From NCBI GenBank assembly GCA_023511615.1, contig JAIMBL010000016.1, positions 1-40,124 of the forward strand: DNA of 40,124 bases, given 5' to 3'. This document shows positions 1 to 40,124 of this stretch, one piece after another. Below the pieces are notes generated by a model. That model was given only the letters and a program-made list of their open reading frames with translations, was not told the DNA's origin and did not search any database. How positions within the stretch are numbered: the stretch's first letter is position 1; the number at the start of each line of letters is the position of its first letter. Both the position numbers and the translations under genes were made by a program. Source of the DNA: Leptolyngbyaceae cyanobacterium HOT.MB2.61 (GTDB lineage Bacteria > Cyanobacteriota > Cyanobacteriia > Leptolyngbyales > Leptolyngbyaceae).

Positions 1-84
1 CGCAATGCGCACAATTTCCCGCTGGACTTGGCAGCAGGTGAAGCAACTCCGGTTGCACTTTCGGCTCCTGCCATCAATGGTTAA
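1..84 (+). CDS. psbA: Photosystem II D1 protein, C-terminal end (partial)
   Basis: The window opens inside a gene. The first 28 codons read RNAHNFPLDLA followed by a 16-residue tail ending SAPAING and a TAA stop. This is the end of the D1 reaction-centre protein of photosystem II, which sits in the thylakoid membrane and helps bind the Mn4CaO5 cluster. Mature D1 ends at the Ala of LDLA (Ala344 in the family), whose carboxylate is a cluster ligand. The protease CtpA removes the following tail, and a 16-residue tail is the usual cyanobacterial length. The His and Asp of HNFPLD correspond to the known ligand region (His337, Asp342). The rest of the gene and its promoter lie outside the window, so the psbA isoform cannot be told. 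Confidence 0.96.
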   Translation, partial: RNAHNFPLDLAAGEATPVALSAPAING

Positions 85-108
85 TCTTGTTCTGATTTGG
101 TAATTCGG

Positions 109-134
109 GCGCCTCCATCAGGGGGCGCTTTTTT
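109..134 (+). terminator. Rho-independent terminator of psbA
   Basis: An 8-bp stem (109-116 with 121-128, one G-T pair) has a four-base loop and is followed by six T. It lies 25 bases after the psbA stop, which fits a strong intrinsic terminator for a highly expressed gene. Confidence 0.9.
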
Positions 135-144
135 ATCACCAGCT

Positions 145-813
145 TTGGAGCTTAAAGATAATCCCATCCCGAATTTCTTTAAAGAGTTCGGAGATCGAGC
201 AGAAATTCATGAAGGTTTGGCTTTTCGCTTTGGAGTCTTCGATCCGCTGGAACTTAATTTTAGTTACAGATTTCGACTCATTAGTGCAGGGGTTGCGCAC
301 AGTAGTATAGAACTATTGGAAGAGGCAACGACGGCCTTTAATTCAGATGAAGAGGCGGCGATCGCATTTTGGAATCCCTATAGACCTATGGCATCTGAAC
401 AACAGGTTAGACAGTACCTCGCTTATTGGTTTCAACTTGGCAAACGGGTTCTGATCCAGGGCGGTGAAGAAGCTCTGTTACCTCGCCCTGTGATTCAGGG
501 CAACCGCTACAGCCAGGAATTTGAAGCTTGTTGGCAGAAAATATACCCTGCCAATGCAAGGGCCGCTTACCTGGAAGGAACGAATCAAACCGTCGCTGAA
601 TTGCTATCACCTGTTTGGGAAATTAATCCATGTAGCCGCTGCTCCATGCCGGTTCCTATTCGCTCCGTTGGTTTATCTGTTTCCCCTGAATGTCCTTGTT
701 TTGATCTACCCGATTGGCCCAACAGTGAAATTCCTCAACCTCACGCTCCTGTCGATAGTCAGGCATTGTTGCTTCATATTCGCGATCGCCTGCGTCAGGC
801 AAGCAGACAGTAA
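145..813 (+). CDS. Conserved cyanobacterial protein of unknown function
   Basis: The reading frame is open from before the psbA terminator and ends at 813. It encodes about 220 residues with no signal peptide or membrane segment. The C-terminal third has a Cys cluster, PCSRCSMP followed about 16 residues later by CPC, that could bind a metal, and ends in a short basic helix. The start is unclear. The first possible start (TTG at 97) would place the psbA terminator inside the gene, so I use TTG at 145. TTG at 217 is another choice, and the only early ATG (388) would discard sequence that looks coding. None has a clear ribosome binding site. It converges on rnz with a 16-bp gap. I do not recognise a function. 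Confidence 0.6.
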   Translation: MELKDNPIPNFFKEFGDRAEIHEGLAFRFGVFDPLELNFSYRFRLISAGVAHSSIELLEEATTAFNSDEEAAIAFWNPYRPMASEQQVRQYLAYWFQLGKRVLIQGGEEALLPRPVIQGNRYSQEFEACWQKIYPANARAAYLEGTNQTVAELLSPVWEINPCSRCSMPVPIRSVGLSVSPECPCFDLPDWPNSEIPQPHAPVDSQALLLHIRDRLRQASRQ

Positions 814-829
814 ACTGCTTCAGTCACCC

Positions 830-1783
830 TTAAACGTTGACCAGTTCTGCCGGCTCCCGACGTGGAATTTCGTAAGTCCAGAAATCAGATGCCAGCTCTG
901 TGTTGGGAAAAATGGAGCGAGCCTCTGCTAACAGGTCATTCACTTGCAGTTCATTGCCGGGTGCATAGCGAGGGCTGAAATGTGTCATGATTAATTGCCG
1001 TACCTGGGCCGCCAGTGCTACCTGAGCCGCCATTGTCGAAGTTGAATGCAGTCGCTGGTAAGCAAGTTCCGCATCCCGATGTGCAAAGGTTGCTTCATGA
1101 ATCAGCACATCAGCATCCTGTGCAAGTTCTACGGCAGCATCGCAATAGATGGTATCTGTACAGTAAGTAAACTTGCGCCCAACCTGTGTAGGACCGCACA
1201 ATTCTGCCCCATGAATCTGCCGTCCATCCGGCAGCACAATCACTTCACCCCGCTTTAATCGACCATAAATGGGGCCGGGTGGAATGCCAATTTCGGCTGC
1301 CCGTTCCGCGTCGAAGTGGCCAGGACGATCTTTCTCAGCGACCCGATAACCAAAAGCAGGCACCCGGTGCTTCAACAAAGCGCAACTGACTGTAAATTCT
1401 TCATCCTCAAAAATAACACCAGGACGAACGGTGTGAACTTTCACAGGGTAGGAGAAATGGGTTTGGGAGTAGCGGCGGCAAGCCTTGAGGTAATCTTCTA
1501 AATCAGGAGGACCATAGATATCAATCCGTTGAGCATTGCCCGCCAGCCCACAACTCGCAAGCAAACCCATCAGACCAAAAATATGGTCTCCGTGCATGTG
1601 AGTAATGAAAATCCGGGTTAGCTGGCTGATCTTAAGGTCGCTGCGGAGGATTTGGTGTTGGGTTCCTTCTCCACAGTCAAATAGCCAAAATTCGGCTCTT
1701 TGCGGTAAGCGCAGGGCAACACCTGAAACATTCCGCATCCGGGTTGGTACACCAGAGCTGGTTCCTAAAAATGTGATCTGCAA
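830..1783 (-). CDS. rnz: Ribonuclease Z (tRNA 3'-end endonuclease)
   Basis: This is a 317-residue metallo-beta-lactamase-fold protein of the short, ElaC-type RNase Z family, which cuts the 3' trailer from tRNA precursors that lack an encoded CCA. The start [14 protein letters not shown] is typical. The zinc-binding motif THMHGDH is at residues 61-67. Further metal and family motifs follow in order: [14 protein letters not shown], the HST motif (QRLHSTS) and THFSPRY near the end. Length matches the family. The ATG at 1783 is the first in frame. It is a single-gene unit converging on the unknown gene at 145-813, with a roughly 590-bp gap upstream holding repeats. Confidence 0.95.
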
Positions 1784-1961
1784 AACTCAGCAACCCAAGC
1801 TAGTCGTTCTTCTGAAACTATACTGGCACAGGGAAACCGAAACCAGGAAATAAACCCTTGTCGAAGTTGAGAACCATCGTTCTGCCTTCCCCACCAAACC
1901 ATTTACTCATTTATCTCCCTTACTCCTCAACCCTCACTGATAACTAATAGCTTCTAAGTAG

Positions 1962-1989
1962 GTAGACATAATTCAGTAGACATAATTCA
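1962..1989. repeat. 14-bp perfect tandem duplication
   Basis: GTAGACATAATTCA occurs twice with no spacer (1962-1975 and 1976-1989), immediately before the GC-rich repeat core at 1999. Confidence 0.9.
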
Positions 1990-1998
1990 TTGGAAGAA

Positions 1999-2046
1999 AG
2001 GGGAGTGGGGGCGTTGCCCCCAGGCAGGGGGTTTCACCCCCTCCAA
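1999..2046 (-). repeat. GC-rich dispersed repeat R2, core copy
   Basis: Two adjacent hairpins are seen: a GGGGGC/GCCCCC stem with a GTT loop (2007-2021) and a GGGGG/CCCCC stem with a TTTCA loop. The core GGGAGTGGGGGC...GGGGTTTCACCCC is shared with the copy at 4767-4884. The TATAGC-type ends of full copies are not found here, so this may be a fragment or a related element. Confidence 0.65.
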
Positions 2047-2372
2047 AAAACCATCTTTAAATTTAAATGCACCCAGCTACTTATCATTTGGAGCCTGGTG
2101 CCTGCTATAAATTTAAGGAATTTCGTCATCTTTAAGAAACTTAATAAAATCATTGTTGCACTACATGTGTGGTTTGAGTTCAATTTCTGTGGAATTTTAA
2201 GACTGCATCTAGAGTGCTGAAGGGCGAATTTGCCCAATGTCTGGTTTCAGTTTGGGAAATTTGACTTATATTAAGCGTCGGTGACAATACGAGTTAGGCT
2301 GAACCTTCTCGATTTAAGCGCTGCGAGGCGTCTTTTTTGTTAAGTGCTGGAACCTGTGAGGGGTCTTCAGAG

Positions 2373-3584
2373 ATGCGATTGGAATACTTCTCCCTTTTTC
2401 TCCTGTCTCGGCTTAAATCGGTCACACGGTTGGAAGGGCGGGGTTTGTTTTGTGTCCTGATTTGGCTGGCAGTGGCTGCTGAGTTTTTGATAGGGATTGC
2501 TCCGGCCAGAGCCGCTTCAGTGGACTTGCGTGTTGCAATTGAGGATGGTGTTAATCAGGTAACAGTGGGTAGCTCGACCCAGGCCGTTGTCAAGGATGGA
2601 GCAGGACGTCCGGTGGGCGAAATTGGAGCCATGAATGCTTTCGTCGCTCAGTCCAAGAAGAGCATGATCGCCATGGATCGTTGGCAGGCGGGGCAGTTTT
2701 GGATTGAACCCACGGGTGGAGGTTATGTGTTTATTGGCGATCGCTGGTACCGGGGACGAACCCAATTAGTTCCCAACGGAAAAGGAATCACAGCGATAAA
2801 CCATGTCAATCTAGAACACTACCTCTACAGTGTTTTAGGGGGAGAAATGAACGGTAACTGGCCCCAGGAAGCCCTCAAAGCCCAAGCCGTAGCCGCTCGC
2901 TCCTATGCCCTCTATCAGCGGGAACGGGCAGGAAACCGGGCATTTGATCTGGGTGATACCCCAGCCTGGCAGGTTTACGGCGGCATTGTAGACGAGTCTG
3001 CCGGAACGCAAGCTGCTGTTAATGCAACCGCAGGGCAGGTATTGACCTTTAATGGTCAAATTATTGAAGCTGTTTTTCACTCTTCAGCAGGAGGCTGCAC
3101 CGATAATGTAGAAGAGGTATGGGTTCAACCTCTTCCCTATCTCCGCTCAGTGCAGGATTATGATCAGGGGTCGCCTGTGTTTCAGTGGACAAAAACCTTT
3201 TCCCGCAGCGAGCTGAGTAAGCTCATCCCTGGGGTTGGAAACATTCTAGCCCTTCAGCCCGAAAAAACAACTAAATGTGGTCGGATTGTTTCTGCGCAGG
3301 TGATTGGAGATGCGGGCAGGCGAAGGATGAACGGTGAAAGCTTGCGGACTGCTTTAGGCTTAAGAAGTACTTTGTTTGAGGTGATTCCTCAAACGGGGCC
3401 AGCCTCTACTAAAGGAAAATCCCAACTTCCAACCGCATTTCATATTAATGGTCGTGGTTTTGGGCATGGTTTGGGTATGAGCCAATGGGGTGCCCATGGG
3501 TTGGCTACACGAGGTGCCACTTATCAGCAAATTTTGGGGCATTACTACCGGGGCACAACCCTCGCTAAAATTCAGGTCAAGTGA
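2373..3584 (+). CDS. Secreted SpoIID/LytB-domain protein
   Basis: A 403-residue protein. ATG at 2373 is preferred over an upstream TTG (2337) because GAGGGG lies nine bases before it. The N-terminus is a long signal peptide: hydrophobic stretch LFCVLIWLAVAAEFLIGI, then APARA-A as likely cleavage site. The body is a SpoIID domain: LEHYLYSVLGGEM, the conserved run PQEALKAQAVAARSYAL, FHSSAGGCT, and the C-terminal GRGFGHGLGMSQWGA with ILGHYYRGT. In sporulating Firmicutes SpoIID is a peptidoglycan lytic transglycosylase, and LytB stimulates an amidase. In cyanobacteria a periplasmic role in cell-wall turnover is inferred, not shown. It may share a transcript with the short gene that follows at 3653. 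Confidence 0.9.
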   Translation: MRLEYFSLFLLSRLKSVTRLEGRGLFCVLIWLAVAAEFLIGIAPARAASVDLRVAIEDGVNQVTVGSSTQAVVKDGAGRPVGEIGAMNAFVAQSKKSMIAMDRWQAGQFWIEPTGGGYVFIGDRWYRGRTQLVPNGKGITAINHVNLEHYLYSVLGGEMNGNWPQEALKAQAVAARSYALYQRERAGNRAFDLGDTPAWQVYGGIVDESAGTQAAVNATAGQVLTFNGQIIEAVFHSSAGGCTDNVEEVWVQPLPYLRSVQDYDQGSPVFQWTKTFSRSELSKLIPGVGNILALQPEKTTKCGRIVSAQVIGDAGRRRMNGESLRTALGLRSTLFEVIPQTGPASTKGKSQLPTAFHINGRGFGHGLGMSQWGAHGLATRGATYQQILGHYYRGTTLAKIQVK

Positions 3585-3652
3585 GCAGTGCCATCTGTCC
3601 ATCTGTCTAAGAGGACTGTTCACTCATAGTTTAAGTCATAAGGTCTTCGAGA

Positions 3653-3928
3653 GTGGACGTTCAAAGTCGTCTGGAATCTTTAGAGTCGATTGTTCAGCAA
3701 ATTGGAGAAGCTGTCCTGGCAACCACTGAAACGATCGAGCGCCTTTCTGATCGCATCGATGCACTGGTCAACCAGGTGCAACAGCAGGGCTATCAAAACT
3801 TTGCCCTCAGTGATGCGGTTCAAACAATTACTGAAGTTCAGCAGGAGTCCCTCAAACGACTCGACAAAGTAACTGATGCTTTAGAGCGTCTGGTGCGGGC
3901 CATTGAACAACCGGACCCCCCACCTTAA
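3653..3928 (+). CDS. Short coiled-coil protein, function unknown
   Basis: A 91-residue protein starting with GTG at 3653, with AAGG nine bases upstream. Almost the whole chain is predicted helical, with heptad-like spacing of Leu, Ile and Val (RLESLESIVQQIGEAV, ERLSDRIDALVNQVQQ, LKRLDKVTDALERLVRAI). It is likely a small oligomerising coiled-coil protein. The C-terminus is Pro-rich (PDPPP). It lies 68 bases after the SpoIID-domain gene on the same strand, so cotranscription is plausible. There is no signal peptide or membrane segment. No family is recognised. Confidence 0.65.
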   Translation: MDVQSRLESLESIVQQIGEAVLATTETIERLSDRIDALVNQVQQQGYQNFALSDAVQTITEVQQESLKRLDKVTDALERLVRAIEQPDPPP

Positions 3929-3953
3929 TATCTGCTTACCAATAAATATCTGC

Positions 3954-4367
3954 TTACCAGCGCCAGTAAGAGCGCCCTTTCCAAAATACGCCAACAATCA
4001 TACTTACAATGTGGGCCGGGTCAACGTCAAAGAGTAGCGTGGGCAGGGGGAAAAAGCGTCTGACCAGAAAAATCAAGAAGATGCATGCAACCAGACCCCA
4101 CAGGCTATTGGTATTCATCGCTGGACAGCCTGATCGTTCCAAAATAACCACAGCGAGTGCCCCAACTCCAACGCCTGTGGCGACGCTTAGTATTATGCCC
4201 AGGGTAGGCACAAGTGCTTTCTCTATGAAGGCTTTCAGGTCAGGAAACTGCTGAGTTGCCACAAAAAGGATAAATTCCAGAAAAATGACAATCACTGCTG
4301 TCAGGAGCGCTGCTTGAAACAGCGATCGCCACGGCAGAAACTTTAAAGGACGCAAGGGATTACTCAT
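3954..4367 (-). CDS. Small integral membrane protein, function unknown
   Basis: A protein of about 137 residues. ATG at 4367 (MSNPLRPLKFLPWRSL) is chosen; a GTG at 4382 would add five residues. Neither has a strong ribosome binding site. Four hydrophobic segments are visible: LFQAALLTAVIVIFLEFILF, VPTLGIILSVATGVGVGALA, LWGLVACIFLIFLV, and a weaker one near DPAHIVSMIVGVF. The first is preceded by a basic patch (RPLKFLPWR), suggesting a cytoplasmic N-terminus. The gene converges on the coiled-coil gene with a 25-bp gap. Upstream lies a copy of the 123-bp repeat. It resembles a conserved cyanobacterial membrane protein with no assigned role. Confidence 0.65.
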   Translation of the reverse strand: MSNPLRPLKFLPWRSLFQAALLTAVIVIFLEFILFVATQQFPDLKAFIEKALVPTLGIILSVATGVGVGALAVVILERSGCPAMNTNSLWGLVACIFLIFLVRRFFPLPTLLFDVDPAHIVSMIVGVFWKGRSYWRW

Positions 4368-4443
4368 CCAGTCAACTACCACAAACCGTCGGGGGATGAA
4401 ATCGCCAGGATGGCTTTGCTACTCTCTAAAAATCCAGCGAGAT

Positions 4444-4566
4444 GGTTCTTCCGGCTTGCCGGTGAAAGAGTAGCTTAAGCTACTCTTTCATCTAAAATAA
4501 AATCCCTGGAATATTGATTTTGTTTCGGTTATAAGCGACGCTTATCATCAAACTCCCAGAAGATCC
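4444..4566 (+). mobile_element. MITE-like repeat, copy A (123 bp)
   Basis: The left end GGTTCTTCCGG and right end CCCAGAAGATCC are imperfect inverted repeats. An exact 8-bp direct repeat, AGCGAGAT, flanks the element (4436-4443 and 4567-4574). Inside are a perfect 28-bp palindrome (4463-4490, TGAAAGAGTAGCTT and its complement), the shared run AATCCCTGGAATATTGATTT, and a second hairpin ATAAGC-GAC-GCTTAT (4531-4545). The same arrangement recurs five more times in the window. The element is 77 bp upstream of the membrane-protein gene start. Confidence 0.88.
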
Positions 4567-4574
4567 AGCGAGAT

Positions 4575-4634
4575 TTTGCTAAGAGTTTGCTAAGAGATAG
4601 ACATCATGAGTGTAGTAGATATCATGAGTGTAGA
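4575..4634. repeat. Two consecutive short tandem duplications
   Basis: TTTGCTAAGAG is exactly doubled (4575-4585, 4586-4596). It is followed closely by an 18-bp near-perfect doubling starting AGACATCATGAGTG / AGATATCATGAGTG (4599-4616, 4617-4634). They begin right behind the flank of repeat copy A. Replication slippage is the likely origin. Between 4635 and 4766 nothing further is seen. Confidence 0.85.
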
Positions 4635-4766
4635 CCGTTTCGACCGATTCAGAAGAAATTCTGTACATGGCCTCTTAATTTTGTCTCTGCTTGCAGTGCT
4701 CCTCAGCCCATCTGTTACCCGCCCCATCCAGACCGAGAAACCAGTTACCCTTATCCGCCTCGTCCA

Positions 4767-4884
4767 GCTATAGCTCTACGCAGGTGCGTTAGGACATTGG
4801 AATTTAGAGAGGGAGTGGGGGCTTCGCCCACAGTTAGGGGTTTCACCCCTGCACCCCGTCCTAACTACGATGACTACCGCTGTA
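4767..4884 (-). repeat. GC-rich dispersed repeat R2, copy b
   Basis: The outer ends GCTATAGC...GTTAGGAC and GTCCTAAC...CCGCTGTA are imperfect inverted repeats. The centre holds GGGAGTGGGGGC, CGCCCAC and the AGGGGTTTCACCCCT hairpin. Read on the minus strand it matches copies at 28216 and 40071. It starts 13 bases after the rsgA stop codon in the direction of rsgA transcription, so it could act as a 3'-UTR stem-loop or terminator. Confidence 0.75.
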
Positions 4885-4897
4885 TTACTTATATTAC

Positions 4898-6085
4898 TTA
4901 ATCGTCATCCAGTGGTGCCTCCTCAAGCTCCGTGTTGAATTCCTTGAGTTCCTGCTGCTGGGTGCGACGAGAGGTACGACGGTACTTCTTGGCCTCCAGT
5001 TTCGGTTCATAAAACTGCTGACCGTGACGTCTGGTTTTCAACTTCAGGCTCGACTCTTCCTCTCCCCTCTGGTTGAGTCGTTCCCTGCGGGCGATCGCCT
5101 CTTCCAAAAAAACTAGATAGTGGTCATAACGCTCCCAGTCCCCCCGCACGACGCAATTCGGCTCCTCCCGATGCAGGCAGTTGCTGAAATGGCAATTAGC
5201 GACGGCAAGACGTTGACGGGCTTCAGGAAAGTAAGACGCCAATGCTTCTGGTGCACAATCAAGTTCTGGTTGGTTAAATCCTGGCGTATCGGCCAGAAGC
5301 CCGCCAAACGGCAACTCAAACAGTTCCACATGCCGGGTAGTATGACGACCTCTGGCAAGCTTCCCTGAAACGGCCCCAACCCGTAAATTTGTCTGGGGAA
5401 TCAACCAGTTAATTAAACTCGACTTGCCCACCCCAGAGGGTCCAGAAACAATCGTTCTGCGATCGCGAAGCCGGATTTTCAGCTCATTTAGCCCCAACAT
5501 CGCTCGAACGCTAATCAGCACGGGAACATAGCCCCATTGCTGCAAGCGCTTTTGCCATTGTTCCTGCTCCTCTTGAGGCGTCAGGTCACTCTTATTCAGG
5601 CACAGGCAAACCTGCAATTCCGTAGACTCGGCTTTGATCAGAAAGCGGCTGAGCTGGTAAGGGTCAAGATCCGGCTCCTTGAGGGCGAACACCAGCAGAA
5701 TCTGATTAGCATTGGCGACAGGTGGACGATCCAGTTCCGACTGGCGGGGAAACACCTGGGCAATGGCTCCTCGTCCGCCTGCCCAATCAGGTTCTTCGAT
5801 CACAACACGATCGCCCACCATCACTTGCTGTCCAATTTTTTTAAGGCGCGATCGACGGGTGCAAAGGAGGATAGGGGGTGAAGAAGCAGAAAGGGGAGCA
5901 GAAGGAATCTCAGGATGGGAACTCTTTGCCCCACTCCATCCCTGGGTTTGTTTGTCTACTCTTGCTTCTGGCTCCCGTACTGAATCAAGCTGAACCCGAT
6001 AGTAATTGGCCTGAATTGCCAGCACAGTTCCAACCAATAGATTTGTGTCTGAGTCTTTTGGCGGTTCTGGCAACTCAGAGCTCAT
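4898..6085 (-). CDS. rsgA: Small ribosomal subunit biogenesis GTPase RsgA
   Basis: A 395-residue circularly permuted GTPase that checks maturation of the 30S subunit. The order of motifs is that of the family: N-terminal OB-type domain (LLVGTVLAIQANYYRVQL), G4 (NKSD), then G1 GPSGVGKS at about residue 212, G3 DTPGF, and a C-terminal zinc site with Cys-His pattern (NCHFSNCLHREEPNC). The tail is basic, rich in Arg, Lys and Gln, and ends in acidic residues. Residues about 34-70 form a Ser/Pro-rich insertion in the OB domain whose DNA resembles dispersed intergenic repeats (see findings). The start is three bases after the tusA stop, so it is probably the last gene of a dnaJ-tusA-rsgA transcript. 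Confidence 0.95.
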   Translation of the reverse strand: MSSELPEPPKDSDTNLLVGTVLAIQANYYRVQLDSVREPEARVDKQTQGWSGAKSSHPEIPSAPLSASSPPILLCTRRSRLKKIGQQVMVGDRVVIEEPDWAGGRGAIAQVFPRQSELDRPPVANANQILLVFALKEPDLDPYQLSRFLIKAESTELQVCLCLNKSDLTPQEEQEQWQKRLQQWGYVPVLISVRAMLGLNELKIRLRDRRTIVSGPSGVGKSSLINWLIPQTNLRVGAVSGKLARGRHTTRHVELFELPFGGLLADTPGFNQPELDCAPEALASYFPEARQRLAVANCHFSNCLHREEPNCVVRGDWERYDHYLVFLEEAIARRERLNQRGEEESSLKLKTRRHGQQFYEPKLEAKKYRRTSRRTQQQELKEFNTELEEAPLDDD

Positions 6086-6088
6086 AAC

Positions 6089-6358
6089 TCAACACTCAGC
6101 CTGATTCAGCTCAGGTCGCCGCACTCTGACCGCAAAAAAACTGAAGCGGTCTTCAATTTGCTCGATGCCGTAGCCTTCCATTGTCAGGCTATCAGGCACC
6201 TGCTCAATCGGTTCCCCTGGATCAAGCCAAACTTCCAGGAGAGACCCAGGGGGCATTTGCTCCAGGCGGAGTTTCGTCCGCACAAAATTGATCGGGCAGG
6301 GAGTTCCCCGCAAATCAAGCTGGGCATCGGGGGTAGTAGAAATATCAGAATGACTCAT
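6089..6358 (-). CDS. TusA/SirA-like sulfur-carrier family protein
   Basis: An 89-residue protein with the TusA-family motif [14 protein letters not shown]; Cys21-Pro22 is the conserved CPxP-like centre where TusA carries a persulfide. In enterobacteria TusA relays sulfur for tRNA 2-thiouridine, but many homologues have other sulfur-transfer roles, so the exact job here is open. The sheet-helix pattern ([28 protein letters not shown]) fits the two-layer fold, and the size is usual. The ATG overlaps the dnaJ stop by four bases (ATGA), pointing to translational coupling, and rsgA follows after three bases. Confidence 0.88.
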
Positions 6359-7482
6359 CCGCCAAAAATCTTACCAAAGATACCTTCGCCACTTTTACCG
6401 ACGCGATCGCCCCTCAGCTTTGCCAGTTTTTCCAGCAGTTCTCGTTCCTCAGCCGAAACCCGCGTCGGAATTTCAACTTGAACGGTAATTAAATGGTCGC
6501 CCCGGCTCACCGGGTTGCCCAACCGGGGTACCCCCTTCCCTTCCAGGGTCAACACTGTGCCAGGCTGGGTTCCAGGCGGAATCGTTAGCTCCTGCGGTCC
6601 ATCGACGGTATTAACATCAACCCGGCTTCCCAAAATTGCCTGCAAATAGCTGATCTTGAGTTCCGAGAGGATATTAATTCCTTCCCGCTGAAACTCGGCA
6701 TCCTCATTCACAAACAAGTACACGTAAAGGTCACCTGCTGGGCCGCCCCGTTGCCCGGCATCTCCTTCGCCCGATACCCGCAGGCGAGTGCCATTGTCTA
6801 CCCCTGCCGGAATATTGATCTTCAGCTTCTTCGTTTCCTGTCGTTGGCCATTGCCCCCGCAGGACTCACACTTCTCCTCAATCACCTGCCCACTGCCACT
6901 ACAGGTTGGGCACACCGAAACCTGAGTAAAACTGCCAAAGGGGGTGCGGGTAGCACGGCGAACCTGCCCCGATCCGCTGCAGGTTGAACAGGTACGAGGA
7001 CGGGTTCCTGGCTTTGCTCCCGACCCACCACAGGTGGCACAGGTTTCTAAATGGTTGATCCGGATTTCCCGCTCACCACCAAATACGGCTTCCCGGAATT
7101 CCAGCTTCAAATCCAGGCGCAGGTCATCGCCTCGCACCGGACCACTGCGCCTGCGGGCAGTTTGACCAGAGACCCCACCAAATCCGCTGAAAAAGCTCTC
7201 AAAGATATCGGCAAAACCGCCCATGTCACCGAAATCTTGAAACCCGCCTGCCCCAACGCCAGAGCTGACGCCAGCTTCCCCGAACCGATCATAACGGGCG
7301 CGAGATTCCGGCTCTGAGAGAATCTCATAGGCGCGGTTAATTTCTTTAAAGCGCTCTTCAGCCCCGTCTTCCTTATTGACGTCCGGGTGATATTTGCGGG
7401 CTAGACGCCGATACGCACGCTTAATTTCCTCTTTGTCTGCATCACGGGAAACGCCAAGGATGTCATAGTAATCACGAGCCAT
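6355..7482 (-). CDS. dnaJ: Chaperone DnaJ (Hsp40, type I)
   Basis: A 375-residue co-chaperone that delivers substrates to DnaK and stimulates its ATPase. All type I parts are present: J domain with HPD at residues 32-34; a Gly/Phe-rich linker ([16 protein letters not shown]); four CxxCxGxG zinc repeats ([32 protein letters not shown]); and the C-terminal substrate-binding domains ([34 protein letters not shown]). Length is typical. It lies 118 bp after dnaK on the same strand and overlaps tusA by four bases. The neighbours make it the main cytosolic DnaJ partner of this DnaK. Confidence 0.97.
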
Positions 7483-7600
7483 AGACTGCTGGTTCAGAGG
7501 GTAAAGGGATTCTTAAGCACTAGGGTCATTCTAAACCTTGGGGCCTGGGCTGGGATAATGAACTCTCACCTCACCCACTATCTACCACTCTATACCTTAA

Positions 7601-9565
7601 CTAATCTACAGCCTCATAATCCGCTGTGACCGTCGCATCATTCTCAAAGTTGTCATCTTCATCTAAGTCAGAGGGGCTGGGAGGTCTATCAAACCGCACT
7701 GTTACGTTATCATCCAGGTTTTCATTGTCCAGGTCTTCAGCATCCGGGTTTTGGCTGGCTCGCTGGTATATGGCCCTACCAATGTCAAGCAGAGTCTGCT
7801 GCAACGCATCAAGACAGGCTCGCATTTCTTCGACGGAAACACTGGGATTGGCGATCGCCGCTTTTAACTCGGCGACTTTTTCTGTAGCCTGAACCTTCAG
7901 GTTATCGGGAATAAACTCACTGTTATCTCTCAAAGTTGTTTCATAGCTGTAGAACAGGCTGTCTGCCTGGTTCTTAAGCTCAACCAGTTTCTTGCGTCGA
8001 GCATCATCTTCGGCGTAGACTTCAGCTTCCTGACGCATCCGGTCGATTTCCACGGAGCTCAATCCGCCCGTATTGGTGATAGAGACACTTTGCTCTCGTC
8101 CTGTGCCTTTGTCACGAGCGGAAACCTTCAAAATACCGTTAGCATCGATGTCGAAGGACACCTCAATTTGAGGAACTCCGCGAGGGGCAGGGGGAATTCC
8201 GTTCAACTGAAACTTACCCAGGCTCTTGTTGTCCTTTGCCATTGCCCGTTCGCCCTGGAGGACGTGAATTTCAACAGAGGTCTGGCCATCGGTGGCAGTG
8301 GAGAAAACCTGAGTTTTGCTGGTAGGAATGGTGGTATTACGTTCAATAATCTTGGTGAATACCTCACCCAGGGTTTCAATTCCCAACGAAAGGGGTGTCA
8401 CGTCTAGCAGCAGGAGATCCTTGACTTCACCACCGAGTACACCACCCTGAATTGCTGCTCCCAAAGCAACGGCTTCATCAGGGTTGATAGAGCGATCGGG
8501 GGTCTTTCCTTTGAAGTAGTCAGTGATTGCCTTCTGAACAGCTGGAATCCGGGTTGAACCGCCAACCAGCAGAATGCGATCAATGTCATCAACACCCAGA
8601 CCCGCATCCTTCAGCGCCTGTTCGGTGGGTTCAATTGTGCTTTCAACCAATTGCTTGACCAATTCTTCAAATCTGGCACGGGTCAACTCCATCTCCAGGT
8701 GCTTGGGGCCAGTTTCATCTGCTGTAATAAAGGGCAGGTTGATGGAGGTGGAAAGTGTGCCAGATAACTCGATCTTGGCCTTCTCAGCCGCTTCTCGCAA
8801 CCGCTGGAGGGCCATTTTATCAACTGACAGATCGATGCCTTCCTGCTGTTTGAAGCTGGCAATCATCCATTCCACAATGCGGGCATCAAAGTCGTCTCCA
8901 CCCAGGTGGTTATTGCCAGAGGTCGCCTTTACTTCAAAGACGCCATCCCCCATTTGCAGAATGGAAACATCAAAGGTGCCGCCACCCAGGTCGAAGACCA
9001 GAATGCACTGGTCCTGGTCTTGCTTATCCATGCCGTAGGCCAGTGCTGCAGCGGTTGGCTCATTGATGATTCGCATCACTTCCAGGCCAGCGATGGTGCC
9101 TGCGTCCTTGGTCGCTTGTCGTTGGGCATCACTGAAGTAAGCGGGGACGGTGATAACTGCCTGCTGCACAGGTTCACCCAGGTAATTCTCAGCATCCTGC
9201 TTGAGTTTTTGCAGGATCATGGCGGAGATTTCCTGAGGAGTGAAGGTGTTACCGCGAATTTGCACGTTCACCGTATCATCCTTCCCTTTGACACAGTTGT
9301 AAGGAACTCGAGAACGCTCTGTCTCGGTATCGTCCCAGCGACGACCAATAAACCGCTTGATGCTGAAGACAGTGTTTTCGGCATTTGTTACTGCTTGCCG
9401 CTTGGCGAGCTGCCCCACAAGGCGATCACCTGCTTTGCCGAAGCCAACCATACTTGGTGTGGTTCGCCCACCCTCCGAACTGGAGATTACAATCGGTTGA
9501 CCGCCTTCTAAGACAGCAACACAGCTATTTGTCGTACCTAAGTCGATACCGATGACTTTTCCCAT
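7601..9565 (-). CDS. dnaK: Chaperone DnaK (Hsp70), DnaK2 type
   Basis: A 654-residue ATP-dependent chaperone. Nucleotide-binding motifs are seen in order: [13 protein letters not shown] at residues 5-17, [32 protein letters not shown] and [12 protein letters not shown]. The linker [18 protein letters not shown] leads into the substrate-binding domain, then a helical lid. The acidic C-terminal tail ([17 protein letters not shown]) lacks the EEVD motif, as usual in bacteria. Position downstream of grpE and upstream of dnaJ, and the tail, fit cyanobacterial DnaK2, the main stress form. No CIRCE operator is visible upstream. The leader instead contains a large stem-loop (9603-9675). The ATG at 9565 has no strong ribosome binding site. 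Confidence 0.97.
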
Positions 9566-9602
9566 AGCTAGTGGCGGTGAGTGTATTGATATTGATAGAT
9601 GG

Positions 9603-9675
9603 GGGAGTTAAGTTGTGCAGTAACCTGATGGAAACTGGTTCACGATTGTCCAACCAATCAGACAACCTAACTCCC
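9603..9675 (-). promoter_or_regulatory. Large stem-loop in the grpE-dnaK leader
   Basis: GGGAGTTAAGTTGT (9603-9616) and ACAACCTAACTCCC (9662-9675) form a 14-bp stem with one mismatch. Within the loop, CTGAT/ATCAG and TGGTT/AACCA can pair further, giving one long nested hairpin. It ends 37 bases before the dnaK start on the transcribed strand. It has no T-run, so it is more likely a leader structure or RNA-processing site than an intrinsic terminator. Confidence 0.6.
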
Positions 9676-9790
9676 AATGTTCCCAAACTTAAGCGTGAAT
9701 CTTACGCATTCGGAAAAAAAATTAGACGTAGAAACTGGCAAGATTTTGAGAACAAAACCGAGAATAAACACTAACTCTCCGAGATAAACA

Positions 9791-10540
9791 CTAACTTTCT
9801 GAACCACCCTGATTGTTTTCTTCTGAGTCTACCCCAGGCTCTGGAGCCGCAGCAACCTTCACCAATGCATGCCGCAAAACGCGATCGCCGAGCATATAAC
9901 CACGTTGCAATTCCTCCAGCACAGTACCCTCTGGATGCTCAGTGGTGGGTTGACGCATCACTGCTTCGTGCAAGTTTGGGTCAAACTCTTTGCCTTCAGA
10001 ACGCATCGGAGCTACCCCAATTCGTTTGAGACATTCAACCAGTTGCTTATAGACGCTCTGGTAACTCTTGTGGATGTTGGTTTCTTGCTCGGTTTGGGGT
10101 TTAATTTGCGATCGCGCCCGCTCAAAATTATCCACAACCGGCAGCAACTCGTTAATAGTTGAACATTTGATTTGTTGCTCCAATTCTTCCCGCTCCCGTT
10201 GTGTCCGCTTGCGATAATTGTCAAAATCTGCCGCGATACGGACACACTGGTTAGTCCGCTCTTCCAGCTGAAGCTTCAGGTTTTTAATTTCGTTCGTCAA
10301 CTCCGCGATCGCCGCATTGTAGTCAAAATTATCGGCTGGACTCTCGCTGACTTCGGCCGCTCCTAACTCGGTGCCCCCTCCATCTGAAGTTTCTTCCTCA
10401 ACCACTGGAGCTTGAGCGTCTGAGAGTCCCTCTTCAGTTATCCCTATCTCTTCAGAAGCGCTGGCTGCCCCTTGAGCATTTTCTGAGGACTCAACGGCTG
10501 AATTTTGCGTGTTCTCCAATTGGTTCTCTTCGTCAATCAT
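9791..10540 (-). CDS. grpE: Nucleotide exchange factor GrpE
   Basis: A 249-residue protein that releases ADP from DnaK. An acidic, low-complexity N-terminal region of about 75 residues (Glu, Ser, Ala rich) precedes a long coiled coil ([20 protein letters not shown]) and the GrpE core [15 protein letters not shown]. The C-terminal beta domain follows, with the family signature around [19 protein letters not shown] and [19 protein letters not shown]. It is the first gene of the grpE-dnaK-dnaJ series; the 225-bp gap to dnaK contains the stem-loop at 9603-9675. A copy of the 123-bp repeat lies 216 bp upstream of its start. Confidence 0.96.
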
Positions 10541-10756
10541 CCTGATCTATTCCCAAACTTTATGACTGCGTTATTGCACTACCAAACCTATCCTATACGC
10601 TCTCAGAATGAAGCGATCGCAATTGCAGCCAGCCCTCTTTGGACGCTCGTTTGCAAACTCTCCAGGCATCCCCAGATTTGCTTCAAATCAAAAAGAGTCC
10701 CCTGCCCTTGATTAAAAGGTTTTTCAGTTGAATTAGCTACCCTCTTTAAGGAGCCA

Positions 10757-10896
10757 GGTTCTCCCAGCTTGCCGGTGAAAAAGTAGCTTATGCTACTCTT
10801 TCATCCAAACCAAAATCCCTGGAATTTTGATTTTGTTTCGGTCTTGATTTTGTTTTGGTGATAAGCGACGCTTATCACCAAACTCTCAGGAGAGCC
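10757..10896 (+). mobile_element. MITE-like repeat, copy B (140 bp)
   Basis: The ends GGTTCTCCCAG and TCAGGAGAGCC are inverted repeats. The flanks AGGAGCCA and AGAGGCCA match at 6 of 8 bases. Both internal hairpins are present (GAAAAAGTAGC...GCTACTCTTTC and TTGGTGATAAGC-GAC-GCTTATCACCAA). The 17-bp extra length relative to the 123-bp form is explained by a tandem doubling of TTGATTTTGTTT plus spacer. It lies in the region between the divergent grpE and pilB genes. Confidence 0.82.
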
Positions 10897-11416
10897 AGAG
10901 GCCAGGGAGTGAGGAGTGATTTATGCATCTGAAACTCGCTGTAAGGGTTAGTCAGGAGACCCTTAAGGTTCCCCAAAAAGTTCAGGGACAACAATTTGTA
11001 TCTCAAATACCTGACGTTTCTCCCATACCGGGCTATTATCTTGGGGAAGCTTAGTATCATAAACTCCATTCGAGAGAGCCATAGCCTGCTGCTGTTGTTC
11101 CCTATTGCAGGTTTAGTGATGAGAGCTGCTCTTGAAGATCTAATTTCAGATCTGGATACCGCGATCTCCTTCCGTGCATCTACCGTCCAGAGCCATGATT
11201 TTAACCCGGTTCTCCTTCACAGATATCCCTAGTGGCTACTACTCGCCTGAAGTGAAGCGGTTTTTGGTGGGCAGAAACAGGCTTGGGCCTTTCCTATGCC
11301 ATTTGATACCAGTTGATCAATGGCCTGGTGCCAGAGAAAGTGGCTTTCTCTGGCAGACGTTCTTTCCGAAATTTTTGGGAATATTGTAGTAAAACGGCAT
11401 TCTCTATCCATCCGCT
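10897..11416. other. Leader and promoter region of pilB, no gene seen
   Basis: About 520 bases between repeat copy B and the pilB start contain no convincing gene. It holds an AGATCT-AATTTC-AGATCT inverted repeat near 11136-11153 and a perfect 11-bp hairpin at 11330-11354 (listed separately). Confidence 0.6.
11330..11354 (+). promoter_or_regulatory. Perfect 11-bp hairpin in the pilB leader
   Basis: GCCAGAGAAAG pairs exactly with CTTTCTCTGGC around a TGG loop, ending 62 bases before the pilB ATG. No T-run follows, so it is not a simple terminator. A leader structure or a protein-binding inverted repeat is possible. Confidence 0.6.
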
Positions 11417-13414
11417 ATGACTAACTCCTCATCGTCGCGCCGCGCTCTTGTTGTCCAGAACAATTTCTCCCCGTTTGGAAACAAGCTGATTCAGTCTGGC
11501 TATGTCAACAATGAGCAGATGCAGCAAGCTCTTGTTGAGAGCCGCAAGACTGGTCGATCGCTAACAGACGTATTGGAGTCTATCACTGGTCAGCAACTCC
11601 CCCCTGATTTGCTTCGCCAGTACAAGAAACAGCAACTCTTTGAACTGAAGATTCTTTACGGGGTCGAGTCTCTGGATCCGGAGATTAGTCAGATTTCCAC
11701 CAATCAGGTTGGTGAACTGATTGATTCGTTAATCTCTATCGATCTCTGCCGGCGCTATCGGTTGGTTCCTCTTTCCAGGAATGAAGAGGCTCGCACTGTT
11801 CTGGTAGCTATGGTGGATCCGGACAACCTGGGCGCACAGGATGACCTGAACCGAATTCTGCGTCCCCAGGGACTGACCCTACAGCGCCTGGTGATTACTG
11901 CTGAGGATTACCAGCGACTCATTAACCGCTATCTGGATGAGCAGGTTGAGCGCCAAAAGGCCCATGAAGAGCAGAAGAAAGTTGATGTTCAGGCAGATCT
12001 GGAAGAACTCGGCTACCTGGATTTGCAGGATGCACCGGAAGAAACCGATGCCAACCTGGATGTAACAGATGCCGAAGCTGCCCCAGTTATCGCTTTGGTC
12101 AACAAAATCATGATTAAAGCGCTGCAAGAAGGGGTATCCGACATTCACATTGAACCCCAAGAAGAGTTTTTGAGGGTTCGTTTTCGGAAGGATGGAGTTT
12201 TGCGGGAGGCCTTTCCTGAACCTTTTCCCAAGAAAATCATTCCTGCGGTCACTGCTCGTTTCAAAATTATTGCCCAACTGGATATTGCAGAGCGAAGGAT
12301 GCCTCAAGATGGCCGCATCCGCCGTATTTATGACAATCGCAAGATCGATTTCCGGGTCAGTACGCTTCCCAGCCGCTATGGTGAAAAAGTGGTACTCCGG
12401 ATTCTGGATAACTCTGCCACCCAACTTGGTCTGGACAAGCTGATTACAGATCCCCAATCGCTCCAGATTGTTCAGGAGATGGTTAGGCGTCCTTTTGGTT
12501 TGATTCTGGTTACAGGTCCAACGGGTTCCGGTAAGACCACGACACTCTATTCCGCTCTGGCAGAGAGAAATGAACCAGGAGTCAACATCAGCACTGCCGA
12601 AGACCCCATTGAATATACCTTGCCCGGCTTGACCCAGGTACAGGTTATCCGGGAAAAAGGCATGGACTTTGCGGCTATCCTGAGAGCCTTTCTGCGGCAG
12701 GACCCGGATGTGATTCTGGTGGGTGAGACGCGGGACCGGGAAACGGCAAAAACGGCGATTGAAGCGGCCTTGACTGGACACCTGGTGTTGACTACGCTGC
12801 ATACGAACGATGCGGCGGGGGCGATCGCCCGTCTGGATGAAATGGGCGTTGAACCCTTTATGGTCTCTGGGGCATTGATTGGGGTTGTCGCTCAGCGTCT
12901 GGTTCGCAGAGTCTGCGATGAATGCCGCATTCCTTACATCCCCTCCAGAGAAGAGTTAGCACGATTTGGTCTGTCTTCCTCACGAGACAATGAAATTACT
13001 CTCTATCGGGCTAATACTCTGCATCCCAATGAAATTAGCGAAGCTAAGGCCAAAAAACAGCTCTGCCCCAAATGTAATGGGGCTGGTTACAAAGGCCGCT
13101 GTGGGGTCTACGAAATTATGCGGGTTACAGAACGCCTCCAAACCATGATTAACCAGGGGGCTCCCACCGAAAGCATTAAAGAAGTTGCCGTAGAAGAGGG
13201 AATGCAAACTCTGCTGGCATACAGTCTCAACCTGGTTCGCAATGGATACACCACTTTAGAAGAGGTGGAGCGGGTAACCTTTACAGATACGGGCTTGGAG
13301 GCCGAATTGAGAGCGAAACGTAAGACTTCTCTGACCTGCAAAACCTGTAGTGCTGAACTTAAGCAGGAATGGCTGGATTGCCCATACTGTATGACTCCAC
13401 GCTTCCACGACTAG
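11417..13414 (+). CDS. pilB: Type IV pilus extension ATPase PilB
   Basis: A 665-residue cytoplasmic hexameric ATPase that powers pilus assembly. N-terminal region of about 180 residues is MshEN-like (LIQSGYVNNEQMQQAL, LLRQYKKQQLFELKILYGVE), a fold that in some homologues binds cyclic di-GMP. The N2 domain starts near VIALVNKIMIKALQEGVSDIHIE. Walker A GPTGSGKTTT is at about residue 367, Walker B is LRQDPDVILVGETRD, and the His box is TGHLVLTTLHTND. A tetracysteine zinc site is formed by CDEC (about 500) and CPKCNGAGYKGRC (about 550). The C-terminus carries a second CxxC pair set (CKTC, CPYC), a likely extra zinc ribbon. It is first in a pilB-pilT-pilC series. Confidence 0.97.
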   Translation: MTNSSSSRRALVVQNNFSPFGNKLIQSGYVNNEQMQQALVESRKTGRSLTDVLESITGQQLPPDLLRQYKKQQLFELKILYGVESLDPEISQISTNQVGELIDSLISIDLCRRYRLVPLSRNEEARTVLVAMVDPDNLGAQDDLNRILRPQGLTLQRLVITAEDYQRLINRYLDEQVERQKAHEEQKKVDVQADLEELGYLDLQDAPEETDANLDVTDAEAAPVIALVNKIMIKALQEGVSDIHIEPQEEFLRVRFRKDGVLREAFPEPFPKKIIPAVTARFKIIAQLDIAERRMPQDGRIRRIYDNRKIDFRVSTLPSRYGEKVVLRILDNSATQLGLDKLITDPQSLQIVQEMVRRPFGLILVTGPTGSGKTTTLYSALAERNEPGVNISTAEDPIEYTLPGLTQVQVIREKGMDFAAILRAFLRQDPDVILVGETRDRETAKTAIEAALTGHLVLTTLHTNDAAGAIARLDEMGVEPFMVSGALIGVVAQRLVRRVCDECRIPYIPSREELARFGLSSSRDNEITLYRANTLHPNEISEAKAKKQLCPKCNGAGYKGRCGVYEIMRVTERLQTMINQGAPTESIKEVAVEEGMQTLLAYSLNLVRNGYTTLEEVERVTFTDTGLEAELRAKRKTSLTCKTCSAELKQEWLDCPYCMTPRFHD

Positions 13415-13594
13415 GTAGCGCTTAGAGGACTGCCAGGAAGTGAAGTGGCGATCGCTCACTGAAAGCACACAAACCAGAATGGGTAGACTAAGATCCTGAA
13501 AAGCTCAGGCAGAAACAAACACTTCTATCCAGCCTGTTAAGTGTAGGCAGCAAACAAAGCATCTGAAGATCCAATCACTAAAGGAGCGAGCCTC

Positions 13595-14710
13595 ATGGAG
13601 TTAATGATTGAAGACTTGATGGAGCAACTGATCGAGATGGGCGGCTCCGACTTGCACTTAACAGCGGGTCTTCCCCCCTACTTCCGGATCAGCGGTCACC
13701 TACAGCCGATCGGTGACCAGGCTCTAACCGCAGAAGAGTGTCAGCGGCTGATCTTTAGCATGCTGAACAACACCCAGCGCAAAAACCTGGAACAGAACTG
13801 GGAACTAGACTGCTCCTACGGTGTTCGAGGGTTGGCGCGTTTCCGGGTCAACGTTTACAAAGACCGGGGTACCTATGCCGCCTGCTTGAGAGCACTTAGT
13901 TCGAAAATTCCCAGCTTCGATAAGCTCGGCCTACCAGATGTGGTTCGAGAGATGTCAGAGAAACCGAGAGGATTGATTCTGGTAACTGGACCCACCGGAT
14001 CGGGTAAAACCACGACTCTGGCCGCTATGATTGACCTGATCAATCGAACCCGGGCCGAGCATATTCTAACCATTGAAGACCCTATTGAGTTCGTCTATGA
14101 GCCCATTAAGAGCTTGATTCACCAGCGTCAACTGGGTGAGGATACCAAGAGTTTCGCAAATGCCCTGAGAGCAGCGCTGAGGGAAGACCCCGATATTATC
14201 CTTGTCGGTGAGATGCGAGACCTGGAGACGATTTCCTTGGCAATTTCGGCAGCCGAAACGGGTCACTTGGTCTTTGCAACCTTGCACACTAGTTCAGCAG
14301 CCCAAACCGTTGACCGGATGATTGACGTATTTCCGGCTGAACGGCAAACCCAGGTGAGAGTGCAGCTTTCCAACTCACTGGTGGCGGTCTTCAGCCAGAC
14401 GCTGGTGCCTAAGAAGAATCCAAAACCCGGTGAGTATGGTCGGGTCATGGCCCAGGAGATTATGATTGTCACCCCTGCTATTTCCAATCTGATTCGAGAA
14501 GGAAAGACAGCTCAGATTTACTCTGCCATCCAAACGGGAGGTAAGTTGGGGATGCAGACCCTGGAGAAGGTTCTGGCTGACCAATACAAAGCCGGGCTAA
14601 TTACTTTTGAATCGGCAATGTCTAAGACCTCTCGGCCAGATGAGCTCCAGCGTTTAATTGGAGGTTCACCCGCTGGGGCTGCCCAGTCCGGCATGGCTGC
14701 CCGTCATTAA
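13595..14710 (+). CDS. pilT: Type IV pilus retraction ATPase PilT
   Basis: A 371-residue PilT-family ATPase that depolymerises pili for twitching and phototactic movement and for DNA uptake. ATG at 13595 has AAGGAG nine bases upstream. The PAS-like N-terminal domain begins IEDLMEQLIEMGGSDLHLTAG. Walker A GPTGSGKTTT is at about residue 132, Asp box follows (ILTIEDPIEFVY), Walker B is LREDPDIILVGEMRD, and the His box is TGHLVFATLHTSSAAQT. The C-terminal stretch has the usual AEIMI-like motif (AQEIMIVTPAISNLIREGK). It follows pilB by 180 bp and precedes pilC by 256 bp, the standard cyanobacterial order, and corresponds to PilT1. Confidence 0.96.
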   Translation: MELMIEDLMEQLIEMGGSDLHLTAGLPPYFRISGHLQPIGDQALTAEECQRLIFSMLNNTQRKNLEQNWELDCSYGVRGLARFRVNVYKDRGTYAACLRALSSKIPSFDKLGLPDVVREMSEKPRGLILVTGPTGSGKTTTLAAMIDLINRTRAEHILTIEDPIEFVYEPIKSLIHQRQLGEDTKSFANALRAALREDPDIILVGEMRDLETISLAISAAETGHLVFATLHTSSAAQTVDRMIDVFPAERQTQVRVQLSNSLVAVFSQTLVPKKNPKPGEYGRVMAQEIMIVTPAISNLIREGKTAQIYSAIQTGGKLGMQTLEKVLADQYKAGLITFESAMSKTSRPDELQRLIGGSPAGAAQSGMAARH

Positions 14711-14718
14711 GGAAATGG

Positions 14719-14767
14719 CCCAGATTTACATCCACTTCTATTAACCCCTCAGAACCTAAAATCTGGG
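14719..14767 (+). other. Inverted repeat behind pilT
   Basis: CCCAGATTT (14719-14727) and AAATCTGGG (14759-14767) are an exact 9-bp inverted repeat with 31 bases between, starting nine bases after the pilT stop. A short TTTT follows at 14771. It may weaken read-through from pilT into pilC, but it is not a textbook terminator. Confidence 0.4.
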
Positions 14768-14966
14768 TCAGGTTTTGCCCTCAATGACTGGCTTCCCCTG
14801 TCCAATTAGTTACAAGTCGTTACACTTTTCTTGAACACGAAATTGCTGGGCATGATAGAAGAGTCATAAGCTTGCATTGGTCATCGGGGGTTGCCCTTGA
14901 GATAGTTTCCAATCCCCTTCCGTTCCAGAGTTTCCAGGTCACTTTCGTTCCATCCAAGTATCTGTT

Positions 14967-16190
14967 ATGCCTACCTTCGTTGCTCGCGTTCAAGACGCTA
15001 AAGGGAATGCCCGGAGAGAGAAGATTGTTGCTGAAACCATTTCGGATGCCCGTACAGTTCTGCGTGAGCGAGGACTCTTTGTTCAGGATCTGAAGCAGGA
15101 TGAAGGCTTGTCGATGAATATCGACATAAAGAAGCTTCAGACCTCGATGGCAACTGTTTCGGTTAAGGACAAAGCAATCTTTTCGCGTCAGTTTGCAGCA
15201 CTGGTGAATGCGGGTGTGGCAATGGTACGCGGATTAGGTGTGCTATCGGAGCAGTGCCAGAACCCCAAGCTTAAGAATGCCTTGATGGAGATCAGTGCGG
15301 ATGTGCAGCAGGGGATGAACCTGTCTGATGCAATGCGTAAGCATCCCCAATGCTTTGATAATTTGTACACCAGCATGATCCAGGCGGGCGAGGTTGGCGG
15401 GGTGCTGGATGAGGTACTCAATCGTCTGGCAAAGCTGCTGGAGGATATTGCGCGCTTACAGAATCAGATTAAGTCAGCGATGGCCTATCCAGTAACGGTT
15501 GGTTTTCTGGCAACGGTGATTTTCATTGCCATGACGGTGTTCTTGCTGCCTATCTTTGGCAATATTTTTAAGGAACTGGGAACAGAATTACCTGCTTTCA
15601 CTCAGTTTATGTTAGGTATCAGTGAGTTTTTGCGAAGTCCAAGGGTTCTGATTCTGATCATTTTGATTCCGGTAGTTATCTTTGCCTATACCCAGTACTA
15701 CAAGACGCGGGTTGGGCGGGAAACGATGGATCGTCTATTCCTGAGGCTACCCCTGTTTGGTGACTTGATTCAAAAAACGGCAACGGCTCGTTTCTGCCGC
15801 ACATTTGGAGCGTTGACCCGTTCTGGTGTTCCAATTTTGACTTGTTTAGAAATTGTCCGGGATACAGCGGGCAATCAGGTGATTGCAAATGCGGTGGATG
15901 AAGCCAGGCGAGAAATTCAAACGGGTGGCCTGATCAGCATTGCTCTACAAAAAGAACAGGTTTTTCCTTTGATGGCTATTCAGATGATCAGCATTGGAGA
16001 GGAGACGGGGGAACTGGATAAGATGCTGATGAAGGTTGCTGATTTCTACGAAGACGAGGTAGAGCAGGCAGTTAAAGCGCTTACCAGTATCATGGAACCG
16101 ATTATGATTATGTTCCTGGGAGGCATGGTAGGCGCGATTTTGCTGTCGATGTATTTGCCGATGTTCAAGGTGTTTGAAACGCTGGGTTAG
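14967..16190 (+). CDS. pilC: Type IV pilus inner-membrane platform protein PilC
   Basis: A 407-residue protein of the GspF/PilC family that anchors the pilus motors in the cytoplasmic membrane. The start MPTFVARVQDAKGNARREK is typical. Two T2SF domains are seen: FSRQFAALVNAGVAMVRGL at about 72-90, ending in AMAYPVTVGFLATVIFIAMT, and the repeat FCRTFGALTRSGVPILTCL, ending in LGGMVGAILLSMYLPMF. Three strong membrane segments are near residues 175-200, 225-245 and 375-400. Length is typical. A weak possible promoter (TTGAAC at 14831, GATAGA at 14854) suggests it may also be transcribed separately from pilT. Confidence 0.96.
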   Translation: MPTFVARVQDAKGNARREKIVAETISDARTVLRERGLFVQDLKQDEGLSMNIDIKKLQTSMATVSVKDKAIFSRQFAALVNAGVAMVRGLGVLSEQCQNPKLKNALMEISADVQQGMNLSDAMRKHPQCFDNLYTSMIQAGEVGGVLDEVLNRLAKLLEDIARLQNQIKSAMAYPVTVGFLATVIFIAMTVFLLPIFGNIFKELGTELPAFTQFMLGISEFLRSPRVLILIILIPVVIFAYTQYYKTRVGRETMDRLFLRLPLFGDLIQKTATARFCRTFGALTRSGVPILTCLEIVRDTAGNQVIANAVDEARREIQTGGLISIALQKEQVFPLMAIQMISIGEETGELDKMLMKVADFYEDEVEQAVKALTSIMEPIMIMFLGGMVGAILLSMYLPMFKVFETLG

Positions 16191-16290
16191 CGATCGCCCG
16201 CCGACCCAAAAGCTCAGTCTTTTCAATAGCGCTAAATTGACTCAGTTTGCTGGACTGAAATCCCAGAAGTGATGCGTTTGTTGAATCTTG

Positions 16291-16899
16291 ATGGCTATTA
16301 AACGAGCCCACTACGAAGAATTACTGGCTGAGTGCAGCAATAGTCTGGCGGCGATCGCGCTGTTGAAGCGCTATCGTCCTTACCTGGAATTGCTTCCCAG
16401 TATGCGCCGTCCAGGCGAGAGCCTGGTTACGATTCCCCTGCCCGTAATCAAACTCCGTAATGCGGTTTCCCTACCGGGTCAGAGTGGCATTCATACAACG
16501 ACCAGTGAAACCCTCTGTCTACCGTGCGATATTGCTATCCTCATGTGTGACCCGGAGTGGAAGATCAAGACAGGTATCGAGATTTTTATCTTTATCCATC
16601 GTCCTGAAGAAGACTTCTCCGATTTACTGGGCCGCTGGCGGCAAACTCAGGTTCTTTTGAGCCGGAGCTATGAGTGGGAAATGCCATTGCGCTATCGGCA
16701 CATCTTGAGTGAGGGAGCCGATAGTCTCTATCCATTGTTTCTCTTGTTTGAAGAAACACCAGAACGGATCAGGCGGGGTTTAAGGGGGGCATTTCTGCCA
16801 TTTGTAACGCAGACGTTGAGTTCCAGTGCTGAGAAAGCAGTTGAGTCTTCTGAGAGTGAGGTACTTTGGGGCGATCGAGAAGCTGGAGCTTCAGATTGA
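16291..16899 (+). CDS. Conserved cyanobacterial protein of unknown function
   Basis: A 202-residue soluble protein. ATG at 16291 (MAIKRAHYEELLAECS) is used; a TTG directly before it would add one residue. No clear ribosome binding site is present. The chain has an N-terminal helical part, a central mixed part with IHTTTSETLCLPCDIAIL (one CxxC-like LPCD), and several Trp and Arg clusters (DLLGRWRQTQVLLSRSYEW). The Ser/Glu-rich tail looks disordered. No signal peptide or membrane segment is found. It lies 100 bp after pilC on the same strand, so a link to pilus function is possible but only by position. Confidence 0.65.
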   Translation: MAIKRAHYEELLAECSNSLAAIALLKRYRPYLELLPSMRRPGESLVTIPLPVIKLRNAVSLPGQSGIHTTTSETLCLPCDIAILMCDPEWKIKTGIEIFIFIHRPEEDFSDLLGRWRQTQVLLSRSYEWEMPLRYRHILSEGADSLYPLFLLFEETPERIRRGLRGAFLPFVTQTLSSSAEKAVESSESEVLWGDREAGASD

Positions 16900-17088
16900 C
16901 ATTTCCAGACTGGGGCCTGGCAACGAGGGAACAAAGACATGCCAAAGTCGCCCCATGGCTAATAGAGCTTGGTGTAAATTAACCGATCATGCTCGACTCC
17001 TTACTCACCTCCGATGTTTGCCAAACTGGTATAGCTCTACGCAAACACGCTATATATATCAATTCTTGATTGAAATTGCTCTCAAAAT

Positions 17089-17130
17089 GCCCTCACCCCC
17101 AACCCTTCTTCTGCAAGAGAAGGGAGCAGA
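17089..17130. repeat. CCCTCACCCCCAACCC-type dispersed palindrome
   Basis: CCCTCACCCCCAACCC leads into a 7-bp inverted repeat CCCTTCT/AGAAGGG (17103-17124). Sequences of this style are common intergenic repeats in filamentous cyanobacteria (from general knowledge). The 300-base gap 16900-17202 also contains TATAGC/GCTATA at 17034-17056 and an outer TCTTTGG/CCAAAGA pairing near 17140-17190. It holds no convincing gene. Confidence 0.5.
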
Positions 17131-17202
17131 GTTTTTTATTCTTTGGGGTGCTGAAACTTCAGCATGGAGAATTGGTATTACACCAAAGAGTACTAGGAGG
17201 AT

Positions 17203-19719
17203 TTAGTCAGCTTTTGGCATTTCGGGATCGGAGCCGAAAGTTTGAGGCCAGGGTCTGGTTTCCTCAGCAATGTAGGCATCTGAATCATCTGATAATACAG
17301 GAGGCATCAATGGTTCATCTTCTACAGGCAACTGTGGCGAGGAGGCAATGGGGAGATGGTTAAGGTCTTGTAGAACCTGGGTAGCAGTCTGATAGCGCTT
17401 GCGATAGTCATAGAGCACCATTTTACTCAAAACCTCCGCCAGGGCGTGGCTAACCTGTGCCCGTTCTCTCCAGACAATTTCGCCGGTTCTTGGATCTTCT
17501 TTTTCTCGCAATTGATTTGGAAGCATTCCGGTGAGTGCCTGAATCCCAATCATGCCCAATGCATAAATGTCACTATTGGGCTTGGGTTTGCCTTCGCTTT
17601 GCTCACTAGGCATGTAGCCTCTGGTACCGATGCCAACGGTAATTGCGCTTTGCCCATTGTCTTCGACCTGTTCTGAAATCTTAACCGCCCCAAAGTCAAT
17701 CAGGACGAGTTTACCATCTGAGTCGCGCCGGATGATGTTGCCAGGCTTGATGTCCCGGTGAATTACATCCTGACTGTGGACAAATTCCAGAATTTGGAGA
17801 ATTTCTCGCAGAATGGCGACTACTTTGGCTTCGGGGAGGCGTTTCCCCAGGGGAAGTTCATTATTAAGAGGCTTGCCGGGAATAAACTCCTGAATCAGAT
17901 AAAATTCGCCATCTTCTTCAAAGTTTGCCAGAAGTTGGGGAATTTGATTATGAGTGCCGAGTTTTTCCAGAGTACGAGCTTCCCGGTCAAATAGGCGTTT
18001 GGCAAGCTGTACCAGGTTGGGATTGTCGCTAACGGGCCTCAACTGTTTGACCACACAGAGTGGATTGCCTGGTCGCTGAGTATCTTCGGCAATATAGGTT
18101 CTACCAAAACCGCCGGAGCCGAGAACTTTGGTGATTCTATAGCGATCTTTGAGAATTTTTCCAAAAAATGCCTGTTCTGGCTCCTGGAGAAGGTCCTGAA
18201 ACTCAACATACTCGTTGAGAATTCTTTGAACGACTTCTGAGCGAGGGAACTGGGCCAGGATTTTGACAATTTGCAGTTTACTGCGGTATTCGCTAACAGA
18301 GGCGGAAACAAAGTAAGTTAGGCCACTGAGGACAATAGCTGCCATTGGCACAGCGGTTGGCAAAATCAGACGTCCATTGACAAAAGTGGCATAGCTGATT
18401 CCTCCCCAGGCACTCGCGATCACCAGAGAAAGCACCAGATGAACAGTTCCGGCTGCCAGGATCATTCGCATCAACGACGGTTGCAACCGTTGCTGAAGTC
18501 GCTTACTCAACGACACAATGCCTAATAGGACCGCGCTTTGTAGAATTGCAGCAGATACAACCAGTGCGTAGACAATTCCCCCACGCCAGACGGCATCTGG
18601 AATTGCTTCCGCAATAGATTTATTTTCCATCAGAGTGGCGATCGCGTTGGCATTGACCTCCACCCCCGCCATCGGTGAGGGGTAGAGAAAGGTTTTTGAG
18701 AAAGGAGTTGGGTGAAAGTCCTGATAAAACTTCGCTGTAGGGCCAAGAATTACGATTTTGTCCTTAAATGTACCTTCCTGCAAATGTCTGTCCCATTCTC
18801 GCGGGTCTAGCACATCAATCAGGGAGATGTGCTTAAACGTGTTGCTGGGACCGTAGAAGAAAATATTATCTCCAGTGACGGGCTGGTAGGAAATTCCTGC
18901 TGCTTTGAGGGTTGCTTCCGCAAACGAAGGAAGCTCTTTGCTCTGCTGAAAAAAGAGCTCTCGATCTCGTCTGACGATCTCCTCAGCAACTTCAGGTGAA
19001 TACTGCTTTGCCCACTCAATAGAGTTTTGTATCTCCAGTTCTGGGTAAGCGTTACCAAGCAAATGAATTCTGCCATCTGGAGAAACTGGGTAGTTAATGA
19101 ACCCCATGGAGGCAGGAAATGTGCGAAACATGGGGTCTGGCAAAATTGGTTCAATCTGTCTACCTTGAGGAGTTTCCTCCGCGTTGTACTGTGCTGCCAG
19201 TGTCACCCGACCCGCATAACGCTGTAGGGTCTTTTGAAACTGTTGATCGTCTTCAGGAAAACTGCTGGAGGTATCAAAGATTAAATCGATGGCAACAGTT
19301 CTGGCACCGGCACTCATCAATCGCTCAATCGAGATGGCATAGGTAGAGCGTCGAGGAGGGGAGGTTTGCAGCGGTTCCAGGTAGGCATAGGCTTCAGGAT
19401 CACTGCGATAAAACTGGCTGGCCTTGATTGTGTTGTCGTCTATTGCCAGAATTACTATGTTCTGGGGAGGGGTAACCGGTCCCCGGAGTGCAAAGAACAA
19501 CGTTTGCATCTGCCGTTCCCAGGCCTGCACCAGGTTAAACTGACTGGCCGTGGCGATCGCGGCGATCGTGGCCCACACTCCCGCCAATAGGTGTCCCCTC
19601 AAAAGCGATTTTCGCTTTTGCCTTCCAGTAATATAGGATTTTTGTGTTCGGCTATGGCTAGAGGATGGAAGAGATTCAGTTGGGGGCAGTGGCGAATTAG
19701 AGAACGGATTATTAAACAT
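17203..19719 (-). CDS. CHASE2-domain receptor-like Ser/Thr protein kinase
   Basis: An 838-residue membrane kinase. ATG at 19719 is preceded by GAGGCAGG eight bases upstream; an upstream TTG is less likely. A Pro/Ser-rich cytoplasmic N-terminus is followed by a first membrane segment near 38-58, then an extracytoplasmic CHASE2 domain (NIVILAIDDNTIKASQF, ARTVAIDLIFDTSS, DKIVILGPTA) to about 350. Three membrane segments lie between about 365 and 470. The kinase follows: Gly loop LGSGGFGRTY at about 531, VVKQL with the ATP-binding Lys, HRDIKPGN at about 653, DFGAVK, and TRGYMPSEQ in the activation segment. All catalytic residues are present. It is expected to sense an external signal; substrate unknown. 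It ends facing the pilC-side genes. Confidence 0.93.
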   Translation of the reverse strand: MFNNPFSNSPLPPTESLPSSSHSRTQKSYITGRQKRKSLLRGHLLAGVWATIAAIATASQFNLVQAWERQMQTLFFALRGPVTPPQNIVILAIDDNTIKASQFYRSDPEAYAYLEPLQTSPPRRSTYAISIERLMSAGARTVAIDLIFDTSSSFPEDDQQFQKTLQRYAGRVTLAAQYNAEETPQGRQIEPILPDPMFRTFPASMGFINYPVSPDGRIHLLGNAYPELEIQNSIEWAKQYSPEVAEEIVRRDRELFFQQSKELPSFAEATLKAAGISYQPVTGDNIFFYGPSNTFKHISLIDVLDPREWDRHLQEGTFKDKIVILGPTAKFYQDFHPTPFSKTFLYPSPMAGVEVNANAIATLMENKSIAEAIPDAVWRGGIVYALVVSAAILQSAVLLGIVSLSKRLQQRLQPSLMRMILAAGTVHLVLSLVIASAWGGISYATFVNGRLILPTAVPMAAIVLSGLTYFVSASVSEYRSKLQIVKILAQFPRSEVVQRILNEYVEFQDLLQEPEQAFFGKILKDRYRITKVLGSGGFGRTYIAEDTQRPGNPLCVVKQLRPVSDNPNLVQLAKRLFDREARTLEKLGTHNQIPQLLANFEEDGEFYLIQEFIPGKPLNNELPLGKRLPEAKVVAILREILQILEFVHSQDVIHRDIKPGNIIRRDSDGKLVLIDFGAVKISEQVEDNGQSAITVGIGTRGYMPSEQSEGKPKPNSDIYALGMIGIQALTGMLPNQLREKEDPRTGEIVWRERAQVSHALAEVLSKMVLYDYRKRYQTATQVLQDLNHLPIASSPQLPVEDEPLMPPVLSDDSDAYIAEETRPWPQTFGSDPEMPKAD

Positions 19720-20331
19720 CTGTGGAACCTGCCTCAACAACTTCTAGTCCATGCACCCAACGAGTAGTGGCTGCGCTTAAATCGAGGATTTTTTAGCTGA
19801 GACGATAGCAGCTTAAGACTGCTTAACTAACCCCCCTCTTGATATCACCCGAGCAACAGCGATACTCCCCTTTAATCGATAGCATGGAGAACCGGGCATC
19901 GCCAGCAAGTTTTAAGTTTTTTTGCGATAATAGTGTTGCTTATCGCAAGCAACAATCAAGTTTGCTTATTTTTATTGGTAAAAGTGTGGTATCAATACTC
20001 AAAATAAGTAGTTAAGGTTGTCAGATTATGATGACTTTTCTTTTAGGGTTTAATGTTCGCTGATTTTTATAAATAGAGTCCTAAATCCTCCGTCAGGAGG
20101 ATGTTTTAACAAAGACGGATTAATCTATGTTGGGTTCCAGGTAGCCTATGGGTTCAGGGTGAAAATAATTGTCTGTCTAAATCTGCTCTCATACCAAAAT
20201 CTTTAAAGTGGACAGTTAGCAGATAGCAGAGCATGCGATCGCGGTCATTTGTGTAACCTAATCAAAGGCAAGTTGTTACAATTGGTTATTCGCAATAATT
20301 ACCTTTACAAATTCTAGGTCTGTTACTTTCT
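19720..20331. other. Long AT-rich intergenic region with two hairpins
   Basis: No protein gene is seen in 612 bases between the divergent kinase and NYN genes. An exact 9-bp hairpin TTGCGATAA/TTATCGCAA lies at 19922-19948, and ATCCTCC-GTCA-GGAGGAT at 20085-20102, whose arms look like a Shine-Dalgarno sequence and its complement, is followed by GTTTT. Both could belong to a small RNA or an untranslated leader, but no promoter is firmly recognisable. Confidence 0.5.
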
Positions 20332-20850
20332 ATGCCTAACTCAATGAACCGTCTCTCGATATTTGTAGACGGCAACAATATGTTCTATGCCCAACAAAAA
20401 AATGGTTGGTTCTTCGATCCCAAACGTGTATTGGAATACTTTACAAGAGATCCTGACGTCGTTTTAGTGAATGCATTTTGGTATACAGGGCTAAAAGATC
20501 TTCAAGACCAGCGAGGCTTTCGAGATGCTCTTATTAGTTTGGGTTACACCGTTAGAATTAAAATCTTGAAGGAATATTACGACGATAATTCGGGACGATT
20601 TTCTCAGAAAGCAAATTTAGATATTGAAATTGTTGTTGATATGTTTAACACGGTTGATCAGTTCGACCGAGTCGTTCTGTTTAGTGGGGATGGAGATTTT
20701 GAACGAGCGATCGAGCTCCTGCGGGGCAAGAACACCCATATTACGGTAGTTTCAACCGAAGGCATGATTGCACGAGAACTCCGCAATGCAACCGATCACT
20801 ACATTGATCTGAACGACATCCGCAAGGAAATCGAGAAGATCGATTATTAA
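20332..20850 (+). CDS. NYN-domain protein, LabA/DUF88 family
   Basis: A 172-residue protein formed of one NYN domain, a PIN-like nuclease fold. Four conserved acidic positions are visible: Asp13 in SIFVDGNN, Asp97 in KANLDIEI, and Asp120 and Asp122 in LFSGDGDFERAI. The last motif is diagnostic of the LabA/Slr1870-like family. LabA in Synechococcus elongatus takes part in circadian output repression, and some family members are predicted RNases, so the precise role here is open. The start may be ATG at 20332 or ATG at 20344; neither has a strong ribosome binding site. A copy of the 123-bp repeat begins two bases after the stop codon. Confidence 0.85.
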   Translation: MPNSMNRLSIFVDGNNMFYAQQKNGWFFDPKRVLEYFTRDPDVVLVNAFWYTGLKDLQDQRGFRDALISLGYTVRIKILKEYYDDNSGRFSQKANLDIEIVVDMFNTVDQFDRVVLFSGDGDFERAIELLRGKNTHITVVSTEGMIARELRNATDHYIDLNDIRKEIEKIDY

Positions 20851-20852
20851 GC

Positions 20853-21063
20853 GCTTCTCCTGGCTTGCTGGCGAAAGAGTATCGCAAGCTACCTTTTCAC
20901 CTAAAGCAAAATCTGGTAGACCTAACAAGGTAATGATGAGCGGCGCCAGCCGCTACCATTAACGACTCAAAAATCATTACGATTTGGGCACTACCCAAAA
21001 TCTCTGGAATATTGATTTTGTTTTGATGATAAGCGCCGCTTATCACAAACTCTCAGGAGAGCC
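20853..21063 (+). mobile_element. MITE-like repeat, copy C, split by a second element
   Basis: The ends GCTTCTCCTGG and TCAGGAGAGCC match the family. The internal GGCGAAAGAGTATC...AGCTACCTTTTCACC and TGATAAGCGCCGCTTATCA hairpins are kept. Total length is 211 bp; removing the 81-bp insert and one 8-bp direct repeat leaves 122 bp, close to the 123-bp standard. No flanking direct repeat is seen (TATTAAGC versus GTGGAGGG), the only such case among six. Confidence 0.82.
20915..20995. mobile_element. 81-bp nested insertion inside repeat copy C
   Basis: The insert begins GGTAG and ends CTACC, and is flanked by exact 8-bp direct repeats CAAAATCT (20907-20914 and 20996-21003). Other copies of the host repeat have only one CAAAATC at this point. 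Inside is a GCGGC-GCCA-GCCGC hairpin (20940-20953) extended by TAATG/CATTA. This looks like a second, independent miniature element. Confidence 0.8.
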
Positions 21064-21212
21064 GTGGAGGGAGGGGTAGATGGGTGGATGAGTTTAGAGT
21101 TGCCTCCATTTTGCCTTTCGCTTTGCTCCCCCGCTCCCCTGCTTCTCTCCTCCCCCTCCCCCTCCCCCTACAATAGGAATGGCACTAATTTTTGATCTTC
21201 AGGGAATGAACC

Positions 21213-22814
21213 ATGAGCACTAAACCCAGTCAGGATCGAATCATTATTTTTGATACGACCCTTCGAGATGGCGAGCAGGCTCCGGGAGCTGCACTCAACA
21301 TTGATGAAAAGTTGACGATCGCCCGGCAACTGGCCCGACTGGGTGTGGATGTGATTGAAGCGGGATTTCCCTACTCCAGTCCTGGTGATTTTGAAGCCGT
21401 GCAGAAGATTGCGGAAACCGTCGGGATTGAAGGGGGGCCAATTATCTGCGGATTGGCCCGCACAACTAAACAGGACATTCAAGCCGCTGCAGAAGCTTTG
21501 AAACCTGCTGCCCGGCCCCGAATTCATACCTTCATCGCGACATCGGATATTCACCTGGAATACAAGTTAAAGAAAACGCGTAAAGAAGTGCTGGCGATTG
21601 CAGAGGAAATGGTTGCGTTTGCCAAATCTTTTGTAGACGATGTTGAGTTTTCGCCGGAAGATGCGGGCCGGTCAGACCCTGAATTTCTTTACGAGGTTTT
21701 GGAACGGGCGATCGCAGCAGGGGCAACAACTGTAAATATTCCCGATACCGTTGGTTATACCACTCCCGCCGAATTTGGAGCCCTCATCCGTGGCATCAAG
21801 GAAAATGTGCCCAATATTGACCAGGCAATTATTTCCGTTCATGGACACAACGACCTGGGGCTGGCTGTTGCCAACTTCCTGGAAGCCGTGAAAAACGGGG
21901 CACGCCAGCTTGAATGTACTGTCAATGGCATCGGGGAGCGGGCGGGCAATGCGGCTATGGAAGAATTGGTGATGGCACTGCACGTGCGGCGGCAGTATTT
22001 TAATCCCTTCCTGGGGCGTCCCGTAGACTCAGAAGCACCCCTGACCAATATTGATACCAGACAGATCTATAAAACCTCCCGCCTGGTTTCTAACCTGACG
22101 GGAATGTTGGTGCAGCCCAACAAGGCGATCGTTGGAGCGAACGCCTTTGCCCATGAGTCGGGCATTCACCAGGACGGAGTGTTAAAGAACCGATTGACCT
22201 ACGAAATTATGGATGCCCAGTCTATTGGTTTGACGGACAATCAAATTGTGCTGGGCAAACTGTCAGGGCGGAATGCCTTCCGTTCCCGGTTAAGGGAGTT
22301 GGGTTTTGAGTTGTCGGAACAGGAATTGAACAAAGCCTTTGTTCGGTTTAAGGAACTGGCGGATAAGAAAAAGGAAGTCACGGATTGGGATCTGGAGTCG
22401 ATTGTGAATGACGAGATCCAGCAGACACCAGAACTGTTCCGATTAGAACTGGTGCAGGTTTCCTGTGGTAACCATGCCTGTCCTACCGCAACCGTTACTC
22501 TGCGGACTCCCGATGGGCAAGAGTTGACCGATGCTGCTACTGGAACGGGACCTGTGGACGCAGTTTACAAAGCCATCAATCGGGTAGTCAATGTCCCGAA
22601 CCAGCTCATCGAATTTTCGGTGCAGTCGGTAACAGCAGGAATTGACGCGATCGGTGAAGTCACCATCCGCCTGCGCCATCACGAACGCATCTACTCCGGA
22701 CATGCCGCCAATACAGATATCATTGTGGCGTCTGCCCATGCCTATGTGAACGCGCTGAATCGCCTCTATGCCGCCTTACAACGGCAGGAAAATGAAGCAG
22801 TTGTTGTGTCATAG
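21213..22814 (+). CDS. leuA: 2-isopropylmalate synthase
   Basis: A 533-residue enzyme that condenses acetyl-CoA with 2-oxoisovalerate, the first committed step of leucine synthesis. The catalytic barrel begins at [19 protein letters not shown] (residues about 10-28), with metal ligands in HGHND at about 210. The linker region contains [17 protein letters not shown], and the C-terminal regulatory domain for leucine feedback follows ([27 protein letters not shown]). AGGGA lies seven bases before the ATG. Length fits the bacterial LeuA1 type. The stop overlaps the end of the convergent PlsY-fusion gene by six bases. No leucine leader peptide or T-box is seen upstream; there is only a C-rich low-complexity tract at 21125-21171. 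Confidence 0.97.
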
Positions 22815-25763
22815 TATCTCTACCGTACCCTGCTGGCCATCAATTCTGACGGACTGCCCATCTTGCAACAAACGGGTGGCATCATGGACATCCATCACAG
22901 CTGGAATGCGATATTCGCGTGCCACGATCGCTCCATGGGACAATCTTCCCCCCACTTCGGCAATCAATCCGCCTGCCCTGGCTAGCAGGGGAGCCCAACC
23001 AGAATCGGTATAGGGCACAACTAAAATCGTGTTTTTATCAATATCAGGAAGGGTACCTAAACTACGGACGACCCGGACATGTCCTTGTGCCTGCCCCGGA
23101 CTGGCGGCGATGCCCTGTAATCGCTGAGTTGCCTGCGATTGATTGGGCATTACTGGAGCAGGCGGATCATCCCCATAAACTAAGAACGGCACGGTTTCCA
23201 ATTCACGATCTTTCTCTAGCTGGGCTTTACGCTGAGCAATCATATCAGCCAACGATTCCCGATCGCCCTCGGCAACGACCCGTTGCACTTCCTCAATTTT
23301 CAAAAAGAAAATATCCCCCTCATGGGTTAATAGACCCGTTTCTAACCAGCGCTTTTCTAAAGCCACAAAGCTCCAACGCAACTCTGCCAGCAGGCGGCTG
23401 TAAACTTCTGTCACACGTCCTTTGAGCGTAACGCGGCGCTGTACTCGACGAGCTTTTGGGCGTTGTCTCTGAGGAGGTGGAGAGAGTGGGGTTGGATTCA
23501 GGCAGAACTGAGTGAATAGTTCCTGCACGGGCTGAGGATTTTCCTTCCAGGTAGGAATGGCAATATCCGTGCCAACTTCGCTCAAGTAGCCGTAGCGATC
23601 CAGCAGTTGATCAAATTGGGCCAGAATCGCCTGACCATCGGGGGTTTCTGCCAATTGGGTAAGGAGAGATGAGTGAGGAGTGAGGGGGGAGGAGAGTGCT
23701 TGCTGACTTTGGTTCTGAAGGCAGGGTTGGACGGAAAGCGCTAATTCCTGGAGCGATCGCAACGCCGCCACTTCTGGAGTATCGCTGTTATCCAATTCCT
23801 CATCGCTGACCTTAAAGATAGCCTTCCGTAAAGCTGCACTGAGGGGAGCCAGGATGCTGTAATAGGTTACTTTCCTCAGCAAGTTGAGAATGGTATCAAT
23901 CCGTTGCAACAGCTCTGACTCAGAAAGGTTAGAAGCTGAAATCTGGGTCAGTTGAGTTAGTGCCGGGGTAAAGTGTTCTCGCTGATCTTGCTGAAAATCC
24001 TTCTCCAGAGACAGTTCCCGACTCAACAACCGCAACAGCCCCGGCAAATTTCGCAACGTGGACTGGAGCGGTGGCTTGCTAAATCTGGCTCCTCTGGTCA
24101 AAAATTCCAGACTTTCAGGAGGTAAACCCATGCGGCGGAAGATACTTCCCAACAGAGACGCATTGAAGTAAGCGCGGGAATAGTGAAGGGTGGCCGTTTC
24201 ATTGAAATCTAGCCCACGTGCCCGTTCTGCCAGAACGATGGTGAAGATTTTGCCCCAAACCCCACAGGTTAAGGGGCGATTGATCGACCAGGTAAGGGGA
24301 TGGATTAGTCCCGGAATGACCTCTGAAGCAATTTTGCGAGTCCAAATGGGAAGCAGGGTCGTAATCGGACGGGTTTGCAGCAGCCAGAGGGTTTTCCCAT
24401 CAAAGCTCCACTCCACATCCTGGGGAATCCCATGGTAGTGAGCTTCCAGATGACGGGTCAAAAAAGCCACCTGCTGAATCAGGCGTGGTGGGATTGTTCC
24501 CTCCCCTTCCGTTAGCAGAGTGAGGTTGTCAGACAACTGCCAGGAAGGGAGCTCTCCCGATTCCTGCACTTGAACGGTGGCTTCTGGTACGAACACTCGA
24601 TAGCTCTCTGGAGTAACCTGCCCAGAAACAACCTGAGCAGCATTTCCCGGCAGAGCTTCGATCACTACCGCCTCTCCCTGCCGAGAAATGGGATCCCGGC
24701 TAAAGGCAACGCCGGAAAAGATTCCCCGAACCTGTTGCTGAATCAGAACTGCCATGGAAGCATTGGGTAGGTGGCGATCGTCTGGTCTGCGCGCTGCAAA
24801 ATCGCGTCGGTACTGGATTGCTGCTGGAGCATCGAAGGAAGCAAAGCAGCGGGCAATGGCAGGCATCAACTCTTCTTTGCGAGTAATGTTCAGAACGGTT
24901 TCGTATAGCCCTGCTGCGGAAGTTGTCTCCGAATCCTCGCCAACGGCGGAAGAACGAACAACCAGTGGTTGTTTAGGAGATGGTTCTAGCAGATTCAGCA
25001 GAGGTTCCGGGTCATCGCCGGGGATAAGTACCCATCCCATGGGTACTGGGTAACCCAAACGCCTGAGGTAGGAAAGCGTCGCGGCTTTCTGTCCTACTTT
25101 GCGGACATCCAGGGGTTGATCGAGAGAATTTACAGCGCGATCGCCCCGGAAGAAGCGGAACACTCCCTGGGAACCTGACCGCACTTCCTGAGGTGATAAA
25201 TCCAGATCATCGGGAATTTTCATATAAATCCAGCCCAGGAGAACAGCCAGGGCGATTGTCATCACAATCAAATCAGGCTCTTGCAGATGGCGCAGAGCTG
25301 TAATCAGCGGAAACAGCACCAGGACTCCAAAGCGTGCTTGCTGTCTTTCCCGCAGAATCGTGAAACTGATGCCACTGATGAGAAAAACCAGGCCAGCGGC
25401 GATCGGGTCGTGTACCACATATCCCCAAACCACATTCGTCGTTCCTGCCCCCTTCCCAAACCAGTAGCGACCCATCACCAAGGCAATCAATGCCATGATT
25501 TCCCAGGCAGGGTCCTGAGGAAAAAAATAGCGAGCCAGCAAAACTGCTGCAATTCCCTTCAACGCCTCAGAAAGAACTGCCAAAATTCCAGCCAACCTGC
25601 CGCCGTGATAGAAGGCGGCTGAAACACTGATGTTTCCAGTACCCCACTGCCGAAGATCCCGTCCCGTTAGCCCACGGGTAATCCAGCGGATCAGAGGCAA
25701 TCCACCTAGAAGAGGGCAGATCGCAAAGATCAGAAAGGCACCCCAGACCTGTGTCAATGTCAT
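22809..25763 (-). CDS. PlsY-like membrane domain fused to PEP synthase/PPDK-like enzyme
   Basis: A 984-residue fusion. Residues 1-205 are a multi-spanning membrane domain resembling PlsY, the acyl-phosphate:glycerol-3-phosphate acyltransferase ([30 protein letters not shown]). From about 213 a PEP-synthase ATP-grasp domain follows: [64 protein letters not shown] long helical middle part leads to the phospho-carrier domain at about 880-984, with catalytic His about 943 in [14 protein letters not shown]. The C-terminal TIM barrel of PPDK is missing. PlsY signature residues are partly lost, so acyltransferase activity is uncertain. The gene starts 18 bp after the bactofilin stop and probably shares its transcript. 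The substrate is unknown. Confidence 0.88.
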
Positions 25764-25781
25764 AGAACTTGGGACAGTTCC

Positions 25782-26237
25782 CTAAAACCCTTCCTTGCTA
25801 TAGTACTCATCGGAAGTTCCAGTGAGTTCTGGCCTGGTACGGCTGATAGGTAAAGCTTTGACATCTCCCGTTTCAATGTAGCCGATGTAAAAGGCTCCGG
25901 CTTCAATACTCAGTGCGTTAGCATTCACATCTCCCTCCAACCGGGCAGTACGGCTCAGAGTCAGCGTTCCCTCTAACGACACCCTCGACTTCAAAACACC
26001 ATGAACTACCAGATTTTTAGCCCGTAGTTCAGGACCCTCAATTAAACCTGTCTCGGAAATGACCACATCACCCCTGACTTCGACCGAGCCATGCACAATT
26101 CCATCCACAAGTAAATCACCTTCAACATGCATGGAACCCTGAAATTCACTGTTGGGAGCAATATAGGTAGGTCCAACCTTTTTCGGGATTGGAGGAGGCT
26201 GCTGATAATTTCGCTGGGGATTTTTTCTTCCAAACAT
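25782..26237 (-). CDS. Bactofilin (polymer-forming cytoskeletal protein)
   Basis: A 151-residue bactofilin (DUF583 type). A Pro-rich, basic N-terminal tail of about 24 residues precedes a right-handed beta-helix core with short repeated turns: YIAPNSEFQGSMHVEGDLLV, DGIVHGSVEVRGDVVISETG, KSRVSLEGTLTLSRTARLEG. Bactofilins polymerise without nucleotide and often position cell-wall or envelope enzymes, so a role as scaffold for the membrane fusion protein encoded just downstream is an attractive inference. The core is followed by a disordered tail. A copy of the 123-bp repeat ends near the start codon, its near end 33 bp upstream. Confidence 0.93.
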   Translation of the reverse strand: MFGRKNPQRNYQQPPPIPKKVGPTYIAPNSEFQGSMHVEGDLLVDGIVHGSVEVRGDVVISETGLIEGPELRAKNLVVHGVLKSRVSLEGTLTLSRTARLEGDVNANALSIEAGAFYIGYIETGDVKALPISRTRPELTGTSDEYYSKEGF

Positions 26238-26269
26238 GACTTCTTAGGGGGTAGAACTCAAGAACTTCC

Positions 26270-26392
26270 GATTCTCACGGCTCGCCAGTGAAAGAGTAGC
26301 GTAAACTACTTTCTCATCTCAAACAAAATCCTTGAAATATTGATTTTGCTTTGGTGATAAGTAAGGCCTATCACCAAACTCTCAGAAGAGTC
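26270..26392 (+). mobile_element. MITE-like repeat, copy D (123 bp)
   Basis: The ends GATTCTCACGG and TCAGAAGAGTC are degenerate inverted repeats. The flanks GAACTTCC (26262-26269) and AAACTTCC (26393-26400) match at 7 of 8 bases. Internal hairpins are recognisable (GTGAAAGAGTAGC...ACTACTTTCTCA; TTGGTGATAAG...CTATCACCAA). It sits 33 bp upstream of the bactofilin start, where the promoter would be expected. Confidence 0.83.
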
Positions 26393-26592
26393 AAACTTCC
26401 TGACACAGATCCTCGATGGTTAAGGCAAAGGGTATTGCCGTGGATCATGACACATATCCTTGCAGAAATTAAGAAGTTACTAATAAGAAGTTGTTAAATT
26501 GTGATCCGAACTTTCAGTAACTGGGATTTCCTTTACCAGCTTATTCAAACTTCGTTAATCCCAATTCTCTGCGAGGTATCACATAACTCTGA

Positions 26593-26642
26593 CCCCTCCC
26601 AACCTCCCCTTGCCAAGAAGAGGTGCCGTCGGCGATGAGGTT
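26593..26642. repeat. CCCCTCCCAACCTCCCC-type dispersed palindrome
   Basis: AACCTC (26601) and GAGGTT (26637) form the outer pair around CCCCTT...AAGAGG. The sequence CCTCCCAACCTCCCC...GAGGTGCCG resembles a repeat widespread in cyanobacterial intergenic DNA (general knowledge). Apart from this and copy D, the gap 26238-26716 shows only AT-rich sequence with a doubled TAAGAAGTT near 26470-26495. Confidence 0.5.
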
Positions 26643-26716
26643 GATCTAACCAGCTTTACAAGGGATTGGTATAAGAAATCAAACTACACAATCAGCAGGA
26701 AAGATAATGGCTTTAT

Positions 26717-27271
26717 CTACTCCCCTAATCCTTTCTCCAAAGGAATGCCAAGACGACTCAGGTTCAAGGCATAACCCGCTGTAACCAGATAGACCGCATC
26801 GGCCATCGCCCCAATTTGCTGGGTTAAAAAACCGAGGCGATCGCGAAACCTTCGCCCCGTTGAATAGGCAGGAACAACTCCCCATCCTGCCTCCTCAGCC
26901 ACTATAACGATCGGGCATCCAGTCTCGCTTAAACTCTTCACAAGTTCAGACACCGTCGCATTCCAGGTGCCATCCTCCTGCTCCAGACAGTTTGCCAACC
27001 AGGTACCCAACGAATCGACCAGCAAACAGGTGTCCTGCGGAACTGAAAGAATTGTTGCCGCCAACTCAACAGGAACATTGAGAGTCTTCCAGTCTGCTGG
27101 TCGGCGCTGCTGGTGACGCTCAATTCGAGCCTGCCACTCGTAATCAGTTGGGTCAACCTGGGCTGTGGCAACGTAAATCACCTTCTTTCCAGAACGAGCC
27201 GCCAACTTTTCGGCCCATTCACTCTTACCAGAACGAGCCGGACCCGTGACCAGAATCAATCTATTATCCAT
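26717..27271 (-). CDS. cobU: Bifunctional adenosylcobinamide kinase / guanylyltransferase
   Basis: A 184-residue CobU/CobP enzyme that phosphorylates adenosylcobinamide and transfers GMP to it, late in cobalamin synthesis. The P-loop is GPARSGKSEWAE at residues 10-21. YVATAQ and RIERHQQRRP follow (the His region receives GMP in the family), then LLVDSLGTWLAN, VAEEAGWGVVP, and RRFRDRLGFLTQQIGAMADA. Length is typical. It is a single gene divergent from the unknown gene at 27384, with about 110 bp between. I see no cobalamin riboswitch in that gap. Confidence 0.95.
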   Translation of the reverse strand: MDNRLILVTGPARSGKSEWAEKLAARSGKKVIYVATAQVDPTDYEWQARIERHQQRRPADWKTLNVPVELAATILSVPQDTCLLVDSLGTWLANCLEQEDGTWNATVSELVKSLSETGCPIVIVAEEAGWGVVPAYSTGRRFRDRLGFLTQQIGAMADAVYLVTAGYALNLSRLGIPLEKGLGE

Positions 27272-27383
27272 TTCAAAAAATCTGAAGCATAATTGCCTCG
27301 CCGCAATAGAATACTAGGGCATTGGCGACTTAGAGTGACAGTCCAACCGATTCACCATTACATCGCCTGGGGGATAGACCGCA

Positions 27384-28214
27384 ATGAAACGAGATCTGAA
27401 ACGGATCGAAGCCGCGTTACATCAACTGGCAGACAAGTGTTCCGATACTTTAGAAGCTTCCATTCTGTCTCAGAGGAATGGGACTCAGGTACTGGCTGTT
27501 TCTAACCATCCTTCTAGCTCACCGAATTCTGTAAAAGTAAACCTGCCCACCCTACCGAGCCTGCCCGCAGTAGAGTTAGAAGACTCCTTGTCTGCAACAG
27601 GCCCTGACTTGAAGGAGTCGATGGTTAAACCATTATCGGCCAGCCTCAGTGAGGTCAAAACCCCAGCCTTACCAAGACTAAAAACGCCAAGCTTTAGCAG
27701 CCATCGTAACGCTGCAAACCCAACACTGGCAATGGGTTTGCTCAAGGAATTGGAAACCATTGTTGCCAGTTGGCAGGAAGAACTCCAGCGAGTACTCCAG
27801 CAAATTCAAGATCTGTATTTGGAAGGACCCATTGTCGATGGGTGGCTGGAGTCTTATGCCCACCAGGACGGCGAAGCGCCTGAGTTTCGCCACGCCGATG
27901 TGGATTGCCTGATGGATTATGTAGAAAAGATACGCACCCATTCTTCAAAAGAGCCCCTGCCGACGTCTACCAGTCCTTACGGAGAAAAACTTCAACCGGA
28001 GGCAAGTTCAGCTGGATACCGCCTGTGTGGTCTAAATGAGGATGGGCAACTCTGGTTTCGTCATTGTCCGGCAGAGCAGGTGCCTGCGGTTGGCGTGGCG
28101 ATCGCCCGTTACCAGCGACTCCGGCTGCTACTTTCTCGCAAGCAGTATCTGGAGACCCGGCTAGAGCAGTTGGCGGAAACACTGGTTATGGTTCACAGCC
28201 GACTCAATGGATAA
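27384..28214 (+). CDS. Conserved cyanobacterial protein of unknown function
   Basis: A 276-residue soluble protein. ATG at 27384 has GGGGGA about nine bases upstream. It opens with a short helix (MKRDLKRIEAALHQLADKC), then a low-complexity Ser/Pro/Leu linker of about 80 residues, a helical centre with Trp (LKELETIVASWQEELQRVLQQ, EGPIVDGWLESYAH), and a C-terminal part with GYRLCGLNEDGQLWFRHCP and a final coiled coil (RYQRLRLLLSRKQYLETRL). No signal peptide or membrane segment is seen. The layout suggests a binding or scaffold protein, but no function can be assigned. The GC-rich repeat R2 starts right after the stop codon. Confidence 0.65.
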   Translation: MKRDLKRIEAALHQLADKCSDTLEASILSQRNGTQVLAVSNHPSSSPNSVKVNLPTLPSLPAVELEDSLSATGPDLKESMVKPLSASLSEVKTPALPRLKTPSFSSHRNAANPTLAMGLLKELETIVASWQEELQRVLQQIQDLYLEGPIVDGWLESYAHQDGEAPEFRHADVDCLMDYVEKIRTHSSKEPLPTSTSPYGEKLQPEASSAGYRLCGLNEDGQLWFRHCPAEQVPAVGVAIARYQRLRLLLSRKQYLETRLEQLAETLVMVHSRLNG

Positions 28215-28215
28215 G

Positions 28216-28331
28216 TATAGCTATAGCCACCAGGCTTAGAACAGGGTGCAGGAGTAAACCCCCTGGCTGGGGGCAGAAGCCTCTACAACCCTTTTAAACC
28301 CGGTGTCCTAAGCAACTTGGCGATAGCCATA
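28216..28331 (+). repeat. GC-rich dispersed repeat R2, copy c
   Basis: The ends GCTATAGCCACCAGGCTTAG and CTAAGCAACTTGGCGATAGC are imperfect 20-bp inverted repeats. The centre has CCCCCTGGCTGGGGG. TA dinucleotides border both ends. It begins two bases after the stop of the 27384 gene, in the same orientation as copies b and d relative to their upstream genes. Confidence 0.75.
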
Positions 28332-28383
28332 ACATCCAGTTTTATAAAGAAGTGAAATAGCTGCTGCCTTACAACCGAGATTT

Positions 28384-28506
28384 GGCTCTCCTGAGAGTTT
28401 GGTGATAAGCCTTACTTATCACCAAAACAAAATCAATACGTTAGGGATTTTGTCCGAGATGAAAGAGTAGTTGACGCTACTCTTTCACCGGCAAGGCACG
28501 GGAACT
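28384..28506 (-). mobile_element. MITE-like repeat, copy E (123 bp, reversed)
   Basis: On this strand it starts GGCTCTCCTGA and ends in a degenerate GGGAACT. The flanks CGAGATTT (28376-28383) and CGAGAGTC (28507-28514) match at 6 of 8 bases. Both hairpins are clear: TTGGTGATAAG...CTTATCACCAA and GAAAGAGTAG-TTGACG-CTACTCTTTC. It is the only copy inserted in the opposite orientation. Confidence 0.82.
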
Positions 28507-28830
28507 CGAGAGTCTTTGAATTTCAGGTGTATTTCAAAGCAATTGGAAAAATTCCCTATATTGTCATTTTGTATTTGCATTTTGTATTTATTTTACATTT
28601 ATAGTTTTATTGTCATCTGCCCCGGATTCTACCCAGGGTTGTAACTTGAATTTGCGGTAAATTCGGTTGCACTTGTTTGGCCTAGTCCAGTTAAATAGTT
28701 CTGTGATTGAGTTTCTGGAATTGCCTTTCAGCCAATGCATCTATCTATTGCTTCTATTGCTTCCAGGGTGAGGGGGTTGAGCCCCTTCTACCCCCATTCA
28801 AGTTCCTAGTCACACTGGAAACGACTCTCT
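28507..28830. other. Upstream region of the PilT-like gene, no gene seen
   Basis: 324 bases of mostly AT-rich sequence. It contains an 8-11 base near-repeat (TTTTGTATTT, near 28566-28590), a doubled CTATTGCTTC near 28746-28765, and a short GGGGG-TTGA-GCCCC hairpin at about 28772-28786. It presumably holds the promoter of the gene at 28831. Confidence 0.5.
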
Positions 28831-30324
28831 ATGACCGCAACTAAGGCTTCAGAAGAACACACAGCGTTCGATACATCTACCTCAATCCGGTTCATTATCC
28901 AGGATGCCTGTGACCGAGGTGCTACAGCGCTGTATCTTCAGCCGGGACGGCCACCTTTCTACCGTTTGAGCGGCAAGTTACTTCCTCAAGATCACATTCC
29001 TCCCCTGACGCCAGAACAATTTCGCCAATACCTGCACGAGGTTCTGTCGCCCAAACAACTGAAGTACTACCTGGAGCATCGCAAACTCGATGCAGATGCT
29101 CGTATTCCTGGTTTCATGCAGTGCCGCGTCAATTGCGGGCCTACGGCTCAGGGAACGGAGGCAATGAGCCTGAACTCCATTGCCATTGATGGTCCTGGGT
29201 TAGAAATTCAGAAGCAGGGAACGGTTCGTGCTTTGGTTGAAGATGCGTTCTCCCAAGGAGCTTCTGATATTCACCTCCAGGTTGGAGAGCCTCCCCGCTT
29301 CCGGATCCAGGGCAAGATGGTACAACAGGCATCCTATGGTCGGATCACAGTGCGTCAGTTCGATGATTTTCTGGAAGAGGTGCTGTCACCTACTCAACTG
29401 GAGCAGTTTCGGGCACGACAGGAGCTAGATACAGCCATTCTGTACGAAGGGCTGGTGCGGTGTCGGGTAAATTGTGCCCAATCCATCATGGGTGGTTCGA
29501 TGGTACTGCGTCTCATTTCGCTCAAGGTACCGTCTTTAGAAGAACTGGGTCTGCCAGATATTTTGGGCTATTTGGTAGAAGAGAAGCAGGGTTTGATTTT
29601 AGTTACAGGGCCGGTCAACTCAGGAAAATCTACCACTCTGGCAGCTATGCTGCGGCATCTCAACGACACCCTGCCGCGCAAAATTGTCACCATCGAAGAT
29701 CCAATTGAATATGTCCATACATCAAATCAGTGCTTGCTGACTCAACGGGAAATCGGTTTACACACACAGGAATTTAAAGACGCATTGCGAGCATCGTTAC
29801 GGCAAGACCCAGATGTGATCTTGATTGGGGAGATGCGCGATCGCGAAACGGTTGATACCGCCATTCGTGCTGCTATGACAGGACACTTGGTCCTGGGAAC
29901 CCTGCACACTAAGGGAGCCGTCAACGCTTTCAAGCGTCTGCTTAATTTTTACAGTCCAGAAGAACAGGATACGATTCGGATTCAAATCGTAGACGCTTTG
30001 CGGGCGGTCATTGCCCAAACGTTGGTGCCTACCGTCCTGGGTGGGCGAACCGCAGCGCTCGAAATTATGTTAAATACGGATGCCATCCGAGATTATTTAC
30101 TGAAAGGAAATACAGAAGAGATTTACCTGCTGATGGAAGAGGGGAATAATGGTAGCCAGACAATGAACCAGGCATTGTTTGACCTGTACGAAGCAGGAGT
30201 GGTTAATGCCAATGATGCGATCACCGCCTCCCTCGCTCCTGAAGATTTGCATTACATGCTGAAGAACCACACTCGCCGCTCAAGCCGTTCAGGTTTGATG
30301 TCATCGGAGTATTTCAGCCGCTAG
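28831..30324 (+). CDS. PilT-like ATPase with duplicated N-terminal domain
   Basis: A 497-residue PilT/PilU-family ATPase. The core is complete: Walker A GPVNSGKSTT at about residue 260, KIVTIEDPIEYVH (Asp box), LRQDPDVILIGEMRD (Walker B), TGHLVLGTLHTKGAVNAF (His box), and a C-terminal domain with AALEIMLNTDAIRDYL. It is longer than usual PilT because the PAS-like N-terminal domain occurs twice: residues about 20-115 and 130-232, with matching RGATALYLQPGRPP/QGASDIHLQVGEPP, EVLSPKQL/EVLSPTQL and CRVNC in both. Walker A has Val-Asn where Thr-Gly is common. It is likely an accessory pilus motor, comparable in role to PilT2 of phototaxis, by inference. No pilus genes adjoin it. Confidence 0.9.
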   Translation: MTATKASEEHTAFDTSTSIRFIIQDACDRGATALYLQPGRPPFYRLSGKLLPQDHIPPLTPEQFRQYLHEVLSPKQLKYYLEHRKLDADARIPGFMQCRVNCGPTAQGTEAMSLNSIAIDGPGLEIQKQGTVRALVEDAFSQGASDIHLQVGEPPRFRIQGKMVQQASYGRITVRQFDDFLEEVLSPTQLEQFRARQELDTAILYEGLVRCRVNCAQSIMGGSMVLRLISLKVPSLEELGLPDILGYLVEEKQGLILVTGPVNSGKSTTLAAMLRHLNDTLPRKIVTIEDPIEYVHTSNQCLLTQREIGLHTQEFKDALRASLRQDPDVILIGEMRDRETVDTAIRAAMTGHLVLGTLHTKGAVNAFKRLLNFYSPEEQDTIRIQIVDALRAVIAQTLVPTVLGGRTAALEIMLNTDAIRDYLLKGNTEEIYLLMEEGNNGSQTMNQALFDLYEAGVVNANDAITASLAPEDLHYMLKNHTRRSSRSGLMSSEYFSR

Positions 30325-30463
30325 TTGAACCGATTTAATTTCTATATTGAGATTAAAATAATCTAAATCTCTGAGCTAAAATAGGAACACATTAGATTTC
30401 CATCTCTAAAGAGCGCTATAGATGCTGATCTTGTCTTGGCATAAGCAAGGAGTTGCTTCCTGA

Positions 30464-31177
30464 ATGCGTGAATCTTTCAGTGTTCTGCATTCAACCCCCT
30501 CCGGAACCGTCAGGCCTTTGCAGACAGTCTGCCAACCTGAAAGCCTGCCTCCAAGTCAAGCAGCACTGCCAGAGATTAAGCGCGATCGAGTTTTAAGTTG
30601 GTTAAGCAAAAATGTTCCAGATGCCCGCCTCCAGCACATTTTGAGAGTTGAAAGGATGGCAACTGAGCTTGCTCAGCATCACGGGTTAGATGCAGAGCGA
30701 GCAGCCCAGGCAGGATTACTACATGATCTGGCCAAGTTCTTCAAACCCAAACGCCTCTTAGAAATGGCTCAAGCAGAGGGTTTGGAGTTGGACCCTGTAG
30801 AAGTAGCGAATCCCCATCTGCTGCATGCAGAGGTGGGGGCGATCGTTGCCCGAAAGGAGTTCGGCGTTCACGATGAGGACGTGCTTGAGGCAATTCGCAA
30901 TCACACGTTGGGAAGTCCTGGAATGAGCCCCCTTAGCTGTGTGGTCTTTTTAGCGGACAGCCTTGAACCAGGACGGGGGGATACTCCGGAGCTTGAGCAT
31001 TTACGCCAACTGAGTCAGCAGAACCTTTACGGCGCAGTTTGGCAAACTTGTGATTACTCCCTCCAGCAGTTACTGGCTTCCCGTCATCTTATCCATCCCA
31101 GAGCTGTGCTAACTCGCAACTGGGCCCTGGAGAAGGCAAAAGAGTTTTCTGTGAGGAGTCATCTAAATGTCCATTGA
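30464..31177 (+). CDS. yqeK: HD-domain hydrolase YqeK (Ap4A hydrolase family)
   Basis: A 237-residue protein with the YqeK-type HD domain, whose characterised members split diadenosine tetraphosphate symmetrically. A roughly 40-residue N-terminal extension, probably disordered, is unusual. Metal-site residues appear in order: His58 in RLQHILRVERMA, His87-Asp88 in AGLLHDLAKF, HLLHAEVGA, IRNHTLGSPGMSPL and FLADSLEPGR. AAGGAG lies about 12 bases before the ATG. It is followed after 77 bp by rsfS, a pair that is conserved in many bacteria (often with nadD), supporting the assignment. Confidence 0.92.
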   Translation: MRESFSVLHSTPSGTVRPLQTVCQPESLPPSQAALPEIKRDRVLSWLSKNVPDARLQHILRVERMATELAQHHGLDAERAAQAGLLHDLAKFFKPKRLLEMAQAEGLELDPVEVANPHLLHAEVGAIVARKEFGVHDEDVLEAIRNHTLGSPGMSPLSCVVFLADSLEPGRGDTPELEHLRQLSQQNLYGAVWQTCDYSLQQLLASRHLIHPRAVLTRNWALEKAKEFSVRSHLNVH

Positions 31178-31254
31178 ATCTTTTAAGTCCCTAACCCTTG
31201 ATTATTGCCTGGCAATTGTTCACTTGAAAAATTGCGTAAGGAACTGAAAATTGC

Positions 31255-31692
31255 ATGCCAAATTATTCTCAAGTACCATCTTCTGCCTCTGGTGTTGTAA
31301 CTTCTGGAAAAGGTAGTCAGCTTATTGATTTGACCGATCCCAGCTTGCGGTTGGCAATGGCGATCGCCCGTGCAGCAGAAGAGCGTAAGGGTGCAGATGT
31401 CGCCATTTTGCGGGTGGCAGATGTTTCTCCGCTGGCAGATTACTTTGTCATTGTGACGGGGTTTTCAAAGGTACAGGTGCGGGCGATCGCGCGCTCCATT
31501 GAGGAAAAAGTCGAAGAAGATTTACAGCGCACTCCAGCTCACATCGAAGGCCAGGCAGAGAGCACCTGGATTTTGTTGGATTACGAAGATGTTATTGTTC
31601 ACACCATGCTGCCTCAAGAACGAGAGTTCTATAACCTGGAAGCATTCTGGGGACATGCGGAGCGGGTCAACCTTGAAGCCCTGGTAAGTTGA
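31255..31692 (+). CDS. rsfS: Ribosomal silencing factor RsfS
   Basis: A 145-residue protein of the RsfS/Iojap family, which binds protein L14 of the 50S subunit and blocks joining with 30S when nutrients are short. Motifs seen are [37 protein letters not shown], and the typical end [17 protein letters not shown] with [12 protein letters not shown]. The N-terminus carries about 35 extra residues before the domain. AAGGA is about 13 bases before the ATG. It lies just after yqeK and converges on the ABC permease gene with a 39-bp gap. Confidence 0.94.
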
Positions 31693-31731
31693 AGATGAGG
31701 GGCTGGAGGAGTTGTTGGTGAAGCGAGACTG

Positions 31732-32646
31732 CTATTGATCCTCTCCCCAAACTCGAAGCTGGAAGTAAACCAGTAACAAAGTTGCGGCCAGTAGCAGGGT
31801 TGCCGCTGCCGCTGCGTATCCAAAGTCAAATTGGGCAAACGCCTGATCATAGATGTAATAGACCAGCAGGTTGGTGGAATTTAACGGTCCACCACCTGTA
31901 ATTATGTATACCTGCTCAAAGCTGCGCAGGGTAAAAATAGCGGTGGTTACGGCAACGAACACCAGGGTTGGACGCAAACCGGGAAGGGTGATGTACCAGA
32001 ATTTTTGCCAGGCTCCGGCTCCATCTAATTCAGCAGCTTCGTAGCGAGTGGTGGGAATGGTCTGCAACCCGGCCAGAAAGACCACCATGTTGAAGCCCAG
32101 TTGTTTCCAGACGCTGAGCAGGATCAGTACGGGCATTGCCCAGGTTGTGCTGCTGAGCCAGGGGATAGGAGCCATTCCCAGAGAAGCAAGCCATTGATTG
32201 ACCGGGCCATCCGTTTGAAACAGCCAGCGGAAACCTAAGCCAACGGCCACCAGAGAAGTAATGGAGGGAATGAAGTAGGCAGTCCGCAGTAGATCCCGCA
32301 GGACGAAGGTGCGATCGAGCAATACCGCTAAACCCAAAGGAATGACCAGACTGGGAATGACGGTTACCAGGGTGAAATAGATGGTATTGCCCAATACCTG
32401 CCAGAAATCGGGGCTGAGAACGAGCCGCCAGTAGTTACGCAAACCTACCCAGTGAATGCCCGACCGGGTAAAGCTGCCCGTTGTAAAGCTGAGATAGAGC
32501 AGATAGCCGATCGGGTATAAAACAAAAATTCCCAGCAGAATTAAAGCAGGAGCCAGAAAAACCCAGGCCGCGATCGCCTCGTTGTCTAAATATTGAGAAG
32601 GCAGGTCTCTGATAGACGGTGGGCGAGAGGGGCGATCAATCAGCAT
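31732..32646 (-). CDS. Sugar-type ABC transporter permease (MalF/UgpA family)
   Basis: A 304-residue integral membrane permease. Six membrane segments are visible, starting AAWVFLAPALILLGIFVLYP and ending ATLLLAATLLLVYFQL. The EAA loop that contacts the ATPase, YEAAELDGAGAWQKFWYITL, is intact. Members of this family import sugars, sugar alcohols or glycerol-3-phosphate with a second permease, a binding protein and an ATPase; none of these is encoded next to it, and the substrate cannot be deduced. It is a single gene, converging on rsfS and divergent from the gene at 32730 with 83 bp between them. Confidence 0.93.
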   Translation of the reverse strand: MLIDRPSRPPSIRDLPSQYLDNEAIAAWVFLAPALILLGIFVLYPIGYLLYLSFTTGSFTRSGIHWVGLRNYWRLVLSPDFWQVLGNTIYFTLVTVIPSLVIPLGLAVLLDRTFVLRDLLRTAYFIPSITSLVAVGLGFRWLFQTDGPVNQWLASLGMAPIPWLSSTTWAMPVLILLSVWKQLGFNMVVFLAGLQTIPTTRYEAAELDGAGAWQKFWYITLPGLRPTLVFVAVTTAIFTLRSFEQVYIITGGGPLNSTNLLVYYIYDQAFAQFDFGYAAAAATLLLAATLLLVYFQLRVWGEDQ

Positions 32647-32729
32647 AGGGATTTACGTTTATTAACAATCAGGACGTGCTGTTTCTATCGGTTGCTAGGA
32701 TAGGCTGACGAATTTGAAGCATTCTTCAG

Positions 32730-33686
32730 ATGGATCTTACTGGTTTGAAGCAGCACTGTTTTGAAACATCCACAAAAGTTCTGGTGGCATTGGCATTACT
32801 TATCGGTGCGGGGAGTTGGGAGACGCTTGTTGGGGAAGAACATCTCACTACCTTCCCTGCTGTTGCCGAAGATGCCCAGTCCGCTTCCAAAGAGGCGGAT
32901 CCAGTCATTCAAAAACTGATTGGGCGATGGCAAACCATCCGACCGCCTGCCACTGAGGTGAGTAATGTTATTTTTGCCTTTACTCCGCAGGGCAGGCTGT
33001 TAGTTCTGATAGCTGGTGCCTCAGGAGAGATGGCGGTTACCAGTATGGGTTATCAGGTGAATTCAAAACCTCAACCCATGCACCTGGATCTCATCCTTTC
33101 AAACCGTCGGCAGGACCAGATCAAAACAATTCTTGACTTTACAGAGGAGGGATTGCTGCGGCTGCAACTGTCTGACATCAATCCAGCTACTCCGAGACCT
33201 TCTGCCTTTTCAGATCCACCCTTGAGAAAGATTTCCAACAGCCCAACAATCCAACCAGATTTGAAGGAAATCGCTCAAAAAGTAAAGGGTAAACGTAAGG
33301 AAGTGGAGGGCCGACTGTATGTCAGTTCCCTGATTCAGGCAGAGCTTGCCTACTACCTGGAAAACAGCCAGTATGCCAGCGCGATTAACCAGCTGGGATC
33401 TGAGTTTCAGCAAGAAACTGAAAATTACCGCTATGAAATTGTCTCAGGAGAAAAGAACCAATGGGTGGGCGTGCGAGGGATAGCGAAGCGGCTTGGGCTC
33501 AGGAGTTTTGTGGGTGCAGTATTTACAGCGACTGGAAAAGAGGGTCCTTTTACCTTGATGGCAACCGTCTGTCAGACCAAAGAGCCAACCCGTCTGCCTC
33601 CCCGCCTGCCAGATTTGATTACCAATGAAAGCGGAGCCCAGCCCAGAATCCGATGCAGTCAAGATACTCAACCCATTCCCTACTAG
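32730..33686 (+). CDS. Secreted protein with type IV pilin-like C-terminal domain
   Basis: A 318-residue protein. A signal-like N-terminus (STKVLVALALLIGAGSW) is followed by a domain of about 110 residues (VIQKLIGRWQTIRPPATEVS, FAFTPQGRLLVLIAG). After a linker at about 150-185, the stretch EGRLYVSSLIQAELAYYLEN, SQYASAINQLG and ENYRYEIVS closely resembles the globular part of cyanobacterial PilA-type pilins, where a similar helix and Ala-Tyr-Tyr-Leu pattern follows the pilin stem. No prepilin cleavage site (Gly-Phe-Thr-Leu) is present, so it is not a pilin itself. It might interact with pili or pilus secretion; that is inference. It is probably monocistronic. Confidence 0.72.
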   Translation: MDLTGLKQHCFETSTKVLVALALLIGAGSWETLVGEEHLTTFPAVAEDAQSASKEADPVIQKLIGRWQTIRPPATEVSNVIFAFTPQGRLLVLIAGASGEMAVTSMGYQVNSKPQPMHLDLILSNRRQDQIKTILDFTEEGLLRLQLSDINPATPRPSAFSDPPLRKISNSPTIQPDLKEIAQKVKGKRKEVEGRLYVSSLIQAELAYYLENSQYASAINQLGSEFQQETENYRYEIVSGEKNQWVGVRGIAKRLGLRSFVGAVFTATGKEGPFTLMATVCQTKEPTRLPPRLPDLITNESGAQPRIRCSQDTQPIPY

Positions 33687-33897
33687 AGGCATCGCCTAAC
33701 CTGTCCTCCCAATCCATTCTGCTTATGACATTTCAATTTGCCAATTCCGACAAATTTTCCAAAAGAAGCGGCTAGTTTAAAAAATAGATCTGAAGCGAGA
33801 AACCGAAAACTACCCCTATCAGATTGACCTGCCAGGGAATGAAAGCGAGCAATCCAGGGTAATTGGTCGTGCCAAGCGCTCAGAACTAAGAAGTTTT

Positions 33898-34620
33898 ATG
33901 ATTGCGTCTAGCTACTTATCCGCTGAAGCATTCATGAGCACTGATTCTCCTCGCGTTGAAGTGACTTCTAGCCTGATTGCGCCAGAAGTTCCCCCAAATC
34001 TGCATCAAGATTTGCCCCAGATTAGATTGGGGGTGATGGCGTCGGGAAATGGCAGTAACTTTGAGGCGATCGCCCAGGCCATTGCCAACCAGCAACTCAA
34101 TGCCAGAATCCAGGTGTTGATTTACAACAATCCTGAAGCTAAAGCTGCCGTTCGGGCTGAGGGATGGGGAATTCCGGCAATCTTACTGAATCATCGTGAA
34201 TTTGAGAGCCGGGAAGCGCTCGACCAGGCAATCGTCAAAACCTTGCACGAGTACGATGTGGAATGGGTCATCATGGCTGGCTGGATGCGAATTGTCACCC
34301 CCACCCTGATTACCGCCTTCCCAAACCGGATTCTGAATATCCACCCCAGCCTTCTTCCCAGTTTTAAGGGAGCCCATGCGGTGGAGCAAGCGCTGGCAGC
34401 AGGTGTCAAAATCACAGGTTGCACTGTTCATTATGTGGTGACTGAAGTGGATAGCGGAGCGATTGTGATGCAGGCCGCAGTTCCTGTGCTGCCCGGTGAT
34501 ACTTCAGAAACCCTGCACCATCGCATTCATGTTCAAGAACACCAGATCTTTCCGCGGGCGATCGCACTGGCAGCCGCTCAGCAATCAGCTCTTCAAAATC
34601 ATTCCAATGAACGCTCCTGA
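33898..34620 (+). CDS. purN: Phosphoribosylglycinamide formyltransferase
   Basis: A 240-residue folate-dependent GART that formylates GAR in purine synthesis. Motifs seen are LGVMASGNGSNFEAIAQAI, the catalytic region NIHPSLLPSFKGAHAVEQAL with the Asn-Ile-His-Pro active site, and GCTVHYVVTEVDSGAIVMQ with the conserved Asp. About 40 extra residues precede the core. ATG at 33898 has AAGAAG seven bases upstream; ATG at 33934 (MSTDSPRVEV) is possible. The 3' end overlaps the convergent rnc gene by 22 bases. Confidence 0.95.
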   Translation: MIASSYLSAEAFMSTDSPRVEVTSSLIAPEVPPNLHQDLPQIRLGVMASGNGSNFEAIAQAIANQQLNARIQVLIYNNPEAKAAVRAEGWGIPAILLNHREFESREALDQAIVKTLHEYDVEWVIMAGWMRIVTPTLITAFPNRILNIHPSLLPSFKGAHAVEQALAAGVKITGCTVHYVVTEVDSGAIVMQAAVPVLPGDTSETLHHRIHVQEHQIFPRAIALAAAQQSALQNHSNERS

Positions 34621-35321
34621 ATTGCCAGAAAAGCAGCCTGGGCTGCCGCTTGCTCGGCGGCTTTAATGGAACGTCCACTTCCTTGGCCCAGCTTTTGCCC
34701 CTGTAGCCAGACTTCTGCCAGAAAACGGTCTGCCGCGCCATGCCTGGCTTCCACTTCGCTAACTTTATAGTCTGGTAGCGTTTTATAGTGAGCCTGACTC
34801 CATTCCTGTAGGGCAGCTTTATAGTTTTTGCGAGCAGGATCTTGCAAAATCTCTTCCACCAGTTCGTGCAGATGGGTATCTAACCAGACATGCACCAGTT
34901 CTAGCGTATGGGTACTGAGGTAAAGGGCCGCCAGCATAGCTTCTAATGCCTGTGCCACGCGAGACTGCTGGCCAAGCTTATCTTTCTGGGCGCTGTCGGA
35001 GACTAGGAGATAACGTTCCAGGTTATAGCAGGTCGCAATTTGTGCCAGGGCGCGATCGCTCACTAAAATCGAGCGGACTGCCGCAAACTCTCCAACAGGC
35101 AAATCAGGATAGTTCTTATATAGAAACTCAGCGGTTGCCAACCGAATCACCGCATCTCCGACAAACTCAAGTTGCTCGTAATTGTCGGTGCTAGAAATTG
35201 TGGAGTGGGTCAGTGCCAGATCAAGAAGATGCCATTGAACAGGGGCATTCTCTGGCAATCCAAGCTTCTGGATCAGGCTCTCAAGCTGCTTTTGGCGATG
35301 GGGATACTGGAGTGACATCAC
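34599..35321 (-). CDS. rnc: Ribonuclease III
   Basis: A 240-residue double-strand-specific RNase that processes rRNA precursors and other structured RNAs. The RNase III domain holds LALTHSTISSTDNYEQLEFVGDAVIRL, with the catalytic Glu/Asp of the signature intact. At the second signature the expected Asp of A-D-x-x-E-A is Gln (VAQALEAML, about residue 124), while the following Glu is kept. The C-terminal double-strand-binding domain is present (NYKAALQEWSQ, GSGRSIKAAEQAAAQAAFLAI). Two adjacent ATGs (35321, 35318) are possible starts. The gene overlaps purN at the 3' end, an antisense overlap of 22 bases. Confidence 0.93.
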   Translation of the reverse strand: MMSLQYPHRQKQLESLIQKLGLPENAPVQWHLLDLALTHSTISSTDNYEQLEFVGDAVIRLATAEFLYKNYPDLPVGEFAAVRSILVSDRALAQIATCYNLERYLLVSDSAQKDKLGQQSRVAQALEAMLAALYLSTHTLELVHVWLDTHLHELVEEILQDPARKNYKAALQEWSQAHYKTLPDYKVSEVEARHGAADRFLAEVWLQGQKLGQGSGRSIKAAEQAAAQAAFLAIQERSLE

Positions 35322-35358
35322 TGCCAGTCTATCAGTTCCAATATCAATTCTCTAATCT

Positions 35359-36003
35359 TCAAGCCAAGCAGGGAAGATTAGAGAGTTTTTCGATATAGCT
35401 GGCAGAAACGCTGACGGGCGTATATCCTTCTCGAAATGCCTGGAGTGTTTGAGGGTTTAAGGCAGTGACGATGGGTCCAGGTTCAGGTGAATTTGTGGAG
35501 CCCAAAGGACGATGTTGGGAGCGGGCGATCGCAATTGTCTGAGGTAACACCCCAGCCAGCAGCCCTAACACGTCATCCGATAAACTTGCCAGTACCTGGT
35601 TGCCGAAAAACGCCTCAAACCCGGAAAGCAATTTTTCTACACGCTGGATAGGATCGGAGTGGTCTGTGATTTTTTGAATCCAGCGAATCCATTGAATTCT
35701 ACGACTATAGGCACGCTGTCGCTCGTCGTGGGAAGCGAGCTCAACAATTTCGGGGGAGCCGATAGCAATAATGGCGACACAGTTTTGATCAACAAGCGTA
35801 CTCACTGCTGCTCCGGGCCCAGCAAATTCTGCATAATGGGGCTGGCACAAAATCAGGCCGCTTCGTTTGTGCTGGCTAATAGCAAATAGCGGGTAGGATT
35901 CCAGCAAAGTCACCGATTTGTCTACCGTTAAGACGTGAGAGGTCAAAGTATTCACACGCTCACCCACAAAGTTTCGCATGTGCTGAAGGACACGAATACT
36001 CAT
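35359..36003 (-). CDS. Conserved cyanobacterial protein of unknown function
   Basis: A protein of about 214 residues. ATG at 36003 is preferred, because AAGG lies five bases before it; an in-frame ATG at 36015 would add four residues. The N-terminal part (SIRVLQHMRNFVGERVNTLT) is followed by alternating strands and helices with VAIIAIGSPEIVEL, a basic Trp-rich helix (RRIQWIRWIQKITDH), and a helical region with LSGFEAFFGNQVLASLSDD. No membrane segment or signal peptide is seen, and no family can be named. It lies 37 bp upstream of the rnc start on the same strand, so it may be cotranscribed with rnc. Confidence 0.65.
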   Translation of the reverse strand: MSIRVLQHMRNFVGERVNTLTSHVLTVDKSVTLLESYPLFAISQHKRSGLILCQPHYAEFAGPGAAVSTLVDQNCVAIIAIGSPEIVELASHDERQRAYSRRIQWIRWIQKITDHSDPIQRVEKLLSGFEAFFGNQVLASLSDDVLGLLAGVLPQTIAIARSQHRPLGSTNSPEPGPIVTALNPQTLQAFREGYTPVSVSASYIEKLSNLPCLA

Positions 36004-36145
36004 CCGTGCCTTCATCCTAGTGCAGGTTCAGAATTCTGTAATGATTCGTCAGAGTAGCTTTGCCGAATCTATATATTCGTTGAATCAATCAAAAAAGTTC
36101 AATAAAACTGGGACTTGAACGTTGATTGGACAACTTGAAGGGGAA

Positions 36146-36615
36146 TAGGGAAAGAGCAGGACGTAAGCCGGGTTCTGTTCTTCCGAATGCACGGCACCAG
36201 AAGGGCAGTTATCTATCTGGGGCGCCTGTTACCAAACGCCTCTAGCGGACTGGCAGAAGGGAATCCTCCTTCTGCACGGAACTGGTAAAAGACCAACCAT
36301 AGTTCCATCGGCCTTGCTTCCGACCGGGGTTTACCGAGCCAGCACCTCTCGATGCTGCTGGTGCGCTCTTACCGCACCTTTGCACCCTTACCAACAAAGT
36401 TGTGAGTGTTAAGTTTTAAGTGTTGAGTCAATTCAAAACTCAAACCTGAGAACTCATAACTTTATCGTTGGCGGTATGTTTCTGTGGCACTATCCTCACG
36501 GTTACCCGTACTGGGCGTTACCCAGCAGGTCTGGTCTTTGGGAAGCCCGGACTTTCCTCAGGCCATTGGGGAAGATCCTCAACAACCTGCAACCGCCTGC
36601 GCCTACTCTTCCCAA
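36146..36615 (-). ncRNA. rnpB: RNase P RNA (type A)
   Basis: The catalytic RNA of RNase P, which trims tRNA 5' ends. Read on the minus strand, the 5' end GGGAAGAGTAGGCG pairs with the 3' CCTGCTCTTTCCC (P1 helix). The universal core is present: GAGGAAAGTCCGGGCTTCCC near the 5' end (36540-36559) and AGAACCCGGCTTACG near the 3' end. At about 470 nt it is somewhat long for cyanobacteria. The extra length lies in an AT-rich arm at 36401-36466 with AGTTTT/AAAACT pairing and ACACTTAAAACTTAACACTC-like short repeats, in the place of the variable P12 helix. Exact ends are estimated from the P1 pairing. Confidence 0.95.
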
Positions 36616-36628
36616 ATCCAGTCTAGTA

Positions 36629-36813
36629 CAACAAAACGGAAGTTTTGTTGAGGGTGCGGGGAGCTACCCCTGCCTGGGGGCAGGGCATTGCTGAATCCGG
36701 GTACGAAATGGATGCAGTATGCTCGAAACTTCGTTTCGATTCATACTGCTTTTCAGCAACGGTGGGGGCGGAGCCCCTAAAACCCCATGTTGCAAAATTT
36801 AGTGTTTGCAACA
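36629..36813. repeat. Array of hairpins upstream of rnpB
   Basis: Five stem-loops follow one another: CAACAAAAC/GTTTTGTTG (36629-36650), CCCTGCC/GGCAGGG (36668-36685), TTGCTGAA/TTCAGCAA (36688-36759) enclosing a 15-bp hairpin GCAGTATG-C-TCGAAAC/GTTTCGA-TT-CATACTGC (36714-36749), GGGGC/GCCCC (36765-36777), and TGTTGCAAA/TTTGCAACA (36788-36813). The nearest hairpin ends 14 bases before the rnpB 5' end, inside its expected promoter. No gene is seen between 36616 and 36934. Confidence 0.75.
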
Positions 36814-36934
36814 CCAGTGTTTTATGGCAGAAGTTAGGAGTCGGGTAGGAAAGGGAGAGGGGGCACTTATCCACTCCTTCACCCTTCCCCTTCTCGCTTC
36901 TGGCTCCTGAGTCCTGAAACCTTTGACTTAATCA

Positions 36935-37633
36935 CTAATTTTTGGGATTCCAGGGCAGTCCCACCGTCCAGGGATACTTTTTAAGGATGAATCGACACAG
37001 GACATAGAACCGCTCTCCTCCCAGGGGGCAACTGGGACCAACTAAGCGAAAGGCCAGATTCAGGAAGAATTCCAATTCAATTGCCCGTTTCATAAATTTT
37101 TCGTACTTCTTTTTATCGGCTTTGAAGTCAATCAGGGGCTTGCTGACTTCGTATTCCAGATTAAGGGGAGAGTCTTTTTCGGGTTCCTTTTTGCGTTGCA
37201 ATAAATCTTCGGCGGTGATATTTTCTTTGAGGGTTGTATTGGGGGCAACGGTGCTAAATACTTGATTTTGAAACAGGTCAGTGGTTGTTCCTGGCATAAG
37301 GCGGGTAACCCGACGCGCTCGCCCCCCCAAATCTGTTAGCGCACTATAGTCCCAATCTACATAAATGGAATGGTCACTTGATTTGTTGCTAATGCTAATT
37401 GAAAGTTGCTTCAATTTATCGAACTCATAGCGCTTATCAAAGCCAAAGCTGATTCCAATCACATCATCCAGTTTTTTGTCATCATTGAAGCTTTTTTCTG
37501 TGAGCGATTGCTTCAAAGCTTTCTCATCCAACTGAATGCTGAATTCATCATTGAATGATTGAATAATTCGGGAAATAAAGTAAGCAATACATAGCAAGTA
37601 TGCTGTGAGGATAATGGGGTCGGCAGGATTCAT
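36935..37633 (-). CDS. Single-TM protein of unknown function, partner of corA
   Basis: A 232-residue protein whose N-terminus is one membrane segment (IILTAYLLCIAYFISRII), followed by a soluble, charged domain (KALKQSLTEKSF, ISISNKSSDHSIYVDWDYSALTDLGGRARRV) and a basic, aromatic C-terminus. Domain fold and function are not recognised. Its ATG overlaps the corA stop by four bases, so the two are translated from one message, and a role at the membrane alongside CorA is plausible. The soluble part resembles no transporter component known to me. Downstream lies the hairpin array before rnpB. Confidence 0.72.
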   Translation of the reverse strand: MNPADPIILTAYLLCIAYFISRIIQSFNDEFSIQLDEKALKQSLTEKSFNDDKKLDDVIGISFGFDKRYEFDKLKQLSISISNKSSDHSIYVDWDYSALTDLGGRARRVTRLMPGTTTDLFQNQVFSTVAPNTTLKENITAEDLLQRKKEPEKDSPLNLEYEVSKPLIDFKADKKKYEKFMKRAIELEFFLNLAFRLVGPSCPLGGERFYVLCRFILKKYPWTVGLPWNPKN

Positions 37634-38862
37634 TTACGACGCAAAACTCGAATGAATTTTCTCACAGGAGCTTCTTTATACTCCTCTTTTACCGTCATCG
37701 TGGAAAGGTTTTCAAACCACCCTCTGCGCCAAAAAAAGGAGATCAGGAAAATGGCTACTACAAACATAATTGCGAGACAAATTGGATAGCCCCAGTACCA
37801 ATTCAACTCAGGCATATTGAAGGGCGATTTCTCGGAATTAAAGTTCATTCCATATATCCCTGCAATGAAGGTTAAGGGAATGAAGATAGATGACATCACT
37901 GTCAGGAACTTCATAACTTCGTTCATTTTGTTGCTGACAGAAGACAGGTAGACATCCATCAAACTGGATGATAATTCTCGGTATGTTTCCACCATGTCTA
38001 AAACCTGAATTGTGTGGTCGTAACAGTCTCGCAGGTAGACGCGAACGTCGTTACTAATTAAAGCGCTACCGTCGCGAATCAGGGCGTTAATGGCATCCCG
38101 TTGAGGCCAGATTGCCCGTCTTAAGGATAATAACTCACGCTTAAGTTTGTGAATTCGTTCTAAGGTTTTGCGGGTGGGGTTAGAGACAACCTCATCTTCC
38201 AATTCTTCTATTTGTTCTCCATAGGTTTCCAGAACTGGGAAGAAACCATCCACGATAGAGTCAATCAGAGCATAGGTGAGGTAGTCGGCACCATGCCTGC
38301 GAATGAAAGCATTGTTGAGCCGGATTCGCTCTCGAATAGGCCCAAAGGAGTCATATTCTGGCTCTTCTTGAACAGTCAGTAAGTAGTATTTGCCTAAAAT
38401 AAAGCTCACCTGTTCGCTGATGAAGCTAGTTCCTGTTTTATCTAGGGTCACCATGCGAGCAATGAACAGGAGCTGGTCATCGTATTCTTCTACCTTTGGG
38501 CGTTGAGGAACGTTGACAATATCTTCTAGCGCCAGGGGATGGAGATTAAAGATGTTTCCCAGGCGTTGCAGCACATCCTCGCTACCCAATCCTTTAACGT
38601 CTACCCAGGAAACCGATTCAGTGTCTAAGTAGGGAATGCATTCTTCGGGAGCGCCAATTTCGACGCGAATCGCTTTGGCTTCGTTGTAGTCGATCAGCAC
38701 GATGATGGGAGGCTCGGCATCGGAGGGAATGGTCAGGGTTCCGGGGGAACTGCCGGGTTCATCATAGAAATAATCGACGTAGGACTCCTCGTCTTCAAAT
38801 TCGTCTTCGAGTTCATCGGCGGGTGTGAATATGCCAGGCGCATGGGAGCGATTCTCTACCAT
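37630..38862 (-). CDS. corA: Magnesium/cobalt transporter CorA
   Basis: A 410-residue CorA-family channel for Mg2+. A very acidic N-terminus of about 35 residues (DELEDEFEDEESYVDY) precedes the cytoplasmic alpha/beta domain (VSWVDVKGLGSEDVLQRLG, HPLALEDIVNVPQRPKVEEY) and the long stalk helix (LKRELLSLRRAIWPQRDAIN). Near the C-terminus, the first membrane segment ends in the signature YGMNF at about residue 335, followed by a short loop and a second membrane segment (LAIMFVVAIFLISFFW). A basic tail (RKFIRVLRRK) ends the chain. All usual parts are present. It is the first gene of a two-gene unit; a repeat copy lies 100 bp upstream. Confidence 0.96.
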   Translation of the reverse strand: MVENRSHAPGIFTPADELEDEFEDEESYVDYFYDEPGSSPGTLTIPSDAEPPIIVLIDYNEAKAIRVEIGAPEECIPYLDTESVSWVDVKGLGSEDVLQRLGNIFNLHPLALEDIVNVPQRPKVEEYDDQLLFIARMVTLDKTGTSFISEQVSFILGKYYLLTVQEEPEYDSFGPIRERIRLNNAFIRRHGADYLTYALIDSIVDGFFPVLETYGEQIEELEDEVVSNPTRKTLERIHKLKRELLSLRRAIWPQRDAINALIRDGSALISNDVRVYLRDCYDHTIQVLDMVETYRELSSSLMDVYLSSVSNKMNEVMKFLTVMSSIFIPLTFIAGIYGMNFNSEKSPFNMPELNWYWGYPICLAIMFVVAIFLISFFWRRGWFENLSTMTVKEEYKEAPVRKFIRVLRRK

Positions 38863-38961
38863 TCAGACTTGACCTCGCTGTCTGCTAAAGAAGTGCTTCC
38901 ACCAATGTAATCGAGAAACTTCCGCTTTCCCGAATTTCTTGACAGGGGCGATCGCCCACAA

Positions 38962-39072
38962 GGTTCTCCTGGCTCGCCGGTGAAAAGGTAGCGTAAGCTG
39001 CTCTAAAATCCCTGGAATAGTGATTTTGTTTTGGTGATAAGCGTTGCTTATCACCAAACTTCCAGGAGAGCC
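38962..39072 (+). mobile_element. MITE-like repeat, copy F (111 bp)
   Basis: The ends GGTTCTCCTGG (38962-38972) and CCAGGAGAGCC (39062-39072) are the clearest terminal inverted repeats of the family, 10 of 11 matching. The flanks GCCCACAA (38954-38961) and GCCCAGAA (39073-39080) match at 7 of 8. The second hairpin is perfect (TTGGTGATAAGC-GTT-GCTTATCACCAA), while a 12-bp deletion removed the right arm of the first. Confidence 0.88.
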
Positions 39073-39108
39073 GCCCAGAAGATTGTTGGACTGGAAATTG
39101 TTGTCTTA

Positions 39109-39200
39109 TATAGCGATCCTCTCTGGATTGTGAAGAGGGATTCCAGCGGAACCCTTTTCACAAAGCTCTTTCCTTTCACAAATCATTTAGGACTGCTATA
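39109..39200. repeat. TA-flanked 92-bp miniature repeat R3
   Basis: TATAGCGATCCT at 39109-39120 and AGGACTGCTATA at 39189-39200 are inverted repeats matching at 10 of 12 positions, with TA at both tips. This resembles small elements mobilised by Tc1/mariner/IS630-type transposases (from general knowledge). It lies 37 bp after copy F in the corA upstream region; the remaining stretch to 39382 shows no other structure. Confidence 0.6.
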
Positions 39201-39382
39201 CGATAATTTTGCTTGCAAATGTGGAGAAAATGCTTGGGGGTGGAATGATTTTAGGAATGCTCCTCGGAGTGACTGACGGATCCCTCTGGAGAAAGAGGAA
39301 AAGGCCGTAAATAAACTGGCAGTTTGAAGTATAGAAACCACATCAGCATTGGTGCTCATTTTTATTGTTGAGGCAAAAGGGG

Positions 39383-40075
39383 ATGAGGTCGATACAGCGC
39401 TATAGAGAGCAACAACCAGCGACTACAAAGTCTCCCACGGAAGCTCAGATCGAGGAAGAACGGATGCGCGATATTCTGCTGTTGCTTGACAGCCTCTTTA
39501 GACGGGAGGAAACAACGGCAAAGCTGATCCTGAACTGCCTCTATGACATTGGTTCAGTCAATTGGGTGAATAAAAAGTTTCGCACTCGCCCTGCAAATGG
39601 GTTGATGAAGTGGATTGCTCGCCTGAGTAAGCCTGCATTTAGGATATTTGCCCTGCGGTGGATGAAGCAGAACTGTCCTGAACTGATTGCCAAATGGATG
39701 CATTCAAAGGTGACGTTTGAGCAACCTCAAAATACTCCGGAGGCCGCTGTAGTTGAGGCTGAGACAGCCCGGAAAAGTATTCCAGAAGATTTGGAATCGT
39801 GTACACACGAGATTATGCGGCTGCGATCGCAGGTTAAAACGCTAACCGCTCTACTAATTGGAGTGACCGTTTCCCTTGGTAGCGCGGTTGCCTGGACGGT
39901 TTGGAAAGACCAGAGCGAGCTGGAATCAGTTCATCAGCCGCAGCGTATAATCAGCACGCCGCCATCTCGACCTGTACCTCCTCTTAATCCAAATCTTTTG
40001 AACGTCGTTGCTGACTCTATTGATGAAACCGTCAAGGCAAGTCGTCCTTCCCAACCTCCTCAACGAGGATTATAG
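39383..40075 (+). CDS. Single-TM protein of unknown function
   Basis: A protein of about 230 residues. ATG at 39383 is used; an upstream TTG at 39365 would add six residues. The N-terminal two thirds are soluble and helical (EERMRDILLLLDSLFRREET, KWIARLSKPAFRIFALRWM), a coiled-coil-like helix follows (CTHEIMRLRSQVKTL), then one membrane segment TALLIGVTVSLGSAVAWTVW and a Pro-rich outer tail (TPPSRPVPPLNP). The stop codon TAG (40073-40075) lies within the first bases of a copy of repeat R2, so the repeat supplies the end of the gene. No family is recognised. Confidence 0.65.
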   Translation: MRSIQRYREQQPATTKSPTEAQIEEERMRDILLLLDSLFRREETTAKLILNCLYDIGSVNWVNKKFRTRPANGLMKWIARLSKPAFRIFALRWMKQNCPELIAKWMHSKVTFEQPQNTPEAAVVEAETARKSIPEDLESCTHEIMRLRSQVKTLTALLIGVTVSLGSAVAWTVWKDQSELESVHQPQRIISTPPSRPVPPLNPNLLNVVADSIDETVKASRPSQPPQRGL

Positions 40076-40124
40076 CTATAGCCACCAGGCTTAGTACGGG
40101 GTGCAGGGGTGGAACCCCTGGCTG
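40071..40124 (+). repeat. GC-rich dispersed repeat R2, copy d (cut by window end)
   Basis: TATAGCTATAGCCACCAGGC followed by TTAG, GGTGCAGG and ACCCCTGGCTG is nearly identical to copy c at 28216. The first bases hold the stop codon of the gene at 39383. The rest of the repeat lies beyond the window. Confidence 0.8.

Follow-up and report, generated by a model that had tools for sequence, protein, structure and literature searches.

What is the sequence that interrupts one copy of a short repeat in the genome of Leptolyngbyaceae cyanobacterium HOT.MB2.61, and by which enzyme was it brought there? The window, that is, the whole 40,124-nucleotide stretch of DNA analysed here, carries copies of a 123-bp repeat family (the outer family) at 4444-4566, 10757-10896, 20853-21063, 26272-26390, 28384-28505 and 38962-39072, and further copies were taken from elsewhere (loci L219-L248). 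The third of these, copy C (20853-21063, plus strand), had been described in the initial annotation as broken by an 81-bp insert between two octamers, and the coordinates proved exact: CAAAATCT is read at 20907-20914 and again at 20996-21003, without assigned strand, and encloses the inner element at 20915-20995 (plus strand). By direct reading the insert starts with GGTAG, ends with CTACC and holds the hairpin sequence GCGGC-GCCA-GCCGC, all as first noted, and the excision proposed there also works, for removal of the insert and one repeat (89 bp) leaves an outer copy of 122 bp, against 123 bp in the consensus of its family. The inner segment is absent from the other outer-family members of the window. 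The duplication made by copy C itself is unclear, the 8 bp before 20853 being different from the 8 bp after 21063.

The insert is not a chance sequence, since it recurs as an 81-bp unit in at least 40 places of the whole genome (E = 2e-36 to 4e-29, identity 93-100%) and since two end-pattern censuses of the host genome gave 121 and 111 matches, against 0 in reversed-pattern controls. The same 81-bp search listed 145 first-look candidates, and a total of 120 distinct copies (at least 120, as this is a lower bound) were collected in the host, a few of them truncated or lying at contig ends; the insert is therefore far from being the only copy. The length is exactly 81 bp in 98 of the 120, and none of this is coding sequence. 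For the 113 copies having both flanks, at least 7 of the 8 flanking bases are identical in 69, against a mean of 0.76 and a maximum of 6 for shuffled flank pairings (1000 shuffles), and the 8-bp duplication is thus found well beyond copy C. About a third of the copies are without a clear duplication, as is expected of ageing copies. The duplicated octamers are 60% A+T, compared with 54% in the flanks, and follow no strict motif. Only 9 of the 87 copies with long flanks lie in ORFs of 150 aa or longer, compared with 53% of random nearby positions; by this estimate, which is based on ORFs and not on gene annotation, the insertions are mostly intergenic. In two copies, L160 and L130, an internal part (the hairpin and the hairpin-loop region, respectively) is inverted relative to both ends, as though it had been turned over across the inverted repeat.

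The outer family (123 bp, ends GGTTCTCC/GGAGAGCC) is also a miniature transposable element (MITE); of 29 members 24 show 8-bp duplications, and about 340 first-look candidates are present in the host genome. ISL3 was considered as its parent and rejected, no PF01610 match being present in the host assembly. Inside copy B of this family (10757-10896) there are 17 additional bp, by appearance a duplicate of the adjoining TTGATTTTGTTT sequence. The window holds yet another interspersed repeat, TATAGCTATAGCCACCAGGCTTAG...CCCCTGGCTG, at 28216-28269, 40071-40124 and, on the minus strand, 4831-4889; sequence similar to it is found next to some MITE copies (L014, L029). At least five inner copies stand within outer-family elements, namely the one in the window and those in L121, L123, L147 and L173. 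They occupy different outer copies, in both orientations and not always at the same target base, and are independent events; all five fall at outer positions 55-72 of 123, an A+T-rich stretch between two outer hairpins. Since 5 of 113 is close to what intergenic insertion alone predicts (an estimate from the roughly 340 outer-family candidates), no special targeting of the outer family is claimed. The proposal that a different miniature element was active after copy C had landed is supported by the 120 independent copies, by their 8-bp duplications and by the different termini of the outer family: the insert is a mobile unit in its own right, which entered an older mobile element.

The kinship of this unit was sought in its ends. 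The left terminal repeat GGTAGACCTAACAAGGTAATGATG (20915-20938, plus strand) consists of the GGTAG tip (positions 1-5), 10 variable bases and the inner block GTAATGAT (positions 16-23); the right terminal repeat (20972-20995, minus strand; reverse complement GGTAGTGCCCAAATCGTAATGATT) carries both blocks at equal spacing. Positions 1-5 pair with 77-81 and 16-23 with 59-66 in most of 92 inner copies, and the terminal inverted repeats are called imperfect because there is no match in their middle part. In a class-wide search, left-end matches of 24-25 bp were located at the ends of IS1-family elements in L076, L081 and L084. The inner left end is identical at 19 of 24 positions to both ends of L081 and, in L191 and L207, to the right end, the chance of at least 19/24 at one given site being about 1.5e-7. 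Against the matching IS1 group as a whole the left end scores 17-19/24 and the right end, more weakly, 16-17/24; the best chance matches within 3-kb loci reach 13-16/24, and a second IS1 group of the same genomes (851-886 bp) gives only 9-14/24, a part of the transposase families with 8-bp duplications being covered by the comparison. Aligned inner and IS1 ends have the GGTAG tip in common, and block 16-23 is GTAATGAT, GTAAGGAT or one change off. The matching group comprises complete elements from other cyanobacteria, 779-830 bp long and flanked by 8-bp duplications, found by PF03400 or matching PF03400 plus PF03811. L081 and L084 are 779-780 bp long with 8-bp duplications; L081 matches PF03811 (InsA) and PF03400 (IS1 DDE) and has a run of A between the two frames, at the insA/insB' junction. 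L191 (781 bp) and L207 (830 bp) resemble them in their ends and likewise made 8-bp duplications, and their genomes also hold relatives of the insert. The 8-bp duplication of the inner element falls in the IS1-type range of 8-9 bp. The likeness is confined to the ends, and as no internal IS sequence is in common, descent by internal deletion from an IS1 is at most possible.

We consider it very likely that the insert is a non-autonomous MITE of IS1 type, moved in trans by the transposase of the 779-830 bp group and now dormant. Judging from the ends and the duplication length, the inner family was probably at one time mobilised by an IS1-type transposase. An IS1-family DDE transposase (InsA-InsB' type) would have supplied the enzyme in trans, would have bound the inner block of the MITE ends and cut at the GG tips, and would have inserted the element between target-strand cuts 8 bp apart; the MITE itself would contribute no more than a hairpin and the two ends that the transposase recognises.

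The host genome contains 16 IS1 transposase matches. Those elements that are of the matching type by ends or sequence (L101, L102, L108, L111, L113) are all broken, decayed or truncated, and the inner family would for this reason be dormant today; an intact IS1 with near-identical or matching ends was not found in the assembly (383 contigs, in which repeats may be collapsed or missing). An intact matching transposase in the host is not required for past mobilisation of the MITE. Unpaired left ends, inspected for an autonomous parent, were all ordinary or truncated 81-bp copies, and plasmid and phage collections gave no match. The sole complete host IS1 found, at L098:1036-1921, is 886 bp long with a 9-bp duplication and has the different ends of another group; the duplication, GCGGTTCTC, is situated where a sequence resembling the outer family starts, and this IS1 thus seems to be a third element nested in such sequence. 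Divergence among 92 ungapped inner copies averages 5.6% from the consensus and 9.6% pairwise, the substitutions being chiefly transitions and nearest neighbours mostly differing at 1-4 positions. No sign of present-day activity was detected, as there is no identical pair among these 92 copies and no intact IS1 with matching ends in the assembly; the family may still have been active recently, because a short-read assembly may merge identical copies.

The internal hairpin (20932-20960, plus strand) was analysed by DNA-fold z-scores and by counting pairs in 20 sequences, which were taken from the host and from five further genomes. Its family consensus is AATGATG-A-GCGGC, a loop of 4 and GCCGC-CATCATT, and the main inner subfamilies retain this form or a T-A variant, pair 27-38 being C-G in 60 and T-A in 17 of 92 host copies. 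In the window copy three positions (33, 40 and 42) depart from the consensus; its pair A22-T42 is lost and G-T stands at 24-40, with z = -2.7 compared with -5.1 for the consensus. In the 20 sequences 5 of 12 stem pairs are changed on both sides and the structure beats almost all shuffles. This is suggestive, and no more than suggestive because the shuffle control leaves relatedness in, of pairing kept through some compensatory changes. Mini-elements of about 59-82 bp with similar ends and a stronger hairpin occur in other cyanobacteria of family f23, genus g41 (L077, L078, L096). L077, L078, L086, L089 and L096, of a distant cyanobacterial family, are short palindromes with GGTAG...CTACC-type ends and GTAATGATGGGCGGCGC-like hairpins, and L077 is a near-perfect 59-bp palindrome. 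It is conceivable, though we hold it only tentatively, that IS1-type mini-elements with a central hairpin by the inner block (GTAATGATG ... CATCATTAC), among them the 59-bp palindrome and forms of about 66-82 bp in another family (L077, L078, L096), make up one widespread cyanobacterial class in which selection maintains the hairpin for aiding transposition or protecting the element.

Other origins were weighed against the IS1-type MITE. Several IS families combine a terminal GG with an 8-bp duplication, and no intact IS1 parent was found in the host assembly; a true MITE of some other transposase family making 8-bp duplications (for example IS6-, IS1595- or ISL3-type), with a convergent or partial likeness to IS1, is the most serious competitor. 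We nevertheless rate it as unlikely in view of the match to complete IS1 elements in two blocks at fixed spacing, at a level (17-19/24 for the left end) above both the other IS1 group and chance, and no ISL3 transposase was detected in the host genome.

Far less credible is selection as a regulatory or RNA element (attenuator, sRNA or terminator) that spread by its usefulness, with transposition incidental. The compensatory changes in the stem and the intergenic bias agree with it, but purifying selection on genes predicts the same bias, the window hairpin is partly broken, and the congener G001 is devoid of copies; in addition, an Rfam search of the inner element gave no family above threshold and a scan showed no terminator- or promoter-like site. 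The weakest case of all is that of a REP palindrome with a GTAG tag, the GGTAG tip being the tag, moved by a RAYT tyrosine (Y1) transposase, of an enzyme class not known to produce 8-bp duplications. Such GTAG-tagged palindromic repeats do exist in cyanobacteria (PMC3733652), and the insert has both the tip and a hairpin. The REPs, however, are 20-40 bp long with the tag at one end (PMC3733652), whereas the insert is 81 bp long with GGTAG inverted at both ends, and the 8-bp duplications led us to reject this reading.

The inner element can also be placed in time. G001, the sole same-genus genome in the set (one contig), contains no copy of the inner element, and its region orthologous to the interval between the gene at 20332-20850 and leuA is short and without copy C and insert, the spacer being too diverged to show an exact empty octamer. 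About 35 near-identical IS1 copies of the other group are present in G001 (L187 and L204 measured 856-858 bp), which suggests a recent burst of that group. More diverged relatives of the insert (73-95%) are scattered over further genomes, seven in the first survey, one of them of another family (G057), and one more in the class survey; near the partial matches in L036, L037, L044, L045, L050 and L051 no obvious transposase ORF was seen. A genome-contig search with the host left out gave two named matches, both in Leptolyngbyaceae cyanobacterium RU_5_1. An ordered series is recorded, first the outer MITE, then the inner MITE and then the divergence of the copies, in a lineage from whose congener the inner element is missing. 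The event at copy C is a well-dated, well-preserved and otherwise ordinary nested transposition. A repeat of high copy number and without ORF, of a sort that annotation by genes would have no cause to list, is hereby linked to IS1 transposases in cyanobacteria.

The inner element adds a new family to a known kind, the cyanobacterial MITE. In the open-access papers covered no IS1-derived MITE of cyanobacteria was found, which is weak evidence of absence. Nezha (Zhou et al. 2008, cited in PMC10969869) is likewise a MITE of cyanobacteria. The 187-nt MITE of Microcystis aeruginosa PCC 7806, assigned by its authors to ISL3 (PMC11448079), resembles the insert in its cyanobacterial host, 8-nt duplications, mainly intergenic location and stem-loop, but differs in length, parent and ends, its GGCTCTTCG being nearer to the outer-family ends GGTTCTCC than to the inner ends. 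MITEAba12 of Acinetobacter (PMC6382973) is, like the insert, a very uniform short MITE (mostly 113 bp) with duplications in some copies and a parent named by common ends, but it has 9-bp duplications, ISAba12 as parent and a host of another group. The closest counterpart is the IS1 group of 779-830 bp (PF03400/PF03811; L081, L084, L191, L207), which has the same GGTAG tip, the equally spaced inner GTAATGAT or GTAAGGAT and the same 8-bp duplications; from it the insert, 81 bp long and without a transposase gene, differs in all but the ends.
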